DNA of 64,000 nucleotides from positions 3,906,001 to 3,970,000 of the forward strand of contig NZ_AP025739.1 of assembly GCF_003574315.2 (NCBI RefSeq), given 5' to 3'. The translations under genes were made by a program, and so were the position numbers. Source of the DNA: Capsulimonas corticalis. GTDB lineage: Bacteria; Armatimonadota; Armatimonadia; Armatimonadales; Capsulimonadaceae. Below the pieces are notes generated by a model that saw only the letters and a list, made by a program, of their open reading frames with translations, ran no database searches and was not told the DNA's origin. Every line of letters starts with the position of its first letter. Positions within the stretch are counted from its first letter, which is position 1. Shown one piece after another: positions 1 through 64,000 of the stretch.

Positions 1-482
1 GCCCTCAAATGGGAGAGAAGCTGGTCGCGCAGCGAGGACGGAGCCTGGGCGAGCATAATCGGATCGAAGTCCGATGATGCGCCGTTCTGGCTTTCCGCGC
101 CGCTGGTCGTTTTGGCGAGCATGATCTCACGGTTCAGAGACCCATCGTCTCCGCCGTCGTCGCTGCCGCCCATCATGAAGGTGAACTGTTCGGTCGGCTC
201 CGAATCGCTCTGCGTCTCTCGCGAGGGACCGTCGAGCGTATGGTTGGAGCGGCTGTAGGGGCAGTTGGCGCACTGACCGCCGCCAGGACAAAGGGCGCAG
301 CCGCCCGCGCTCTCCAGAAGGCTGTCTGAACCTTCAAGGGCCGGATTTTCCTGCTGCTCCTTCTCAATAAGCTGCATCAGCTCCGTGTTGGTGCACTGGA
401 GCATGGCGTTCGCATGAATAAGGTGCGGCCCAATTTTCTGGACCTGCGCTTGCCGCTGCGAATTGTCCTGGCGTAGTTGCAA
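1..482 (-). CDS. rpoN: RNA polymerase sigma-54 factor, N-terminal part (runs off the left edge)
   Basis: Only about 160 N-terminal residues lie in the window. The conceptual product starts with a Gln-rich helix and reaches TELMQLIEKEQQENPALE, which matches region I of sigma-54 (the activator- and core-interacting segment). An acidic low-complexity region II follows, and then PIMLAQAPSSLRDQLLSHL, which resembles the start of the core-binding domain. I chose the TTG at 482: an in-frame TGA lies just upstream at 488-486, AAGGCG stands about 8 nt before the TTG, and the family's first residues align from there. Between regions I and II is CALCPGGGQCANCPY, a CX2CX5CX2C motif that I do not know from standard RpoN. 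Sigma-54 directs transcription from -24/-12 promoters with the help of AAA+ activators. The identification rests on family motifs; the DNA-binding RpoN box lies outside the window. Confidence 0.85.
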   Translation of the reverse strand, partial: MQLRQDNSQRQAQVQKIGPHLIHANAMLQCTNTELMQLIEKEQQENPALEGSDSLLESAGGCALCPGGGQCANCPYSRSNHTLDGPSRETQSDSEPTEQFTFMMGGSDDGGDDGSLNREIMLAKTTSGAESQNGASSDFDPIMLAQAPSSLRDQLLSHLR

Positions 483-555
483 TCTTCAGGCGCCTTGTAC
501 ATCTCGACTCGGTGACTGCCTGCGGTGGACCGATCGGCGAATCGAACCGGTCGTA

Positions 556-1494
556 CTAGTCGAGCTTCGTGCGGAAGTACTCGATGGTGCTTCCCAGACC
601 TTCCTCCAGCGATACTTTCGGCTCCCAGCCGAGCAGAGTGCGCGCCTTCGTGATATCGGGGTTGCGCTGCTTGGGATCGTCGGCGGTCGGCAGCGGCAGA
701 TAGGTGATCTCGCTCTTGCTTCCGGTCGCCTTCAGGATCTCGTGCGCGAATTGGATCATCGTGCGCTCGGTCGGGTTGCCGACATTGATCGGGCCGGACT
801 GATCGGAGACGGACAGTTTGTAGATGCCGTCGATCAGGTCCGAAACGAAGCAGAACGAGCGGGTCTGCGTGCCGGATCCAAATACGGTGAGCGGCTCGCC
901 GCGCAGCGCCTGGCTGATGAACGCGGGGACGACGCGGCCGTCCTTCACCCGCATGCGCGGGCCGTACGTGTTAAAGATTCGGACGATTTTCGCGTCCAGG
1001 TTATACAAACGGCGGTAAGCGAACGTGACCGCCTCGGCGTAACGCTTGGCTTCGTCATAGACGGCGCGGGTGCCGTTCGGGTTCACATTGCCCCAATATT
1101 CTTCCGTTTGTGGGTGAACGGTCGGGTCGCCGTAGACTTCCGAGGTGGAAGCCACCAGGAACCGCGCGCCCTTCGCCTTCGCCAGCTCCAGGGTATTGTG
1201 CGTGCCGACGGAGCCCACCAGCAGGGTCTCCAGGGGCAGCTCCAGGTAATCCACGGGGCTCGCGGGAGAAGCAAAGTGGTAGATCGCGTCCACCGGCCCG
1301 TCCACGGTGTAGGGCTGAATGATATCCTGCTCGATGAACTGGAAGTGAGGATTGGATGCCAGATGCGCAATATTGTCGGTGTTGCCGGTGATGAGATTGT
1401 CGACGGCGACGACATCATAGCCTTCCGCCAGAAGTCGGTCGCTGAGGTGAGATCCAAGGAATCCAGCCCCGCCTGTAATAATCGCTCGCGCCAT
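556..1494 (-). CDS. UDP-glucuronate decarboxylase (UDP-xylose synthase)-like SDR epimerase
   Basis: The 312-aa protein is an extended short-chain dehydrogenase. The NAD-binding glycine motif [10 protein letters not shown] is at residues 8-17, and the catalytic YDEAKR (YxxxK) is near residue 145. The segment [19 protein letters not shown] and the [10 protein letters not shown] motif are typical of UDP-xylose synthase rather than of GalE or RmlB. The expected reaction is oxidative decarboxylation of UDP-glucuronate to UDP-xylose in the cytoplasm, supplying surface polysaccharide. The start is supported by GAGGAG 7 nt upstream. It lies 73 bp upstream of rpoN on the same strand. dTDP-glucose dehydratase is the main alternative, less likely because of the PxHPQxExYWGNVNP-type motif. 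Confidence 0.85.
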
Positions 1495-1536
1495 TCAGTC
1501 GCTCCTCGTGGTGAAAATGCGTAATTTAACGGATGT

Positions 1537-1565
1537 TTGACAGTGCGTACGGAAACTATTATACT
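1537..1565 (+). promoter_or_regulatory. Sigma-70-type promoter of the lpt operon
   Basis: TTGACA at 1537-1542 and TATACT at 1560-1565 are separated by exactly 17 bp. The predicted start near 1572 would give a leader of about 160 nt before the lptC-like gene. The region is divergent with the UDP-xylose synthase gene on the other strand. Confidence 0.75.
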
Positions 1566-1730
1566 CCCTAGCGTCGGCGATTGCTTCGGGTGAAACTATT
1601 ATCGCATACTATTGTCAGAGTACTGTACGGCGCAGCGCCGCAGCGGCCGGGCGATCCGGAACCATGCCCGCGTTGCGAAAGTTCTGGAGATATGCTAAAC
1701 TTTTCGCGTTCAATTTTCGGTAGTAACCTT

Positions 1731-2276
1731 ATGACCATTGATTTCGCCTGGCAGCGAAGGCGCTGCGGCGCACTTGCTCTTACTCTATTTCTAGCGGCGC
1801 TCAGTCCTGCTTTCGCCGCCACCGGCGTTGGTGTTACCGGACAGGGCAGTTATGTCACGCAGCCCGATCCCAAGCATCCCGGCATGTACCTCTGGAAGCT
1901 CTGGGCGCGCGATTTCATCATCGAAGCGCCGGATAAAAACGTGAGCGGCACGCTGAAGGGCGTCCACGCCATCCTGTTTCAGAACGGCAAGCAGACCGCC
2001 GATATGGTCGCGCCGCAGGCGCAAAGCGACAATGTCAAGGAAACCATTGTCGCCAGCGGCGGGGTGGTCGTGAAGTCCTTGACTCAGCCGGGCACGATCC
2101 TGCGCGCCGACAATGTCGTTTGGAACGCGGCCAGCAGAAAGATCATTGCATCCGGCCACGTATTCTATAAAAACGGCAAGACGGGCATGACGATCCAGCC
2201 GCGCGGGCGCTTGATCGCGGACACCGTCCTGAAGTCCGTTCGCTCCGATGACGGCGGAAGCATCAAACTGCCCTAA
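1731..2276 (+). CDS. LptC/OstA-like LPS transport protein
   Basis: The product is about 181 aa. An N-terminal hydrophobic segment with an Ala-x-Ala-like end (LTLFLAALSPAFA) acts as signal peptide or anchor. A beta-rich region follows, in which GTILRADNVVWNAASRKIIASGHV resembles the repeating unit of the OstA/LptA/LptC beta-jellyroll (quoted here as positions about 124-147 of the mature frame). In diderms these proteins form the periplasmic bridge that carries LPS from the inner to the outer membrane. An in-frame ATG at 1692 would add 13 residues, but its purine-rich tract is too close to serve as a ribosome site, so I prefer 1731. It is followed after 12 bp by an LptA-like gene, then lptB and lptF/G, which supports the role. 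LptA and LptC cannot be told apart safely here. Confidence 0.65.
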   Translation: MTIDFAWQRRRCGALALTLFLAALSPAFAATGVGVTGQGSYVTQPDPKHPGMYLWKLWARDFIIEAPDKNVSGTLKGVHAILFQNGKQTADMVAPQAQSDNVKETIVASGGVVVKSLTQPGTILRADNVVWNAASRKIIASGHVFYKNGKTGMTIQPRGRLIADTVLKSVRSDDGGSIKLP

Positions 2277-2288
2277 TTTTTTTCACTC

Positions 2289-2849
2289 ATGCATGACAAA
2301 GGCAAATCCTTGAAGTTCAACTTACGATCTTTCGGCGCCTGCTGCGCCCTGGCCGCTTTGGCCACCGCGAGTTTCGCGGCGACCGCCGCCAAGCCCACCG
2401 GGCCGATCAGTCTCGATTATAAGCATTTGGAATATTCCCCCACGGGGCTGCATCTTTATGGCGGCGTGGAGATGAAGTCGGCGCAATATCTAGTCAACGC
2501 CGGCGATATCCTCGTGGTGCAGGCGGCGGGCGCCGCGAAAACCATCAAAAGCGCCACCGCGACCCCGCTGCCCGGCGCGCAGGTCTCGCTGGTCTTTCAG
2601 GATGTCGAAGCGATGAAGTCGATGAAGGCGCTCGCGGACAAAGCCGTCATCACGCCGGATCCCACGCGTCGCGGCGGCGCCCGGATCGATCTGACGGGGA
2701 ATGTCCAGTTGGAAATGAACTCCCAGGGCGCACTGGACGGACCGTCGAAGACGACGCTGGAAAAGGCGACGATTTTGATTGGCGAAGGCCCGACGTATCC
2801 GCGCATCGAAGGCGAGCACGGGCACACGACTCTGACGCCGCAGTTTTAA
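2289..2849 (+). CDS. LptA/OstA-like periplasmic LPS transport protein
   Basis: This 186-aa exported protein has a signal peptide ([15 protein letters not shown]). The mature part has short beta-strand repeats, including [16 protein letters not shown] and [14 protein letters not shown], typical of the OstA/LptA fold. In known systems LptA oligomerises in the periplasm between LptC and LptD. No ribosome site precedes the ATG at 2289. A TTG at 2310 has AAAGG upstream and would also leave a complete signal peptide, so the true start may be 21 nt later. It sits 13 bp before lptB. The assignment rests on the fold-like repeats and the operon. Confidence 0.65.
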
Positions 2850-2862
2850 CAGGAGAGATCTC

Positions 2863-3663
2863 ATGCCTGTCCTGAGAGCGGACGGATTAGTCAAAGCCTA
2901 CAAGGGACGCAGCGTCGTCAACGGCGTCTCGGTGGAGGTCCACCCGGGCGAGATCGTCGGCCTGCTCGGCCCCAACGGCGCCGGCAAGACGACATCATTT
3001 TACATGCTGGTCGGCTTAGTCCGTCCTGACAGCGGGCGGGTGCTGCTGGACGATAAGGATATCACGCACCTCCCCATGTACCAGCGCGCCCATCAAGGCA
3101 TTGGTTATCTGGCGCAGGAGACGAGTGTCTTTCGCAAACTCACGGTCGCCGAGAACATCATGCTCATTCTGGAGATGCAGCCGGGATTGACCGCCGCCGA
3201 CCGCAAGGAGCGTTTGGAGGATCTCCTCACTCGTCTTGGACTGGGGCCTCGGCGCAACTCCCAGGCGCTGCATCTCTCCGGCGGCGAGAAGCGCCGCGTG
3301 GAGATCGCGCGCGTTCTGGCTACGCGGCCCAAATTTATTTTGCTGGACGAGCCTTTCACCGGCGTGGACCCCATCGCCATTGAGGATCTGCAAAGCATCG
3401 TCGCGGATCTGCGCGAAGACGGCATCGGCATCCTGATCACGGACCACCATGTCGATGCGACGTTAAAAATCACCGATCGAGTCTATATTGTGTTCGAAGG
3501 CGAAATAAAAACGTCCGGCTCCCCCGAAGAGCTGGTCAAGAACCCGATTGCCCGAAAATACTATCTCGGCGATGGCGGGGGAAGCCGCGGGCAGAACTCC
3601 TCGCAGCTGCGGCCGCCGCGCGATGAGGACGATGGCGAGGAGCAGTTCCGTGAAGCTAGTTGA
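2863..3663 (+). CDS. lptB: LPS export ABC transporter ATPase
   Basis: This 266-aa cytoplasmic ATPase powers LPS extraction from the inner membrane together with LptF/LptG. The Walker A GPNGAGKT is at 36-43, the Q-loop Gln near 85 (YLAQE), the signature LSGGE at 138-142, Walker B FILLDE at 158-163, and the switch histidine in TDHH near 195. The segment after Walker [11 protein letters not shown], is characteristic of LptB. The C-terminus carries an extra hydrophilic tail of about 30 residues ([19 protein letters not shown]) beyond the usual 240-aa length. GGAG lies 8 nt before the ATG. Its end overlaps the next gene's GTG start by 14 nt, which suggests translational coupling to its permease. 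Confidence 0.93.
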
Positions 3664-4768
3664 CAAGCTCATTCTGAAGGACTTGCTGCCGATGTTTGGC
3701 GTCGGCATCGCCATGTTCGCGACGCTCTGGTTCGCGGGCGGCCCCTTGCTCGAAGCGAGCAAGTGGATCGCCGGCGGCATCCCGCTCAAGATCGTTCTGG
3801 AATTGGTCGTGCTGAGCGTGCCGCTGGTGCTGTCGCTGACGTTCCCCATGGGAATGCTGCTTTCCGTGCTGCTCGGCTATGGCCGCTTGTCGGCGGACAG
3901 CGAAGCGGTCGCCCTCTTCGCGGGCGGCGTGCCCTTTATCCGCGCGGCGGCCCCGGCGGCGGCGCTCGGAGTCGCCGCCAGCCTCATCGGATTTTTGATG
4001 AATGACACCCTGGCCGCGCAGGCGACGCACCGCTTGAACGATTTGAAAGTCAGCGCGCTCAAGGATACCGCCGAAATCAGCAAGCCGCTTACGTTCGATA
4101 CGCACGATGGCGATAAGTTACTCGCGACGGTGCATATCGAAAAGGGCTTCGATGTCGCGACGCGCTCCCTGCGCCAGGTGACCATCACGGTTTATGACAG
4201 CACCGGGCGGCCGTCCGCGATGTTTCAGGCCGATTCGGCGCGGCCGGTCGGCAGCCTGGACAGCAAAGAGTGGGAGCTGGTCGGCGTCGATCTGATCAAG
4301 CTGGGGGAGCTGCCGCAATACTCCCACCACGCCACGCTCCACAGCTTTGAAATCAACAGCGCGATTGGGCGCTCGCCCCAGGATGTCGCGTTCCTCAAAG
4401 AGGGGGCCGATTCGCTGACATTCACGCAGCTGCGCCGCCAGATCGCGCTGCTCAAAAGCAACGGCTCCGGCGACACGGACGCGATTCGCGACAAGGAAGT
4501 CGGCTTGTGGTCCAAGATCGCGCTGCCCGCCTCGTGTCTGGTCTTCGCCATGATCGGCGCGCCGCTGGGCCTGCGCCCGCAGCGCAGCTCCAAATATACT
4601 GGATGGATCCTCGCCATATTGATCATTTTCGGGTATTACGTCGTGTACACCGGCATGAGCAGTATCGCGCGCAGCGGCCTGTGCGCCCCCGCGCTGGCGG
4701 TCTTCCTGCCGGATATCATCGGGCTTTTCGCCGGCGCGTTTCTGCTGCGCCGCGCGTCCACAATTTAA
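3650..4768 (+). CDS. LptF/LptG family LPS export permease
   Basis: The product is about 372 aa from the GTG at 3650, chosen because GAGGAG lies about 8 nt upstream and the family typically begins with a short [13 protein letters not shown]-like helix. It has an N-terminal membrane segment, two further segments around residues 50-100 and 100-125, a periplasmic jellyroll of about 150 residues, and three C-terminal membrane segments ([17 protein letters not shown] onward). The family signature [13 protein letters not shown] is present. With LptB it forms the inner-membrane LPS transporter. Only one permease is visible here, whereas E. coli has LptF plus LptG; it could act as a homodimer, or a second copy may lie elsewhere. 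Confidence 0.85.
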
Positions 4769-4786
4769 GATGCAACGAAGACTTCC

Positions 4787-6289
4787 ATGGCCGCTTTAAT
4801 TCTTACCGCCCTGATTCTTTTCGTCGCCGGAGGGTGCATCGCCCTGCTCGGCGATCGTCTGGGGACGTATGTCGGCAAGAAGCGCATCTCAAAGTTTGGA
4901 TTGCGCCCCCGCGAGACGGCGAAGCTCTACACATTCTTCTCGGGCAGTATCATCGCGCTGCTGGTGCTGCTTTTGCTTCTCGTGCTGAACAGCAGTTACT
5001 TGCATGCGATCTCGGAGCGCTCCACCCTCAAAAAGAACATTGGAGCGCTGCGCCACGAGAATACGACCCTGGAGGCGCAGATTCGCAAGGTTCAGATCCA
5101 AATCGCCGCCGCGACCGCGCAGGTTACGCAGGCGAATGAGGATCTCCGCCAAGCCGTCTTAAAAAAGAGCGAGGCGGAACACGCCCTGCGCGCGGCGCAG
5201 CAGAGCTTAACGGAGATGAAGGGGAAGCTGTCCGGAACGCAGACCAGGCTGGCGGTCAGTCAAAAGGCCGTTGCGGCGCGGCAGCATGAGCTCCAGGTCG
5301 CGCAGTCGCACTTGGAGACCATGAACAGCCGTCTGCGCGTCTCTATGGCGAACCTTAACGCGACGGTTGACGATCTCAGTCACGTCCGTCTGGAGTCCAA
5401 ACAGGAAATCGCGGCCGCTAATAGCCGCATCAAAGAATTAAAAAGCGCCGGGAATATCCTCAATTTGCGCAATCAGGCGCTGCGCGCGGATAATTCGGAT
5501 CTGACCACCGCCAATCGAGACATGGCGGCCGCGAATGAGGCGCTGCGTACGAATAGCGTGACCCTGGCGTCGCAGCCGCTCATCTACCGTGGCGGCGGCG
5601 AGCTGGGAAGGACGACGATTGACGCCGCCCAGTCGCCGGAGAATATCCGGGCCGCTCTTTCCACATGGCTGGAGCAGTTGGATCGCCGGGCGTACGACGC
5701 CGGCGCGGCCGCGGGCCCGCAGGGTAGCGCCATTATCCTGGTGAATCCGCCCTCGCAGAATTTGCAGACAAACGCCGGCGCGAGCACCAAAGAGGCGATT
5801 ATCGACGCCGTGGTCAGCTCGATCTCCGACCAGCGTCTCATTCAGCCGAGCGTGGCCGTGATCGCCGAGGCGAAATACAATACGGCGGCCGGCGAGCAAG
5901 TGCGCGTCGATCTGCGTCCCTACAATAATGTCCTGGTATTTCGGGCGGGGCAGGTCATTACGAGCTCGACCATCGACGGAACCAAAGATGAAACGGCGAT
6001 CAAACAATCGCTGTTTACATTCTTGGCGAACTCCGTGCGGCGCCGCGCTATCGACAGCGGCGTCATCGCCGAGCACGATCCCGTGACCGGGAACGTGACC
6101 GCCACAATCTGGGACATCGCCAAAGTGGGGGATACGATTAAAGAGATTCAAGCGGCGGGCGCGGACGCTCATGTGGACGCGATCGCCCTCTCGGACACGT
6201 ACAGCATCGAGCCGGTCCCGCTGCGCCTCGTGGTCACCTCCAACGCGCCCCTCTTAGGCCCCGGCTTCTCCAAGGCGGGTTTGCCTTGA
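4787..6289 (+). CDS. DUF3084-type membrane coiled-coil protein
   Basis: This 500-aa protein starts with one hydrophobic helix (residues 3-23). A short basic linker with YVGKKRISKFGLRPRETA follows, then a second membrane helix near 49-70 (IIALLVLLLLLVLN). A long coiled coil covers about residues 75-260 and is rich in Ala, Gln and Glu, and a globular domain fills 265-500. This architecture fits the DUF3084 family known mainly from cyanobacteria; its function is not established. It may be a scaffold or envelope-spanning protein. It lies 18 bp after the LPS permease gene, and its stop overlaps the TTG start of the next gene. The ribosome site is weak. Confidence 0.75.
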   Translation: MAALILTALILFVAGGCIALLGDRLGTYVGKKRISKFGLRPRETAKLYTFFSGSIIALLVLLLLLVLNSSYLHAISERSTLKKNIGALRHENTTLEAQIRKVQIQIAAATAQVTQANEDLRQAVLKKSEAEHALRAAQQSLTEMKGKLSGTQTRLAVSQKAVAARQHELQVAQSHLETMNSRLRVSMANLNATVDDLSHVRLESKQEIAAANSRIKELKSAGNILNLRNQALRADNSDLTTANRDMAAANEALRTNSVTLASQPLIYRGGGELGRTTIDAAQSPENIRAALSTWLEQLDRRAYDAGAAAGPQGSAIILVNPPSQNLQTNAGASTKEAIIDAVVSSISDQRLIQPSVAVIAEAKYNTAAGEQVRVDLRPYNNVLVFRAGQVITSSTIDGTKDETAIKQSLFTFLANSVRRRAIDSGVIAEHDPVTGNVTATIWDIAKVGDTIKEIQAAGADAHVDAIALSDTYSIEPVPLRLVVTSNAPLLGPGFSKAGLP

Positions 6290-6732
6290 GCGATGTTCCG
6301 ACAAACGATCTCCTGGCGATCGAGACGATCCTCTCGATCGATCCGGGACGCGCGAAATGCGGCGTGGCGGTGGTCGAAGGGCCAGCGCCGATCGCCGTCA
6401 AACGCAAGCTGGTGGTGGACTCGCTGAAACTCGTTTCAGAAATTTTGGCGATCCGGGAACAATTTCCAGCTGTCAGTCGTTTAATCATCGGCGACGGCAC
6501 TGGAAGCGCGACTTTACGGCGCGCTCTGGCCGCCTCCATGACCGATCTTCCCATCGAAGTCGTTGATGAATACTGCACGTCGCAGCGGGCTCGGGAGCGC
6601 TTTACGCGTGAAATCCGGCCCGTGGGGTGGCTCCGGCTGGTCCCGAAAACCCTGCGCGCGCCGCACTTGCCGTACGACGATTACGTCGCCGTTATTCTCG
6701 CCGAAGACTACTTCGCGAAGAAAAATGTGTGA
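6286..6732 (+). CDS. RuvC/YqgF-like RNase H-fold protein
   Basis: The product is 148 aa and begins with a beta-strand carrying ILSIDPGRAKCGVAVV, the typical first motif of RuvC/YqgF resolvase-like nucleases, with the putative catalytic Asp at residue 19. A second acidic residue in VVDE near 95 and an Asp in YDDYVAV near 137 complete a plausible metal-binding set. YqgF/RuvX matures the 5' end of 16S rRNA in E. coli, but this paralogous subfamily may differ. The TTG start overlaps the previous stop (TTGA), so translation is probably coupled to the DUF3084 gene. Confidence 0.65.
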   Translation: MSDVPTNDLLAIETILSIDPGRAKCGVAVVEGPAPIAVKRKLVVDSLKLVSEILAIREQFPAVSRLIIGDGTGSATLRRALAASMTDLPIEVVDEYCTSQRARERFTREIRPVGWLRLVPKTLRAPHLPYDDYVAVILAEDYFAKKNV

Positions 6733-7120
6733 CCTGTAAAAAATATGGGGAGATTATAGCGAAATCCTGAAACAAACGGATTTTATGATTGTCTGAACTG
6801 ATGTCAGCGCGATACAGACAGTGCGCAGTACGACAAATAAGGCTATCGCACTGCCGGAAACGGCAGTGATAGTAAATAGACATCCGGGAAGGCTTTCAGA
6901 GCGGAAACGACCGGGCGGAACGGACGAGCGGACGCAAGCAGGCGCCCTGGCTTCATGAAGAGACTGCACGCTGGACAAGGTAACATGGCCACTTGCCGGA
7001 CGGCGGGATCTTTGGAAAAGTTAAGAATCGCTGCGCGAACGAACGCGAAGAAGTAAAGTCGGTACGAACGTGACGGAAATTTTCTTGGATGTGCAAAGCA
7101 TACCAAGGAGACAGTTCAGA
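6733..7120. other. Intergenic leader region before the porin gene
   Basis: No gene is seen in these 388 bases. A hairpin with an 8-bp perfect stem and GAAA tetraloop lies at 6849-6868 (cactgccg / cggcagtg) but has no U-run, so it is not a simple terminator. A weak promoter-like pair starts with TTGTCT at 6789. The strong site AAGGAG near 7104 belongs to the porin gene. The region is probably a long untranslated leader plus promoter. Confidence 0.4.
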
Positions 7121-9112
7121 ATGAAGAAATCGCTGACATTGCTGGCCGGCGCCAGCATGCTCGTGCTGGGCGTTCCCGCCATTTCCATGGCGCAGACCGC
7201 CGCTGCGAGCGGCCCCTTCGCCGACGTCCCGGCGGACCACTGGGCTTACCAGTCCGTTGAGAACCTGCAGAATGCAGGAATCGTGATCGGTTACCCCGAC
7301 GGCACCTACGGCGGCAAGCGCGCGATGACTCGCTACGAGTTCGCCGTCGCGATCGCCCGCCTTCTCCCCCTGCTGGGCCAGAAGGGCGACTTCGCCACCA
7401 ACGCCGACCTCGCCGCGCTGCGCGCCGAAGTCGAGAACAAGCTTCAGGCCAACGCTTCGGCGCTGGAAGACCTGAAGAAGCTCGTCAATGAGTTCCAGGG
7501 TGAGCTGCAGGCTCTCGGCCAGGACGTCACTGCGATCAAGGCGCGCCTGTCGTCCCTTGAGGACCGTGTCGCCGCGGTCGAGGAAGAGCAGCGCCGCATC
7601 AAGTTCAACGGCGCCCTCAACTTCATCGTTGAAGGCACCAACCAGGGCAAGCACAACGACTTCGGCTTCCATGACAAGAACGGCACGCTGGTCTCCAATG
7701 GAACCGGCCTTCCGAAGGTCACCGAAGCGATCGATGTCTACCATGACTTCGTGCTGGCGATCAAGGGCAAGCTGAGCGACACCGCCACGGCGAACGTCAA
7801 GCTTGACTTTGGCAACTACCTGAGCGCAGTCGGCAACGTTGCTTCTCCTGGCTACGCCGCCGGCGCCGGCTTCTCCGCTGTGAGCCCGCACCAGGCTCCT
7901 GGCGACGCCACCGCCGCCGATCAGGCGACCACCGTTTGGGAGGCTTACCTCTCTTCGCCGGTCGACCTCGGCCCTCTGGGCGGAGCCGACATCAAGGTTG
8001 GCCGCTTCGGCCAGCAGTACACCAAGTACACCTTGAAGCAGGTTGACGCCGACGTTTACACCTCGCTCTACCAGACGGACAGCGGAAACATCATCGGTGA
8101 TGGTGGATCCGTCGACCTGAAGCTGGGACCGGCCAAGGTGAACGCGTTCGCGACCAAGTACAGCGCGATCCCGTTCTCCCAGCCCTACGGCGGACCGACG
8201 GCTGGCGCTCAGTCGTTCACCGGCCAGATCGGCGCTCGCCCGCTGGGTCTGATTGGTGAGAACAAGTCCTCCGCCCTGACGCAGGGCGCTGGTCTGCGCG
8301 CCACCATCGGCGCTCCTGAAGGCGGCGTCCTGGGCGTTACCGTCGAGCAGTTCGGCACCACCGGTTTCAACCAGTCGGTTGACAACGGCAAGGCGTACGA
8401 TCGCTTGACCGTTTACGGCGCGGACTTCAACGGCGCGCTTCCGTTCTTCGGCGGCAACGGCCTGCTGCTCGACGCGAACTACACGGTCTCGGCGGAAGCC
8501 AAGGGCGGCAAGTTCAACAACGTCGACAACGGCTGGCGCAACACCGCGCTTGATACTCAGCTGGGCGCGACATTCGGCGCGTTCACCATCAAGGGCGGCT
8601 ACCAGTTCATCGGACCTGAGTTCACCGCTCCTGGATACTGGGGCAAGGTTGGCAGCTGGTCGAACCCGACCAACGTCAAGGGCGGCGTCGCTTCTGTGAA
8701 GTACGCCTTCAGCCCGGCTCTGACCCTGAATGCGGATTATGAGGGATATCAGGCGGCTTACGGCCACACCAAGAACGGTAACCTGATCAACTCCCCGCTG
8801 CAGCAGGACGATAAGCTGAACCGCTACCAGGTTGGTCTTGGCTACGGTCTGACCAGCGACTACAACGTGGACTTCGGTTACGAGCGCGTTGAGTACAACC
8901 TGAAGAACAAGAACGAGACGCTGTTCAACTCCGGCAAGCCGACCGAGTCCTACTACACGATCGGTCTTGGACACTCGTTCAACCCGAACGCTTCCTTGAA
9001 GCTCGTTTACCAGGTCGTTTCCTACCGCGACAAGGGCACCGGCTTCATCAACCGCTTCGGCAACAACGAGGACGGCGGCATCACCGCCGCTCAGTTCCAG
9101 CTGAAGTTCTAA
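7121..9112 (+). CDS. SLH-domain outer membrane porin
   Basis: This is a 663-aa exported protein. A signal peptide (residues 1 to about 24, ending ISMAQ) is followed by one S-layer homology domain at about 30-90 (PFADVPADHWAYQSVENL and a later GYPDGTYGGKRAMTRYEFA). A coiled coil spans about 95-165, and a long beta-strand-rich region runs to a C-terminal phenylalanine (QFQLKF), the usual last residue of outer membrane barrels. In cyanobacteria, Deinococcus and related diderms such proteins tether the outer membrane to peptidoglycan-linked polymer through the SLH domain and form channels. AAGGAG lies about 10 nt before the ATG at 7121. Codon use is strongly biased to a few C- or G-ending codons (AAG, AAC, GGC), which suggests very high expression. 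Confidence 0.88.
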   Translation: MKKSLTLLAGASMLVLGVPAISMAQTAAASGPFADVPADHWAYQSVENLQNAGIVIGYPDGTYGGKRAMTRYEFAVAIARLLPLLGQKGDFATNADLAALRAEVENKLQANASALEDLKKLVNEFQGELQALGQDVTAIKARLSSLEDRVAAVEEEQRRIKFNGALNFIVEGTNQGKHNDFGFHDKNGTLVSNGTGLPKVTEAIDVYHDFVLAIKGKLSDTATANVKLDFGNYLSAVGNVASPGYAAGAGFSAVSPHQAPGDATAADQATTVWEAYLSSPVDLGPLGGADIKVGRFGQQYTKYTLKQVDADVYTSLYQTDSGNIIGDGGSVDLKLGPAKVNAFATKYSAIPFSQPYGGPTAGAQSFTGQIGARPLGLIGENKSSALTQGAGLRATIGAPEGGVLGVTVEQFGTTGFNQSVDNGKAYDRLTVYGADFNGALPFFGGNGLLLDANYTVSAEAKGGKFNNVDNGWRNTALDTQLGATFGAFTIKGGYQFIGPEFTAPGYWGKVGSWSNPTNVKGGVASVKYAFSPALTLNADYEGYQAAYGHTKNGNLINSPLQQDDKLNRYQVGLGYGLTSDYNVDFGYERVEYNLKNKNETLFNSGKPTESYYTIGLGHSFNPNASLKLVYQVVSYRDKGTGFINRFGNNEDGGITAAQFQLKF

Positions 9113-9144
9113 GGATCTGTTGGCTTCGGCCTTCATTTCGCAAG

Positions 9145-9175
9145 CCTCCCCGCCGAAAGGCGGGGAGGTTTTTTT
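9145..9175 (+). terminator. Rho-independent terminator of the porin gene
   Basis: A 10-bp GC-rich stem (cctccccgcc / ggcggggagg) with a GAAA loop is followed by seven T residues. It lies 32 bp after the porin stop codon. Confidence 0.95.
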
Positions 9176-9283
9176 GTGTGGCAGGCGAACTTTTCTTTGT
9201 TGGATTGAAATCGGAACCTTTCCGGTCTGACCAACCGTCTTGAAAATTGCCGTTGAAACGATATGACTTCGAAGGAGTGTAAA

Positions 9284-9730
9284 ATGCGAAAAGCAAACCG
9301 AGCCGTTGCCGTGGCCCTCGCGGGCACGATCGCCTGTGGAGGCGTTGTCGCCGGAGCCGCGCACGCGGATCTCCTGGGATCGGTCCTTAAGGGGGGATTG
9401 GTCGCCGTACTGATCAAGCAGTTTGCTGGCCCCATCAACGATGGCATCAACAAACTCACCGGCAGCGCGGGCGTCTCCGTTACGGAAGCGACTAAGGTGG
9501 TCCCGATCGTGAGCGTCGGCCAGGGCGGCTATGTGGGCGCGGCTCAGGTCTCCGGTCCCAAGGATCGGTTAGACGAAGTGCAGGCCGTCGGCATGCTGGA
9601 AGGCTCCGTCAGCGGCGACCGCTTCCGCCTCAAAGCGCTGGTGCCGATCGACACAACATCGCCCAAGGGCGTCAAGCTCAAGCGCATCAAGGGCGTGGGT
9701 GTGAGCGCGATTGTGGATATCAAAGTTTGA
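9284..9730 (+). CDS. Small exported protein of unknown function
   Basis: The product is 148 aa. The ATG at 9284 is preceded by GAAGGAG at 7 nt, which makes it the better start than an in-frame ATG 21 nt upstream. A signal peptide with a twin Ala-rich core ends at about AGAAHA (residue 28). The mature part has a hydrophobic stretch (LKGGLVAVLIKQFA) and a C-terminal beta-rich half that repeats short Val/Gly strands. I do not recognise the family. It is monocistronic, between the porin terminator and a bidirectional terminator. It may be an envelope protein expressed with the porin, but nothing in the sequence proves a role. Confidence 0.7.
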   Translation: MRKANRAVAVALAGTIACGGVVAGAAHADLLGSVLKGGLVAVLIKQFAGPINDGINKLTGSAGVSVTEATKVVPIVSVGQGGYVGAAQVSGPKDRLDEVQAVGMLEGSVSGDRFRLKALVPIDTTSPKGVKLKRIKGVGVSAIVDIKV

Positions 9731-9735
9731 GGAGC

Positions 9736-9887
9736 GGCCCTCACCCGGCCCTTCGGGCCACCCTCTCCCAATCTTAGGAGAGGGTTAGGAGTAAGAGCTT
9801 AAGATTTGGATCTTTGATCCAAATCAGAAAATCCCCTCTGACTCCCCCTCTCCCAAAATTGGGAGAGGGGGCCGGGGGGTGAGGGCC
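9736..9887. repeat. Nested palindromic intergenic repeat (MITE-like)
   Basis: Terminal inverted arms ggccctcaccc (9736-9746) and gggtgagggcc (9877-9887) enclose inner arms ccctctcccaat (9761-9772) and attgggagaggg (9858-9869). A perfect 10-bp hairpin sits in the middle (9803-9812 with 9816-9825). The whole 152-bp unit could fold into one long cruciform. No open reading frame or clear target duplication is seen. Confidence 0.75.
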
Positions 9888-9889
9888 CC

Positions 9890-9925
9890 AAAAAAGCGGG
9901 AGGCGCATTGCGCCTCCCGCTTTTT
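9890..9925. terminator. Bidirectional terminator
   Basis: An 11-bp perfect stem (gcgggaggcgc / gcgcctcccgc) is flanked by A5-6 on the left and T5 on the right. It can therefore end transcription from the small exported gene on the plus strand and from the S55 peptidase gene on the minus strand. Confidence 0.9.
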
Positions 9926-9951
9926 AATTGCTCGGAATTGATCGGACGCCG

Positions 9952-12900
9952 CTACTTCACATCGGTCTTTACCGTGGAGGTCGCGCTGTTGCCCGCCATA
10001 TCCAGAGATTGGATCTGGATCGTATGCGCGCCCGTTGTGAGCGGAATCGTTGTGAACGAGAACGCTTCGTGTGTGGAGTCGAACAAACCGTCGTCCGGCG
10101 CGGCGGCCATCCAGTCGCCATTGTCCACGCGATACTGGACCGCTTTGACGAAGACGCTGCTGCTGGTCGCCGTTCCCTGGATCGTGACCGTTTTGTCCGT
10201 TCCAACCACCGGGGCGCTGGTGGTTAGCGCCGGGGCCTTGTTGGCGATGGTAATGATCCCGGAGATCGATTCGGCGGTCAGCGCATCCTTGGGATTGCTG
10301 GACTTGTCCGAAGCGACGACGCGGACTTCGTATTGGCCGTCCGCGACATCGGTGGTGTCCCAGGCGAAGCTGGTGTCCTTGACGGCGGCGACGGGCGCGG
10401 GAGCGGGGTTCGCCGCTTCGTTGGCCATCGCCTTGTGGATGATATCAGGAGCCTGCGCGAGCAACTGTTCGCGGATACCGGCGGGAATCTCAGGATGCTT
10501 GGCGAGATCCGCCTTCATCAGCGCCAAACGCTGGTCGTAGGTGAGCTTGGCGGGCGCGGCCGGCGCTGCGGCCGGCGTGGCCGGTTTGGCTCCCGCAGCG
10601 GGCGCTCCCGGAGCCGTCGGCGTCGCCGCAGGGGGCGTCGGAGCCGTCGGGACGTGCTTCTTGATCGGGGTCCAGGTCTTGCCGGCGTCCGATGAGTACG
10701 ACAGATCGTAGGTCAGGGTGTCCTGGTCTGGATCGCTTGCCGACCAGCGCAGCGTAGCCGTCTTGGAGAGCGCGTCGCCCGTGGCGGGCGACGTGATCTT
10801 CACCGTGGGCGGCTGGTTCTTCGGCAGATAGTACGCCGTGACGCTATGCAGTTGTGGAGCCTGCCCGGCCTTCATCGCCGATTCGCTGCTTTGGAATGTG
10901 ACCTGATACTGAAGGTATCTGGCCGCCGGTGAGGTGATCGGCTCGCCCTGAGGCTTGGTGTAAGGCGCAGACCAGGCGGTCCAGGATGCGTCGGGCAGAC
11001 TTGTATCTCCGCTCCGTGTGCGCACCTCGACGGTGGTTCCCGCAGGCTGGTCGGCGGACCATTGCAGCGAACCCCAGCGAGCCGTGCGGCCGGCGTCATG
11101 GATCGTGCTTTCAAAGTGGCCGGTGAGCGCGTTCGTCGTGGCGGAGGCGATCTTATAGACCGCTCCCACGGTGCCGGCGCCCGCATAAACGGCGGAGCCG
11201 TCGTTCTCCACGGCCGAGGTCAGGAACTGTTCGTCATCCTTCGAGACGAAAATTTCCACGGTCTGATCGGGAAGCACTTTGTAAATCGTGCTGCCGGAGC
11301 TTGCGTACACATTGTCCATCTTGTCGCTGTGGAGGCTCAGGACGGGCGCCGTGATACGATCGTAAAGGCTCTTGCCTACGCCGTCGGGAGTGATGCGATA
11401 GATCGCGCCCTTCGGAGCGGTTCCCGCGTAGACATTGCCGGCGGAGTCCGTCGCCAGCGATGCGACGCTGGCTTCTGTCAGATCGTAAAAGACTTTGCTC
11501 TTGCCCTGGAGATCGATCTTGTAGATGACGCCATCGGGCGACGTTCCGGCGTAGAGATCGCCGGCGGAATTGATCGCCAGTGACAGCACATGCGCGTCGG
11601 GTGTCTGGAGCAATCGGGTTCCGATTCCGCTCTCAGAGACCGCGTAGACGCCGCCAGAGGCCCCGCCGGTCGCGACGAGAACGCGCTTGCGCGGCGCGTC
11701 ATAAACGAGCGAGGTCACATAATGCTCGGGAGCTGTGTACCAGAGATGTCCCTGGCCGTTCGGCGAGATCTTGAAAACGCGCCCCTTGGGCATGGCGCCC
11801 GCGTAGACATTGCCCTCGCCGTCCCGGGCGAGCGCGGTGACTTCCAGCTCGCTCGTTTTGTAGAAGACATGCGCCTTGCCGTCTGCGTCAATCTTATCCA
11901 CGAAGCCCCGGTCGCCGGTGCCCGCGTAAACGCTGCCCGCGCCATCCGGGAGAAGCGCCCATACGTAGGTTTCGGGAGTTTCGGCGAGCTTGGTCAGCGG
12001 CGGGGAAAGGCGCAGATCGCCTTTGCTCGTCACGGAGGTGTTTTCCAGTTTGCCGCCGATGAAGTCCGCGCCGGCGTCCTGACGCCATACCGAAGCCAGC
12101 CGGCCGACCGGCTTCACAACGGGCGTGACAGTCGCCACGGGAGGCGTCGCGGTCGCCGCCGGAGCCGTTGCGGCGGCAGGGAGCGCGGGCGCCGCCGGAG
12201 TCGCGGGAGACGGAGTCGCTGGCGTGGCGGGCGTCGCCGGAGCAGCGGCGAATTGGGAAGATGTGACGTCGCTGGACGCTCCCATGCCGGGAAACGCCAT
12301 CAGATTGTTCGGCGAAGCGCCGCTGGTGTCCAGCGTAGACGATTCGTCGTCGCTTCCATCATCCTGCCCCGCGGACAGGTCCGTGGAGGCGCCGCCTGCG
12401 GCGGGCTGCGCCGGCTGCGGAGCGGCCGGCGCTTGCCGGGTGTCCTGCGGTGTTTCCGAGAAGCTCTTCTTTTCGATCGTGATCGTTAGGCTTTGCGATC
12501 CGGAGACGATATAGGGAGTCTTCTGTGTGACCTTGACGTCGTCGCGCTCCGTTTTCAGGCCGGTCGAGCGCGACGAGGCCATGACGGCGGCGTAGGTGGG
12601 CGGCAGGTTCGAAAGCTTCTCGCCTTCGATGTTGACAGCGACAGTCGGCAGCACCAGTCGCGCGACCAGATCGTCGTTATGCGGCTTTTCTTCAAACTGC
12701 TTGACGAGCTGCGAAACGTTGCTGACCGGGGAGCCGGGCGCCGACGTCCGCATGATGATGATGCCGCCCAGCGAGACCGATCCGCCATCCGATCCGCCGC
12801 CTTTGACGGAAAGCGTCAGCGGGCCGTTGGGCGTGGCGGATGGGACTTTGACTTGCACGGTGCGCAGCACTTGTTCGCGCTTGTAAGGCTTCATCACGAC

Positions 12901-14334
12901 GCCGACATCGATCGTATCGCCGGGAGCGAACTTGCTCTGCTTCACGAAGATGCGCTGGATCTCGGCCGTGTCATGGCTGTCGCGGATCGTGACGTTCATC
13001 TTCAGGCTTTTCAGCGACAGCGGATAGAACGGGTTGGCGCTCAGGAGGCGAACGAAGTTATCCAGATCGCCGACGGCGCTTTGATCGATGCTAAGCGCGT
13101 CGTAGTAGGTGTTGCTGCGGTGAACATGCCCGATTTCTTCGACATCCGCATCGAACGACACCGTGGCGACCGTGTCTCCCGGCTGACCATGGAGCTGCGA
13201 GATCGCCTGACCCGCGACATAAGTCACGAACTGCGCCGTCAGCAGGGGATGATCGATGATACGCACCCGATACGTTTTGGTGCGCTTGATCGATTGATCG
13301 TCCACGGTCACGGTCATGGGGATCATCTTCGGCATCGGCCCGATCTGGGCGCCCACCGAATAGGGACGATCCTGGAAGATCCGTCCGACGGTTTTGATCG
13401 GAGCGCCGAGCTTGATCGAATCTTGATACGAAGGGAAGATGTCGACGACATAGGCCGTGGTGAGCGCCGCGTCGATCGGTCCCAGGCTGGAGAGCGGGTG
13501 GCCGAACAGAAGCAGCCGGTTGCCGTCGCGATAGGTGACGGTTCCGGTGGCGGTCATATCCACATCGCCCTGCACCAGCGAGACGCCGACGGCGGAGCCG
13601 GGCTCCAGAGTCGCGTGCTGGGCGAGGGGGTTATTGTCGGTCGGGGCGCTGCCGCCGCCGGCCATCACATCGAAGTGGTACGGCGCCAGGAGGCTGTTCA
13701 GCTGGCTGACGCCGTGCGCGGAGACGCCGCTGACCACCAGCGGAATGTCCATCTGCTGAAAGTTCCCGAGGCGCGACGCGGCGTCGGGGGAGATCGGAGT
13801 GGCGGAATACGATCCGCCATAACTCTTCCCGCCGGCGTCCGGGCTCGCGGAGATCGAATTGGGATTGGAGGGAAGGTCCGGGCTCCAGGCGTCGAACATC
13901 TCCTCGATCGGAGTCGCGAGCGCGATGGGGTCCTTGGCGAACTGCGTTCCCGGGATGCCCATCGAGATGGCTCCGACCAGGCGTCCATTGATGTAGATCG
14001 GGCTTCCGCTCATGCCATGAGCGATATTCAACTTGCGCGTGACGGATGGGCCGTTCAGCGCCCGGAAAAGAATATAGTCCTTGCCGTTGTTGAACTTCGC
14101 CACCACGCCCAGAATCTCGATATCGAACTTCTCGATCTTCGTTCCCTTGAACACCGAAAGCGCATAGCCGCGCATGCCGGGCCGAAGCTCGCTGACGCGC
14201 ATGAACTTTTTGGTGTCGAAGACGAAGCGGTGGGAGGCGTTGGGGTGGGGGGCGGAGATGGTCGGGCGCGCGGAGGCGCCCGTGGCAAGCAGGGAAATTG
14301 CGGCCAAAGCGGCCGCGCCGGGTCGATACTTCAT
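9952..14334 (-). CDS. Secreted S55 (SpoIVB-type) serine peptidase with beta-propeller and Ig-like C-terminus
   Basis: This is a very large exported protein (1460 aa). Its signal peptide occupies about residues 1-22. The N-terminal third matches the SpoIVB S55 peptidase domain: RPGMRGYALSVFKG at 51-64, FDIEILGVV at 70-78, and the active-site serine motif HGMSGSPIYINGRLVGA at 106-122. A Pro/Ala-rich linker follows. Then comes a beta-propeller built of repeats of the kind GNVYAGTAPKGAIYRI (roughly residues 740-1060), and Ig/fibronectin-like domains with ratios of Asp and Thr typical of extracellular modules. SpoIVB itself cleaves a sporulation checkpoint protein; this diderm homologue is more likely an envelope or secreted protease. 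It lies 51 bp after hisI on the same strand and ends just before the bidirectional terminator. Confidence 0.85.
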   Translation of the reverse strand: MKYRPGAAALAAISLLATGASARPTISAPHPNASHRFVFDTKKFMRVSELRPGMRGYALSVFKGTKIEKFDIEILGVVAKFNNGKDYILFRALNGPSVTRKLNIAHGMSGSPIYINGRLVGAISMGIPGTQFAKDPIALATPIEEMFDAWSPDLPSNPNSISASPDAGGKSYGGSYSATPISPDAASRLGNFQQMDIPLVVSGVSAHGVSQLNSLLAPYHFDVMAGGGSAPTDNNPLAQHATLEPGSAVGVSLVQGDVDMTATGTVTYRDGNRLLLFGHPLSSLGPIDAALTTAYVVDIFPSYQDSIKLGAPIKTVGRIFQDRPYSVGAQIGPMPKMIPMTVTVDDQSIKRTKTYRVRIIDHPLLTAQFVTYVAGQAISQLHGQPGDTVATVSFDADVEEIGHVHRSNTYYDALSIDQSAVGDLDNFVRLLSANPFYPLSLKSLKMNVTIRDSHDTAEIQRIFVKQSKFAPGDTIDVGVVMKPYKREQVLRTVQVKVPSATPNGPLTLSVKGGGSDGGSVSLGGIIIMRTSAPGSPVSNVSQLVKQFEEKPHNDDLVARLVLPTVAVNIEGEKLSNLPPTYAAVMASSRSTGLKTERDDVKVTQKTPYIVSGSQSLTITIEKKSFSETPQDTRQAPAAPQPAQPAAGGASTDLSAGQDDGSDDESSTLDTSGASPNNLMAFPGMGASSDVTSSQFAAAPATPATPATPSPATPAAPALPAAATAPAATATPPVATVTPVVKPVGRLASVWRQDAGADFIGGKLENTSVTSKGDLRLSPPLTKLAETPETYVWALLPDGAGSVYAGTGDRGFVDKIDADGKAHVFYKTSELEVTALARDGEGNVYAGAMPKGRVFKISPNGQGHLWYTAPEHYVTSLVYDAPRKRVLVATGGASGGVYAVSESGIGTRLLQTPDAHVLSLAINSAGDLYAGTSPDGVIYKIDLQGKSKVFYDLTEASVASLATDSAGNVYAGTAPKGAIYRITPDGVGKSLYDRITAPVLSLHSDKMDNVYASSGSTIYKVLPDQTVEIFVSKDDEQFLTSAVENDGSAVYAGAGTVGAVYKIASATTNALTGHFESTIHDAGRTARWGSLQWSADQPAGTTVEVRTRSGDTSLPDASWTAWSAPYTKPQGEPITSPAARYLQYQVTFQSSESAMKAGQAPQLHSVTAYYLPKNQPPTVKITSPATGDALSKTATLRWSASDPDQDTLTYDLSYSSDAGKTWTPIKKHVPTAPTPPAATPTAPGAPAAGAKPATPAAAPAAPAKLTYDQRLALMKADLAKHPEIPAGIREQLLAQAPDIIHKAMANEAANPAPAPVAAVKDTSFAWDTTDVADGQYEVRVVASDKSSNPKDALTAESISGIITIANKAPALTTSAPVVGTDKTVTIQGTATSSSVFVKAVQYRVDNGDWMAAAPDDGLFDSTHEAFSFTTIPLTTGAHTIQIQSLDMAGNSATSTVKTDVK

Positions 14335-14385
14335 AGTGCTCTTTTCGCTCCTTGCGGCCGGTTATGCAGCGATTGGTCTGGGTCG

Positions 14386-14787
14386 CTAGGATGCCGTCTT
14401 ATAGACTTCGTCGGGATCGAACTGAGGTTCGGTGATCGTCTTCCAATCTTCGCCGGACGGCTCCGCTTCGCGGTAATAGCAGGTGGGATGCCCGGTGTGG
14501 CAGGTCGCGCCGACAGGTTCTGCGAGAACGAGCAGCGAGTCCTCGTTGCAGTTGATGCGGAGCGAGACGAACTTCAGCACGTTGCCGCTGGTCTCGCCTT
14601 TGGTCCACAGCTTTTGGCGGGAGCGCTGCCAGAACGTCACCTTGCCGGTGTCCAGCGTTTTTTGCAGCGCTTCGCGGTTCATAAAGCCAAGCATCAGGAC
14701 ATCTTTCGTGTTGACGTCCTGAATCATCGCGGGGACGAGCCCGTCGCCCGTCTTGTCAAATTTGATCTGTTCTAATATCGATGTCAT
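14386..14787 (-). CDS. hisI: Phosphoribosyl-AMP cyclohydrolase
   Basis: This 133-aa enzyme opens the adenine ring of phosphoribosyl-AMP, the third step of histidine biosynthesis, in the cytoplasm. Family motifs are clear: DVNTKDVLMLGFMN near 24-37, WTKGETSGN at 61-69, the Asp/Cys-containing INCNEDS (Mg and Zn ligands) near 78-84, and CHTGHPTCYYR at 96-106 with the two zinc cysteines. Length is normal for the single-domain form without the HisE pyrophosphohydrolase. The gene stands apart from other his genes, between a hypothetical gene (33 bp upstream) and the S55 peptidase. Confidence 0.95.
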   Translation of the reverse strand: MTSILEQIKFDKTGDGLVPAMIQDVNTKDVLMLGFMNREALQKTLDTGKVTFWQRSRQKLWTKGETSGNVLKFVSLRINCNEDSLLVLAEPVGATCHTGHPTCYYREAEPSGEDWKTITEPQFDPDEVYKTAS

Positions 14788-14820
14788 TTCAGTTTCTAAC
14801 TACCAAGCAAATTCGCATTC

Positions 14821-15354
14821 TTAAACAAAGTGACGCATCGCGATGGCGGCGATGGTGATCAGTCCCAGCGCGATGGCCGGAGCGCATCCGTTGCCCTTCA
14901 CGAAGGTCGTACCCTTGCCGATGACGTCATGACGCGGATTGATCTGCGGCGGCGTCTGCGAATAGTCCGGCGCGGTGATGGAGTAGCGCTCGGAAGACTT
15001 GCTGTTGCCGCGCCAGACCTGCAAGGACGCTCCGCTGCTGCTGGAGGGATAGTTGGAGGTCAGCTGGAAGATCTGCTCGCCGTCTTCGCTGAGAAGGCGT
15101 CCGCCCTGCCAGCGCAGCCAGCTCGCGCCCGCTTCGTCCGTAAACCAGCGGACCGCCTGCCAGGAGGGCGGGCACATCTCGTTGGTGACGGCTTCGGGGT
15201 ATTTGATCTGCGGAGGAGCGCCCGGGAAGTAGTAGGGGCCAATGTCCAAACGGGTGATGCCGGGACCGTTTTCGTCTTCGGCGATGTGCAGCTGATACAT
15301 GAAGCCGGTGACGACCTGCTGCGTCTCGACATAAGGGGCCGTTACCGTCGGCAT
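14821..15354 (-). CDS. Hypothetical protein with C-terminal membrane anchor
   Basis: The product is about 177 aa from the ATG at 15354, which has GGGAGGAA 10 nt upstream; an ATG 36 nt earlier lacks a site. The body is soluble and beta-rich with many Trp residues (WLRWQGG, LQVWRG). The last 20 residues form a hydrophobic helix (ALGLITIAAIAMRHFV), so the protein is probably tail-anchored. It lacks a signal peptide. I do not recognise the family. It is the first gene of a likely minus-strand unit with hisI and the S55 peptidase. A TATACT box at 15380-15385 on the minus strand may be part of its promoter. Confidence 0.6.
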   Translation of the reverse strand: MPTVTAPYVETQQVVTGFMYQLHIAEDENGPGITRLDIGPYYFPGAPPQIKYPEAVTNEMCPPSWQAVRWFTDEAGASWLRWQGGRLLSEDGEQIFQLTSNYPSSSSGASLQVWRGNSKSSERYSITAPDYSQTPPQINPRHDVIGKGTTFVKGNGCAPAIALGLITIAAIAMRHFV

Positions 15355-15501
15355 AGCGAATGTGTTCCTCCCAGAAACTAGTATACGCAAAGAAAGGTGG
15401 AGCTTTGTTCCAATATTTTATTGTACCTGAAATCGCCGAGGGTTTACGCTCAAAATCTGAGGACTCCGTGGGCGGACTCGATAAAGCCCGCGACTCCGGG
15501 A

Positions 15502-15531
15502 TTGACTCTGCTTGGATAAGTATGTTATACT
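15502..15531 (+). promoter_or_regulatory. Promoter of rpsR
   Basis: TTGACT at 15502-15507 and TATACT at 15526-15531 with an 18-bp spacer. The start would be near 15538, giving a leader of about 65 nt before rpsR. Confidence 0.7.
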
Positions 15532-15604
15532 GTTTCGCAGTCTTTTTCAGGGCTTCGCGTCGGCCTGCGTGGGCCGGCTAGGCATCGAAACGAGAGGATA
15601 TACT

Positions 15605-15892
15605 ATGGCTTACGGTTCGTCCGGCGGCGGGCGCGGCCCGTCGCGTGCAGCGGCGGGCGGAGCCGGCAATAAGAATCGCCGGTTCAAGCGTCGCAAGGTC
15701 AGCTATCTGACCATCAATAAAATCACCCAGGTGGACTACAAGAGCGTTACGCTTCTTCGCCAGTTTACCGACGAACGCGGAAAGATCGTCCCACGTCGCC
15801 GCTCCGGCGCCACCGCCAAGGAGCAGCGCATGATCGCCATTGCGATCAAGCGCGCCCGTGAGATCGCTCTGCTGCCTTTTGTCAAAGAGTAA
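15605..15892 (+). CDS. rpsR: 30S ribosomal protein S18
   Basis: The product is 95 aa. A Gly/Arg-rich N-terminal extension precedes the conserved S18 core: a basic [11 protein letters not shown], then [21 protein letters not shown] and an Arg-rich ending in [14 protein letters not shown]18 binds the 30S platform next to S6. The ATG at 15605 is preceded by GAGAGGA about 6 nt away. The gene is alone, with its own promoter and terminator. In many bacteria rpsR lies with rpsF, ssb and rplI, none of which is here. Cys ligands of the zinc-binding S18 form are absent. Confidence 0.95.
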
Positions 15893-15907
15893 GCTTGGTG
15901 TTATCAC

Positions 15908-15943
15908 AAAGCCCCGCCGAATACGGCGGGGCTTTATTTTTTT
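15908..15943 (+). terminator. Rho-independent terminator of rpsR
   Basis: An 11-bp stem (aaagccccgcc / ggcggggcttt) is followed by an interrupted run of T residues to 15943. It begins 15 bp after the rpsR stop. Confidence 0.93.
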
Positions 15944-16020
15944 GACTTGTCTTTTGACTCGCGTTATTTGATCGCGCGATCCCCTGCGGCTTTCTCGCGA
16001 ATCGACCGATAATCCGAGAT

Positions 16021-16443
16021 ATGTCCACTGCATTGGCGCACGAATCTTCTCCCGCGGACTCCAATCGGCGGGTTTCTCATCGGCTGCGGCTTGTCTGTAC
16101 GGCGGTCGTTTGGATGGCTCCCTCCTGCGAGGAGACGCCCTATACGCACACGGATCAGGACGCCGGCATGCGCGTTGTCCAGGTGGACAGCTTGAGCCTG
16201 TGCGGCCTTTCCTTTGTTTCACTCCACGCGTATTCCATCGGCGCGCCGGTCTGGATCCGCATTCGCCTCGGCGCCAAGACCTGCCAGTTCAAAGGGGTGG
16301 TGCGTCGCGCCGGCGCCGCCGTTCACGCGGGGCGCATGCAGCATGTGTGCGGCGTGCAGTTCACGCGCAGCCAGCAGACCGCGCATGCGGTCGCGGTGGT
16401 TTCCAGTTTCATGGAAACGGCGAGCCTTCGCCGCCCCAACTAA
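16021..16443 (+). CDS. PilZ-domain-like protein (putative c-di-GMP binder)
   Basis: This 140-aa cytoplasmic protein has RRVSHRLRL near residue 16, containing the RxxxR c-di-GMP-binding motif of PilZ domains. A second element, DSLSLCGLSF near 56-65, resembles the (D/N)xSxxG motif, but with Ser in place of Asp/Asn. The central part is beta-rich (VWIRIRLGA, FKGVVRRAG), and HVCGVQF is typical of PilZ strand 6. PilZ proteins relay c-di-GMP signals to motility or polysaccharide synthesis. It stands alone, 2.4 kb before the pilus operon. No clear ribosome site precedes the ATG; GTG or ATG codons further in would shorten the N-terminus but lose nothing important. Confidence 0.6.
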   Translation: MSTALAHESSPADSNRRVSHRLRLVCTAVVWMAPSCEETPYTHTDQDAGMRVVQVDSLSLCGLSFVSLHAYSIGAPVWIRIRLGAKTCQFKGVVRRAGAAVHAGRMQHVCGVQFTRSQQTAHAVAVVSSFMETASLRRPN

Positions 16444-16494
16444 ATTTCTCTCTCCCCGTTCTTCTCGCGCGTCTTCCCTTTCATTGGCTAAGGC

Positions 16495-16523
16495 TTGACT
16501 CGTCCGGGTTTCTCAGGTAGCAT
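16495..16523 (+). promoter_or_regulatory. Promoter giving a leaderless transcript of the WecG/TagA gene
   Basis: TTGACT at 16495-16500 and TAGCAT at 16518-16523 have a 17-bp spacer. The ATG at 16531 starts 7 nt after the -10 box, where transcription should begin, so the mRNA is probably leaderless. Confidence 0.55.
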
Positions 16524-16530
16524 TCAAGCA

Positions 16531-17268
16531 ATGGATAGTGTACATATTCTGGGATTGCGAGTCGACCGCTCCGACATGCCGGGAGCGCTGGCGAGTATTG
16601 AGCAATGGATCGGGCAGGGCGACGGGCCGCGTCATGTCGTGACCGCCGACGCCTCCATGGTCGTACTCGCGCACGGCGACCCGGAACTGGCGCGGATCGT
16701 GGAGAACGCGGATCTGGTGACCCCGGACGGCGCGGGGATTTTGTGGGCGTCCAAGCTGCTGCGCAGCCAGATCACCAGCAAAGTGTCGGGGGTGGATCTC
16801 GTGTCGGAGATGTGCCGCCTGTCGGCGCAGCACGGCTATCGATTGTATTTTTTGGGGGCGGCGCCCGAAGTCGCCGCCGAGGCGGCGCGCAACCTGGAAG
16901 CACGATATCCGGGCGCCAAAATCGTGGGCGCGCGGGACGGTTATTTTAAGCCCGAAGAAGAGAATGACGTGATTCAGGCGATCCGGGAAGCGTCCCCGGA
17001 TGTGCTGTTCGTCGCGTTTGGAATCCCCAAACAGGAAAAATGGATCACGCGACTCAAAGAAGAGCTTGGCGTTCCCGTGTCGCTTGGGATCGGCGGCTCG
17101 TTCGATGTATATTCCGGGCGCGTGAAGCGGGCGCCCGTGTGGATGCAGCAGCACGGCCTGGAGTGGCTGTACCGGCTGTACTCTAATCCTAAGAAGATCG
17201 CGAAAGTTATGACGCTTCCGCAATTTGCGATCATGACCCTGCGGCAGCGTTTCCTCGGAGCCTCTTAA
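16531..17268 (+). CDS. WecG/TagA/CpsF family glycosyltransferase
   Basis: The product is 245 aa. It matches the GT26 family: HVVTADASMVVLAHGDPELA near 35-54 (the usual motif has N in this place), DLVTPDGAGILWASKLL with the conserved Asp and Gly near 61-77, GYRLYFLGAAPEVAAEAA near 96-113, and FVAFGIPKQEKWI near 161-173, in which the conserved Gly-x-Pro-x-Gln-Glu stands. These enzymes transfer N-acetylmannosaminuronic acid, ManNAc or glucose to lipid-linked sugars at the inner face of the membrane. Substrate cannot be inferred here. It is monocistronic and ends in a likely terminator. AGGTAG lies upstream but is probably part of the -10 region rather than a ribosome site. Confidence 0.88.
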   Translation: MDSVHILGLRVDRSDMPGALASIEQWIGQGDGPRHVVTADASMVVLAHGDPELARIVENADLVTPDGAGILWASKLLRSQITSKVSGVDLVSEMCRLSAQHGYRLYFLGAAPEVAAEAARNLEARYPGAKIVGARDGYFKPEEENDVIQAIREASPDVLFVAFGIPKQEKWITRLKEELGVPVSLGIGGSFDVYSGRVKRAPVWMQQHGLEWLYRLYSNPKKIAKVMTLPQFAIMTLRQRFLGAS

Positions 17269-17295
17269 AATCCGGCGATCTCGAAGAAAAAATTG

Positions 17296-17334
17296 GCGGC
17301 GCGACCAACTCAACTGTTGATTGCGCCGCTTTTT
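17296..17334 (+). terminator. Probable terminator of the glycosyltransferase gene
   Basis: Stem gcggcgc (17296-17302) pairs with gcgccgc (17323-17329), followed by five T residues. The loop is long (20 nt). The T-run overlaps the stop codon of the convergent small gene on the other strand. Confidence 0.65.
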
Positions 17335-17536
17335 ACTTCTTCGGGTCTTTGATGATGATCGGCTTCTGGACGATAATATCGCCGTCCTTTTTTTCCTGCG
17401 TCTGGCCGCTGTCGCTGGACGTTATCTGCGCCGTTGTATCGGGCTGATCCGCGCGCGCCGGGCTCGGGCATACGACGACCGCGCCGCCAAGCAGCGCGCC
17501 AACCGCCAGTGCTCGCCATGCTGTGGTGTTCTTCAT
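17333..17536 (-). CDS. Small exported protein of unknown function
   Basis: The product is 67 aa from the ATG at 17536, chosen because GAGAGG lies 9 nt upstream; an ATG at 17545 would have that site directly against it. A signal peptide (ALAVGALLGGAVVVCPSPARA) precedes a hydrophilic mature part of about 35 residues with Thr/Gln/Asp-rich sequence and a Lys-rich end (QKPIIIKDPKK). No known motif is seen. A cysteine near the cleavage site (VVCPSPARA) might suggest a lipoprotein, but the lipobox is not good. Confidence 0.5.
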   Translation of the reverse strand: MKNTTAWRALAVGALLGGAVVVCPSPARADQPDTTAQITSSDSGQTQEKKDGDIIVQKPIIIKDPKK

Positions 17537-17612
17537 TGTAGGCATCCTCTCTACTTCGTTTATTCCTTAATTAGATGGCGAAAATCGCCATTTTGTTCCA
17601 TGTTTTTTGAGG

Positions 17613-18716
17613 CTAGATCTCGTTGTCGGCTTCGAAATAGGTGATTCCCCACCCGAATTCGGGATGCTGGGAGTTGTCGAGCGTAAGTTTATCGCCTTCA
17701 TTGTGGAATCCTCCCCGCAGGCCGGCGATCGGAGCGAGCAGGTGGTGCGAATCCAGGTCGATAAAGTCGAACGCGCCCGTGCCGCCGGCAATGTGCGCGG
17801 CGGCGGCGATCCCCAGGCTTGTTTCCAGCATGCAGCCCAGCATCAAGCCCTTGCCGGCGGCGCGGCATAAGCCGATGATCTCCAGCGCCCCGGAGATTCC
17901 GGACTTCATCAGTTTGACGTTGACGCCGTCGACGGCGTCCTGCGCGATCAGTCGGCGCACGCTGTCTGGAGAGCATGCGGATTCGTCGGCGTAGATCGGC
18001 ACGGAGACGTTTTCGCGCACAAATTTGAGTCCGGCGAGGTCGGACTTGTGGACGGGCTGTTCGATCAGGTCGATGCTTTGCCGGATCGGCTCCAGCGAGC
18101 GGGTGAAATCCACGGCGTCTTCGGGCGTAAACGCCTGGTTGGCGTCGATGCGCAGCCGCACTCCGGGCGCGGCGGCGGCGATGTCCATGATGCGCGCACG
18201 GTCGGCGTCGTGCCCCTTCGGGTCGCCGACTTTGATCTTCAAGCTGTGGAAGCCCTGCATCGAGGCTTGCGCGGAGAGCTCGGCGGCCTCGGCGGCGGGA
18301 ACGATCGGCACCGTCATATCGGACACGAGTTCGGCGCGCGCGCCGCCAAAGTGGCGCCACAGCGCCTCGCCGCGCGATTTCGCCCATAAGTCGTAAAGCG
18401 CCATCTCCAGGCCGGCGCGCGCGGAGGGGCTGTCGGCGAGGGCCTCGGCGGCCAGCGCCAGGAGCGAGCCGAGATCGTCAATCGGACGGCCGACCAGGGT
18501 GGGCGCAAACGCCGACAGCGCCTCGATGACTGTCGGGATCGTCTCGCCCGTCACGTAGGCTACCGGCGCGCTGGCGCCAAGACCGCGCAGATCCGACTGC
18601 TCGCACTCGACGATAATCAGCACGTTTTGCGCTTCGTACGCCGTCCGCTGAGCGATCGCAAAGGGCGCGCGCAGGGGCAGTATCCAGGGGGTGATGCGTA
18701 CGTCGCGAATATCCAT
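17613..18716 (-). CDS. Dipeptide epimerase (L-Ala-D/L-Glu epimerase type), enolase superfamily
   Basis: This 367-aa enzyme belongs to the muconate lactonizing enzyme subgroup. The catalytic KIKVG (KxK motif) is near residue 162. Metal-binding acids are in RIDANQA near 190, IEQPV near 218 and YADESACS near 241. The second base lies in VNVKLMKSG near 267, and the C-terminal DLDSHHLL also fits dipeptide epimerases. Such enzymes epimerise L-Ala-D-Glu from peptidoglycan so that it can be degraded. Substrate specificity is inferred from the family only. The ATG at 18716 follows a TATAAT box by 6 nt, so the mRNA may be leaderless; a longer form starting at 18782 would include the promoter region and is unlikely. 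Confidence 0.85.
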   Translation of the reverse strand: MDIRDVRITPWILPLRAPFAIAQRTAYEAQNVLIIVECEQSDLRGLGASAPVAYVTGETIPTVIEALSAFAPTLVGRPIDDLGSLLALAAEALADSPSARAGLEMALYDLWAKSRGEALWRHFGGARAELVSDMTVPIVPAAEAAELSAQASMQGFHSLKIKVGDPKGHDADRARIMDIAAAAPGVRLRIDANQAFTPEDAVDFTRSLEPIRQSIDLIEQPVHKSDLAGLKFVRENVSVPIYADESACSPDSVRRLIAQDAVDGVNVKLMKSGISGALEIIGLCRAAGKGLMLGCMLETSLGIAAAAHIAGGTGAFDFIDLDSHHLLAPIAGLRGGFHNEGDKLTLDNSQHPEFGWGITYFEADNEI

Positions 18717-18722
18717 AAAAAC

Positions 18723-18728
18723 ATTATA
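18723..18728 (-). promoter_or_regulatory. -10 box for a leaderless dipeptide epimerase mRNA
   Basis: A perfect TATAAT on the minus strand ends 6 nt before the ATG at 18716. Transcription would start at or next to that ATG. No good -35 box is seen at 16-18 bp. Confidence 0.6.
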
Positions 18729-18862
18729 CCGTAACGTGAAGGTTCCAGGGCGGGGGAGTCTCAATAGAGGATGAAAGTTCAAGAAAAAGGCGGGAAATCC
18801 GCCGGCGAACGAGATGTTCGAAATGGGACGTCCGCCAGGCAGCTAAAGAGGCGCATTTGCGC

Positions 18863-18891
18863 TTGACAATGGTTTGCCGACGTGATACAAT
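18863..18891 (+). promoter_or_regulatory. Promoter of the pil operon
   Basis: TTGACA at 18863-18868 and TACAAT at 18886-18891 with a 17-bp spacer. The predicted leader to pilM is about 140 nt and contains a small palindrome (cggcaatattgccg, 18917-18930). The intergenic stretch 18717-19039 (323 bp) otherwise shows no gene. Confidence 0.8.
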
Positions 18892-19039
18892 CAGTGGCGC
18901 ATGGAAGCAGGACCCGGCAATATTGCCGTCTTCAATTTCACTGCGCATACCCATTCGCTGTTTTGCTCCACTCTCAGTGCAAATACCTGAACGCCTCTCG
19001 AGTGAATTTGTGTTAATCTAGGCGAGGAGTATTGCCACC

Positions 19040-20674
19040 ATGGCCTCAGGTTCAATTGTCGGTCTTGATATCGGCACCCAGCAAATAAAGGTTGTTGAGT
19101 TGCGCGCCGGCAAAGGCGGGCTTGTCGCGACCGGCATGGGCATCGCCCCGACCCCCGTCGGGATCATGCAGAACAATATTATTACGGACCCGCGCCTGAT
19201 GGGGCAGACCATCAAGCAGCTGCTGCGTGAAAGCGGCATCAGCGCCAAGCGCGCCGTCGGAAGCGTCGCCGGTCAGAGCGCGGTCGTGATCCGTATCATC
19301 GAAGTCCCCAAAATGACGGACGCCGAGCTGAAGGAAACGATGAAGTGGGAAGTGGAGCGCCACGTCCCCTTCGCTCCCAGCGAGACGATGATCGACTACC
19401 AGCCGCTCGAAACAGGCAGCGCGCTGGACGAGACGAATCCCAACATGGAAGTTCTGCTTGCGGTGGCGCAGCAGGATATCGTCAATAATCTCGTCGACAC
19501 CATGTTCGCCGCCGGCCTCGACCCGATCGCGATCGACATCGAGCCCCTGGCGTCCGGCCGCTCCGTGCTGGACGTCACCGCCGGCCAGCCGGTCGTGCGC
19601 AAGCAGCGCTTCATTAACCCGGTGGACGCGCCGTTTGAAAACAACGCTGTTGAAACCGTCGCCCTCGTCAATATCGGCGCCTCCAATACCGATATCTCCA
19701 TCTTCCAGGATGGTCAGCTCGCCTTCCCGCGCTCCCTTCCCCTTGCTGGAGACAGCCTGACGCGCTCCATCGCGGAAATGATGGGATACACGCTGGATCA
19801 GGCCGAGCGCATCAAGCGCGATTACGCCTCCGTTCAGTTGGATCGCATGGCGATCTACACCGGAACGGCGTACGGCGACGACCCGAACTACCAATCCGCG
19901 CAGTTTGGCGAAGAGGGCGGGGAGTTTGGCCCGACGGACTCGACTCGCATTTCCGGACGCCGCTCCGCGCGCATTTCCGGCCGCAGCGGACGGATCTCCG
20001 GACGGCTGGGCGGCGACGATCTCGGCGCTTTCTCCAATCCCTTTGACCTGAGCATGGATCCGGAGACCGCTTCGGTCGCCGACGATCCGTCCGCGCTCAA
20101 CCTCGCGAAGCCCGGCGAAACCGACGATATGGATCGCACGCAGCCGATCCCGCGCGGCACGCTGAACCTGGGCCGCCGCGATGAGCCCGGCGATGGAGGC
20201 GCGTTCGCGCCGCCGCCGGAGTTCGAAGCCGATCAGGGATTCCTGGGCGGGCCGGCCAGCGACAACGATATCAAAGATCAAGTCTTTGAAGCGATCGCGC
20301 CGGTTCTTGGAGAACTCGCCACCGAGCTGCGACGCTCGCTGGACTATTTCCGCAGCCGCGCGCAGGGGCGATCCGTGGACCGCGTGCTTCTGGTCGGCGG
20401 TAGCGCCAACCTGCACAACATCGGCGTGTTCCTTCAGAACGAGCTTCAAGTCCCTGTCATTGTCGCGGATCCGTTCGCGGGAATGCAGGTCGCGTCGAAG
20501 CACTACGATCCTCAGTACTTACAGTCGATCGCATCTTCGTTCGCAGTCGCGTTCGGTTTGGCGGCTCGTGAATCCGTATTCAACGCCAATCCGCTGCCCA
20601 AGAAACCTCGACGCCCGCTGGTGAACCGCAAGGCGGCCGATCCCGTCGACGTCACCAATGTGCCGTTGTCTTAA
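19040..20674 (+). CDS. pilM: Type IV pilus assembly protein PilM with large insertion
   Basis: PilM is an actin-like cytoplasmic ATP-binding protein that anchors the inner-membrane alignment complex through PilN. Here it has 544 aa, against about 350 in most bacteria. The phosphate 1 motif VGLDIGTQQIKVVEL is at 7-21, MKWEVERHVPF at 101-111 is a PilM hallmark, LVNIGASNTDISIF at 209-222 is the second nucleotide motif, and LLVGGSANLHNI lies near the C-terminus. Residues about 271-410 are an extra low-complexity insertion with repeated RISGR units (302-322) and an acidic Pro/Gly-rich part. It is the first gene of the pil operon and has GGAG about 10 nt upstream of the ATG. Confidence 0.9.
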   Translation: MASGSIVGLDIGTQQIKVVELRAGKGGLVATGMGIAPTPVGIMQNNIITDPRLMGQTIKQLLRESGISAKRAVGSVAGQSAVVIRIIEVPKMTDAELKETMKWEVERHVPFAPSETMIDYQPLETGSALDETNPNMEVLLAVAQQDIVNNLVDTMFAAGLDPIAIDIEPLASGRSVLDVTAGQPVVRKQRFINPVDAPFENNAVETVALVNIGASNTDISIFQDGQLAFPRSLPLAGDSLTRSIAEMMGYTLDQAERIKRDYASVQLDRMAIYTGTAYGDDPNYQSAQFGEEGGEFGPTDSTRISGRRSARISGRSGRISGRLGGDDLGAFSNPFDLSMDPETASVADDPSALNLAKPGETDDMDRTQPIPRGTLNLGRRDEPGDGGAFAPPPEFEADQGFLGGPASDNDIKDQVFEAIAPVLGELATELRRSLDYFRSRAQGRSVDRVLLVGGSANLHNIGVFLQNELQVPVIVADPFAGMQVASKHYDPQYLQSIASSFAVAFGLAARESVFNANPLPKKPRRPLVNRKAADPVDVTNVPLS

Positions 20675-20749
20675 TAGAGGCGCACTCGCCGCGCCGCGAC
20701 ACGGACAGCCGTCCGCAGGCGCGGAGCGCGAGTTGCGAAAAGAACAAGT

Positions 20750-21796
20750 ATGCTTCGAGTAAATCTACTTCCTGGATATGTCGCTCAGCGGCGGTTGACC
20801 AAACAGCTGACCGCGATCTTCACTACGGTGTTTATCGCGGCCGTGGCGGGTTTGTCGGCCTTCGCCTTCATCTTCCTGCTTCCTACGAAGATCAAGATGG
20901 AGAACGATGCGAGCGCGGCCGAAGCGCTGAAAGCGGAAACCGACGCCGCGAAAACGTCGGCCGCTTCCGTGCGGACCGGCGTTGCTCCGATCGAAGCGAA
21001 GCTGAAGTTTGTGACGGACGCACACGAATATAACAAAGAGTGGCCCAAGCTCTATGATACTGTCGCGCGGTACACCGATCCGAAAATGATCTACACGGAC
21101 GCGACGGTTAGCGGAACGAATCTGAGCATCAAGGCGTACGCCCCCAGCATTGCCGAAGTCGGCCGTTACCTGGAAGCGATCTACAAGGAGCCGGATTTTC
21201 AGACGGTTTCCATTGACAAACTTCCCGGCTACCCGGAAGCTGTCGTGAACAAGTATTACCTTGACGGTCGGTTGGTGGGCGTGGGCGCTCCTCCTGTCGC
21301 CATTCCGGGATTGCCTGGCGCGGCGGGCGGCGGCGCTCAAGGCGGCGGTGGACGCTCGCTGGGCTCCAGCGGTCCTGGCGGCCCCGGCGGATATCCTGGC
21401 TCGCCCGGCGGCGGCGGCGGTTATCCCGGACGAGGCGGCGGCGGTGGAACGACCGTCAACATTGACCCGTCGAATCTTACGGGTGAGCGCGTGGCCACGC
21501 TGGATCAAGTGCTTGCGGATCAGATCAACCCGATTGGCACCCCCGCTCAGGTCAGCCGTCAATATCTGCGCGCGATTTCCCGGATCCGTGTCAAGCAGGA
21601 GCCGAAGGGCTTTGGCGTCACCATTACCGCTGTGCTGAAGAAGCCGCTGACGCCTCCGGCGCTGCCCGGCGCTGCAGGCGGAGCCACTCCGGCGGGCGGC
21701 GGAGCCTATCCTGGCGGCCCCGGCGGTCCTGGCGGTTACCCGGGAGCGCCTCCCGGCGGCGGTTATCCTGGCGGTCCTGCTCGTCCTTCCGCGTAA
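20750..21796 (+). CDS. pilN: Type IV pilus assembly protein PilN with Gly-Tyr-Pro-rich segments
   Basis: The product is 348 aa. The N-terminal MLRVNLLPGY is the conserved PilM-binding motif of PilN. A single membrane helix follows at about 22-45, then a short coiled coil and a periplasmic ferredoxin-like domain (YTDATVSGTNLSIKAYAPSIAEVGRYL). Unlike ordinary PilN of about 180-200 aa, this one carries a Gly-rich insertion with PGGYPG-like units near residues 185-235 and another at the C-terminus (about 310-348). Between them is a second folded segment (about 240-305). In known systems PilN and PilO form a periplasmic heterodimer. It lies 75 bp after pilM. Confidence 0.85.
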   Translation: MLRVNLLPGYVAQRRLTKQLTAIFTTVFIAAVAGLSAFAFIFLLPTKIKMENDASAAEALKAETDAAKTSAASVRTGVAPIEAKLKFVTDAHEYNKEWPKLYDTVARYTDPKMIYTDATVSGTNLSIKAYAPSIAEVGRYLEAIYKEPDFQTVSIDKLPGYPEAVVNKYYLDGRLVGVGAPPVAIPGLPGAAGGGAQGGGGRSLGSSGPGGPGGYPGSPGGGGGYPGRGGGGGTTVNIDPSNLTGERVATLDQVLADQINPIGTPAQVSRQYLRAISRIRVKQEPKGFGVTITAVLKKPLTPPALPGAAGGATPAGGGAYPGGPGGPGGYPGAPPGGGYPGGPARPSA

Positions 21797-21809
21797 TTAA
21801 GGTTTGAAC

Positions 21810-22604
21810 ATGCGATTAACACGAATTACGCCACTGGTCGTGGCGATTATTGGAAGCGTTTTGACGATTGCCGCAATTGTCTTGATCGTCTTCTTCCTGA
21901 TCCAGCCAATCCGTCAGCAAACGGACGCCGCGAGCGCCCGCTTGGACGCGGCGGTGTCCGGCGGCGGTACGCAGCACGATGTGCAGACCGCCAAAGCGGA
22001 TTTGGTGCTGGCCAACAAGCAGGCGCTTGCGACGCGTCAGGCATGGCATGTGAAGGAAGTGACGCTGATGCCTCCCTTCGATGTCAGCAAGCGCTACAGC
22101 GCTTGGCGTCAGCTTTCGCATGAGCTTTCGGAAAATCTTGGACCTTCCCTGGAGCGATGGATGGCGCGCTCCGGCGTTGTGCAGCTGTCGAGCATCTCGA
22201 TCGCTCCGCCGCCGAGCAGCCCGAACGACATCACCGGCGCTCCGCTCGTCATCCCTGTTTCGGGATCCGATGGCGCGATGTCGGTCGAAGGCGATTTCCG
22301 TCGTATCCTCGCGCATCTGGTGAAGTGGAACGATTTCAATCGCCTTGTTATGATCGATAAAGTGGAGCTGCACGGCAACAGTCCGTTCATGCAGTGTAAG
22401 TACAACGCTTCGGTCATTATCTTCCCGCAGAACCCGACCACGGTGGACAAGCCGGTTACCTCGGCGGGTACGGGCGCTCCTGGCGGCGGAGCCGGCGGAT
22501 TTGGCGGACGCGGTCCTGGCGGTTATCCTGGCGCTCCCGGCGGCGGCGGCTATCCCGGCGGCCCGGGCGGCGGTTATCCTGGCGCACGTGGCGGCGGCGG
22601 CTAA
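21810..22604 (+). CDS. pilO: PilO-like type IV pilus inner membrane protein
   Basis: The product is 264 aa. The ATG at 21810 has AAGG 7 nt upstream and is preferred over a TTG at 21804. A short basic N-terminus precedes a membrane helix at about 11-33 (LVVAIIGSVLTIAAIVLIVFF). A coiled-coil part follows, then a PilO-like domain with GDFRRILAHLVKWNDFNRLVMI, which resembles the conserved helix and strand of PilO. The last 50 residues are Gly-rich with repeated GGYPG units. PilO partners PilN in the periplasm. The assignment rests on position in the operon and topology, because PilO sequences are poorly conserved. Confidence 0.75.
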   Translation: MRLTRITPLVVAIIGSVLTIAAIVLIVFFLIQPIRQQTDAASARLDAAVSGGGTQHDVQTAKADLVLANKQALATRQAWHVKEVTLMPPFDVSKRYSAWRQLSHELSENLGPSLERWMARSGVVQLSSISIAPPPSSPNDITGAPLVIPVSGSDGAMSVEGDFRRILAHLVKWNDFNRLVMIDKVELHGNSPFMQCKYNASVIIFPQNPTTVDKPVTSAGTGAPGGGAGGFGGRGPGGYPGAPGGGGYPGGPGGGYPGARGGGG

Positions 22605-22624
22605 GAGTAGGTAAGGCAAAAATT

Positions 22625-23647
22625 ATGAATTGGGTTAAAGACAAAAAGAACTTACCAATCGTCGCCGGTCTCGCGGTGCTGATGATTGGAGCCGCGATTG
22701 GGGTGACGGTGCTCGTTTCCCAAAACTCGAACAGCCAATCTCCGCCGCCGACGGGAGTGGCGTCCAGCGCTCCCGGCTCCACGTATCCTGGCGGTCCCGG
22801 TCGTCCCGGCGCGCCGAGCGCCTACCCGGGCGCTCCCGGATCATCGTATCCCGGCGCTCCTAGCCCCGGCGGCGGCTATCCCGGCGCTCCTGCCCCGGGC
22901 GGTTTTGCCGGCGCTCCCGGCGCTCCGGGCAGCGGCTATGGTCCGAGCGTCCCCGGCGCTCCGGCGACGGCGACGGCTGGCGTCGCCGGCAAAACGCCCT
23001 CGCCGAACGGAGCTCCGCAGGTTCCCGTCGTGACGGCTCAGACCGTGTCCAAAGGCCCAGATCCTTTCAAGGTTCCTTTCCATCCGCCCATCAAAACGCC
23101 GGAGCGAGCTTTGAAAGATCCGATCATCGCCGCCGTGCCGAATACCAAAATTTGGCGTGTTGCTAGCGATCCTACGATTATCAAGCCCGTCGTTCCCAAG
23201 GTTCGCCGCATCGCCTCCAATCTTCCGCGCCGTATGGCCGGTGCGCTGATGTCCGACGCGAATGGCGTGTACGCGATCCTGGAGACGAACGGACAAGCGC
23301 AGACCGTTCAGCCCGGCGACCGAATCAGTGGCGGCAAAGTTGTTTCGATCCAGAGCGACGCGATCACGGTGCTGACCGATGATAATCAAACCGTGAAAGT
23401 TCCGCTGTCGGCGACCTCCACGGGAGGATCTCAGGGCGGCGGCCGCGGCGGCTATCCCGGCGCTCCTGGCGGCGGTTATCCCGGCGGCGGCTATCCGGGC
23501 GGTCCCGGTGGGGGGTATCCCGGCGGCCCGGGCGGCGGTTATCCCGGTGGTCCGGGTGGTTATCCTGGCGGCCCCGGCGGCTATCCTGGCGCTCCCGGGG
23601 GGTATCCCGGCGGCCCCGGCGGATTTCCGCAGCCTGTCAACGATTAA
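22625..23647 (+). CDS. PilP-like protein with Gly-Tyr-Pro-rich arms
   Basis: The product is 340 aa: a short cytoplasmic N-terminus, a membrane helix at about 11-32, a Pro/Gly-rich linker (34-130) with many YPGAP units, a folded core at about 140-275, and a C-terminal tail of about 60 residues made almost only of GGYPGGP repeats. The core segment ALMSDANGVYAILETNGQ followed by TVQPGDRISGGKVVSI resembles the homology region of PilP/GspC, which links the inner-membrane complex to the secretin. PilP is usually a lipoprotein; here no lipobox is present and the anchor is a helix instead. It lies 20 bp after pilO and 97 bp before the secretin N-domain gene. Confidence 0.7.
   Translation: MNWVKDKKNLPIVAGLAVLMIGAAIGVTVLVSQNSNSQSPPPTGVASSAPGSTYPGGPGRPGAPSAYPGAPGSSYPGAPSPGGGYPGAPAPGGFAGAPGAPGSGYGPSVPGAPATATAGVAGKTPSPNGAPQVPVVTAQTVSKGPDPFKVPFHPPIKTPERALKDPIIAAVPNTKIWRVASDPTIIKPVVPKVRRIASNLPRRMAGALMSDANGVYAILETNGQAQTVQPGDRISGGKVVSIQSDAITVLTDDNQTVKVPLSATSTGGSQGGGRGGYPGAPGGGYPGGGYPGGPGGGYPGGPGGGYPGGPGGYPGGPGGYPGAPGGYPGGPGGFPQPVND
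23431..23640 (+). repeat. In-frame GGYPG coding repeat
   Basis: About a dozen near-identical units encode GGYPGGP or GYPGAPG. Similar stretches occur at 21310-21450, 21670-21785, 22470-22600 and 22780-22945. Codons vary between units, so selection seems to act on the protein. Confidence 0.8.
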
Positions 23648-23744
23648 AATATTGAGTTTGCTTTAGGTTAGGGTATATTGACATTAGTCATATGAACGTT
23701 TGTGTCAAAGGTTTCTCTGCGCATAGTGCGCTAAGGTGTGAAAT

Positions 23745-24491
23745 ATGAAAAAATCCATTCTCGGAAAGGTTCCCGCTGCTCGGTTCACGGCCGCGGTCGC
23801 CGTCGTTCTGATGTCGACCTGCGTCTCCGCGGTCACCCAGCATGCGGCGTTCGCGCAAGATCCGGCCGCTGCGACCAACGCGGACAAAAAGATCTCGCTG
23901 AACTTTCAGAACGCTCCCGTTCAGACGGTTCTGAAGACGCTCTTCAACAGTGTTGGCGCCAACAACAGCATCGATCCGGACGTTCAGGGACCTGTCAACG
24001 TCACCATGAACAACGTCACCTTTGATGTGGCGCTGCGATCTCTGCTGCGCGCGGCCAATCCGCCGCTGACCTACGATTTGACGGACAACGTCTATCACGT
24101 CCGCGTCAAGCGCCGTGATACGCCCGCCACCACTTACACCAATGGAGGCCGCCAGACGGCGACCACCACCACCACTTCCAGCACGACCAGCGACGCCGAC
24201 AAGCGTCTGTACAAGCTGCCGGTCGATCACATGGACGTCGCCTTCTTGATTTACTTCATTGGAGATCAAAAGGGTATTTCCGTCGTTCCTGCTTATGGCA
24301 GTGAGACTCAGAACAGCAGCAATGGCAGCAGCGGCGGTGGCGGCGGCTTCGGCGGCGGCCAGGGCGGCGGCGGCTTCGGCGGTGGCAGCAGCGGCGGCTT
24401 CGGCGGCAGCAGCGGCGGCTTCGGCGGCAGCAGCGGCGGCGGCTTCGGCGGCGGCAGCAGCGGCGGCTTCGGCGGCGGCGGTTTCCGCTAA
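23745..24491 (+). CDS. Secretin N-terminal (STN/N0) domain protein with Gly-Phe-rich tail
   Basis: The product is 248 aa. A signal peptide (1 to about 37, ending HAAFAQ) is followed by ISLNFQNAPVQTVLKTLF and VNVTMNNVTFDVALRSLLRAA, the two halves of the STN/N0 secretin domain (about 49-120). A short segment with LYKLPVDHMDVAFLIYFIGDQ follows. The protein ends with a tail of about 55 residues of GGFGG and SSGG repeats. It has no secretin pore domain. It may form an extra ring at the periplasmic entrance of PilQ, or act as a pilotin-like partner; both are inference. It stands between the pilP-like gene and pilQ, and an inverted repeat separates it from pilQ. Confidence 0.75.
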   Translation: MKKSILGKVPAARFTAAVAVVLMSTCVSAVTQHAAFAQDPAAATNADKKISLNFQNAPVQTVLKTLFNSVGANNSIDPDVQGPVNVTMNNVTFDVALRSLLRAANPPLTYDLTDNVYHVRVKRRDTPATTYTNGGRQTATTTTTSSTTSDADKRLYKLPVDHMDVAFLIYFIGDQKGISVVPAYGSETQNSSNGSSGGGGGFGGGQGGGGFGGGSSGGFGGSSGGFGGSSGGGFGGGSSGGFGGGGFR

Positions 24492-24500
24492 ACTTCCCTT

Positions 24501-24557
24501 ACAGCGTTCTCGATGCGCGCCTGTGCGTCGAGAACGCTGTTCCACTCGATTTTTTTT
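24501..24557 (+). terminator. Hairpin between the STN-domain gene and pilQ (attenuator or terminator)
   Basis: A 13-bp perfect stem (acagcgttctcga / tcgagaacgctgt, 24501-24540) is followed after 10 nt by a run of eight T residues. The T-run is displaced, so termination may be partial and could set the ratio of pilQ to the upstream genes. Confidence 0.55.
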
Positions 24558-24659
24558 GAAGACATTTGTTGCGGGTGTGCTCTAAATCACTAGTCGACTC
24601 CCCTCGCCACTCCGGAAATAATTTGCATGCGCCACGTAGATCGTAAGGAGGATTCCCGA

Positions 24660-26459
24660 ATGGGTTTATATCAAGGGCGATACCAGCACCAACGCCTTTC
24701 CAGCCAAGCAGGCTGGAGACAAGGTGTCGCCAAGGCCGGATTGACGTGTGCCGTCACAGGTCTTCTGTTTACTGCCGGATACATGCCGACGCATGAAGGC
24801 TGGCGCAGCTGCGTGGGCGCGGCGTATGGGGAATCGCTGACGGCCGGCAAGTCTATCGATTTAGAGCTGGCCGATGCGGACCTGCAAATGGTCGTGGGAC
24901 TTCTGCAGCGCAAGACCGGCGCGGAAATCGTCGTCCAAAGCGGCGACAAGCCTTTCAGCAAGGTCAACGTCAACTTGACGCACGCCTCGCTTGAGAAAGC
25001 CCTGCGCAATGTCGCGCTGAGCGCCAACGCAGTGCTAAGCCGCGACAATGACGGCGTTTATATTTTACGTCCCGCGCAGAACGGCGCTTCTGGGAACGTG
25101 GATGGTGAGACTCCGGTCGGATCCGCCGTTTCCTATCGCCCAAATTCTCAGATGCCCGCCCAGGCTGAAAAACTGAGCGATGTCGATCTGCATTGGTACA
25201 AGATCGTACTGCAATACGCTGTCCCGCGAGACGTGCTTCATTTGACCGGCTGGGACGACAATCCGCGTGAGGTCCGTCCCTTCGAAGTCCGAACTCCCAC
25301 CTATAGCGCTAATACCTCCAACAACGCCGGCGTTGTAACCATGAACGGCGATTCGGTCATTCCTCCTTCCGTTCAGGCAGGGCAGGGCGGTATTGGCGCG
25401 GATGCGGCAAATCGTTCCGTGCAGACCGATGACGCCAATCAAGCGCACCAGTTCCCAGGCGGCGGCGGTGGCGGCTTCGGTGGCGGCGGCGGCGGCTTCG
25501 GTGGTGGCGGCGGCGGCTTTGGCGGCGGTGGCGGCGGCTTTGGCGGCGGCGGACGAGGCGGCATCGGCGGTGGTGGACTGGGCGGGCAGAATGGCGCGGC
25601 TCAGCTTCCCGAGGGCGTCAACAAAATCATTGCCCTGCAAGCCGACAACTCGCTGCTCATCCAAGCGACTCCCGAAGCCTATCAGCGTATTCGCGAGATC
25701 GTCAAGAACATCGATATCGCGCCTCGACAGGTACAGATCAAGGTTGAGTTTATTACGGCTCAGGTCAACGATGTAGACCAGTTCGGCATCAACTTTGACT
25801 TCCTGCCGTATCCGGGCATTTCCGCGGACGCTCCGCTGGGAACCGGCAAGGCGTCGAGTTACGGTATCAGCATTGCTTCTGGCAACCTGGTCGCCGAGCT
25901 GCGCGCGAACTTGAGCAACGGCCGCAGCAAGACGATCCAGTCGCCGGTTATCACGACGACGAACAACGTCCAAGCGACGATCTTCCAAAACCAGCAGATC
26001 CCGTATACCACGTCGACCAATATTGTTGGAAACAACACGAACACAACAAACACGACGACGCAGTTCCTGCAGGTCACGACCCAGCTTTCGGTCACTCCTC
26101 GTATCAACAACGATGATACCGTGACGCTGGCGCTATCGCCGCAGATCTCCACGCCTGGCGCGGCTGTCGCCGGCTCGCCGCCTCCGGTCACCACGCAGGG
26201 TATCCAGGCGCTGCGCACCATTCACAGCGGCGAAACGATGGTTCTGGGCGGATTGATCAATAACTTTGATACCTCCACCTCCCAGAGAATTCCGATTTTG
26301 TCGGACCTGCCGATTATCGGCTCGCTTTTCCGCAACCGCGATAAGTCGGTTACGAATAGCGAACTCCTGATTTTCGTCACTCCCACGATTTTGGATTACG
26401 CTGGAAACGCCACGGCTGGCGCGGTGGGCCCCAACGCCCCCGGCTCCGTGACCCCGTAA
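24660..26459 (+). CDS. pilQ: Type IV pilus secretin PilQ
   Basis: This outer-membrane secretin has 599 aa from the ATG at 24660, chosen because AAGGAGG lies 8 nt upstream. The N-terminal part holds a hydrophobic signal-like helix and an STN domain (IDLELADADLQMVVGLLQRKTG, roughly 60-130). A Gly-rich linker of about 50 residues (GGGGGFGGGGGGFGG units, about 270-325) follows. Then come one N1-type secretin domain (NKIIALQADNSLLIQATPEA) and the pore domain with VKVEFITAQVNDVDQFGINF-like strands, GGLINN and LSDLPIIGSLFRN at the end, both typical of the secretin family. It forms the channel through which the pilus passes. It ends with a strong terminator. Confidence 0.92.
   Translation: MGLYQGRYQHQRLSSQAGWRQGVAKAGLTCAVTGLLFTAGYMPTHEGWRSCVGAAYGESLTAGKSIDLELADADLQMVVGLLQRKTGAEIVVQSGDKPFSKVNVNLTHASLEKALRNVALSANAVLSRDNDGVYILRPAQNGASGNVDGETPVGSAVSYRPNSQMPAQAEKLSDVDLHWYKIVLQYAVPRDVLHLTGWDDNPREVRPFEVRTPTYSANTSNNAGVVTMNGDSVIPPSVQAGQGGIGADAANRSVQTDDANQAHQFPGGGGGGFGGGGGGFGGGGGGFGGGGGGFGGGGRGGIGGGGLGGQNGAAQLPEGVNKIIALQADNSLLIQATPEAYQRIREIVKNIDIAPRQVQIKVEFITAQVNDVDQFGINFDFLPYPGISADAPLGTGKASSYGISIASGNLVAELRANLSNGRSKTIQSPVITTTNNVQATIFQNQQIPYTTSTNIVGNNTNTTNTTTQFLQVTTQLSVTPRINNDDTVTLALSPQISTPGAAVAGSPPPVTTQGIQALRTIHSGETMVLGGLINNFDTSTSQRIPILSDLPIIGSLFRNRDKSVTNSELLIFVTPTILDYAGNATAGAVGPNAPGSVTP
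25461..25595 (+). repeat. In-frame GGGGGFGG coding repeat in pilQ
   Basis: Five or six units of about 24-30 bp encode Gly-rich blocks with single Phe residues between the N0 and N1 domains of the secretin. Confidence 0.8.
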
Positions 26460-26474
26460 TTTTCGCATCGACGC

Positions 26475-26511
26475 AAACGCCCCTTTCCATACTGGAAAGG
26501 GGCGTTTTTTT
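26475..26511 (+). terminator. Rho-independent terminator of the pil operon
   Basis: A 14-bp stem (aaacgcccctttcc / ggaaaggggcgttt) and a T-run to 26511. The T-run shares two bases with the -35 box of the next promoter. Confidence 0.95.
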
Positions 26512-26538
26512 GCGATTCCCGCGAGTGTAGGGTATAAT
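26510..26538 (+). promoter_or_regulatory. Promoter of the aro operon
   Basis: TTGCGA at 26510-26515 and TATAAT at 26533-26538 with a 17-bp spacer. The leader to aroC is about 40 nt and carries GGGAG 10 nt before the TTG start. Confidence 0.8.
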
Positions 26539-26583
26539 GTCGCTCACCGATTACTAATTTTTCACTTTGGGAGATTTCCTCCA

Positions 26584-27774
26584 TTGTTTCGTTTTCTGAC
26601 AGCGGGCGAGTCCCATGGCCCCGCTTTAACTACAATTATCGAAGGCGTTCCCGCAGGGCTTGGGGTCACGGCCGATCCCATCAATTTGCAGCTGAAACGG
26701 CGCCAAGGCGGCTATGGACGCGGCGCGCGTCAAAAAATTGAAACCGACACCGTCGAATTTCTCTCTGGAGTTCGTTTTGGTCGGGCGCTTGGCAGCCCGA
26801 TCACCATGGTTGTCCGCAACCGCGACTGGGCGAACTGGACGACGAAGATGTCCATTGAACCCCTGCCCGAAGGTGAACAGGAGACTGCAGCGATCAATGT
26901 GCCGCGTCCTGGACACGCCGATTACGCGGGCATGATGAAGTACGATCACGACGATCTGCGCAACGTTCTGGAGCGCTCCTCGGCGCGCAACACGGCGACA
27001 GTTGTTGCTGTCGGCGCCGTTGCCCGTCTGCTGCTGGCGGAGTTCGGAATCGAAGTGGCGTCGCATGTCGTCAACATCGGCGGAATCAAAGTGAGCGGCG
27101 ACAATATCGATCTGCGCCAGGTTGCCGCGCTTTCGGAAGACAGCCCGGTGCGCGTCGCCGACAAGGACGCGGAGCAAAAGATCATCACGGCGATCGACGA
27201 AGCCAAGTACCGAGGGGACACCCTCGGCGGCGTCTTTGAAGTGGTCGTGCTTGGCCTGCCGGTTGGGCTTGGATCCTATGTTCACTGGGATGAGCGGATC
27301 GACGGCAAATTGGCGCAGGCGCTCATGAGCATCCAGGCGATCAAGGGCGTCGAGGTCGGCATGGGATTTGGCGTCGCCGATGTTCCCGGTTCGCAGGTTC
27401 ACGATCCGTTCTTTTATGAGGGCGGCTCCGACGCCCATTACCGGCGCGGCTCCAATAACGCCGGCGGAACCGAGGGCGGCATGTCGAACGGCGAACCTCT
27501 GGTCATCCGGGCCGCCATGAAGCCGATCCCCACATTAATGAAGCAACTTCCCTCCGTCAATCTCCAAACAAAGGAAGGAGTGCCCGCCTTCGCCGAGCGC
27601 TCCGACGTTTGCGCTGTACCGGCCGCTTCGGTGGTCGGGGAGGCGATGGTCGCAATCGTACTGGCTCAGTTGATGCGCCAGAAGTTTGGCGGCGACAGCA
27701 TCGGTCAGATGCGGGCAAGCTACGAGAGTTATAGGAAGACTGTTGCGGATCGCACCGCGCAGCCGGTCGGATAA
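26584..27774 (+). CDS. aroC: Chorismate synthase
   Basis: This 396-aa enzyme makes chorismate from EPSP, the last step of the shikimate pathway, and needs reduced FMN. Conserved signatures: FLTAGESHGPALTTIIEGVPAGL begins at residue 4 (given as positions 4-26), RRQGGYGRGARQKIETD near 39-55, HDDLRNVLERSSARNTA near 121-137, and a late RSDVCAVPAA near 340. The length is normal. The TTG start fits the family's usual N-terminus MFRFLTAGESHG. It begins an operon with aroK and aroB. Its FMN cofactor links it functionally to the rib genes further down. Confidence 0.96.
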   Translation: MFRFLTAGESHGPALTTIIEGVPAGLGVTADPINLQLKRRQGGYGRGARQKIETDTVEFLSGVRFGRALGSPITMVVRNRDWANWTTKMSIEPLPEGEQETAAINVPRPGHADYAGMMKYDHDDLRNVLERSSARNTATVVAVGAVARLLLAEFGIEVASHVVNIGGIKVSGDNIDLRQVAALSEDSPVRVADKDAEQKIITAIDEAKYRGDTLGGVFEVVVLGLPVGLGSYVHWDERIDGKLAQALMSIQAIKGVEVGMGFGVADVPGSQVHDPFFYEGGSDAHYRRGSNNAGGTEGGMSNGEPLVIRAAMKPIPTLMKQLPSVNLQTKEGVPAFAERSDVCAVPAASVVGEAMVAIVLAQLMRQKFGGDSIGQMRASYESYRKTVADRTAQPVG

Positions 27775-27778
27775 GTCG

Positions 27779-28348
27779 TTGCATACGTCCCCTTCGCCGC
27801 GAAATTTGGTGCTGATCGGATTTATGGGCACAGGCAAAAGCGCCATCGGTCGCGCGATCGCTCGGGGCCTTTCCGTCCGTCATCTCGACACGGACTGCGA
27901 GATCGAGCGGCGGTTCCAGATGGATATCCCGCGTATCTTCGCCGAACATGGCGAGGCGGCGTTTCGCTCCGCCGAGCAGGACGTGCTGCGCCGGCTGACA
28001 CAGCGTGGATCGCCCGCCGCCGCGCCGCCCCGTCTCGTGATTTCGACAGGCGGAGGCACGCCGATGCGCGAAGAGAATGTTGAGCTGCTTCGCGAGATCG
28101 GTCAGATCGTCTGGCTGTCCGCGCCGATCGCTACGGTCCTTCAGCGCGTTGGCCGGAACCTCAAGCAGCGTCCGCTGCTTGCCGGTCACCAGGACAACCC
28201 GCAGCAGCGAATCCGGCAATTGATGGCGGAGCGCGAACCGCGCTACGCCTCGCTCGCCGAGCTTCGCGTCGATACATCTCCGTTTGCAAGCCCCAAAGAC
28301 GCAGCCGCGCATATTATTTCATTGCTGCAGCAAAATGAGGACATATGA
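27779..28348 (+). CDS. aroK: Shikimate kinase
   Basis: The product is about 189 aa from a TTG at 27779, four bases after the aroC stop. This start puts NLVLIGFMGTGKS at the usual distance from the N-terminus, but no good ribosome site is visible; upstream in-frame starts lie inside aroC. The Walker A GFMGTGKS, the shikimate-binding DTDCEIE (near 39-45), the Arg in AAFRSAE, and the GGG of STGGGTPM are all seen, as is the lid region KQRPLL. It phosphorylates shikimate with ATP. It overlaps aroB by ATGA. Confidence 0.9.
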   Translation: MHTSPSPRNLVLIGFMGTGKSAIGRAIARGLSVRHLDTDCEIERRFQMDIPRIFAEHGEAAFRSAEQDVLRRLTQRGSPAAAPPRLVISTGGGTPMREENVELLREIGQIVWLSAPIATVLQRVGRNLKQRPLLAGHQDNPQQRIRQLMAEREPRYASLAELRVDTSPFASPKDAAAHIISLLQQNEDI

Positions 28349-29511
28349 GGAAAAAGAAGAACCAGCTGGATGTCAATGCGGACATCAAGGCGACCGCCTT
28401 ACACAGCTATGACGTCCATTTGGATCTAGGATCGCGCGCTTACGATATCCTTGTGGAGCGTGGATTATTAGCCCGCGTTGGCGAGGAAGTTTCAAAGCGC
28501 GTGGCCGGGGGAGATCCCGCCGGCCGCGTCGCCGTCGTCATTACCAATCCCAAAGTCGAGCTGTACCATGGCAGGGTGGTGATGGACAGCCTGACGGCGG
28601 CCGGTTTCCGCGTCGTCCCGGTGGTGCTGGCTGCGGGTGAGACGTACAAAACGCTTCAAACGGTGCGCCGGCTTTATAAGATCTTCCATGCCGAGCAGCT
28701 GGACCGCCGAGCGATCGTCGTGGCGCTGGGCGGCGGTGTGATCGGCGATGTCGCCGGCTTTGCGGCGGCGTCCTACAATCGCGGCCTCGACTTCGTGCAG
28801 GTCCCGACGACGCTTCTGGCGCAGGTCGACAGCAGCGTCGGCGGCAAGACGGGGGTCAACTTCGACAACGCGAAGAACCTGATCGGCGCCTTCTATCAGC
28901 CGAAGCTTGTCATCATCGATCCGGATACCCTGCGCTCGCTGCCGATTCGCGAGAGGCGGTCGGGGCTGGCCGAAATTATCAAGTATGGTATAATTTACGA
29001 CAAGCCGTTCTTCGATCTGCTGGAGCGTGAAGTCGGATCGCTCCTGCGCCTTTCCTCCGCGCAGCTGGAGTATGCGATTTCGCGGTCGTGCGAGATCAAG
29101 GCCCGCGTCGTCGAGCAGGACGAGCGTGACGAAGGCGTGCGCGCCATTCTGAACTACGGACATACCGTCGGCCACGCGCTCGAATCGATCACGCATTATC
29201 GGGTTTACCGGCATGGCGAAGCGATCGCCATCGGCATGGTGTCCGCGGCGCTCATTGGGGAGGAGCTTGGTCTGTCGTCCCCGGAAGACACGGATGCGAT
29301 TATCCGTATCTTTACCAGCGCGGGCTTCCACGTTCATCTGGGCGAGGAGATCGCCGTCGGCGGCGTGATGCGTCTGCTGTCCTGGGATAAGAAGGCTGTG
29401 GACGGCACCGCGCGCTTTGTGCTGATGGAGAAGCTGGGCAAGGTCACTCCGGGACACAACGTCCCGCCGGATGTGATCCGACGAGCATTGGAGCGACAGC
29501 AGGCGTTGTGA
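28345..29511 (+). CDS. aroB: 3-dehydroquinate synthase
   Basis: This 388-aa enzyme converts DAHP to 3-dehydroquinate with NAD and zinc, the second step of the shikimate pathway. Motifs: GGGVIGDVAGFAAASYNRG near 129-147, VPTTLLAQVDSSVGGKTGVN near 153-172, ERRSGLAEIIKYGII near 208-222, and the zinc-binding NYGHTVGHALE (near 270-280) with the second His in YRHGEAIAIGM. There is a short hydrophilic N-terminal extension of about 20 residues. Start ATG overlaps the aroK stop. Together aroC, aroK and aroB cover three of seven shikimate steps. Confidence 0.95.
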   Translation: MRKKKNQLDVNADIKATALHSYDVHLDLGSRAYDILVERGLLARVGEEVSKRVAGGDPAGRVAVVITNPKVELYHGRVVMDSLTAAGFRVVPVVLAAGETYKTLQTVRRLYKIFHAEQLDRRAIVVALGGGVIGDVAGFAAASYNRGLDFVQVPTTLLAQVDSSVGGKTGVNFDNAKNLIGAFYQPKLVIIDPDTLRSLPIRERRSGLAEIIKYGIIYDKPFFDLLEREVGSLLRLSSAQLEYAISRSCEIKARVVEQDERDEGVRAILNYGHTVGHALESITHYRVYRHGEAIAIGMVSAALIGEELGLSSPEDTDAIIRIFTSAGFHVHLGEEIAVGGVMRLLSWDKKAVDGTARFVLMEKLGKVTPGHNVPPDVIRRALERQQAL

Positions 29512-29521
29512 GGCGTCACTC

Positions 29522-29755
29522 GTGAAAACTTCGATTCCGTTAGCCGCCGACATCGCCCTCACGGTCTGGGTCGTGACTGTCGCCGTTGTGTATTTTGGGG
29601 GGTACTTTGCCCCTAACTCCATCGGAATCTGGACCGGGCATGCGATCGTCGTTTACGCCCTGATGCTTCTGGCGTCGGTCGGCGTGCTGGCGACGAAGTT
29701 TTTAGCGGCTTCGGACGATAAAAAACGCAGCGCCGATTCCGACGTGTCGGATTGA
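29522..29755 (+). CDS. Small two-helix membrane protein
   Basis: The product is 77 aa with a GTG start 10 bp after aroB. Two hydrophobic helices are predicted by eye at about 7-29 and 38-62, linked by a short loop (YFAPNSIGIWTG). A charged cytoplasmic tail follows (SDDKKRSADSDVSD). I do not recognise the family. It lies 15 bp before the pseudokinase gene, which also has a membrane helix, so the two may act together; this is inference. Confidence 0.55.
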   Translation: MKTSIPLAADIALTVWVVTVAVVYFGGYFAPNSIGIWTGHAIVVYALMLLASVGVLATKFLAASDDKKRSADSDVSD

Positions 29756-29770
29756 AGGAGAGCTGTCCTC

Positions 29771-31849
29771 TTGGCCGCTGAAGTAATCAACACGCGCTAC
29801 GAAATCATTGAAACAATCACGGCGCCCGGCGCGCGTGAAATCGCGTCGTACAAAGCGCGTGACATTCGTGAAGGCCGTGTTGTGGCGCTGACCGTCGTTC
29901 GCGCTTCGGCGGCCGCCGCCGTGCCCAATCTGGCGGCGCGCCTGCGTGAGGCGATCTCCGGCATTTCGCATCTGAACGCCTCCGGAATCTCCCGTATTTC
30001 CTCCGTCGAAAGCGCAAGCCCGGGCGACGACATCGTGCTTGTCGGCGAATATTTGCGCGGCATCACGCTGCGCGAGCGTATTCGGCGGGTTGCGCCTTTC
30101 TCACAGGCGGTCGCGACCGATATCGCCATCGCTATCTGCGAGGCTCTTGTCGCCGCACACGCGCTGAACATCACGCATGGCCATTTGACCCCCGATAACG
30201 TGATCCTGAGCCCCGAAGGCCAGATCAAGATCGGCGGCTTCCAAACGGCCGCTATCCTCAGCCTGATCTCGCCGGAGCCGGAAACGGCCTCCGCGTATCA
30301 GGCGCGCGATCTGCCCGGCGCTTCAGCCTTTTCCGCGGACCTTTACTCCCTCGGCGCCATTCTTTTTGAGATGCTTACGGGAAAAGCGCCGGAGCCGGCG
30401 TCGGCGCCCGTTTCGCCGCGAAGCCTGAACCCCGCGATCCCTGTCGCGCTGGACGGCGTGACGCTCAAAGCGCTGCAGCCGTCTCCGAACGCTCGCTATG
30501 CGACGGCCGCCAAAATGCTCGCGGATCTCCAGCTGATCCGCGAGGCGCTGAAGTCGGGTAAATCGCTGAACTGGTCTCCGCTGGACGATAAGAAGCCGAC
30601 CCCGGCTGGGACAGGGTTTTCCTTTGCTCCCCGGCAGGCCGTGGCGGTGGCTCCCGCGTCCGGAGCGCTGGAGGAAGCCGCCGAAGAACTGGATGAGGAA
30701 CGAATGCGTAAGGTGGAACGCGAACCGGCCAGCGCGCTCGACATCGCGCTGAAGATCCTTTTTGTGATTGTCATACTGGGTGTGATCGGCCTTGTTTGGT
30801 CGGGGCGCAATTTTCTCGCCGTCCCCAGCGATGTCAGCGTGCCGAGTCTGATCGGAAAGACCGTGGACGACGCCAAGCGGCTTGCCCAGCAGCAGAACTT
30901 CGCCTTGGTGGAGGGCGGCTCGGACTTCAGCACGAAGTGGCCGGAAAACCAGATCTATTCGCAGAGCCCCATCGCCGGATCCATGATCAAGGCGGGGAAG
31001 GCCGTGACGTACTATCGGAGTAAAGGTCCGCGCCTGCTGACCGTTCCCGATCTAGTGGGGCTGACCCAGGAACGCGCCGGTCGAGCCCTGCGCGAAGCCA
31101 GTCTTCCCGCCGGCACCGTGGCGGAGCAGTTCAGTGAAACCGTCGCGGCGGGCGTTGTGATCAGTCAGACGCCCGATGCGGGCTCCAACGCGCCGCGCTA
31201 CACGGCCGTCAATTATATCGTCTCCAAGGGCAAGCAGCCGCCGGACCTCGTCGGCAACCTTCAGGCCAATCCGACATCGCCGACAACGGTGGACATCACC
31301 TGGAATAAATCTGCTCGGGCGACGTCCTACACCGTTTCGCGCGTGGACGACGGCATCGTCAAAGTCATCGCGCAGGGCCTGCCGGACGCGAAGTATTCGG
31401 ACACGAACCTCACGCCGGACACGTCGTACTCCTATATCGTGGACGCCGTAAACAGCGTGGGCGACTCTGGACCGAGCGAGCCGGCGCTGGCGATCACGCC
31501 GCCCAAGGTCGCGACGCCGCCGGTGATGGGCAATGTGGACGTGGCGCCCTCGGATAACAATGGCGCCACCGACGTCACCCCGCCGGATTCCGCCCCCACG
31601 GGGACGGCCGGCGCCGACCAATCTCCGGCGCGCATGCGCCAGTTCACGCTGGCGTTCCGGATGCCGCGCCATCCGCGCGGCTCGCGCCACGTTCAGTTTG
31701 AAGTGCAGGACGCCACGGGGACAACGCTGGTATACGATGAGATGCACAACGCCGGCGACCGGGTCAGCACGCCGGTCACGGGCTTTGGCAATAAGATAAT
31801 TTTTCGGATCTTTCTGGACGGCAAGTTAATTAAGCAGCAAACACTATGA
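29771..31849 (+). CDS. PASTA-domain Ser/Thr pseudokinase with fibronectin type III domain
   Basis: The product is 692 aa from a TTG with GGAG 10 nt upstream. Residues 10-262 have the protein kinase fold, but the catalytic residues are missing: the glycine loop is TAPGAREIA, the VAIK lysine is Thr41 (VALTVV), the HRD-KPEN loop is HGHLTPDN (136-143) and the DFG motif is GGF (155-157). A membrane helix lies near 322-343. Outside it are two PASTA domains (about 353-422 and 425-490) and one Fn3 domain (about 492-580), then a Thr/Pro-rich linker and a final beta-rich segment. PASTA domains bind peptidoglycan or muropeptides in active kinases. Its role is probably as a sensor or scaffold. It overlaps rpe by ATGA. 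Confidence 0.85.
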   Translation: MAAEVINTRYEIIETITAPGAREIASYKARDIREGRVVALTVVRASAAAAVPNLAARLREAISGISHLNASGISRISSVESASPGDDIVLVGEYLRGITLRERIRRVAPFSQAVATDIAIAICEALVAAHALNITHGHLTPDNVILSPEGQIKIGGFQTAAILSLISPEPETASAYQARDLPGASAFSADLYSLGAILFEMLTGKAPEPASAPVSPRSLNPAIPVALDGVTLKALQPSPNARYATAAKMLADLQLIREALKSGKSLNWSPLDDKKPTPAGTGFSFAPRQAVAVAPASGALEEAAEELDEERMRKVEREPASALDIALKILFVIVILGVIGLVWSGRNFLAVPSDVSVPSLIGKTVDDAKRLAQQQNFALVEGGSDFSTKWPENQIYSQSPIAGSMIKAGKAVTYYRSKGPRLLTVPDLVGLTQERAGRALREASLPAGTVAEQFSETVAAGVVISQTPDAGSNAPRYTAVNYIVSKGKQPPDLVGNLQANPTSPTTVDITWNKSARATSYTVSRVDDGIVKVIAQGLPDAKYSDTNLTPDTSYSYIVDAVNSVGDSGPSEPALAITPPKVATPPVMGNVDVAPSDNNGATDVTPPDSAPTGTAGADQSPARMRQFTLAFRMPRHPRGSRHVQFEVQDATGTTLVYDEMHNAGDRVSTPVTGFGNKIIFRIFLDGKLIKQQTL

Positions 31850-32517
31850 GCATCAAAATCGCTCCGTCAATACTTTCCGCGGACTTCGGCGCATTCGCGG
31901 ACGCCGTCGTGGAGCTCTCGGAGGCTAAGGCCGATTATATCCATATCGATGTGATGGATGGGCACTTTGTCCCCGTGATCACCTTCGGCTCGCAGCTCGT
32001 GTCCGCCATTCGCCCGGTGACCTCCACGCCGTTCGACGTGCACCTTATGATTGAAAACGCGGAGCGTTTTATCCCGGACTTCGTCAAGGCGGGAAGCAAC
32101 ATGGTGACGGTGCATCCCGAATCGACCGTGCATCTGCACCGCCTGGTCCATCAGATCAAAGATCTGGGGGCGCGGCCCAGCGTGGCCCTGAACCCGTCAA
32201 CGCCGATCACCGCCATCGAATGGGTCCTGAGCGATATCGATCGTGTTCTCGTGATGACGGTCAATCCCGGCTTCGGCGGCCAGGCGTTTATTCCCGAAAT
32301 GCTGCAAAAGATCCGTTCCCTGGCCGAATGCCGCGCCGCGAACGGTCTGCGTTTTGAAATCGCGGTAGACGGCGGCGTGAACGCCGACACCGCGCCGCTG
32401 GTGGCGCGCGCCGGGGCGGATGTCCTGATCGCCGGGAGCGCCGTGTTCCACCATCCTGAAGGGGTGGGGGCCGCGATGGATGAGCTGCGCAAGGGCGCGG
32501 CGGCGGTCCGCGCGTGA
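31846..32517 (+). CDS. rpe: Ribulose-phosphate 3-epimerase
   Basis: This 223-aa TIM-barrel enzyme interconverts ribulose 5-phosphate and xylulose 5-phosphate. Motifs: APSILSADF at 6-14, HIDVMDGHFVP with the catalytic Asp near 33-43, FDVHLMI near 62, VNPGFGGQ near 139-146, and VDGGVNADTAP near 175-185. Ribulose 5-phosphate is also the substrate for the RibB domain encoded downstream, which gives a metabolic link to the rib genes. ATG overlaps the pseudokinase stop, and its own stop overlaps the GTG of the next gene. Confidence 0.95.
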   Translation: MSIKIAPSILSADFGAFADAVVELSEAKADYIHIDVMDGHFVPVITFGSQLVSAIRPVTSTPFDVHLMIENAERFIPDFVKAGSNMVTVHPESTVHLHRLVHQIKDLGARPSVALNPSTPITAIEWVLSDIDRVLVMTVNPGFGGQAFIPEMLQKIRSLAECRAANGLRFEIAVDGGVNADTAPLVARAGADVLIAGSAVFHHPEGVGAAMDELRKGAAAVRA

Positions 32518-32930
32518 CGACGCGTATTATCCTCTGCGTCTGCCTGGTCGCGGCGGCGGCCTACGGGGCTTACGAAATCCGCTTCTGGCGCACGAGCCAG
32601 GGGCGCCAGTTGATCTCACCGCGCCAGCGCGTCCTGCGCTCGATCGGTTTGTTTCTCCTGCTCGCCGCGATGGGGCTGTGGCTCGGCGGCACGTATCTGC
32701 CGGTCCCGCTCAAACATGGCCCGGTCGCGACACGCGCGGAGCGCGCCGCAGCCCTGCGATACCTGGCTTACTGGACTCTGACGGCGCTGACCGCGCTTCC
32801 GCTGATCCCTCTGGCGCTGCTGGACGCTCGCGCGAACATTCAGCAGGTTCAGGGGGATGTCCAGGAAGTCGCGGAGGAGCGACGGCGTCTGAAACAGGAA
32901 GCCTCGGCTTCTAATCTTCCGGAGGATTGA
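32514..32930 (+). CDS. Small membrane protein of unknown function
   Basis: The product is 138 aa with a GTG start that overlaps the rpe stop. Three hydrophobic helices are seen, at about 5-20, 43-60 and 85-105. A charged, likely coiled-coil C-terminus (VQEVAEERRRLKQEA) follows. No family is recognised. It stands between rpe and ribD in a continuous operon. Confidence 0.65.
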   Translation: MTTRIILCVCLVAAAAYGAYEIRFWRTSQGRQLISPRQRVLRSIGLFLLLAAMGLWLGGTYLPVPLKHGPVATRAERAAALRYLAYWTLTALTALPLIPLALLDARANIQQVQGDVQEVAEERRRLKQEASASNLPED

Positions 32931-32931
32931 T

Positions 32932-34083
32932 GTGACGGCTTTCCGTTCGCCGCTTTCATTGCATCCTTACTCCGATCCTCACGAGCGCATCATGGCCCGT
33001 GCGCTCAGGCTAGCGTCTCGCGGCCGCCACGCCAGTCCCAACCCGATGGTGGGGTGTGTCTTGATTTCTCCGGACGGCGCCGTTGTCGGCGCCGGCTTCC
33101 ATCCGCGCGCCGGCGAGCCGCATGCGGAGGTGTGGGCGCTGCGCAGCGCGGCGCCTGGAGCGGCGCGCGGCGCCACGGCGTACGTCACCTTAGAACCCTG
33201 TTCACACTGTGGGCGCACGCCGCCGTGCTCGCTGGCGCTGGTGGAGGCCGGCGTCTCCTCGGTCGTCATCGCCATGCTTGATCCCGACACCCGAGTTTCC
33301 GGGCGGGGCGTCGAAATCCTGCGGAATGCCGGGATCGATGTCACCCTCGGCGTTCTGGAGCGGGAAGCGCGGGAACTCAGCGCGGCGTACATCAAACACC
33401 GGACGACAGGGCTGCCCTGGTTCGTTCTCAAAACGGCGGCGAGCCTGGATGGAAAGATCGCCACCCGGAGCGGAGATTCCCAATGGATCACCTCGCCGCC
33501 GGCCCGCCGCGCCGTTCACCGGCAGCTTCGCGACCGATGTGACGCGATTGTGACAGGTTTGGGTACAGTGATAGCAGACGACCCTTCTCTGACCACGCGC
33601 CTTGGCGCTCGCTCGGGCCGCAATCCGTGGCGCATCGTGGTGGACAGCAGGGGACGGACGCCTCTCGAATCGCGTGTCGTCCGGCAGGCGAGCGTGGACG
33701 GGCGTACGATGATTGCGACGACCGAACAATGCCCCTCGGAGCACCGGGAACTATTTGAGCGAGCAGGCTGTCATATATTAATATGCTCGCAAGATGTGGA
33801 GGGCCGGGTCTCCCTGCCGGACCTCGCGGCGCGGCTGGGAACTCGCGGGGACATGATTGGTGTTCTTATAGAGACGGGCGGTCAACTGGCCGCTTCGGCT
33901 TTGAACTCAGGAATTGTCGATCGCTGGACAGCGTTTCTCGCTCCGAAGGTGATCGGAGGGGACGCGGCGCCGGGACCGATCGGGGGATTGGGCGCGGCCC
34001 AAATGAGCGACGCGCAAAAATTATCGACGTGGAAACTCAGGCGATGCGGCCCAGACATAGTGATTGACGCTAGGATTTGGTAA
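32932..34083 (+). CDS. ribD: Bifunctional diaminohydroxyphosphoribosylaminopyrimidine deaminase / reductase
   Basis: The product is 383 aa. The N-terminal deaminase domain has the zinc motif HAEVWAL near 64-70 and PCSHCGRTPPC near 88-98; NPMVGCV near 37 is also conserved. The C-terminal reductase begins with FVLKTAASLDGKIATRSGDS near 163 and contains DAIVTGLGTVIADDP. It carries out the second and third steps of riboflavin biosynthesis. The GTG at 32932 follows the previous stop by one base. No FMN riboswitch precedes it. Confidence 0.93.
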   Translation: MTAFRSPLSLHPYSDPHERIMARALRLASRGRHASPNPMVGCVLISPDGAVVGAGFHPRAGEPHAEVWALRSAAPGAARGATAYVTLEPCSHCGRTPPCSLALVEAGVSSVVIAMLDPDTRVSGRGVEILRNAGIDVTLGVLEREARELSAAYIKHRTTGLPWFVLKTAASLDGKIATRSGDSQWITSPPARRAVHRQLRDRCDAIVTGLGTVIADDPSLTTRLGARSGRNPWRIVVDSRGRTPLESRVVRQASVDGRTMIATTEQCPSEHRELFERAGCHILICSQDVEGRVSLPDLAARLGTRGDMIGVLIETGGQLAASALNSGIVDRWTAFLAPKVIGGDAAPGPIGGLGAAQMSDAQKLSTWKLRRCGPDIVIDARIW

Positions 34084-34124
34084 AATAAGTCATTGGGACG
34101 GTTTTGAGAACTGAAGGAGTGCGC

Positions 34125-34802
34125 ATGTTCACAGGAATTATTGAAGAAGTCGGAAAGGTGGCGGCGATCGAGCGCGGGGCGAACTCGGCGCGATTTACGA
34201 TCGAAGCCCATGACGTCTTGAAAGATGTCCGCCTCGGCGACAGCATCACCGTGAACGGCGCCTGTCTGACCGTCGTGGCGCATACGCCGACGACACTGGA
34301 CTTTGACGTGGTTTATGAGACGATGCAGCGGACGGCGTTTGGCGATCTCGCCATCGACGATCAGGTCAACATGGAGCGAAGCCTCGCCGCGAACGGCCGC
34401 TTCGACGGTCATATCGTGCAGGGACATGTGGACGGCACCGGGACGATCGCCAGCATTCGTGAAGTCGACAACTCCTATTATGTCTACATCAAGCCGCTTC
34501 CGAGCCTGATGCGCTATATCGTCCGTAAAGGCAGCATCGCGGTGGACGGCATCTCGCTGACCGTCGCGGATGTCGACGACAAGATGTTCTCCGTCGCGAT
34601 CATTCCCTTCACGATGGAGCATACGAACTTCGGCGCGCGCCGCGCCGGCGATGTCGTCAACCTGGAAACGGACATCATCGGGAAGTATGTCGAGCGCCTC
34701 GTCGGCGGTGATTACGCCCGGGCGGACAACGGCCTCCGCCTCGCGGAGAATCCACGGGAAGATCGCTCATTGATGAGCACGACCGCGACCTATCAAGAAT
34801 AA
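34125..34802 (+). CDS. ribE: Riboflavin synthase alpha subunit
   Basis: The product is 225 aa from the ATG at 34125, with GAAGGAG 5-6 nt upstream. MFTGIIEEVG at the N-terminus is the family signature. The two tandem lumazine-binding halves are visible: GDSITVNGACLTVV and, in the second half, KGSIAVDGISLTVADV; GHIVQGHVDGTG links them. It dismutates two 6,7-dimethyl-8-ribityllumazine molecules to riboflavin. The C-terminus is slightly longer than usual (ADNGLRLAENPREDRS and beyond). It lies 41 bp after ribD and 21 bp before ribBA. Confidence 0.95.
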   Translation: MFTGIIEEVGKVAAIERGANSARFTIEAHDVLKDVRLGDSITVNGACLTVVAHTPTTLDFDVVYETMQRTAFGDLAIDDQVNMERSLAANGRFDGHIVQGHVDGTGTIASIREVDNSYYVYIKPLPSLMRYIVRKGSIAVDGISLTVADVDDKMFSVAIIPFTMEHTNFGARRAGDVVNLETDIIGKYVERLVGGDYARADNGLRLAENPREDRSLMSTTATYQE

Positions 34803-34823
34803 CGGTTCGAGAATAGCAGAGTT

Positions 34824-36062
34824 ATGGAACACGATATCAAGTTCGACACGGTCGAAGATGCGCTGACGGATCTTCGGGCCGGTAAGATGATTGTTCTGGT
34901 GGACGACGAAGACCGGGAAAACGAAGGCGATTTTGTGATGGCGGCGGAGTTTGTGACTCCCGAAGCGATCACCCTGATGACCCGCCGCGCCAGCGGCATT
35001 ATCACCGTTCCCATGACGGCGGAGCGCCTGCGCGAACTTCAGCTGGACCTCATGGTCCGTGAAAACAGCGAAAGCATGAGCACGGCCTTCACGGTCACGG
35101 TGGATATTCGTGACGGCGCCACCACGGGGAGCAGCGCGGCCGACCGCGCGCTCACGATCCGCAAGCTGGCCGATCCCACCGCAAGATCTCAGGATTTCAA
35201 CCGCCCCGGCCATGTCAATCCGTTGATGGCCCGCAAGGGCGGCGTTCTCAAGCGAGCCGGTCACACCGAAGCCGCCGTCGATATGATGCGTCTCGCGGGT
35301 CTCCAGCCCGTCGGCGTGATCTGCGAGATCATGGGCGATGACGGCGATATGGCGCGCGTCCCGGAGTTGCGCGAGCTCGCCAAGCAGTACGACCTCAAAT
35401 TTATCACCATCGCCGACCTTATCAAATATCGACGACGCACCGAAAAGCTGATCCATAAGGTCGCTCAGGCGCACCTACCCACCAAGTACGGCGAGTTCGA
35501 GATCCATGGCTACGAAACCGATATCGAGCCGACGCCGTATGTGGTTCTGACCATGGGCGATATCTCCGACGGCAAGGATATCCTCGTGCGTATCCACTCG
35601 TCGTGTCTCACCGGCGACCTGCTCGGCTCTTTGAAGTGCGACTGCGGCGACCAGCTGCACCTCGCCCTGAAAAAGATCTCGGAAGCGGGGCGCGGCGTCC
35701 TTCTGTATATCGAACAGGAAGGGCGGGGGATCGGCATCGTCAACAAGATCCGAGCGTATGCGCTTCAGGACGAAGGCGCGGACACCGTCGAGGCGAATGT
35801 GCGCCTTGGCTTTAAGCCCGACCTGCGCGACTATGGCATTGGCGCTCAGGTCCTGGTGGATCTGGGGATCAAGCGTATCCTGCTCTTGACCAACAATCCG
35901 ACGAAGCTCGCCGGTCTCGAAGGCTACGATCTAGAGATCGTCGAACGCATTCCGCTGATCGCCGAGGCGAACGAAGCCAGCCGCCGCTACATGGACACGA
36001 AGCGCACGAAGATGGGCCATCTCCTCGACGACCCCGACGGTATGGACCACATCGGATCTTAA
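34824..36062 (+). CDS. ribBA: 3,4-dihydroxy-2-butanone 4-phosphate synthase / GTP cyclohydrolase II
   Basis: The 412-aa fusion makes both riboflavin precursors. The N-terminal RibB domain has VDDEDRENEGDFVMAAEFVT at 23-42 with the metal-binding acids, and RPGHVNPLMA near 130. The C-terminal RibA domain has the zinc cysteines in HSSCLTGDLLGSLKCDCGD, the IEQEGRGIGI motif, and a typical LLTNNPTKLAGL near the end. It uses ribulose 5-phosphate, the product or substrate of the rpe enzyme in the same operon, and GTP. Confidence 0.95.
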   Translation: MEHDIKFDTVEDALTDLRAGKMIVLVDDEDRENEGDFVMAAEFVTPEAITLMTRRASGIITVPMTAERLRELQLDLMVRENSESMSTAFTVTVDIRDGATTGSSAADRALTIRKLADPTARSQDFNRPGHVNPLMARKGGVLKRAGHTEAAVDMMRLAGLQPVGVICEIMGDDGDMARVPELRELAKQYDLKFITIADLIKYRRRTEKLIHKVAQAHLPTKYGEFEIHGYETDIEPTPYVVLTMGDISDGKDILVRIHSSCLTGDLLGSLKCDCGDQLHLALKKISEAGRGVLLYIEQEGRGIGIVNKIRAYALQDEGADTVEANVRLGFKPDLRDYGIGAQVLVDLGIKRILLLTNNPTKLAGLEGYDLEIVERIPLIAEANEASRRYMDTKRTKMGHLLDDPDGMDHIGS

Positions 36063-36140
36063 CCTCATCGAACCCAGGTTCGGATGCTCGCCGCAAATTT
36101 TCTTGTCGGCTGTGAACCTTTTCCAGAAAGTTTGCGTATT

Positions 36141-36608
36141 ATGAAAACATACAGCGGCGACTTGATCGGGACGAACCTTCACTTCGCTATCGTACTGAGC
36201 CGGTTCAACAACTTCATCGGCGACCGCCTTTTGGAAGGCGCGCTCGATACCCTGCACCGCCACGGCGTGGCGGAAGACAGCGTCGAACTCGCCCGCGTTC
36301 CGGGCGCATTCGAAATTCCTGTCGTTGCGCAGGAGCTGGCGAAAACGGGGAAATACGATGCGGTGATCTGTCTTGGCGCCGTCATTCGCGGCGCGACCGC
36401 CCACTTCGACTATGTCGCGGGGCCGCTCGCGTCCAGTTTGGCGTCAATTGGAGTGACAACAGGCGTTCCGATCCTTTTCGGAGTGCTGACGACCGATACG
36501 ATTGAACAGGCTGTGGAGCGCGCCGGGACAAAAGCGGGCAACAAGGGAGCGGATGTCGCTCTCGCCGCGATTGAAACGGCCAACGTACTCAAACTCATCC
36601 GCGGTTAG
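36141..36608 (+). CDS. ribH: 6,7-dimethyl-8-ribityllumazine synthase
   Basis: The product is 155 aa from the ATG at 36141; an upstream ATG (36084) would add 19 residues with no family likeness. [20 protein letters not shown] near the N-terminus, [31 protein letters not shown] with the catalytic His, and [17 protein letters not shown] are all diagnostic. It condenses the RibA/D pyrimidine with dihydroxybutanone phosphate, giving the substrate of RibE. It usually forms pentamers or icosahedral shells. It completes the riboflavin set ribD-E-BA-H. Confidence 0.95.
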
Positions 36609-36659
36609 CTTTCTGCGCACAGACGGCTAACCGACACTTAGATACGATCAGAGGAACCG

Positions 36660-37925
36660 ATGAAGAAAACTTTATCCTATCTGTCCGTCTTTGGAATCGG
36701 GGTCATCGTCTGCGGAGTGGGCCTGAAGGCTGTCTCCGGAGTCAATACCGGTCCTTTTTTTACCAATGATTCCGGCAACAAGCAAGCCGTCCTGGCGTCG
36801 CTCAATACAACGCCGTCGCCGATCAAGCACTTCACTGGCGACAGCGTCGTTGCGGACGCCGCCGCGAAGCTGGAGCCGGCGGTCGTCACGGTGCACACCA
36901 TCGGCCGCGCCGTCCAGCAATCGAACAATCCCTTCAGCGCCGACCCGATGTTCCGCCAGTTCTTCGGCGATCAGGGCGGCCAGAGCGATCAGGCTCCCGC
37001 CGAAGCGCCGCGCGGCGCCGGTTCGGGCGTGATCATTAGCCCGGACGGTTATATTCTCACCAACAACCACGTCGTTCAGGACACCACGCAGGTCACGGTC
37101 AATGTCGGCGACAAGGGATATACCGCGAAGGTTGTCGGCAGCGACTCCCTGACCGACATCGCGGTCGTGAAGATCGACCCCAAGGGCGTCAAGCTTCCCA
37201 CCGCCGACCTCGGCGACTCCGACTCGATGCGCATCGGCGACTGGGCGATCGCCATCGGCAACCCGCTGAACATCGGCACCACGGTGACGCTGGGCATTGT
37301 CTCCGCCGTCAACCGCAAGGGGCTGAGCGCGGAAGGCCATTCGCTGAACTCCGTGATCCAGACCGACGCCGCGATCAACCCCGGAAACTCGGGCGGCGCG
37401 CTGGCGAACATCAATGGCCAGGTCATCGGCATCAATGAGGCGATCTACTCGCCGACCGGTTCATATGTCGGCATCGGCTTCGCCATTCCGATCAACGCGG
37501 CGAAGAAGATCGCTTACCAGCTGATCAAAGACGGCAAGATCGTCCGGCCGTACCTGGGCGTCTCCTACGCGCCTTTGAAAGAGTTCCCCGCGCAGGCTCG
37601 CCAGCAGATGGGCATCACTGTGGACGGCGATGACGGCGTCATCGTCCAGCAGGTCCGCCGCGGATCCCCGGCGGCCGCCGCCGGCCTCCAGACCTACGAC
37701 GTTATTCTTCAGGCGAACCGCCAGAAGATCAACGACACGGACTCGCTCAACAACATCATCCAGGGCCTGAAGGTCGGCGACACGCTCGCTCTCCTGATCT
37801 CCCGCGACGGTCAGACGCAGATCGTCACCGTCACGCTCAAGGAGCGCCCGCAGGATTACGGCCAGCGCCCCACGACGCAGCAGGTCGTTCCGGCGCCCGT
37901 TCCGGATCAGCAAAGCCCGTTCTAA
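36660..37925 (+). CDS. HtrA/DegP-family periplasmic serine protease
   Basis: The product is 421 aa. An N-terminal hydrophobic segment (residues 5-28) is a signal peptide or anchor. The trypsin-like domain shows the catalytic His in TNNHVVQD, the Asp in LTDIAVVKI and the Ser in NPGNSGGALAN. A single PDZ domain covers about 295-395 (YLGVSYAPL and later GSPAAAAGLQTYDVIL). The tail is Gln/Pro-rich. It degrades or refolds misfolded envelope proteins. It lies 51 bp after ribH, within reach of the rib operon, and ends with a terminator. Confidence 0.93.
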   Translation: MKKTLSYLSVFGIGVIVCGVGLKAVSGVNTGPFFTNDSGNKQAVLASLNTTPSPIKHFTGDSVVADAAAKLEPAVVTVHTIGRAVQQSNNPFSADPMFRQFFGDQGGQSDQAPAEAPRGAGSGVIISPDGYILTNNHVVQDTTQVTVNVGDKGYTAKVVGSDSLTDIAVVKIDPKGVKLPTADLGDSDSMRIGDWAIAIGNPLNIGTTVTLGIVSAVNRKGLSAEGHSLNSVIQTDAAINPGNSGGALANINGQVIGINEAIYSPTGSYVGIGFAIPINAAKKIAYQLIKDGKIVRPYLGVSYAPLKEFPAQARQQMGITVDGDDGVIVQQVRRGSPAAAAGLQTYDVILQANRQKINDTDSLNNIIQGLKVGDTLALLISRDGQTQIVTVTLKERPQDYGQRPTTQQVVPAPVPDQQSPF

Positions 37926-37946
37926 CCGAGCATAATTTTCGAGGAA

Positions 37947-37977
37947 AAGGCCGCAGCAAATCGCTGCGGCCTTTTTT
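37947..37977 (+). terminator. Rho-independent terminator after the HtrA gene
   Basis: A 10-bp stem (aaggccgcag / ctgcggcctt) with a 7-nt loop and a run of T residues to 37977. Confidence 0.95.
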
Positions 37978-37991
37978 ATTTGGAGATTGGG

Positions 37992-37997
37992 TACAAT
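37992..37997 (+). promoter_or_regulatory. -10 box for a leaderless histidine kinase mRNA
   Basis: TACAAT ends 8 nt before the ATG at 38006. No ribosome site lies between, so transcription probably begins at or next to the start codon. The -35 area lies in the preceding terminator. Confidence 0.5.
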
Positions 37998-38005
37998 ACC
38001 GGCAC

Positions 38006-39757
38006 ATGTGCGATATTGCAGAACTTATGCATCATCTGTGCCGCCGCGCGGTGGAGATCGACAATGCCCAGACGCTGTTGGAAGAGCTTAGCGAAGCCTT
38101 GCTGAGCGCTACCGGCGCCGACCGCGCGTTCATCGCCGTCGCCAATACGGATACGGGGGAGTTGCAGATCGTCGCGACATCCGGTGAAGGCTGGACGGAC
38201 GAGATCCGCGCGCGCCGCCTGAAGATCGTGGATACGGCAAAGATCCGAGCGGACGGGAGCCCGCGCAATGGGATTACCTCTCACGTCGCGGCCTCCGGGA
38301 AACCCTATCTGACGGGGAATGTGGACGACGATCCTTATTACTTCGCCTTCTTCGACGATGTTTGCAGCGAGATCGCCGCGCCGATTCTGGATGGCAACGG
38401 CCACACGCGCGGCGTCATCAATCTCCAAAGCTTTCAAATCAACCACTTTACTCCCCAGCATCTGCTGATCGCGCAATCCGTCAGTGACCTCGCCGCCATG
38501 CGCCTGATGATGGATGGGTACCGGGCGCGGGAGACGGCGCTGGTCGAGATCGGCAAAGATCTGAGCGCGATCGCGGACGCGACGCAGCTCACGCAGCGCG
38601 TTGTGGACGTCGCCGCCGAAGTGCTGCGCTTCGAAGACTGCTCCCTGTTCGTTCTCGACAAGGATAAAAGCCAGTTGGTGCTGCAAGCTTCGCGCGGAGG
38701 TCTCGCGGACCGCATCGGCGAAGCCACCTATCCTCTGGGCGAGGGGCTGACCGGGTGGGTCGGCAAGCACGGCGAAGCGATCCGAACCGCGAAACCCCAG
38801 GAAGATCCGCGCTGGCAGGGGCGCTTCCAGGAATTCCCGTCCCAGGACATCGGGGCCTTTTTGGCCGTTCCTATCTACGGCCGCCATGGGGTGCTGGGCG
38901 TTCTTCGCGTTCTTCGCCGCAAGAGCGTCGCCCCCTGGTTCCGCCGCGAGTTCACTGATGATGACGAGACCGTGCTGATGACGATTGCGTCCCAGCTGGG
39001 GGCCGCCATCGAAAACGGCCGGATTTTAGACCGTCTGGTCAACACCGAGCGCATGGCCGCCTGGGGCGAGATGTCGGCCAAGGCCGCGCATATGATCGGC
39101 AATCGCACCTTCGCGATCAAGGGCGATTTGAACGAGCTTGAATACCGTCTCTCAGAATCGGAAGACCGCCGCGAGGAGTTCCGGGCGCTCGCCGAAGGCA
39201 TTCGCCGAGGGATCTTCCGTCTCGAAGAGATCTTGCAGGAGTTCCGGGACTTCGTGCGCGCGACTCAAATCGCGCTGACCGAGTGCGACCTGAATGAGAT
39301 CATCCGGCAGTGTGTCGAGGAAAGCTTCCCCAAGCGCAGCCGCGTGCAGCTGGAGATGATCCTCGCCGAAAAACTGCCGACCGTAATGGCCGACGCCCCG
39401 CGTCTCAAGCGCGCCTTCTCCGAGCTGATCGAGAACTCCGTCTCCTTCCAGCCGGACGGCGGACGTCTGATCGTCCGGACATCGCTCGCCGATCATCCCG
39501 ACGCGCTCCAGGCCGCCCGGCTTCCGCGCGCCCGGCAATACGTCCAGATCGAATTCCGCGACACCGGCCCCGGCGTCCCGGACGAGATCAAACCCCACAT
39601 CTTCCGCCCCTTCTACACATCCCGCGCGCGCGGAATGGGCCTGGGCCTTTCCATCGTCAAGGGCATCCTGGAAGCCCATCGCGGCAACATTGTCGAAGTC
39701 GGCGAAGCCGGCGACGGCGCGGATTTCCTCGCCTTTCTGCCCGCCAAGACGGATTAG
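38006..39757 (+). CDS. Cytoplasmic GAF-GAF sensor histidine kinase
   Basis: The product is 583 aa without membrane helices. Two GAF domains cover about 15-170 and 180-345 (the second with YPLGEGLTGWVGKHGEA and FLAVPIYGRHGVLGVLRV). The dimerisation/phosphoacceptor helix has MSAKAAHMIGNRTFAIKGDL, with His near residue 364, in an HxxxN context. The ATPase domain has an N-box-like FSELIENSV near 474-482, the G1 box DTGPGVPDE near 516-524 and MGLGLSIVKGILEAH near 544-558. The sensed signal is unknown. The likely partner is the receiver protein at 43350, because a relic joining pieces of both genes lies in between. Confidence 0.88.
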   Translation: MCDIAELMHHLCRRAVEIDNAQTLLEELSEALLSATGADRAFIAVANTDTGELQIVATSGEGWTDEIRARRLKIVDTAKIRADGSPRNGITSHVAASGKPYLTGNVDDDPYYFAFFDDVCSEIAAPILDGNGHTRGVINLQSFQINHFTPQHLLIAQSVSDLAAMRLMMDGYRARETALVEIGKDLSAIADATQLTQRVVDVAAEVLRFEDCSLFVLDKDKSQLVLQASRGGLADRIGEATYPLGEGLTGWVGKHGEAIRTAKPQEDPRWQGRFQEFPSQDIGAFLAVPIYGRHGVLGVLRVLRRKSVAPWFRREFTDDDETVLMTIASQLGAAIENGRILDRLVNTERMAAWGEMSAKAAHMIGNRTFAIKGDLNELEYRLSESEDRREEFRALAEGIRRGIFRLEEILQEFRDFVRATQIALTECDLNEIIRQCVEESFPKRSRVQLEMILAEKLPTVMADAPRLKRAFSELIENSVSFQPDGGRLIVRTSLADHPDALQAARLPRARQYVQIEFRDTGPGVPDEIKPHIFRPFYTSRARGMGLGLSIVKGILEAHRGNIVEVGEAGDGADFLAFLPAKTD

Positions 39758-39759
39758 CG

Positions 39760-40539
39760 ATGGGGCGCGCGCCGACCCCATTTCCGTTCCATGGGCTTGG
39801 CTATCGATGTAACCCGTTCCGTACGCTGTCCGACGAGGAGTGGGGCGAGATTGCGTTGCTGTCGGAACCCATGCGCGCGGCGCTCGCCGGGCATTCTCAC
39901 GTTCAAATCCTCGGTCGGTGCGGCCGAGGCAAGAGTACGACCCTGCGCGGCGCCGCTTACGATGCGCGCGTCTGCGGAATTCCATTCGAGTATGAGTACA
40001 TTCCTCCCGGAGCCTCTCGGTTTCTTACGCCGCTTGACGGCTTAAAGGTCTTCTTCTTGGACGAGGCCCAGCGGCTATCCCCAATGGAGCGCTGGCGTCT
40101 GTCCAAGGTCGCCAGAAGGAACGAAACGCGTCTTATTCTTGGCAGCCACTCCGATTTTCGCTTCTTCCTCAGGCCCTTGGTAACCATTTCTCTGGACCCT
40201 AGGGACTCTGACCACTTCTCCGCCGCATTGCAGCGTCGTCTCGATTACTTCGCTCTGCCGGATGGGCCGCGCGCTTCGCTTTCCCACAATGCCCTGCGCT
40301 GGCTGTGCGAGCAATATGGCAGTGACCTGCGCGGCGCCGAGCATCTGCTCTACGAAGTTTTTGCGCAGCTCGACGGCCCACGCTCTCTGACGCCCGAAGA
40401 CCTTCAGCATACTCTCACAACGTTTCCCGTGAGTGGGACAGGATTTGGATCACTGCCCCCGCTGCTGTCAGCCGCGCGGCGATTGGCTCCGCGATCTCGC
40501 GCTCTACGTTCTCCATCAAAGCCGCCGGAACTGCGTTGA
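39760..40539 (+). CDS. AAA/ExeA-like ATPase
   Basis: The product is 259 aa from the ATG at 39760, two bases after the kinase stop. HGLGYRCNPF (11-20) resembles the start of ExeA/TniB-like ATPases, Walker A is GRCGRGKST (52-60) and Walker B is VFFLDEA (97-103). A sensor-like RLILGSHSDF follows near 122. The last 40 residues are basic and Arg/Pro-rich. No transposase or secretion partner is adjacent. The final 125 bases overlap the 3' end of the convergent arrestin-like gene. It lies between two copies of the kinase 3' end and is probably part of an inserted block. Confidence 0.7.
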   Translation: MGRAPTPFPFHGLGYRCNPFRTLSDEEWGEIALLSEPMRAALAGHSHVQILGRCGRGKSTTLRGAAYDARVCGIPFEYEYIPPGASRFLTPLDGLKVFFLDEAQRLSPMERWRLSKVARRNETRLILGSHSDFRFFLRPLVTISLDPRDSDHFSAALQRRLDYFALPDGPRASLSHNALRWLCEQYGSDLRGAEHLLYEVFAQLDGPRSLTPEDLQHTLTTFPVSGTGFGSLPPLLSAARRLAPRSRALRSPSKPPELR

Positions 40540-41134
40540 TCAAATCCTGGATTTCCTGGAGACTGAGGCGCGGCAGTTCCTGATGGATTGCCTGCATCAC
40601 CGGATTCTCACTGCCCGTCACGTTCTGAAGGATCATGTCCACTCCCGCCGCCTCACCCGACGGTATGGTGAATGACGCCTGTGCATTTACGGAGGACGTC
40701 GGTTGACTGCGTGTTGAGTGAGGAGAAGGGGTGCTGGAAGCCCTTGATGCGCTTGTCAGCACGAACGGGAGCGCTCCGTGTGGGTTAACCTTCCAGGGGA
40801 CATCGACATCCACGGTGACTTCCCAGACAATGCTGACATACTTCCCCGAATAGCTCCAGGGTGACTGCGGCAGCGTGAACTGGAACGGGATCTGAACGAG
40901 AACCCCAGCGATGAGGCTCCCTTGAAAGCAATCGAGTTTTTCCGCGACGCCCGTGTCGCAGTCCCCGCGTCCTTCCGTGCGCCATTGCAGGGACACCCAC
41001 AAATGCCGGCAATGGGTGTTCGCGGCGGGGGTGACTATTATGATCCCGCGCACAATCTGCCCTGTGTGGAATGTCGGGGGCGGGGAGAAAGGCGGATTTC
41101 CTTCGAACGCCATCTCGATCTTAGCGCTTGCCAT
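40415..41134 (-). CDS. Arrestin-like beta-sandwich protein
   Basis: The product is 239 aa from the ATG at 41134; a longer form from 41197 is possible but has no better support. The region PTFHTGQIVRGIIIVTPA, then CRHLWVSLQWRTEGRGD and SYSGKYVSIVWEVTVDVDVPW, resembles the arrestin N-domain pattern (a beta-sandwich with a polar core seen also in Vps26 and Spo0M). The C-terminal 80 residues are helical and hydrophilic (LQEIQDLINAVPAALMENV). No signal peptide or membrane segment. It lies two bases downstream of the next arrestin-like gene, so both are probably co-transcribed. Function unknown. Confidence 0.55.
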   Translation of the reverse strand: MASAKIEMAFEGNPPFSPPPTFHTGQIVRGIIIVTPAANTHCRHLWVSLQWRTEGRGDCDTGVAEKLDCFQGSLIAGVLVQIPFQFTLPQSPWSYSGKYVSIVWEVTVDVDVPWKVNPHGALPFVLTSASRASSTPSPHSTRSQPTSSVNAQASFTIPSGEAAGVDMILQNVTGSENPVMQAIHQELPRLSLQEIQDLINAVPAALMENVEREIAEPIAARLTAAGAVIQILSHSRETL

Positions 41135-41136
41135 GG

Positions 41137-41808
41137 TTATCCTCCCAAGCGATCCGGCGTGACCGTAAAAGGGAACTCTTCTTCGTAAGTGGGCCATCCC
41201 GCCATCGTCACCTTCGTTTGAATGACCCAGTTTAGCTTGTTTCTGCGTCCCTCGAAGCTATGCATCCCATCCGCCGGTATTTGAATGCTCCATTGGCGCT
41301 GATTGGTCTCGCCGGGTCGAAGCGCTAAAGGACCGTAAGAGATCGTATTCACCGTGGTAGGGTGCGTCACCGTGGTGGTGTTGCTGCCGCGCGTGTATGT
41401 GGCCGACTCTCGAAAGATCAACGTCATGGTGTGATTCAGAACGGAGACAGGAGATTGGGCCGTCTGCTGATAGTTGACAAGGAACTTTTCGCCGACGCGC
41501 GGCGCTTCGACACTGAGAATAATTTGGGCGGCGCCAATCTTTCGCACGGCGATCATCGGTTTGAGTCCGGCCCAAATCATACACAATCCGAGCAAGACAA
41601 ACGCGGCCGGTAACAGAGCGCCCAGTGGAGAAGAAGAAAAGACATCAATCGTCATTGCCGCGCTGCCGATGGTCCAAACGGCGCCAAAGATCAGCAGGCA
41701 TCCCGCCTGAGCGTTCTTCGTTGACTTGAGTGGAGTGTTCAAGAAGCCTCCAGGATTCGATGACGTATTACTGCTGAAAGAACCGCAGATCCTCACTCCA
41801 TACGACAC
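41137..41808 (-). CDS. Membrane-anchored arrestin-like/beta-sandwich protein
   Basis: The product is up to 223 aa. Two membrane helices near residues 36-55 and 62-82 precede a beta-sandwich domain with VEAPRVGEKFLVNYQQ, LNHTMTLIFRESATYTRG and LRPGETNQRQWSIQIPADGMHSF. The last resembles the arrestin-type C-terminal half. The cytoplasmic partner gene follows directly. A TTG at about 41743 with GGAGG four bases upstream would remove 22 residues; the start is therefore uncertain. Neither gene belongs to a pathway that I can name. Confidence 0.5.
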   Translation of the reverse strand: MSYGVRICGSFSSNTSSNPGGFLNTPLKSTKNAQAGCLLIFGAVWTIGSAAMTIDVFSSSPLGALLPAAFVLLGLCMIWAGLKPMIAVRKIGAAQIILSVEAPRVGEKFLVNYQQTAQSPVSVLNHTMTLIFRESATYTRGSNTTTVTHPTTVNTISYGPLALRPGETNQRQWSIQIPADGMHSFEGRRNKLNWVIQTKVTMAGWPTYEEEFPFTVTPDRLGG

Positions 41809-41890
41809 TGGAAACGCAGTTTTGTTGCGCGGCTGCGTCGCCGGATGTCCAGGGCATTGAGTTTTGTCAGGTAATCTTCACAAGTGGAGG

Positions 41891-42073
41891 CGTCAGGTAA
41901 AATGCAGTCATGAGTCGAATTTTGATTGTGGATGGTGGAGTGGAAGTGCGCGAAGCTGTGCAGCGGCAATTGGAGCGGGAAGTCTGTAAAGCGTCGCGCC
42001 CAGCGAAGGCGAGGGGATTCCGCGCCTGAACGACGCTGACTGCCTCGCCTTCTGCCCGCCAAGACGGATTAGC
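41891..42073 (+). pseudogene. Relic: response regulator 5' end joined to histidine kinase 3' end
   Basis: Positions 41891-42039 align closely with the promoter and first part of the response regulator gene (43331-43483), with small substitutions and a deletion of about four bases that shifts the frame. The acidic pair is changed (VDDEVEV to VDGGVEV). Positions 42043-42073 then match the last 30 bases of the histidine kinase gene, including its stop codon (39727-39758), with one missing T. The relic therefore looks like what remains of a regulator-kinase junction after an internal deletion of a duplicated pair. It has no intact reading frame. Its stop region also supplies the stop codon of the convergent gene on the other strand. 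Confidence 0.8.
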
Positions 42074-43238
42074 TGCGGCTGGCGCGATAGATCACACACT
42101 TGTTGCCTTCCCGCTTGTGATAGAACATCTCTTTTCTGTCCAGTGAAATGCTCGGCGCTTCCACAAATCCGGTAATCTTTCTGAGGACGCGCGCTTCGCC
42201 AAAGGGCGCCGTTATGGACGTTCGCGTCGCCGTCATGATGCGCATGCTCGCTCCGGGAGCACTGGCCCCGGCCATCCGCTGGCTTGCGCGCGTGAAGTAG
42301 AGCTCCAGCCCGTCGGAAGAGATCGCCGCCGCGTAATTGAGACCGTCCACATTGATATTTTTCATGATCTGTGCGCTGCCGGGAACCTCTTGAAACTGCC
42401 CGCGAATGCGCTGTGCGATGAAGATGACGGAACTTTTCGGCGCCGGCAATCCGGATACGATTACCGCCCTGGAAATATAGAGCGTTCGCCCGTCCGGGCT
42501 GACGCTCGTGTCCATATCGATCGCTCCCGGGACATTGGAACGGATATCCCACGGCGCCGGACGCACATTTTTGACTGCCTTCCCATCAAACTCCCCGGTA
42601 TAGATCAAGTTTTGCGTTCGAGCGTAAGAGCGGGGCGTGGTAAAGTAAAAGTGGCCCGCTCTGTCCATGCTGGCGACTGCGTCCAGAACGGGAGAATTGA
42701 CGCCCGGCAATAAACCCAGATACCGAAACGTCGTCTTCCCCGTGCGAACGGCGAAGCGCAAATCGGTGTTCACTCCCGGATCGTTCTGGTTGTTGAAGAA
42801 AAGATAATGTCCGTCCGGGGAAATGAACGGCTCCATCGCGCTGCCGTGATACCCCGCGATAGTCACGGGCGCGGGATTGGCGTAGAGATCGCTGGATGGT
42901 TCTATTCTCGTCGAGATCGGCAGTGGGGAACTCTTTGACGCGCTCGGCTTCTTTTGTTCCTGCTTGATCATCGCCAGCGCCTGGTCCAGCAGAGCCTCCG
43001 CCTTTTCGGGATGACCGGCGTCGAGCGCCGGCTTGATCTGCTTGAGCACGACAAAGATACCGGCCGGATTGTCTCCCGCCTGGACCAGGGCGCGCACGCC
43101 CGTTTGGACCTGTGTGAATTTTGTCTGCAATCGATGACGCAGATCCTGAGCCAGCGCCGAAACGCAGATCAGGAAAATCATTCCGACGGCGATCGTGAGG
43201 CGGAATACGAGACGAGTCTGCTTCGTAAGGATTTTCAT
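42069..43238 (-). CDS. Exported WD40/TolB-like beta-propeller protein
   Basis: The product is 389 aa. A signal peptide (1-30, ending VSALAQ) is followed by a helical region (about 31-100) and a propeller with PD40-like repeats: FISPDGHYLFFNNQND, TSVSPDGRTLYISRA, AAISSDGLELYFTRA and SISLDRKEMFYHKR. Such domains read ligand or partner proteins in the periplasm. The stop codon is TAA at 42071-42069, inside the antisense of the relic's kinase 3' end, so the present C-terminus was fixed by the rearrangement. The relic and the intact regulator gene flank it. Confidence 0.75.
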   Translation of the reverse strand: MKILTKQTRLVFRLTIAVGMIFLICVSALAQDLRHRLQTKFTQVQTGVRALVQAGDNPAGIFVVLKQIKPALDAGHPEKAEALLDQALAMIKQEQKKPSASKSSPLPISTRIEPSSDLYANPAPVTIAGYHGSAMEPFISPDGHYLFFNNQNDPGVNTDLRFAVRTGKTTFRYLGLLPGVNSPVLDAVASMDRAGHFYFTTPRSYARTQNLIYTGEFDGKAVKNVRPAPWDIRSNVPGAIDMDTSVSPDGRTLYISRAVIVSGLPAPKSSVIFIAQRIRGQFQEVPGSAQIMKNINVDGLNYAAAISSDGLELYFTRASQRMAGASAPGASMRIMTATRTSITAPFGEARVLRKITGFVEAPSISLDRKEMFYHKREGNKCVIYRASRS

Positions 43239-43312
43239 AATTGCCTGTACGTTTTGTCGGGAAGGAAGTTTCAGAGGCGGGGCGATGTTGTCTCAATCTC
43301 GCGGTCCGTGTG

Positions 43313-43343
43313 TTGCCCACAACCCCAACGCGTCAGGTATAAT
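43313..43343 (+). promoter_or_regulatory. Promoter giving a leaderless response regulator mRNA
   Basis: TTGCCC at 43313-43318, a 19-bp spacer and a perfect TATAAT at 43338-43343. The ATG at 43350 is 6 nt further. The relic at 41891 keeps a mutated copy (TAAAAT). Confidence 0.6.
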
Positions 43344-43349
43344 GCGATC

Positions 43350-43790
43350 ATGTGCCGAATTTTGATTGTGGATGACGAAGTGGAAGTGCGCGAAGCCGTG
43401 CAGCGGCGATTGGAGCGGGAAGGCTACAAGGTGGCGGTCGCGCCCAGTGAGGGCGAAGGGATTCAGCGCCTGAACGACGCCGAGAAGGCGTTCGACATCG
43501 TAATCACGGACATGAGCATGGAGGATCAGGAATCGGGGATCCGGATCCTGGAGGGCGCCGTGGGGCGCGATGTGTTCACCGAAGTGATCGTACTGACGGC
43601 TTATGGCAATGTCGCCAACGCGGTTGAGTGTATGAAGCGCGGCGCCTTCGATTATGTCGAGAAGAACATGCCGGGTGTGGATGTGTACGAGCTGCTTTGC
43701 CTGAAGGTCCAGCAGGCCGTGGAGCGTCGCCGCTCGGCGGTGGACACCGTGCGGCGGCTGGAAGCGTTCACCAAGACCCGCGGCGTTTAG
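43350..43790 (+). CDS. Single-domain response regulator
   Basis: The product is 146 aa and consists of a CheY-type receiver plus a short helix. The acidic pocket is D8-D9, the phosphoacceptor Asp54 (VITDMS), the switch Thr83 (VLTAYG) and the conserved Lys105 (VEKN). No output domain is present, so it works through protein contacts. The terminal helix is Arg-rich (VERRRSAVDTVRRLEAF). ATG at 43350 directly follows a -10 box. Probable cognate kinase is the GAF kinase at 38006, now separated by an inserted block. Confidence 0.9.
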   Translation: MCRILIVDDEVEVREAVQRRLEREGYKVAVAPSEGEGIQRLNDAEKAFDIVITDMSMEDQESGIRILEGAVGRDVFTEVIVLTAYGNVANAVECMKRGAFDYVEKNMPGVDVYELLCLKVQQAVERRRSAVDTVRRLEAFTKTRGV

Positions 43791-43841
43791 AAGCCAGGGC
43801 TCGCGGAATTTGATCGGGTGTGGAGGAGAGACAACACGGAT

Positions 43842-45821
43842 ATGACATGGATCACCAGGGAGTCGCTGCAGAATTGGGAAGAGTCGTCCCGCCGCGAATG
43901 GCTGGTGACAAATGGAATAGGCGGATATGGATCGGCGTCCATCGCGGGGGCGAATACCCGCCGCTATCATGGTTTGCTGGTTCCGGCGTTTGAGCCGCCG
44001 CTTGGCCGAGCCGTGCTCTTTTCGAAGATTGAAGAAGAAGTCCGGATTGAGGACGAGCTTTACCTGCTGAGCGCGAACAAATACCCCAGCCTCGTGCACC
44101 CGCAGGGCTATCGTCACCTCGTGGACTTTACCCCGACCCCCGTTCCCACATTCACCTATGTCTTCCATGAAGACACTGTCGTCCTCGAAAAGCGCATCTG
44201 GATGGCGCACGGAGACAACACCGTCTACATCCAGTACCACCTGATCAAAGCCCCCGAGTTTATCAAGCTTGGCCTCGTGCCGCTGATGGCCTACAAAGAC
44301 TATCATACCGAGCAGCACCGCTGGGACGGCTTTCATGGGACGACCACGAGCGAGCCGGACGGGACCCTGAAGTTCGTCGCCTTCGACGACGCCCATCCCC
44401 TGTTTTTGCACACCGAGCCTCCGTACGCCTTCACCGACCACAGCGGCTGGTTCTATAACTTCGAGCATGCGCGCGAAGCCGAGCGCGGATTGGATTCGAC
44501 CGAGGATCTTTACTGCCCGGGCCGCTTCGATGGAACGCTGAACGTGGGCGAGACGATGACGATCGTCGCGACTGTGGAGACTACCCCTCCCGCGCGGCCG
44601 GACGCCGCGCTGGCCGCCGAGGAGAAGCGGCAGGCGAAGCTGCTGACGCTTGCCGGCCTGGAGGCGGGAGGGGACGCCGTGCGCGAACTGCTCACGATCG
44701 CCGCCGACCAGTTTGTGATTGAGAAGACGCCGAAGGTCGCGCGCGCCACCATCATCGCCGGATACCCCTGGTTCACGGACTGGGGCCGCGACACGATGAT
44801 CGCGCTGCCGGGGCTCTGCCTGACCACTCGCCGCTACGATGTCGCGCGGGAGATCCTGAGCACCTTCGCCGGTGCGACGCGCAATGGACTGATCCCGAAC
44901 CGCTTCTCGGACGGCGGCGGCGAAGAGTACAACACCGTCGATGCGAGCCTCTGGTTCTTCCACGCCGCGCATCAGTACGCCGCGCAGTCGGGGGATTGGA
45001 CGTTCGCGACCGGCGAACTGCTCCCCGTCTTTGAAGATATTCTCCAGCACCATATCGCCGGCACGGATTTCCAGATCAAAGCGGATCCCGAGGATGGACT
45101 GCTCAGCGCCGGCGAGGCGGGCGTGCAGCTGACGTGGATGGACGCGCGGGTGGGGGATTGGGTCGTGACGCCGCGCACCGGCAAACCCGTGGAGATCAAC
45201 GCCCTCTGGTACAACGCCCTGCGCGTGACGGCGCTGCTGGCGCAAAAGGCGGGCGACGACGCCAAAGCCAAGTCCTATGAGGACCGCGCGGCCGCCGTCA
45301 AAAAGAGCTTCCTCGCCGCCTTCTGGAACCCCGCGACGCACAATCTCTTCGACGTCATCAACGCCGACGGCCGGCCGGATCCCACGCTGCGGCCCAACCA
45401 GATCTTCGCCGTCAGCCTGCCCTTCGCCGTTCTGGACGGCGATGAAGCCAGGGAGGTCGTGGACGCCGTGGAGAAGGCGCTGCTGACTCCCTATGGCCTG
45501 CGGACGCTCGCGCCCGGCCTGCCGGACTACCATCCGCACTACGGTCCCGGCGATCAAGGCGTGCGCGACGGCGCGTACCACCAGGGAACCGTGTGGCCGT
45601 GGCTGATCGGCGCATTCGCCGAGGCGCATCTCAAAGCGTATGGCGACAAGGCGCGCGTACGCGAGATCCTTGAGCCGCTGCTCACGGAGGGGCTGCGCTG
45701 CTACTGCATCGGCTCCGTCCCGGAGATCTTTGACGCCGACGAGCCTTTCGCTCCAAACGGCTGCGTCGCGCAGGCCTGGAGCGTGTCCGAGCTGCTGCGC
45801 ACGCTGGCGGCGGTGTCCTGA
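43842..45821 (+). CDS. Amylo-alpha-1,6-glucosidase (glycogen debranching enzyme type)
   Basis: The product is 659 aa. The N-terminal beta-domain has REWLVTNGIGGYGSASIAGANTRRYHGLL, diagnostic of the archaeal/bacterial GDE family (positions about 18-46). The (alpha/alpha)6 catalytic barrel has YPWFTDWGRDTMIALPGL near 308-325, where the catalytic acid lies, RFSDGGGEEYNTVDASLWFFHA near 355-376 and GTVWPWLIGAF near 584. It removes alpha-1,6 branches of glycogen. GGAGGAG lies 13 nt before ATG 43842; a GTG at 43818 is also possible. No other glycogen genes are close. Confidence 0.88.
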   Translation: MTWITRESLQNWEESSRREWLVTNGIGGYGSASIAGANTRRYHGLLVPAFEPPLGRAVLFSKIEEEVRIEDELYLLSANKYPSLVHPQGYRHLVDFTPTPVPTFTYVFHEDTVVLEKRIWMAHGDNTVYIQYHLIKAPEFIKLGLVPLMAYKDYHTEQHRWDGFHGTTTSEPDGTLKFVAFDDAHPLFLHTEPPYAFTDHSGWFYNFEHAREAERGLDSTEDLYCPGRFDGTLNVGETMTIVATVETTPPARPDAALAAEEKRQAKLLTLAGLEAGGDAVRELLTIAADQFVIEKTPKVARATIIAGYPWFTDWGRDTMIALPGLCLTTRRYDVAREILSTFAGATRNGLIPNRFSDGGGEEYNTVDASLWFFHAAHQYAAQSGDWTFATGELLPVFEDILQHHIAGTDFQIKADPEDGLLSAGEAGVQLTWMDARVGDWVVTPRTGKPVEINALWYNALRVTALLAQKAGDDAKAKSYEDRAAAVKKSFLAAFWNPATHNLFDVINADGRPDPTLRPNQIFAVSLPFAVLDGDEAREVVDAVEKALLTPYGLRTLAPGLPDYHPHYGPGDQGVRDGAYHQGTVWPWLIGAFAEAHLKAYGDKARVREILEPLLTEGLRCYCIGSVPEIFDADEPFAPNGCVAQAWSVSELLRTLAAVS

Positions 45822-45827
45822 GCGTAA

Positions 45828-46382
45828 TCAGGCGGCGAGCCGTATCGCGCCCATCGGCAGTACGGCTTCCACCGCCTCCAGCGCCGTATCCACCACGGTC
45901 AGGTGATGCAGGTGTTGAGCGCCAACCGCCAGGGTCTGCGTGCAGGCGTCCAGCCACGGCTCCCAGACATCGCGTCCGACAAGCACTAGCGGCCGGGGCG
46001 TCGCAACATGCATCGTCAGGCAGTTCCAGACCAGCGTCACCTCCACCAGCGTTCCCACGCCGCCGCGTACGGCAATAAAGCCCGCGGAGCCCTCGATCAA
46101 TCCCTGAAGCCGTCCAAAGAAATCATGCGTGGGCCGGGTCTCGGTGATGTAGTTGTTGATGGGAGAGGTGAGTTTGGACATGGTGACGCCGATGACGGAG
46201 CCGCCGGCCTCAAAGGCCGCCTGCGAGGCCGCCACCATGGCGCCCTGGTAGCCGCCGGTGGCGACCGTGTATCCCGCTTCGGCGAGCAATCGGCCGGCTT
46301 CCGCCGCCTGACGATACTCCAGGCTGTCCGGCGGGCACTGCGCGCCGCCGAAAATCGAAATGACTTTGTGATCCGTTTCCAT
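45828..46382 (-). CDS. LOG/TIGR00725-type nucleotide-binding protein
   Basis: The product is 184 aa with a Rossmann-like fold: ISIFGGAQCPPDS near 9-21, VATGGYQGAMVAASQAAF near 40-57, and RGGVGTLVEVTLVWN near 108-122, a variant of the PGGxGTxxE motif of LOG (cytokinin-activating) phosphoribohydrolases. The conserved Pro is Arg and Glu remains. The substrate is probably a nucleoside monophosphate, but that is family inference. ATG follows a GATAAT box by 5 nt and no ribosome site is seen. It is convergent with the debranching gene (7 bp apart). Confidence 0.75.
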   Translation of the reverse strand: METDHKVISIFGGAQCPPDSLEYRQAAEAGRLLAEAGYTVATGGYQGAMVAASQAAFEAGGSVIGVTMSKLTSPINNYITETRPTHDFFGRLQGLIEGSAGFIAVRGGVGTLVEVTLVWNCLTMHVATPRPLVLVGRDVWEPWLDACTQTLAVGAQHLHHLTVVDTALEAVEAVLPMGAIRLAA

Positions 46383-46387
46383 ATTCC

Positions 46388-46393
46388 ATTATC
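46388..46393 (-). promoter_or_regulatory. -10 box for a leaderless LOG-like mRNA
   Basis: GATAAT on the minus strand ends 5 nt before the ATG at 46382. No Shine-Dalgarno sequence fits between. The -35 region is poor. Confidence 0.45.
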
Positions 46394-46461
46394 GTCACGT
46401 TTGGCCGCTTTTTGCAGGGCCGCAAAATAGTCCCGTATTTACCATTGAGAGGATCCGCGTT

Positions 46462-47394
46462 GTGGGAATTTACGAACATCTGAAGCACTTTGGCGGGAAG
46501 CCGGTCGTCAACTGGGAGTCGGGAGACTTCCTGGAAAATCCGAGCAAAATGGCTTACCGCATCAGCATTTCCTGGGAAGAGAATGACGCGGACGCTAAGT
46601 GGACCGACAAATTCTCGCAGTTTCTCTCCGAGCCGAATGTCGGGGAAGTGACGGCGATCATCGTCGGCCCCTGGGAAGGCGCGATGGATTCCAGCGGCGC
46701 CTCCGAATCCGCCGTGGAGGCGCTTGTCGCCGCGCACGGCAAGCTTCCCAATCTTCAGGCGCTCTTTGTCGGCGAAATCCTGGCCGAAGAGGCCGAGATC
46801 TCCTGGATCCAGCAGTCCGATCTCTCCGCGCTCTTCAACGCCTACCCGCTGCTGGAGACGTTTTACGCGCGCGGCGGCAACGGCCTCAATCTGGGCTCGC
46901 CCACGCACGCGCTTTTGAAGACGCTGGTGGTGCAGTCGGGCGGCTTGGACGCTGAAGTCGTGCGCGAGGTCCTCGGCGCGTCCCTTCCGGCCCTCGAGCA
47001 TCTGGAGCTATGGCTGGGCGACAGCAGCTACGGCGCGACAACGACCGTCGACGATCTGGGACCGCTCTTGAGCGGCGCGCTGTTCCCAGGTCTCAAATAC
47101 CTAGGGCTTTGCGATGCTGAGATCTCCGACGAGATCGCCGCCGCCATCGCGACGGCCCCAATTCTGGGGCAGATCGAAGTGCTGGACCTCTCGCTGGGAA
47201 CGCTTGGCGACGACGGCGCGCTGGCGCTGATCTCCGCGCCGTCGCTCGGCAAACTTCGCCATCTGGATATTCACCATCACTATGTCACTCCTGAAGTTGT
47301 CGAACGACTCCTGGCGCTTCCGATCTCCGTGGATGCGACCGGGCCGGAGACCGCGCACGATGACGAAGATCGCTATGTCGCCGTTTCGGAATAA
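46462..47394 (+). CDS. STM4015-family leucine-rich repeat protein
   Basis: The product is 310 aa, GTG start, with GAGAGGA 8 nt upstream. It has no signal peptide. An N-terminal part of about 110 residues (FLSEPNVGEVTAIIVGPWEG) precedes LRR-type units: LPNLQALFVGEI, YPLLETFYARGG, LPALEHLELWLG, FPGLKYLGLCDAEIS, IEVLDLSLGTLGDDG and LGKLRHLDIHHHYVT. The order of genes that follows (ATP-grasp, alkaline phosphatase-like, two radical SAM) is that of the Salmonella STM4015-4011 cluster, so I name it by that family. Its function is unknown. It may serve as scaffold or substrate for the radical SAM enzymes (inference). Confidence 0.8.
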   Translation: MGIYEHLKHFGGKPVVNWESGDFLENPSKMAYRISISWEENDADAKWTDKFSQFLSEPNVGEVTAIIVGPWEGAMDSSGASESAVEALVAAHGKLPNLQALFVGEILAEEAEISWIQQSDLSALFNAYPLLETFYARGGNGLNLGSPTHALLKTLVVQSGGLDAEVVREVLGASLPALEHLELWLGDSSYGATTTVDDLGPLLSGALFPGLKYLGLCDAEISDEIAAAIATAPILGQIEVLDLSLGTLGDDGALALISAPSLGKLRHLDIHHHYVTPEVVERLLALPISVDATGPETAHDDEDRYVAVSE

Positions 47395-47397
47395 CGC

Positions 47398-48537
47398 GTG
47401 TCCTCCTATGTGATCGTCGGCAACCCGGGCGGCAACCGCATCGCCTTCTTCCAGGAGGCGCTGGAGCGCCGGAGCCTGCCGCCGGCGCGCGTCGCCGCCT
47501 GGGCGGATATTATCGAAGGCCGTGCGCGGTTGCGGGACATCGTGCGCGCCGGCGACTGCGTTCGCATCGAATCGCCGGGCCGGGATTTCGAAGTCGAACG
47601 CCTGCTGCTCGCGGCGGGCGCTTCCGAGACGCCGTCCGGCGAAGGTCTGTCCCCCGAAGAAGCCCGGAGTCTGGCGTTTGAGCGTGGGCGCATCTGGTTT
47701 CCGCGCCAATGGTATTTGGGCTTTCAGTGCGTTCTGAGACAGATCGAACAGCAGCTCTCCGAGTGTCCCGCGCATCGATTGACGAACGGTCTCAGCGACA
47801 TCGCCGTGATGTTCGACAAAGCGCAAACGCATGAACGCCTGCGCTCGGCGGGCGTCTCCGTTCCGGAGGCGTTCACGAACGTGCGGTCATTCGCGGATCT
47901 GACCGCACGATTGCAGCAAGCGGGATGGGGACGTGTTTTCGTCAAGCTCGCGCACGGCTCCAGCGCCTCCGGCGTGGCGGCTCTGCGCACCGACGGACGC
48001 CGAATGCAGGCGACGACCACCGTCGAGATCGTCCGCGCCGGCGATGAATTGCGACTTTACAACTCGCGACGTCTCAGAACCTACAACGATCCCAGGGAGA
48101 TCGCCGAGTTGATCGACGCGCTCTGCCGCCATGGCGTCCATGTCGAGCGCTGGCTGCCGAAGGCGGCGTTCGGCGACGCCGGCTTCGATCTGCGCGTGGT
48201 GACCATCGGCGGCCGCGCCCGGCACACCGTCGTCCGCCAAAGCCACAGCCCGATGACCAACCTGCATCTGCTCAACACGCGCGGTGATTTGGAAGCGGTG
48301 AAAGAACGGATGGGGTCGTCTGCCTGGGACGCGGCCATAATGACCTGCGAACGCGCCGCCGCCTGCTTCCCGGCAAGCCTGCACGCCGGCGTGGACCTCT
48401 GCGTGACGCCTAGCTTCCGCCACCACGCCGTTCTGGAAGTCAACGCCTTCGGCGACCTGCTGCCGCGCGTCCTGCACGACGGCATGGATACCTACGAGGC
48501 GGAAATCCGCGCCTTTGCGAATAGGGAAGAGTTGTGA
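47398..48537 (+). CDS. STM4014-family ATP-grasp-like protein
   Basis: The product is 379 aa from a GTG three bases after the previous stop. The C-terminal half looks like ATP-grasp: GWGRVFVKLAHGSSASGV near 177-194 (the lysine that binds ATP), HVERWLPKAAFGDAGFDLRV near 240-259, and the metal-binding end DLCVTPSFRHHAVLEVNAFGD near 333-353. ATP-grasp enzymes join a carboxylate to an amine or thiol through an acyl phosphate. The N-terminal 130 residues are a Rossmann-like pre-ATP-grasp domain (YVIVGNPGGNRIAFF). Substrate unknown. It overlaps the next gene. Confidence 0.78.
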   Translation: MSSYVIVGNPGGNRIAFFQEALERRSLPPARVAAWADIIEGRARLRDIVRAGDCVRIESPGRDFEVERLLLAAGASETPSGEGLSPEEARSLAFERGRIWFPRQWYLGFQCVLRQIEQQLSECPAHRLTNGLSDIAVMFDKAQTHERLRSAGVSVPEAFTNVRSFADLTARLQQAGWGRVFVKLAHGSSASGVAALRTDGRRMQATTTVEIVRAGDELRLYNSRRLRTYNDPREIAELIDALCRHGVHVERWLPKAAFGDAGFDLRVVTIGGRARHTVVRQSHSPMTNLHLLNTRGDLEAVKERMGSSAWDAAIMTCERAAACFPASLHAGVDLCVTPSFRHHAVLEVNAFGDLLPRVLHDGMDTYEAEIRAFANREEL

Positions 48538-49346
48538 TGATCGACGCAAAGGCGCTGGTTGGGACGCATGATATTTTATTGATCACGCTGGATACCCTGC
48601 GTTACGATGTCGCCTGCCGGGCTTTGGCCGAAGGGCAAACTCCGAACCTGGCGGCGCTGCTGCCGGGCGGACAGTGGGAGGAGCGCCATTCGCCGGGCAG
48701 CTTCACTTACGCCGCGCATCACGCGTTTTTCGCCGGTTTTCTGCCGACGCCCGTGACGCCCGGTCCACATGAGCGGCTGTTCGCCGCCGCGTTCGCCGGC
48801 AGCGAAACGACCGGGGAGCGGACCTGTGTTTTTGACACGCCGGACATCGTCAGCGGCTTGACGCGGCGCGGATACCAGACCCTTTGTATTGGCGGCGTCG
48901 GCTTCTTCAATCAGCAGACGCCGCTGGGAACGGTGCTGCCGGGGCTGTTCGCCGAAAGCCACTGGAGCACTCGGATGGGCGTCACCGATTTACGCTCGAC
49001 CGAGCATCAAGTCCGTCTGGCCCGCGAACTGCTGGGGAAGCGCGCATCGGGCGAGCGCGTCTTTTTGTTTGTGAATATTTCCGCGCTGCACCAGCCCAAT
49101 TGCGGCTACGCGCCCGGCGCGACGACGGATAGTCCGGAGACGCAGGCGGCGGCGCTGGCGTATGTGGATAGCCAATTGCCGCCGCTCTTTGCGGCCATGC
49201 ATTCACGAGGACCGTCGCTGGTGGTGATCTGTTCGGATCACGGGACGGCCTACGGTGAGGATGGCTTTACCGGCCATCGCGTTGGCCTGCCCGTCGTCTG
49301 GACCGTTCCCTACGCCGAGTTCATATTGCCCGCAGATTCCAGGTAA
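48534..49346 (+). CDS. STM4013/SEN3800-family hydrolase, alkaline phosphatase superfamily
   Basis: The product is 269-270 aa; either GTG 48534 or ATG 48537 can be the start, both overlapping the previous stop (GTGATGA). Metal-binding motifs of the alkaline phosphatase/sulfatase fold are seen: ITLDTLRYDVA near 17-27 and ICSDHGTAYGED near 233-244, with a further His in TGHRVGLP. The nucleophile position falls in HSPGSFTYAAHHAFFAG, which has Ser/Thr but not the sulfatase CxPxR motif, so it is not an ordinary sulfatase. It could act on phosphoryl or phosphonate groups (inference). It has no signal peptide, so it acts in the cytoplasm. Confidence 0.78.
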   Translation: MMIDAKALVGTHDILLITLDTLRYDVACRALAEGQTPNLAALLPGGQWEERHSPGSFTYAAHHAFFAGFLPTPVTPGPHERLFAAAFAGSETTGERTCVFDTPDIVSGLTRRGYQTLCIGGVGFFNQQTPLGTVLPGLFAESHWSTRMGVTDLRSTEHQVRLARELLGKRASGERVFLFVNISALHQPNCGYAPGATTDSPETQAAALAYVDSQLPPLFAAMHSRGPSLVVICSDHGTAYGEDGFTGHRVGLPVVWTVPYAEFILPADSR

Positions 49347-49350
49347 GACC

Positions 49351-50676
49351 ATGATCCCCACGCTCTCAGAAATGCTGTCGGACACGCCCTATGTCGGGTA
49401 CGCCTACTCTTACCCGCACAAGATGGCGTATCGCTCGCTGGACCCGCCGATCCTCTTGCGCGATCTGTGGGCGGGCGAACGCCGAGACGCGCTCTTTCTC
49501 TATCTGCACATCCCCTTCTGCGAGATGCGCTGCGGCTTCTGCAACCTCTTCACAACCGCCAACCCGGCGGCGACGCTGGAGCGGCAGTATCTGGACGCCC
49601 TGCGCCGGCAGGCCCTGCGCGTGCGCGATGCGCTGGGCGACTTCCAAATCGCGCGCATGGCGATCGGCGGCGGGACGCCCACATATCTGGAGCCGGACGA
49701 TCTCAATAGCCTGTTCGATCTGACCTCCGAACTCTTCGGAGTCCATGGCGGCGTTCCAACTTCCGTGGAGACATCGCCGCGCACCGCGACGCCCGAGCGT
49801 CTGCAAGTGTTGGCGGACCGAGGCGTGGACCGCGTCAGCATGGGCGTCCAGAGCTTCGTCCCCGCCGAGGCCGCCGCCGCCGGACGCGGGCAGGAGACGG
49901 AGCTTGTCACACGGGCGCTGGAAACGATCCGCGCCGCGCGCATTCCGACACTCAATATCGATTTGATCTATGGGCTGCCCGGCCAGACGGTACAGACGTG
50001 GCTGCATTCGCTGGAAGTCGCTCTGCGCTCTGCGCCCGAGGAGTTATATCTTTATCCGCTCTATGTACGCCCTCTGACGGGCCTGAGCCGCGTGGAGCGC
50101 GAGCGACAGGATGTGCGCCTCGCGTGCTACCGGGCGGGACGTGAGTTTCTTCTTTCGTCGGGATACATGCAAGTCTCCATGCGTATGTTCCGCGCCGCGC
50201 ACGCGCCGGACGCATCAAACGTCGGCCCGGTCTACTGCTGCCAGGACGACGGCATGGTCGGCCTCGGCTGCGGCGCTCGCTCTTATACGCGCGAAGTCCA
50301 CTATTCCCGTGAGTACGCCGTCGGCCGCACCAGCGTCAAAGGGGTTCTGCAAGACTACCTGGCGCGTCCCGATGCGGCGTTCGATATCGCCGACTACGGC
50401 GTGCGTCTGACGGGTGAAGAACAGCGCCGCCGATACGTCATCAGCACGATCTTGCAGTGTGAGGGCCTGGACGAAGCGGCGTACTTCGATCGCTTTGGGG
50501 CGCGGGTCTGGGAGGATCTGCCGCAGCTCGCCGAACTGGAGCCGCTGGGATTGGCGACGCGGGGGGACGGGAAGTTAGCGCTGACGGAGTTCGGTGTCGA
50601 GCGCTCAGACACCATCGGTCCTTGGCTTTACTCGGAAGCCGCGCGCCGGCAGTCGGAGGAGTTTGTGCTGCTATGA
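49351..50676 (+). CDS. STM4012-family radical SAM protein (HemN-like)
   Basis: The product is 441 aa from ATG 49351, 4 bp after the previous stop, with AGGTAAG upstream. The radical SAM cluster motif is CEMRCGFC (CxxxCxxC) near residues 71-78, preceded by LYLHIPF as in HemN-type enzymes. IGGGTPTYLEP near 113-123, RVSMGVQSFVP near 169-179 and NIDLIYGLPGQT near 207-218 are further HemN-family motifs. Coproporphyrinogen dehydrogenases have these, but relatives include methyltransferases and cyclopropanases, so the name coproporphyrinogen oxidase should not be assumed. Stop overlaps the next ATG. Confidence 0.85.
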   Translation: MIPTLSEMLSDTPYVGYAYSYPHKMAYRSLDPPILLRDLWAGERRDALFLYLHIPFCEMRCGFCNLFTTANPAATLERQYLDALRRQALRVRDALGDFQIARMAIGGGTPTYLEPDDLNSLFDLTSELFGVHGGVPTSVETSPRTATPERLQVLADRGVDRVSMGVQSFVPAEAAAAGRGQETELVTRALETIRAARIPTLNIDLIYGLPGQTVQTWLHSLEVALRSAPEELYLYPLYVRPLTGLSRVERERQDVRLACYRAGREFLLSSGYMQVSMRMFRAAHAPDASNVGPVYCCQDDGMVGLGCGARSYTREVHYSREYAVGRTSVKGVLQDYLARPDAAFDIADYGVRLTGEEQRRRYVISTILQCEGLDEAAYFDRFGARVWEDLPQLAELEPLGLATRGDGKLALTEFGVERSDTIGPWLYSEAARRQSEEFVLL

Positions 50677-51557
50677 CGCCGACCCTGCGCATTCTCTATC
50701 GTGGGCCATTGTCCAGCTGCAACTACGGCTGCGAATACTGCCCGTTCGCCAAGCATACGGAAATCGACGCCGAGCACGACGCCGACCGCCGCGCATTGGA
50801 CCGTTTTGTCGCGTGGGTCGGGGAGCAGCGCGATCGACGGATCTCCGTGCTATTCACGCCGTGGGGCGAAGCGCTCGTCCGCAAACGATATCAGGACGCG
50901 ATTGTGACTCTGACAAATATGGAGCACGTCGAGAAGATCGCGATCCAGACGAATCTCTCCTGTCGACTGGACTGGGTGGAGCGCTGCGATAAGAGCAAGC
51001 TGGGGCTCTGGGCGACCTACCATCCGGGGGAAGTGGCGCGGGAGAAGTTCCTGGCGCAGTGCCGCGACGCCGACCGGCGCGGGGTGCGCTTCAGCGTTGG
51101 GAGCGTGGGTCTCAAGGAGCATCAAGAGGATATTGCCGCGCTTCGTGACGCGCTACCCGAGCATATCTATCTCTGGGTAAACGCCTATAAGCGCCAAATG
51201 GATTACTACACACCGGATGAGATCGCGCGCTATACGCAAATCGATTCCTTGTTTCCGATCAATACCGAGCGCCATCCGAGCGAAGGCGAGCCGTGTCAGG
51301 CCGGGCAGACGGCCATTTCGGTGGACGGCGACGGCGTGATGCGCCGCTGTCACTTCGTCCGCGACCCCATCGGGAATATTTACGATTCGAATTTTGCCGA
51401 CGCCTTGCAGCCGCGCCTTTGTAAAAACGAGACCTGCGGCTGCCACATCGGCTATGTCCATATGGACCGGCTCGGCCAGTACGAGCTTTACGGGGATGGG
51501 CTCCTCGAACGCATCCCCGTAAAGCCGGTCTGGCGCGCGTTGCCTATGTCTCCATGA
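50673..51557 (+). CDS. STM4011-family radical SAM protein
   Basis: The product is 294 aa and overlaps the previous stop (ATGA). The motif CNYGCEYC (CxxxCxxC) is at 16-23, near the N-terminus, with PLSS directly before. FTPWGEALVRKRY near 60 stands in place of the GGE motif. The C-terminal part has several cysteines in GVMRRCHFV and RLCKNETCGCHIG (near 265-277), the pattern of an extra cluster-binding (SPASM-like or Twitch) region. Radical SAM enzymes with such regions often modify peptides, but no precursor peptide was found. It ends 14 bases inside the convergent LRR gene. Confidence 0.85.
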   Translation: MTPTLRILYRGPLSSCNYGCEYCPFAKHTEIDAEHDADRRALDRFVAWVGEQRDRRISVLFTPWGEALVRKRYQDAIVTLTNMEHVEKIAIQTNLSCRLDWVERCDKSKLGLWATYHPGEVAREKFLAQCRDADRRGVRFSVGSVGLKEHQEDIAALRDALPEHIYLWVNAYKRQMDYYTPDEIARYTQIDSLFPINTERHPSEGEPCQAGQTAISVDGDGVMRRCHFVRDPIGNIYDSNFADALQPRLCKNETCGCHIGYVHMDRLGQYELYGDGLLERIPVKPVWRALPMSP

Positions 51558-52647
51558 TCGGCCGGTAGTCGTCCGTGTTGTCGAACCCCGCGATCCACGC
51601 CGCCGCCTGGCGGCAGGTCCTGGTTCGCGGAGGAACCCGGATGATATATTGCCGACCCGTGGAAGGGCACAGCACGGAGATGCAGACCAGCGCTTCGTCG
51701 TTGATCATCGGGACGCGCAGCAGGCGGCGCTCACCGCCCGGATCCGTGTCCCGGTCCAGCTCGTCGGCATGGGCGTCCGACAGAAAACGCTCGTAGCCCA
51801 TGCGCTCCAGCAGCACGCGCCGCAGCTCCGCGTTGGTTGTTCCCAGAACTTCCCGGGCGGTGATCGTTTCGGGATGAAAGGCGATACGCGCGTCGATCGG
51901 CACGCCGCGCCAGCGCAGGCGCGCTCCCGCGAGCTGCGCCGGAAGCTCGGTGATCTGCGTGTCGGCCAGATCGATCCAGGAGCTGACGCGCAGGGTCTGC
52001 GGCAGCGCCGTGAGACTCTCACAGCCGCGCAGGTCTAATTGGGCGAGCTGCGTCATCCAGGACGGCAGGTACGACAGCGCGCGGCAGCCTCGCGCGTTCA
52101 ATCGCCCGACGCGCACCGTCGCTTGTTCCGGCCACCGGGCCAATCGAGTGCATCCGCTGATGTCCAGGAAATAAACTTCCAGACCTTCCGGAAGCGCGCG
52201 CAGACTGGCGCAGCCTTGCAGCGCCAGCGATCCGACCTTTAGTCCTTCCGGAAGGCTCTGAAGCTCCGCGCAGCCCGTCAGATCCAGTCGGTACTCTACC
52301 TGAAGATCGGACGGCAGCGTGGTGATCGATGTATCGCGCAATGTTAACTCATAACAATGCAGCCGGCGGGGCAGCGATGTCAGGCCGTGACAGCCCGTGC
52401 AGTCCAGCCGTGTGGCGCGCAGCCCCTCGGGCAGCGACGTCAGGTTGGCGCATCCGCTCAGGTCCAGGCTGTCCACCCGCAGATCTTCGGGCAATTGTGT
52501 CAGCGTGCGGTTCCCGGCGAACGAGAGATGTCCGTGCACCCGAAGGCCGCGCGGCGCGCGCCCGGCCAGGATCATGGATTCGATCTGCGCGCGGTCGAAC
52601 GCCTGCGCGATCGATGGTGTGAGAATTCGATCCAAGGTGGTTGTCAT
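51544..52647 (-). CDS. Leucine-rich repeat protein with DUF6745-like C-terminus
   Basis: The product is 367 aa. Residues about 35-245 hold about ten short LRR units of the type LTSLPEGLRATRLDCTGC, with alternating LDLSGC/LDLTGC strands. The C-terminal 110 residues (NAELRRVLLERMGYERFLSD, then DPGGERRLLRVP and a late RQYIIRVPP, TCRQAAAWIAGF) form a separate conserved domain that resembles DUF6745. No signal peptide. GAGGA lies about 8 nt before the ATG. It is co-oriented with the small gene just upstream, and convergent with the STM4011-4015 operon, which contains another LRR protein. Function unknown. Confidence 0.75.
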   Translation of the reverse strand: MTTTLDRILTPSIAQAFDRAQIESMILAGRAPRGLRVHGHLSFAGNRTLTQLPEDLRVDSLDLSGCANLTSLPEGLRATRLDCTGCHGLTSLPRRLHCYELTLRDTSITTLPSDLQVEYRLDLTGCAELQSLPEGLKVGSLALQGCASLRALPEGLEVYFLDISGCTRLARWPEQATVRVGRLNARGCRALSYLPSWMTQLAQLDLRGCESLTALPQTLRVSSWIDLADTQITELPAQLAGARLRWRGVPIDARIAFHPETITAREVLGTTNAELRRVLLERMGYERFLSDAHADELDRDTDPGGERRLLRVPMINDEALVCISVLCPSTGRQYIIRVPPRTRTCRQAAAWIAGFDNTDDYRPIMET

Positions 52648-52661
52648 GGCGTCGTTCCTCT

Positions 52662-52961
52662 TTAATCGACAATCCGGCGGATGGCCTGCGGGGTATACTC
52701 GCGCTGATACCAGAACCGATAATCGCCGCGCGGCAGGGTGATCGGCTTGTGCTCCTCATGCACGACCCGCGCTTCGGGGGCCAGCACGCGGACGAAATAG
52801 CGGCCGTCGCGCTCATAAATCTCCGCCGTTCCGGGCTCTTCGATCCGGTGGCTATGCCCGGTCATCTCGCCATGCGCCAGCGTCGTTCCCGGCTTCGTCT
52901 CCGCCCCGGCGGGAATTTCGTCCACCGCCGCGATCATAATATCGCCATGTCGCCACATCAT
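52662..52961 (-). CDS. Small protein paired with the LRR/DUF6745-like gene
   Basis: The product is 99 aa. Start ATG at 52961 has AGGAGG 9 nt upstream (a second ATG follows directly). It is beta-rich: MWRHGDIMIAAVDEIPAG, LAHGEMTGHSHRIEEPG, YFVRVLAPEARVVHEEHKP and LPRGDYRFWYQREYTP. The many His residues (GHSHR, HEEH) could bind a metal. No known domain is recognised. It lies 14 bp before the LRR gene, so the two are probably translated from one mRNA. Earlier in-frame starts upstream lack a ribosome site. Confidence 0.65.
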   Translation of the reverse strand: MMWRHGDIMIAAVDEIPAGAETKPGTTLAHGEMTGHSHRIEEPGTAEIYERDGRYFVRVLAPEARVVHEEHKPITLPRGDYRFWYQREYTPQAIRRIVD

Positions 52962-53150
52962 TTGGTTACGCCTCCTGAACTCATTAGACCAAGTCTTGCC
53001 GGCAAGTGTTTTGCCTGGACCTATTGTCTCATATTCGCTCATGAGCCGCAAGAAGAACGCGTTTTCGGCGGCTGACGAACTTCCAAATTTCTCACCAAGT
53101 GAGAGTAAATTTCGAAAATCCTAAAAACTGTAATGATGGAGAATTGAACG

Positions 53151-53582
53151 ATGAGTGATGAGCGATACGAGCGCGGCGCGGAGATCGTCGCGCGTGTCTA
53201 TAAGGATTTCGGCGATCAGTTTCTCGCGGAAGTCGCGGCCACCTCACCCGACCTGACGCGCTATGTCCGGGAGTTCGCGTTCGGCGATATCTACTCCCGT
53301 CCCGGCCTAGATCCGCGCCAGCGTGAGATGGTGATCATCGCATCGCTGGCGACGATTGGCTACGCGGCCCACGAACTCAAGGCTCACATCCATGGCGCCT
53401 TGAACAATGGCGTGACGCGCGAGGAAGTGATTGAGGTCTTGATCCAGGTCACCCCGTACGCCGGGTTCCCGGCGTCCATCAACGGCATACACGCGGCGAA
53501 GGAAGTGTTTGCGGAGTGGGATGCGCGGGGGAAGGAAGACCTCCCCCCGCCAAACGAACATGCGGATTCAACGACGAACTAA
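53151..53582 (+). CDS. Carboxymuconolactone decarboxylase family protein
   Basis: The product is 143 aa and belongs to the CMD/AhpD-like alpha-helical fold. LDPRQREMVIIASLATIGYAAHELKAHIHGALNNGVTREEVIEVLIQ is the typical core (about residues 53-98), followed by YAGFPASINGIHAAKEVF. The peroxidatic CxxC of AhpD is absent, so it is of the gamma-carboxymuconolactone type, or of unknown substrate. GGAG lies upstream of the ATG. The last bases overlap the convergent cupin gene by 4 nt. Confidence 0.85.
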   Translation: MSDERYERGAEIVARVYKDFGDQFLAEVAATSPDLTRYVREFAFGDIYSRPGLDPRQREMVIIASLATIGYAAHELKAHIHGALNNGVTREEVIEVLIQVTPYAGFPASINGIHAAKEVFAEWDARGKEDLPPPNEHADSTTN

Positions 53583-54130
53583 GCCGGCGGGAGCAGTTCC
53601 GTTCGATACTGCGGCGCGAGCGCTTCGGCTTTTGCCCGAAACGCCGCCTGCTGGGCTTCGTCGAGTTTGGGAGGCGCTGCTGTCCGCGTGGCGACGGGAA
53701 CGCCGACCTCCAGAAAGAACTGTTCCTGTCCGGCGGGCGAACAGATGCAAAGCATGCGCGCCGGCTGATCGGAAACATTATGGAACTGATGCGGGGCGTT
53801 GGCGGGGATATGGATCGTCTCGCCTGCCTTTATGGTCGACTTGGCGCCTCGGAAGGTGGCTTCGACCTCGCCCTCATGGAGAATGAATGTTTCCTCGAAG
53901 TCGTGGCGATGGGGCGGGGGGCCGCCGCCGGGTGGAATGTGCATGTCGATCAGGCAGTACCGGCCGGCAGTATCCTCACCGGTCAAAAGAATCGTATATG
54001 TGTCGCCCACAAGGCCAATGTGGCGCAGCCCTGCATCGGTATCCGGCCGCGCTACTATCAGAGTTCTTTGCAAGTCGTCGGCAGGGATTGGCGGAAAGGT
54101 CTGAGGCGATGTCGTGGAATTGTCGTTCAT
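53579..54130 (-). CDS. Cupin domain protein
   Basis: The product is 183 aa with one cupin barrel. The first motif PPPHRHDFEETFILHEGE (about 72-89) has the two metal His, Glu and the following Glu, and the second motif has IPANAPHQFHNV near 107-118. Such proteins bind a metal and may be dioxygenases, isomerases or sensors; no specific activity can be deduced. AAGGAG lies about 9 nt before the ATG. It is convergent with the CMD gene and follows the mannosidase gene (90 bp) in the opposite sense to that gene's start, i.e. downstream of it on the same strand. Confidence 0.8.
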   Translation of the reverse strand: MNDNSTTSPQTFPPIPADDLQRTLIVARPDTDAGLRHIGLVGDTYTILLTGEDTAGRYCLIDMHIPPGGGPPPHRHDFEETFILHEGEVEATFRGAKSTIKAGETIHIPANAPHQFHNVSDQPARMLCICSPAGQEQFFLEVGVPVATRTAAPPKLDEAQQAAFRAKAEALAPQYRTELLPPA

Positions 54131-54220
54131 TCAGACTGCTCCTTGGGTTATCGAAAGACGAAGATCGCCGCGATCGAAGCTGCGGCGATCTAGTGATACC
54201 CAAGAATGGAGAGGCCGTCG

Positions 54221-56848
54221 CTACATCGCATAGCCATACAATGTGCGCACCGTCAGCCGCTCGGCCAAACTCTCCACGCTGTCAATCGTGTCGGACTCCT
54301 CCACATGAACGATCTTGCTTTCGCCCGCCGGAATGTGGAAGAAGTTATCCGAGAGCGTCGGGATTGCGTCTTCGGTGTCCACCATATCGATCTGCACCCA
54401 GACGCTGGCCGCGAAGCGCCGCGTCGTCAGGGCGATCAGGAAGCCCGATTCCTCGTGCTCCAGCAGTTCGACGCCGAGTTCCGGATCGTCCAGTTCTAGC
54501 TCTTTTGGCTCGGCGAGGAAAAGGAAATTCTCGGCGGCGTTTGCATGGACCGTGGGCGTGAACGTGGCGTGGAGATACGTTTCCGCCTCGCGGCCGATGG
54601 CGGCGTCCAGCGGGAAGCGGGCGATCAGAGACGCGGAATTCTCACCGATGGACACGGAATCGGATTGATGGGCGAGTGTCTCCCCATCGAAAGTCTTGAG
54701 CGCGATTTCCAGCGCTCCCCGATCGGCGCTGAGCGTGTCATTGACCAGATGGACTTCGGCGGCGTTCTCTTTACGGACGAGCGAGAGAAGCATCGGCGCA
54801 TAGAAGCGGGCGCTGGCGTAGTGGGCGGCGCGCGGCTCCAGCTCGGAGTCGATCACGGCCCAGGAATGCGTGGGCCAGCAGTCATTGATCTGCCAGAACA
54901 GCGTGCCCCAGCAGCGGCCCTTGAGGCGGCGGTAATGCTCGATCCCGAACTTGAGCGCGTCCGCCTGGTTGAGCTGGGTGTAGTAGACAAGGTCGTCCAG
55001 AGACTTCATGTCGGGATAGTGCAGCTTCACCAGATTGAGATAAGTGTCGTATCCCTTGCGCGTCTTGTCGTGCCAGCGCATGGCGAGCGAGTCGGGAGCG
55101 AGATCGTTATCCGTCAGGCAGGTGTTCCAGGCGCGCAGGCCGGCGGCGGCCGCGAAGCCGAATTCCGAGGCGAAGCGGGCGTTGTCAGCCGCGTAGTTGG
55201 TCCAGTCGCCGACGCCGTGCCAGACGTCCCAGTTGTGCTTGTCCCCGAAATCGCTGCTGTTGGGATCGCCGCCGCCGTAAGGGGACGACGGCCAGTACGG
55301 CGTTTGCGGATCTTCAGCGGCGACGGCGTCAGGCAGGACGTCATGATAGAGATGCTCGCCGAGCAGCCGCGACGGTCGCACCGGCGCCCACTTGCCGATG
55401 TGCATCACATGGTTCTCGTTGTTGCCGCACCAGAGGGCCAGCGAGGCGTGGTTTCGGATACGCCGGATCGCCGCGACGGCTTCCACGCGCGCCGCTTCGG
55501 CGTACTCATGCAGATCGGGATAGTAGGCGCAGGCGTACCCAAAATCCTGCCAGACGAGCAGGCCGTGCCGGTCGCAAAGCTCGTAGAAGTGTTCGGACTC
55601 ATAAAGGCCGCCGCCCCAGACGCGCAGCATATTATAACCGGCGTCGCAGGCCATGCCGACGAGGTTGAACACGCGCGCGTCGCCCCCGTCGTCCTCGCCG
55701 TCCAGATAACCCGGCTCGTTCACGAGGCGCGCGGGGAACGAATCGGCGGGGATCCAGTTCGCGCCCTTGATAAAGATGTCCTCGCCATTGACGCGGAATT
55801 GGAAGCCCTCGCCCTTGCCGTCGGCGTCCGGCTCACGAATGAGCTCGATCGTGCGCAGTCCAATATTCGCGGATTTCGCATCGATCTCTTCCGTCTCGCT
55901 ATGCAGCGCGATTTCAACAGCGTACAGCGCCGGATGGATCGACTCGCCTTCGGGGTTATGACGATTGGGCCACCACAGTTCCGGCTCGTCGATGACGACG
56001 CGCGCCGTCACCGCAACCCGGCCGGCGCCGGCGGGAACGTCCACGGTCACGGTGTCCGGCAGCGGCGCATCGAACTCTTCCTCGTCGCTGCCGACGCGTG
56101 GGAGATCAATCGTCAGAGTCAGCGGCGTCTGGCTCGCCTCGGGCGCGGGGTCGACGAACACCGTGAAATCGACCATCGCCTGATCGTCCGTGAATGTGAC
56201 GTCGTGCTTCCATTCCAGCAGCCGCGCGACGGGGACACTCACCAGGCCCGCCGGACGCCAGAGGCCGCAGGAAGCCAGCGTCGGTCCCCAATCCCAGCCG
56301 TACATATACTGCGCCTTGCGGACAAACGAGCGCGGGCTCCAGAGCTGCCAATCCCGTTTGGTCTTTTCCTCGCCATGCTGCGCAGTCCATGCCTCCTGAC
56401 GCTCGCGCCCCACGCGCATCGCCGACGCAAACGTCACCCGCAGCGTATTTTCGCCCGGCGTTAAAACATGCCCCACTTCAAACTCATGGGGGATGAACAT
56501 ATTGTCTGAATGCCCGACCACCGTCTCATTGAGCGCGATCTCCGCAATCGTATCCAGCCCCTCAAAGCGCAGCAGCGTGCGCGCCGCGACTGGTTCGGCG
56601 ACTGTGAACGTCGTCTCATAGACCCAGTCCGTTTCATCCACCCACTGCGCGCCGCGCTCAGCGAAGTTTTTGAACGGATCGGCGATAACGCCGGCGGCCA
56701 TCAGGTCCAGATGAACATGGCCCGGGACCAGCGCCGGCAGCCACGGCAGCGCGGTCGTCGGCGGATCATCCTCGCCGCGCACATCGCGCACGCGCCAGCC
56801 ATCGTGAAGAACTTGCACCGTCGTCTGCTGCGAAGAAGGCGTACTCAT
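54221..56848 (-). CDS. Beta-mannosidase-like glycoside hydrolase family 2 enzyme
   Basis: The product is 875 aa without a signal peptide. N-terminal jellyroll with LPALVPGHVHLDLMAAGVI and YMYGWDWGPTLASCGLW, the latter typical of beta-mannosidases. The TIM barrel has the acid/base in LALWCGNNENHVM (Asn-Glu, near 478-490), the motif FWQINDCWPTHSWAVID near 650, and the nucleophile Glu in RFASEFGFAAAAGL near 563-576. It hydrolyses terminal beta-mannose residues in the cytoplasm. Start supported by AGGA at 11 nt. Other GH2 activities cannot be excluded. Confidence 0.9.
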   Translation of the reverse strand: MSTPSSQQTTVQVLHDGWRVRDVRGEDDPPTTALPWLPALVPGHVHLDLMAAGVIADPFKNFAERGAQWVDETDWVYETTFTVAEPVAARTLLRFEGLDTIAEIALNETVVGHSDNMFIPHEFEVGHVLTPGENTLRVTFASAMRVGRERQEAWTAQHGEEKTKRDWQLWSPRSFVRKAQYMYGWDWGPTLASCGLWRPAGLVSVPVARLLEWKHDVTFTDDQAMVDFTVFVDPAPEASQTPLTLTIDLPRVGSDEEEFDAPLPDTVTVDVPAGAGRVAVTARVVIDEPELWWPNRHNPEGESIHPALYAVEIALHSETEEIDAKSANIGLRTIELIREPDADGKGEGFQFRVNGEDIFIKGANWIPADSFPARLVNEPGYLDGEDDGGDARVFNLVGMACDAGYNMLRVWGGGLYESEHFYELCDRHGLLVWQDFGYACAYYPDLHEYAEAARVEAVAAIRRIRNHASLALWCGNNENHVMHIGKWAPVRPSRLLGEHLYHDVLPDAVAAEDPQTPYWPSSPYGGGDPNSSDFGDKHNWDVWHGVGDWTNYAADNARFASEFGFAAAAGLRAWNTCLTDNDLAPDSLAMRWHDKTRKGYDTYLNLVKLHYPDMKSLDDLVYYTQLNQADALKFGIEHYRRLKGRCWGTLFWQINDCWPTHSWAVIDSELEPRAAHYASARFYAPMLLSLVRKENAAEVHLVNDTLSADRGALEIALKTFDGETLAHQSDSVSIGENSASLIARFPLDAAIGREAETYLHATFTPTVHANAAENFLFLAEPKELELDDPELGVELLEHEESGFLIALTTRRFAASVWVQIDMVDTEDAIPTLSDNFFHIPAGESKIVHVEESDTIDSVESLAERLTVRTLYGYAM

Positions 56849-56893
56849 AAATTTGGAAATCCTGTGAAAATTGGGTTTGGGAGGTCACGCAGA

Positions 56894-56922
56894 CAAAAGG
56901 CGGAGAGTGAAACTCTCCGCCT
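56894..56922 (-). terminator. Terminator after tRNA-Pro
   Basis: A 10-bp stem (aggcggagag / ctctccgcct, 56898-56922) has A4 on the plus strand at its left, which gives a short U-run for minus-strand transcripts coming from the tRNA gene. Confidence 0.65.
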
Positions 56923-56962
56923 GCCGCCTTACCGCGTCTCGAAAAAAAAACGCCGGAACACA

Positions 56963-57040
56963 TGGTCGGGATGACAGGATTCGAACCTGCGACCCCCGGG
57001 CCCCCAGCTCGGTGCGCTAACCAAACTGCGCTACATCCCG
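56963..57040 (-). tRNA. tRNA-Pro (anticodon GGG)
   Basis: The minus strand folds into a 78-nt cloverleaf: acceptor cgggatg/catcccg, D-stem gcgc/gcgc, anticodon loop ctggggg with anticodon GGG, T-loop ttcgaat, and a genomically encoded CCA end. The anticodon stem is ccgag/cccgg, with one A-C mismatch at positions 30-40. It reads CCC and CCU proline codons. Confidence 0.93.
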
Positions 57041-57234
57041 AAAAAGTGTTGGAGATATTATAGCTCAGGGAAACCGGGAAAGTCAACCCATGCGAGGGGG
57101 CGTTCGGAAATTAGAAGCGATTAAGAGAGCGTCCTATTATTGTACCGCTAAACGCACTCTTCGAAAATCAATCGACGTGGTCCCAATCGGCTATACTAAA
57201 TTAAAGCCGTATCGGCGGCAAAGGGAGCGAGAGT

Positions 57235-57861
57235 TTGACACGTCTTTTGATTGTCCGTCATGGCGAAACGGAGTGGAATACCGAAGGCCGCATTCAAGGC
57301 CACACGAATAGCAAGCTGAGCGCGCTGGGCGTGAAGCAGGCGCAGGCGCTCACGAAGCGGCTGGGACCATGGAAGCTGGACGCCGTTTACAGCAGCGATT
57401 TGACGCGGGCGATGGACACAATCGCGGCGGCGGCGAAGGGGCACAAGCTCTCGGCGCAGCCGCGCGAGGCGCTGCGGGAGAAGGGGTTTGGCGAGTGGGA
57501 AGGACAGACCGTCACCGAGGTTTCCGCACGCTATCCCGATCTCTGGAAGCGATATCACGGCGAACGGGAATTGGACACGCCGATCCCCGGCGGCGAGTCG
57601 TGGACACAGGTCAAGACGCGTGTCTTAACCGTCTTGCAAGAGATTTTGGACACAAATCCCCCAGATGCGACCATTGTGATCGTCGGACACGGCGCGGCGC
57701 TTCGGCCCATTTTGCTCGACGCGATGCAGGCGCCGCTGACGTGTCTGCCGCGCATCAGTCTGGACAACGCGAGCCTGTCGATCGTGGAGTACAAGCCGCC
57801 GCACGGCGGGCGGCTGCAATTGCTGAATGACACGAGCCATTTGGAGGACGTCAAGGCGTGA
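57235..57861 (+). CDS. Histidine phosphatase family protein (phosphoglycerate mutase-like)
   Basis: The product is 208 aa. LIVRHGETEWNTEGRIQGH at 5-23 carries the catalytic RHG histidine; the Glu in REKGFGEWEGQ near 82-92 and the second His in VIVGHGAALRP near 147-157 complete the site. The family includes cofactor-dependent phosphoglycerate mutases, alpha-ribazole phosphatase (CobC) and phosphoserine phosphatases; the sequence does not settle which. The TTG start is preceded by GGGAGCGAG. TATACT lies near 57191, about 40 nt upstream, without a good -35 box. Confidence 0.85.
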   Translation: MTRLLIVRHGETEWNTEGRIQGHTNSKLSALGVKQAQALTKRLGPWKLDAVYSSDLTRAMDTIAAAAKGHKLSAQPREALREKGFGEWEGQTVTEVSARYPDLWKRYHGERELDTPIPGGESWTQVKTRVLTVLQEILDTNPPDATIVIVGHGAALRPILLDAMQAPLTCLPRISLDNASLSIVEYKPPHGGRLQLLNDTSHLEDVKA

Positions 57862-57919
57862 GGAGGCTTGTCCAGAGCAGCGATTGACTACACTGGCGGG
57901 AGGCGCCAAGGGAACGACC

Positions 57920-59110
57920 ATGAACGCAAATCAAGAAGAATTTGTGGCGAGTTTTCGTGCGTTCGACTCCGCCCGCATGGGCGAAGCGGTTTGCGTGATG
58001 CTGAACCAAATCTTCGGGGAGCCACTCGGCCAAACATTGACGCGTGAGATGCATAAGGAATCTGCTGCGTTTTTGGCTGGTTTTATGAAGGATCACAGCC
58101 AATCGTATTGTTTTCCCGTCAAAGACCTTTGGCCGGGGCTTCGATATCAAACTTCGTACGATGAGCGAGGCGCGGATCCGCAGGTCTATTTGAAGCTGTT
58201 CCTCGCCGACGAGACTCCGGCGAAACATCATGCGCTGTGGAGCGAACACGGATATACGAGCGATCCGATCGCGATTGGGCGGACAGAATTGCATCCGCCG
58301 CTCCCGTTTCGATGGGAAGGCGGTGATTGGCAGGCGATCGGGACATGGGAGAAATCCGCCGCCCGCAGCGGCGGCGTCACGTCGGAGCACGATGCCTATC
58401 GTTACGCTCTTGCTCAAAGCAGGGGCGCCGACTCTGAGTGGATCCGACGCTACGCTGAGGGCGAATGTGAAGCTGTATGGACGGAAATCGTAGCGATGGG
58501 GGCCGAAATCCGCACGTCGGATAAGCTTGGCGACGCGGTCGCCGTCGCCAGGGAGACCATGCGGCGCGCTCGCGAGAATATTCTTCTGCTGGACCAGGAG
58601 CTTCCCAAGATCGGGTACAAATTCCAAAAGCGCGTGCGCGTTAAGCCGCCGTCCGACTCCGTTCTCACGCAGATCGCCAAGGTCGAGCGCAAAATCGGCG
58701 CGCTCCCGCTGTCGATTTGCGCCTGGTACGAAATTGTCGGAAGCGTCGACTTCACGGGCGATTTTCTTCCCCCGAACGAGTGGGCCTGCGGTATCGGAGT
58801 GGACCCACTAGTAATCTTCCCATCAAGCGCCGCATTCAACGTCCCGCTCCGGCACAATATCAACGTCATCAACGTAGCGCCGGACGAAAATACCAAAAAT
58901 GGAGAGCCGCGCGAAGGCGGTTACTACATGGACATTCCCAACGCGGCCGCTGACGGCCCGCTGGCGGAAGAATGGCATGAGACGAACTTCGTGGATTACC
59001 TTCGCATGTGCTTTCGCAACGCCGGCCTGCCGACCATGAACCCTGACCGCTTGGAGCCGACGCAAAAGGCCGAGTTCGACAAGCTTATGGCCAAATTGCT
59101 GCCGATTTAG
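57920..59110 (+). CDS. Unrecognised cytoplasmic protein
   Basis: The product is 396 aa, with GGGAAC 6 nt before the ATG at 57920. There is no signal peptide or membrane helix. The first 260 residues are acidic and helical with several Trp residues (TSEHDAYRYALAQSRGADSEW in the middle). The part after residue 260 has LPLSICAWYEIVGSVDFTGDF and GIGVDPLVIFPS, followed by a beta-rich segment ending in FVDYLRMCFRNAGLP; this half somewhat resembles SMI1/KNR4-type or immunity-like proteins, but I cannot claim that. It lies 59 bp after the phosphatase gene and 25 bp before the kinase gene on the same strand. Confidence 0.6.
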   Translation: MNANQEEFVASFRAFDSARMGEAVCVMLNQIFGEPLGQTLTREMHKESAAFLAGFMKDHSQSYCFPVKDLWPGLRYQTSYDERGADPQVYLKLFLADETPAKHHALWSEHGYTSDPIAIGRTELHPPLPFRWEGGDWQAIGTWEKSAARSGGVTSEHDAYRYALAQSRGADSEWIRRYAEGECEAVWTEIVAMGAEIRTSDKLGDAVAVARETMRRARENILLLDQELPKIGYKFQKRVRVKPPSDSVLTQIAKVERKIGALPLSICAWYEIVGSVDFTGDFLPPNEWACGIGVDPLVIFPSSAAFNVPLRHNINVINVAPDENTKNGEPREGGYYMDIPNAAADGPLAEEWHETNFVDYLRMCFRNAGLPTMNPDRLEPTQKAEFDKLMAKLLPI

Positions 59111-59135
59111 ATTTGCATTGGGAGGACATCACCAA

Positions 59136-60047
59136 GTGAATAAACTCGTCTTGGGCATCGACGGCGGCGGCACGAAAGTCCTCGCGCGTATCGCCGACGA
59201 AACCGGCGCGACGCTCGGTGAAGGCGCGTCCGGCGCGTGCAGCATTTCGGCGATGCCGGTGGCGGAGGCGTTTGCGTCGGCGCGCGCGGCGTGTGAGGCG
59301 GCGCTGGCGGGACGGTCTGCGAGTGAGGTGACGGCGGTTTGCGCGTGCGTTGCGGGGTTTTCCGTGGTGGAGAACCGTTATGCGTTTCAAGCGCTGCTGG
59401 CCGAATGGTTTTCCCATGCCCATGTGATAGTGGAGGGAGACTTTGTCGCCGCATTCACGGGGGCGACGGCCGGCGCGCCGGGGATCATCGTCATTGCCGG
59501 TACCGGGCAAGTGGCGTATGGCGAAAATGGCGCGGCCAGTCATAAGGCGGGCGGCTATGGATATTTGATCGACGATTCCGGCAGCGGCTATGGGGTGGGG
59601 CGCGCGGCGCTCGCCGCCGTGCTGAAGGCTGCGGACGGTCTGGGGGAGCGGACGATCCTGACCGAGCGCATTCAAGACGTCGTGGGGCTCGGAGCGCCGG
59701 AGATCATTGCGGCGGTCTATGGCGGGGCGCTGGACCGGGTCAGGATCGCGTCGCTCTCTAAGGTCGTCGCGGATGCGGCGAACGACGATGGGGACCATGT
59801 CAGCCAGCGTATCTTGATGCAGGCGGGCGGGGCGCTGGCGCAGATCGCCGAAGCGGTTTCACGTAAGATCTTTACGGCGGACGATCCGCCGTTTCCGATC
59901 GTCCCGATCGGCAGCCTGTGGCGGGCGGGCGATTATCTGAAAAATGTCTTTGTCCGATCTGCACACCGTTTTGCTCCGCAGGCGACGATTATCGAGCCCC
60001 TGGAGCCTCCCGTTCAGGGCGCGGTGCTGCGCGCCCTGCGACTTTAG
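59136..60047 (+). CDS. BadF/BadG/BcrA-type sugar kinase (N-acetylglucosamine kinase-like)
   Basis: The product is 303 aa from a GTG with GGGAGGA 9 nt upstream. It has the ASKHA actin-like fold: phosphate 1 motif LGIDGGGTKVLARI at 5-18, an internal IVIAGTGQVAYGE near 117-129 (phosphate 2), and the G(W/Y)GYLIDDSGSGYGVGRAAL region near 136-155, typical of eukaryote-type N-acetylglucosamine kinases in the BadF/BadG group. It phosphorylates GlcNAc or a related sugar, perhaps from recycled peptidoglycan. The four-Cys cluster of CoA dehydratase activators is absent. It is followed by the groES promoter. Confidence 0.85.
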   Translation: MNKLVLGIDGGGTKVLARIADETGATLGEGASGACSISAMPVAEAFASARAACEAALAGRSASEVTAVCACVAGFSVVENRYAFQALLAEWFSHAHVIVEGDFVAAFTGATAGAPGIIVIAGTGQVAYGENGAASHKAGGYGYLIDDSGSGYGVGRAALAAVLKAADGLGERTILTERIQDVVGLGAPEIIAAVYGGALDRVRIASLSKVVADAANDDGDHVSQRILMQAGGALAQIAEAVSRKIFTADDPPFPIVPIGSLWRAGDYLKNVFVRSAHRFAPQATIIEPLEPPVQGAVLRALRL

Positions 60048-60081
60048 TGTTTCACACTCAAGAAAAATGTGAAAATCCCTC

Positions 60082-60148
60082 TTGACAAACTTCCGCGCCC
60101 GTGAGTAAACTGTATACGGTTTTGGCACTCGGATGTGCTGAGTGCTAA
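60082..60148 (+). promoter_or_regulatory. groES-groEL promoter with CIRCE operator
   Basis: TTGACA at 60082-60087 and TAAACT at 60106-60111 (18-bp spacer) form the promoter. The CIRCE inverted repeat ttggcactc - 9 nt - gagtgctaa lies at 60122-60148, differing from the consensus in one base. CIRCE binds the HrcA repressor, so the operon is probably heat-inducible through HrcA. No hrcA gene is in the window. Confidence 0.9.
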
Positions 60149-60193
60149 TGCACGGTTTAAAACTCGAAACTCACCCAGGAGGTCGCAACGATT

Positions 60194-60490
60194 ATGGCAG
60201 TCAATTTCCGACCGCTTTCCGACAAAGTGTTGGTGAAGCCCAGCGACGCTGAGACGCAGACGGCGGGGGGCATCTTTATCCCGGATTCCGCCAAGCAGAA
60301 GCCCCAGGAAGGCGAAGTCATCGCCGTCGGCCCCGGCCGCGTTCTTGATGACGGCAGCCGCTCGACCCTGACCGTTCAGGTCGGCGACAAGGTTATCTAC
60401 TCCAAGTACGGCGGCACGGAGCTCAAGCTCGACGGCGCCGAGTACGTGATCTTGGACGAGGATCAGATCTACGCCGTCCACGCCGCTTAA
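60194..60490 (+). CDS. groES: Co-chaperonin GroES
   Basis: The product is 98 aa. [30 protein letters not shown] is the standard N-terminal half with the mobile loop (about residues 5-34); the C-terminal half has [18 protein letters not shown]. It forms the heptameric lid of GroEL. AGGAGG lies upstream of the ATG. It is separated from groEL by 68 bp. Confidence 0.97.
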
Positions 60491-60540
60491 ACCCGCGAAC
60501 TTTCCCGCCGCCTTCCCAGGCGGCGACACACGATCGATGA

Positions 60541-62181
<1,641 letters not shown>

Positions 62182-62190
62182 TCCCTAGCA

Positions 62191-62235
62191 AAAACGCCTC
62201 CTCTCTCCCAAACGGGAGAGAGGAGGCGTTTTTTT
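62191..62235 (+). terminator. Rho-independent terminator of groEL
   Basis: A 19-bp perfect stem (from aaaacgcctcctctctccc) with a 4-nt loop and a T-run to 62235. Confidence 0.96.
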
Positions 62236-62295
62236 ATGTGTTCCGACCTTTCGAAGCTATTGCCTTCGATTAATTCCCTGGCGCTTCGTGCGCTC

Positions 62296-62580
62296 CCTGC
62301 GGCGCAAACCCACCCCGGCGCTTCGCGCCACCCCTCCCGCGACGGGAAGGGTTATTTCAGAGTATGTTATCGCAAACGACTATCGTAAGAGGCAATCCTA
62401 CAAACCCTTCCCGTCGCGGGAGGGGTGGCGCGAAGCGCCGGGGTGGGTTTGCCTGGGAGGGGCGGCCGGAGGCCGGGGGTAGGTAGGACCTGGGGCGCAC
62501 GAAGCGCCGGGGTGGGTTTGCGCCGCAGGAAGCGGTCGAAAGCCGAGGTTTGCACCGAAATCCCCGAAGCGCCATGGTGG
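62296..62580. repeat. Cluster of palindromic GC-rich repeats (REP-like)
   Basis: A perfect 50-bp inverted repeat has arms at 62304-62353 and 62403-62452, separated by a 49-nt AT-richer spacer. A third copy of its inner part (gaagcgccggggtgggtttg) lies at 62501-62520 and continues to 62529 as the reverse complement of 62296-62324. A decayed fourth copy starts at 62566. The interval 62236-62685 has no credible gene. Confidence 0.8.
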
Positions 62581-62685
62581 TTTGCCAGGGTGGGGCAGTC
62601 GAAGGCCAAGGTAGGTCACACGGGCAGCCAAGGCGTCGGGGGCGGCGGGTCAGCCTATAGACGCCGCCCCAACCCAACGGGCAAA

Positions 62686-64000
62686 CTACCGACCCTTCGG
62701 GTGCGCCTGCTCCCATCGGATCGCCCAGATGGAGCGATGTCGTACGCGTGGTCTCCAAACGGGGCGCTTCGCCGCATAGCGCTTGACTGCTGGCTTGGCA
62801 GCTGGTTTGACAGCCGCCGCGATCGGCTTGGGAGCCGGCGGGGCAGGCTTTGGCGGCGCGGGGGCGGCGATGGGATGCGGGGCCGGCGCGGTGTGAGTCG
62901 CGGCGGGGGCGGGCGTCGCTGGTTTTGGCGCGGGGGCGGCGTGGGCGGCCGCTTCGCGCTGCTTGGCGAGCGCCTGCTGTTTGCGGTCCCAGGCGATGGC
63001 CCAGGGGGATCGCTTGATCAAGTGTCCGTTTTTCCAGATATAGGTGCGGACCGAATTATTGTCGCCCTCGGTGTCGGAGATGCGGGGGGCGCCGGGCTGC
63101 GCGATGACCGCGCCGGGCGGAACCTTGACCACATGGTGCGGAACGGACCCTGGTTTGACCGGAGACGGCGTCGGAGGCGCAGTGACGACTTGCGGCGCCG
63201 GCTTGGGCGTGGCCGGTGTCGTGGGGGCTGCGACGACCGGTTTGGGCGCGACGGGCGTAATGGCGGCGGTGGGCGCGGGGTGGGACGCGGGCGCCGAAAC
63301 GACAGTCGCCGGCTGCGGGGGCGGAGCTGCGTGCGGCGCCGCCGGCTTCGCTGCGGGACGTGTAGCGACTGGAGCGAGGACGGTGACTGGGAGCCTGGGC
63401 GTGAGGCGCGCGTGCGGCCAGTCCATGGCGACCCGTACGCCGACCAGGCTGACGACGGCGAGCGTCGCCAGCACGTAACGCAGAGTCGGGTTTGCGAATT
63501 CCCCGGCGAGCACGGGAATCAGGCGCGCCATGCCGCCGGCGACGAGCAGGGCGAAGATCGGCGCCAGCGGTGGCCATGACTGGCCCGGCTGGAGAAAATA
63601 GAAGAGGGATTCCGCGGCGGCGTACAGAACTGTCCACACAATGAACGGCAGCCAGCGCTGTCGCCGCAGCGGTTCGCCGAGCTCCGCGAGGAACGGCCAG
63701 AGGAACCAGGCGAGGACGGCGTTGCCGCCCAGGATCGCCTGACCGAGCAAAATGGGCGTGATGCCGATTCGGAGCGCGGGCGGCGCATAGCGCAGACTGT
63801 AGGCGACCAGGGCGCCCAGCGCCGTCGTGATCAGAAACAGCCCAATGGGTCGCCAGCGCAGGCGGGAATCGTCGCTGGGGGGCATGCAGAGCAGAGCCGC
63901 GCCCAGTAATAGGCCGTCGGGACGGATGACGGATGCGATGGCCGCCAGAAGCGCGGCGCCGATGAGCTGTCCGCCCGCCATGGCGGCGAAGGCTGCGGTG
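62686..64000 (-). CDS. C-terminal part of a polytopic membrane protein (glycosyltransferase-like) with Pro/Ala-rich tail
   Basis: The 5' end lies beyond the window. The visible part begins within a hydrophobic region (LIGAALLAAIASVIRPDG) with five or six more membrane helices (for example GLFLITTALGALVAYSL, FIVWTVLYAAAESLFYFL and FALLVAGGMARLIPVLA). The RPDG motif and topology resemble ArnT/PMT-type mannosyl- or arabinosyltransferases. After the last helix comes a tail of about 230 residues, rich in Pro, Ala and Lys, ending with basic VWRPRVRHRSIW repeats. The tail includes SDTEGDNNSVRTYIWKNGH and SPWAIAWDRKQ. An in-frame ATG at 63981 is probably internal. Confidence 0.6.
   Translation of the reverse strand, partial: TAAFAAMAGGQLIGAALLAAIASVIRPDGLLLGAALLCMPPSDDSRLRWRPIGLFLITTALGALVAYSLRYAPPALRIGITPILLGQAILGGNAVLAWFLWPFLAELGEPLRRQRWLPFIVWTVLYAAAESLFYFLQPGQSWPPLAPIFALLVAGGMARLIPVLAGEFANPTLRYVLATLAVVSLVGVRVAMDWPHARLTPRLPVTVLAPVATRPAAKPAAPHAAPPPQPATVVSAPASHPAPTAAITPVAPKPVVAAPTTPATPKPAPQVVTAPPTPSPVKPGSVPHHVVKVPPGAVIAQPGAPRISDTEGDNNSVRTYIWKNGHLIKRSPWAIAWDRKQQALAKQREAAAHAAPAPKPATPAPAATHTAPAPHPIAAPAPPKPAPPAPKPIAAAVKPAAKPAVKRYAAKRPVWRPRVRHRSIWAIRWEQAHPKGR

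Follow-up and report, generated by a model that had tools for sequence, protein, structure and literature searches.

In amino-group carrier protein systems, such as LysW with LysX/ArgX and Vzb22 in vazabitide biosynthesis, the substrate is held on a protein C-terminus: LysW ends in EDWGE, and the substrate is attached through its amino group to the γ-carboxyl group of the LysW Glu (PMC10433800; PMC9303977). In the biosynthesis of pearlins (3-thiaglutamate, 3-thiahomoleucine), a ribosomal peptide serves as the carrier: an amino acid is placed on its C-terminus, is remodelled in situ, in part by radical SAM enzymes, and is then released (PMC9303977). RimK extends RpsF at its C-terminus with glutamates, and in the enzyme R189 and N262 are residues that bind the Glu at the end of the polyglutamate chain (PMC10092738). 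For NocN, a HemN-like class C radical SAM methylase, Tyr96 is known to contact the second SAM (PMC12871812).

The locus compared here with these systems lies in a window of 64,000 nucleotides, i.e., the whole stretch of DNA analysed, from Capsulimonas corticalis (contig NZ_AP025739.1, positions 3,906,001 to 3,970,000). Its features, in window coordinates, are:

46462–47394, + strand: STM4015-family LRR protein, 310 aa (NF038076, 323 bits against a cut-off of 275)
47371–47391, + strand: STM4015 C-terminal peptide RYVAVSE (motif R[YF]x[AST][VLI][SGAT]E)
47389–47391, + strand: codon gaa for the terminal Glu310, the proposed attachment site (Glu nearly invariant in homologues)
47398–48537, + strand: STM4014-family ATP-grasp ligase, 379 aa (NF038074, 416 against 175 bits)
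48534–49346, + strand: STM4013-family hydrolase of the alkaline phosphatase/sulfatase/NPP superfamily, 270 aa (NF038075, 414 against 250 bits)
49351–50676, + strand: STM4012-family HemN-like radical SAM enzyme, 441 aa (NF006067, 575 against 380 bits)
50673–51557, + strand: STM4011-family radical SAM enzyme with a SPASM/twitch-like Cys-rich C-terminal part, 294 aa (NF038073, 405 against 200 bits)
51544–52647, − strand: LRR and DUF6745 protein, a linked accessory gene convergent with STM4011 (PF20530, 4.5e-24)
52662–53051, − strand: small His-rich protein with no fold assigned, about 98 aa from the likely start at 52958 (conserved motifs, pairing with DUF6745)

A preliminary description, made from the letters of the DNA, had proposed five head-to-tail genes of the STM4015–STM4011 type in the order found in Salmonella. 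This is in agreement with the coordinates of the reading frames, all on the + strand, which are separated by gaps of 3 bp (4015/4014) and 4 bp (4013/4012) or overlap by 4 bp (4014/4013 and 4012/4011). All five genes score above the NCBIfam curated cut-off of the respective model, by which family membership was assigned; the quoted motifs CEMRCGFC, CNYGCEYC, EVNAFGD and SDHG are all present; and the gene order is that of Salmonella and also of one E. coli locus. The suggestion that the system is undescribed was too strong, since all five genes belong to named and previously known, albeit uncharacterised, NCBI families. In the library searched, no paper describes the function of the five families, and the two papers in which one of the genes is mentioned do so only as an entry in genome-wide tables. 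The only RNA element in the window is a tRNA.

Our main observation is a new one: STM4015 proteins share a conserved end, R[YF]x[AST][VLI][SGAT]E, with a near-invariant last Glu that survives change of the remaining tail. Glu is the terminal residue in 83 of 87 complete homologues, as well as in the window copy; among the 83 it is encoded by GAG in 55 and by GAA in 28. Among these 83 tails, position −7 is Arg in 75 and position −6 is aromatic (Tyr in 63, Phe in 15), while position −2 is Ser, Gly, Ala or Thr; a scan of 16,110 ORF ends with the tail motif gave 70 matches, 69 of them STM4015. The Gemmata-type copies, one clade on the ligase tree with support of 100/100, have the tail xGDxE rather than RYxxVxE, and retain the terminal Glu. 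Unlike that of STM4015, the last residue of STM4014, STM4013, STM4012 and STM4011 is variable, and in the same genomes a Glu end is rare among LRR paralogues that lack the tail. Additional copies with RYxxVxE and GDxE ends are found away from the ligase. A ribosome-binding-site cause of the terminal Glu was considered and rejected: both codons are used, the Glu is kept also where STM4014 does not come next, and a Glu end is not seen in the other genes that overlap in the same way.

The LRR fold of STM4015, which has no invariant Cys, is predicted with a pLDDT of 97 (plasmid-record rows were left out of the alignments for structure prediction), and has a solved homologue in 2ra8 from Bacteroides fragilis (Z 33.7). 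The last repeat is followed by 40–59 residues up to the C-terminus, and the linker before the tail is of variable length and contains 43% Asp/Glu, compared with 15% in the body of the protein. The tail is predicted to be well ordered (pLDDT 94 for the last ten residues) and therefore need not be a free arm; the structural alignment to 2ra8 reaches the last residue of the model.

By profile and predicted fold, STM4014 is nearest to LysX/ArgX and RimK, and may be called LysX-like without implying that it is LysX. PDB profile searches returned LysX (1.7e-6), then ArgX/LysX (3vpd) and RimK, the sequence similarity to LysX being weak at 28–31 bits. In Foldseek searches with the predicted fold, the ArgX-LysW/Glu complex 3vpb came first, followed by LysX. 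When the matches are ordered by Z, ArgX, RimK and LysX fill the top eight places (23.2–22.2), ahead of glutathione synthetase (21.4), with D-Ala ligases, glutathione synthetase and inositol pyrophosphate kinases all within about 2–3 Z units of the top matches. Two residues of STM4014, R266 and N349, are invariant and align with the Glu-binding R189 and N262 of RimK. STM4014 has no NCBIfam match above cut-off to the RimK equivalog; the only match is to TIGR02291 (RimK-related), with an E-value of 0.09.

STM4013 is matched by the Pfam Sulfatase model and, in PDB profiles, by arylsulfatase and nucleotide pyrophosphatase/phosphodiesterase. In STM4012, the CxxxCxxC and GGGTP motifs and residues E140, R161, R179, N202 and D204 are invariant, and Q167 is nearly so; the conserved residues at both predicted SAM sites align with those of HemN and NocN, which are also PDB profile matches (1olt, 5e-59, and the methylase structure 9p2u, 9e-38, respectively). 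The Cys-rich end of STM4011 noticed in the preliminary description is confirmed: besides the three radical SAM Cys residues, five further Cys residues (C208, C226, C250, C255 and C257) show no variation among 54 homologues. The first extra pair is spaced C-x12-G-x4-C, as in SPASM domains. The match to the SPASM-like part of SkfB is weak (E 0.008), and near-matches in NCBIfam include peptide maturases.

The five-gene order is kept beyond the host, across phyla, and the cassette is spread over about 12 of them; STM4011 itself is carried by 154 of 5426 E. coli genomes. Chance can be excluded for the cassette, because relatives of STM4011 are encoded on at least 582 stretches. STM4014 is adjacent to STM4015 in most loci, and in 16 of 18 genomes that have STM4013–STM4011 without a nearby STM4015, STM4014 is encoded elsewhere, where it mostly adjoins a tailed STM4015. 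The ligase and radical SAM modules are thus genomically co-dependent. STM4014 and STM4013 are fused in one reading frame in Embleya, and a three-gene form in Bacteroides consists of 4015, 4014 and 4011-HAD, which shows that 4012 and 4013 are not always adjacent. Two to four STM4015 copies accompany a single set of enzymes in 15 loci. A phage origin was rejected, as the five genes have no PHROG match beyond generic radical SAM. An anti-phage defence system was likewise rejected for lack of a PADLOC model match of meaningful score, the best being a partial radical SAM match (5e-8).

DUF6745 and the small protein (51544–53051, − strand) are linked accessories of the cassette. The link to a DUF6745-like LRR gene, which had been put forward for examination, holds: in 34 of 87 loci such a gene lies no more than 10 kb from the cassette, and the copy at 51544–52647 is the only one in this 7.6-Mb genome. 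The small protein, whose motifs TGHSHR...HEEH are conserved in 18 homologues, occurs in the same 34 loci, and the two are always paired in the loci examined. Both have near-constant last residues (Thr in 32 of 34 for DUF6745, Asp in 34 of 34 for the small protein), and STM4015 is therefore not alone in this neighbourhood in having a conserved last residue. The constancy in the small protein is not specific to the cassette, because a phage homologue also ends in Asp. In both proteins the constant last residue is continuous with the domain.

We propose, with a probability of roughly 0.58, that STM4015–STM4011 constitute a carrier-protein pathway that combines an LRR carrier, ligation at its C-terminal Glu and remodelling by radical SAM enzymes. 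STM4014 would activate the C-terminal Glu of STM4015 as an acyl phosphate and then link it through an amide bond to a small molecule that contributes the amino group and is probably an amino acid. Once tethered, this group would be rebuilt by the putatively SPASM-type STM4011, the HemN-like, two-SAM STM4012 and the phosphatase-fold hydrolase STM4013, in many lineages together with a HAD phosphatase. The order of these steps is putative, as are the site and co-substrate of ligation, and the product might be released or stay protein-bound; the chemistry of modification and the product itself we infer. In favour of the proposal are the Glu end of STM4015 with its persistence in the xGDxE clade and its rarity in tail-less paralogues, the affinity of STM4014 to LysX/ArgX and RimK, the sharing of one enzyme set by several LRR copies, the co-dependence of the modules and the 4014-4013 fusion. 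Counting against it are the predicted order of the tail, the weak sequence similarity to LysX with other ligases and kinases close behind by Z, the lack of a release peptidase in the cassette, the near-constant ends of the two accessory proteins and the three-gene form in Bacteroides. The preliminary description had envisaged a cytoplasmic assembly line that might modify the LRR protein. That idea gains support as an uncharacterised assembly line, and can be sharpened in that the C-terminal Glu of the LRR protein is the likely site and STM4014 the likely ligase, the modification itself being conjectural.

Whether the attached group leaves the protein bears on a related reading, which we consider possible but clearly less probable, in which STM4015 proteins, rather than being transient carriers, are holo-proteins, i.e., permanent bearers of a C-terminal prosthetic group attached by the ligase and built by the radical SAM enzymes. 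Where a genome has several LRR copies, these would then be apoproteins with a common maturation pathway. No LysK-like release peptidase was seen in the cassette, nor a recurrent peptidase in the clustering of neighbourhood genes, though one may be encoded elsewhere in the genome. It is rather unlikely that the tail is itself what the enzymes modify, in the manner of PqqA or mycofactocin maturation, with the radical SAM enzymes crosslinking or rebuilding the terminal Glu and the −6 aromatic residue into a cofactor that is kept on or cut from the LRR protein, and STM4014 making an internal amide or adding one residue. The conserved −7 Arg, −6 aromatic residue and terminal Glu, together with the Cys pattern of STM4011 and its similarity to peptide maturases, are consistent with such a role; however, the GDxE tails retain only the Glu, which argues that the aromatic residue is not needed throughout, and a ligase of the LysX/RimK type is better explained by ligation to Glu. 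We regard as unlikely that the terminal peptide stays unmodified throughout and serves for non-covalent docking or capping, its free carboxylate being recognised by the LRR domain or a partner while STM4014 makes a small-molecule amide independently. The predicted order of the tail on the LRR domain and the extent of the 2ra8 alignment would agree with docking, but the linker varies in length by about 20 residues while the end is fixed, one clade has changed its tail except for the last residue, and the neighbouring ligase is of a type that uses a protein C-terminal Glu.

The presence of RimK among the nearest structures of STM4014, and its activity on RpsF, would fit regulation of STM4015 by RimK-like polyglutamylation or tail extension, with the radical SAM enzymes acting on another substrate recruited by the LRR protein; we find this quite improbable, as the mutual dependence of the ligase and radical SAM modules and the 4014-4013 fusion point to one pathway. 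Graspetide-like macrocyclisation, in which STM4014 would close the Glu side chain onto a tail residue, is very improbable: Foldseek does match STM4014 to the graspetide ligases PsnB and MdnC, but LysX, ArgX and RimK rank higher by Z, and instead of the conserved pairs of Asp/Glu with Ser/Thr/Lys seen in graspetide core peptides, only the Glu is fixed in the tail, which has no conserved Ser, Thr or Lys acceptor. Almost no weight can be given to porphyrin or haem chemistry, the established pathway against which the preliminary description had asked for a check. Despite its strong profile match to HemN, STM4012 falls in an NCBI equivalog of its own and scores only 142 bits against the hemN equivalog TIGR00538 (cut-off 325); the peptide methylase NocN matches it as well. 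In addition, the Salmonella and E. coli loci have a genuine, separate hemN a few genes from the cassette, and the neighbourhood clusters show no further recurrent haem gene. A haem pathway was rejected on the cut-offs and the presence of genuine hemN.

Members of the five families are found in about 12 phyla, with Salmonella and about 3% of complete E. coli genomes among the carriers, yet for years the families have had names but no function. The carrier-protein reading specifies a residue, a ligase and a class of reaction, which makes the system directly testable by intact mass. If it is true, biosynthesis on the C-terminal Glu of a carrier protein has arisen with a scaffold unrelated to the known ones and works together with radical SAM chemistry, and a metabolite or protein-bound cofactor of wide occurrence awaits discovery.

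The cassette resembles the amino-group carrier protein systems in several respects: a folded protein that ends in Glu and is acidic towards its C-terminus is encoded close to a putatively dedicated ATP-grasp ligase, and the proposed tailoring enzymes belong to the same cluster. In contrast to the small zinc protein LysW, however, the carrier here would be an LRR protein of about 300 residues, which lacks the zinc-binding Cys domain and the EDWGE end and has the tail R[YF]x[AST][VLI][SGAT]E or xGDxE instead; tailoring would be performed by radical SAM enzymes and phosphatases, and no kinase, reductase, aminotransferase or release peptidase is seen in the cassette. RimK, which glutamylates RpsF, belongs to the same ATP-grasp fold group as STM4014 and likewise extends a protein that has Glu at its C-terminus. 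It does so by itself (or with RimA/RimB), on a ribosomal protein, and the added residues are glutamates only, whereas the proposed LRR target here is encoded in an operon with two radical SAM enzymes. In the pearlin pathways, Cys is added to a short peptide by a dedicated peptide-extending enzyme, whereas here the ligase is of the ATP-grasp type and the proposed carrier is a folded repeat protein. With respect to the HemN-like class C methylases (NosN/NocN, C10P), STM4012 matches NocN, and R153, R171 and D196 of NocN, as read off the alignment, correspond to the invariant R161, R179 and D204, whereas NocN Tyr96 aligns with a non-equivalent residue. The genes of the cassette are full members of the NCBIfam families STM4011 to STM4015, which have no assigned function, and the carrier reading is our addition to their descriptions.

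The cassette occupies the positions given in the preliminary description, with the same 3-4 base gaps or overlaps between its five genes, as borne out by the ORFs and their junctions. All five genes exceed the cut-offs of curated NCBI families (STM4015, STM4014, STM4013, STM4012 and STM4011), and the five-gene set is already known and named; a description of its function was not found in the literature searched. The cassette and its flanking genes are arranged as follows.

45828-46382, minus strand: LOG-like gene (TIGR00730/SLOG cluster4), divergent from STM4015, the two starts lying about 80 bases apart
46462-51557, plus strand: cassette of STM4015 (LRR), STM4014 (ATP-grasp), STM4013 (hydrolase), STM4012 and STM4011 (radical SAM)
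51544-53051, minus strand: DUF6745-LRR gene and small His-rich gene, convergent with STM4011

STM4012 is present in one copy in the 7.6-Mb single-contig genome that holds the window. The order of the cassette is identical in Salmonella, where it adjoins typA and glnA; STM4011 is present in 154 of 5426 complete E. coli genomes, and in the one E. coli genome examined the whole cassette lies between ompL and typA.

STM4015 has a conserved C-terminal end. Glu is the last residue in all of the first ten homologues and in 83 of 87 complete copies, while the commonest single last residue in any of the other four proteins reaches at most 49%. The consensus of the final seven residues is R-[YF]-x-[AST]-[VLI]-[SGAT]-E. 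The residues before it are acidic and poorly conserved (43% acidic content in this linker region vs 15% in the body), and 40 to 59 residues separate the last repeat from the C-terminal end. Both Glu codons encode the terminal residue, which is kept also where STM4014 is not the next gene. Among 16,110 ORF ends, 69 of the 70 that match the motif belong to STM4015. Departures from this ending comprise one copy extended by four residues, two tails from cyanobacteria and two probable frameshifts. A Gemmata-type tail, xGDxE, occurs in three loci, which group as a single clade in the STM4014 tree. LRR paralogues of the same genomes that have neither tail served as a control, and they seldom end in Glu (about 4 of 30). 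Extra LRR copies with either tail are found away from the ligase; three proteins ending in xGD[FMW]E without a ligase gene directly after them (loci L190, 412-1683; L191, 318-1496; L172, 393-1619) are possibly extra carriers in Planctomycetes. In 15 loci, two to four STM4015 genes accompany a single enzyme set, the sole apparent enzyme duplication being a split STM4013 frame, as expected of a substrate and not of a catalytic subunit.

The STM4014 profile retrieves LysX first from the PDB (1uc8, 1.7e-6), then 3vpd and RimK, and a second alignment gives the same result. For the AlphaFold model (pLDDT 95.9), the nearest Foldseek matches are ArgX with LysW and Glu (3vpb), and LysX; on a DALI-like scale ArgX, LysX and RimK fill the top eight places (Z 23.2 to 22.2), and glutathione synthetase comes next (Z 21.4). 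These top-ranked enzymes all have a substrate protein that ends in Glu: LysX and ArgX couple an amino acid to LysW at its terminal Glu (PMC10433800; PMC9303977), and RimK extends RpsF, binding the last Glu of the chain through R189 and N262 (PMC10092738). STM4014 R266 and N349 align with these two residues and are invariant in 46 homologues. N349 also occupies a position general to ATP-grasp enzymes, which makes R266 the more informative residue. A near-invariant terminal Glu on STM4015 and an adjoining ligase of the terminal-Glu type are two independent observations, and they indicate the same reaction.

The STM4015 model is confident throughout (pLDDT 97, with 94 for the last residues) and matches an uncharacterised B. 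fragilis structure, 2ra8 (Z 33.7), so the tail probably packs against the LRR domain instead of hanging free. An ordered tail of this kind would make a swinging arm less likely but would still be compatible with ligation.

STM4012 is HemN-like by profile (1olt, 5e-59; NocN, 9e-38); its SAM-site residues are invariant, which makes a two-SAM mechanism likely from sequence, although one NocN contact is missing. Five further invariant Cys in STM4011 may form an auxiliary cluster of the SPASM/twitch type. In STM4013 the set D19, T57, D234, H235 and H247 is invariant, and alignment to nucleotide pyrophosphatase puts Thr at the nucleophile place, which suggests a phosphate-ester enzyme over a sulfatase.

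Three units recur, i.e., STM4015 with STM4014 (A), STM4013 with STM4012 and STM4011 (B), and DUF6745 with the small His-rich protein (C). Units A and B form a single operon in most loci, but several Planctomycetes, Verrucomicrobia and Myxococcus encode them on opposite strands. In 16 of 18 genomes with unit B but without STM4015 nearby, STM4014 is found elsewhere, mostly adjoining a tailed STM4015; the remaining two are a genome whose STM4015 is broken and a fragmentary draft. In Embleya sp. NBC_00888, STM4014 and STM4013 share a single 765-aa stop-to-stop frame (L149, 5096-7390), a candidate fusion. A HAD-family phosphatase gene abuts STM4013, directly upstream, in 12 loci of several phyla (L046, L054, L057, L061, L062, L065, L069, L070, L071, L074, L085 and L088), Salmonella and E. 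coli have a Cof-type HAD gene after STM4011, and Bacteroides STM4011 appears to bear a HAD-like extension.

The unit C pair co-occurs in 34 of 87 loci. Of 13 linked genomes tested, 9 have no further DUF6745 gene, and neither does that of the window. The last residue of the small protein is Asp in all 34 loci and also in Microcystis phage LMM01, where the gene after it is DUF6745-like. Since Microcystis phages carry the pair without the cassette, unit C is an independent module, and its link to the cassette is real.

At least 582 STM4011 relatives were identified by scanning species genomes, from which 80 loci were kept and plasmid records added. By record title, these cassette loci belong to Armatimonadota, Chloroflexota, Planctomycetota, Acidobacteriota, Cyanobacteriota, Myxococcota, Bacteroidota, Verrucomicrobiota, Actinomycetota, Deinococcota, Pseudomonadota and Bacillota. 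The cassette is patchy, since only 5 of 151 Armatimonadota genomes exceed the STM4013 cut-off, and on the STM4014 tree Salmonella and Bacteroides pair across phyla with full support. Two Salmonella 'plasmid' records carry the cassette, NZ_LN868945.1 and NZ_CP019203.1; in the latter it stands beside typA, glnA, glnL, glnG and hemN, and represents either a chromosomal segment carried by a plasmid or an error of assembly.

The evidence best supports a carrier pathway that uses the C-terminal Glu of STM4015, the LRR protein; its attachment chemistry, co-substrate and product are inferred. This pathway is alike in logic to the amino-group carrier proteins; however, STM4015 lacks the LysW zinc domain and the EDWGE motif, and is therefore not a member of that family.
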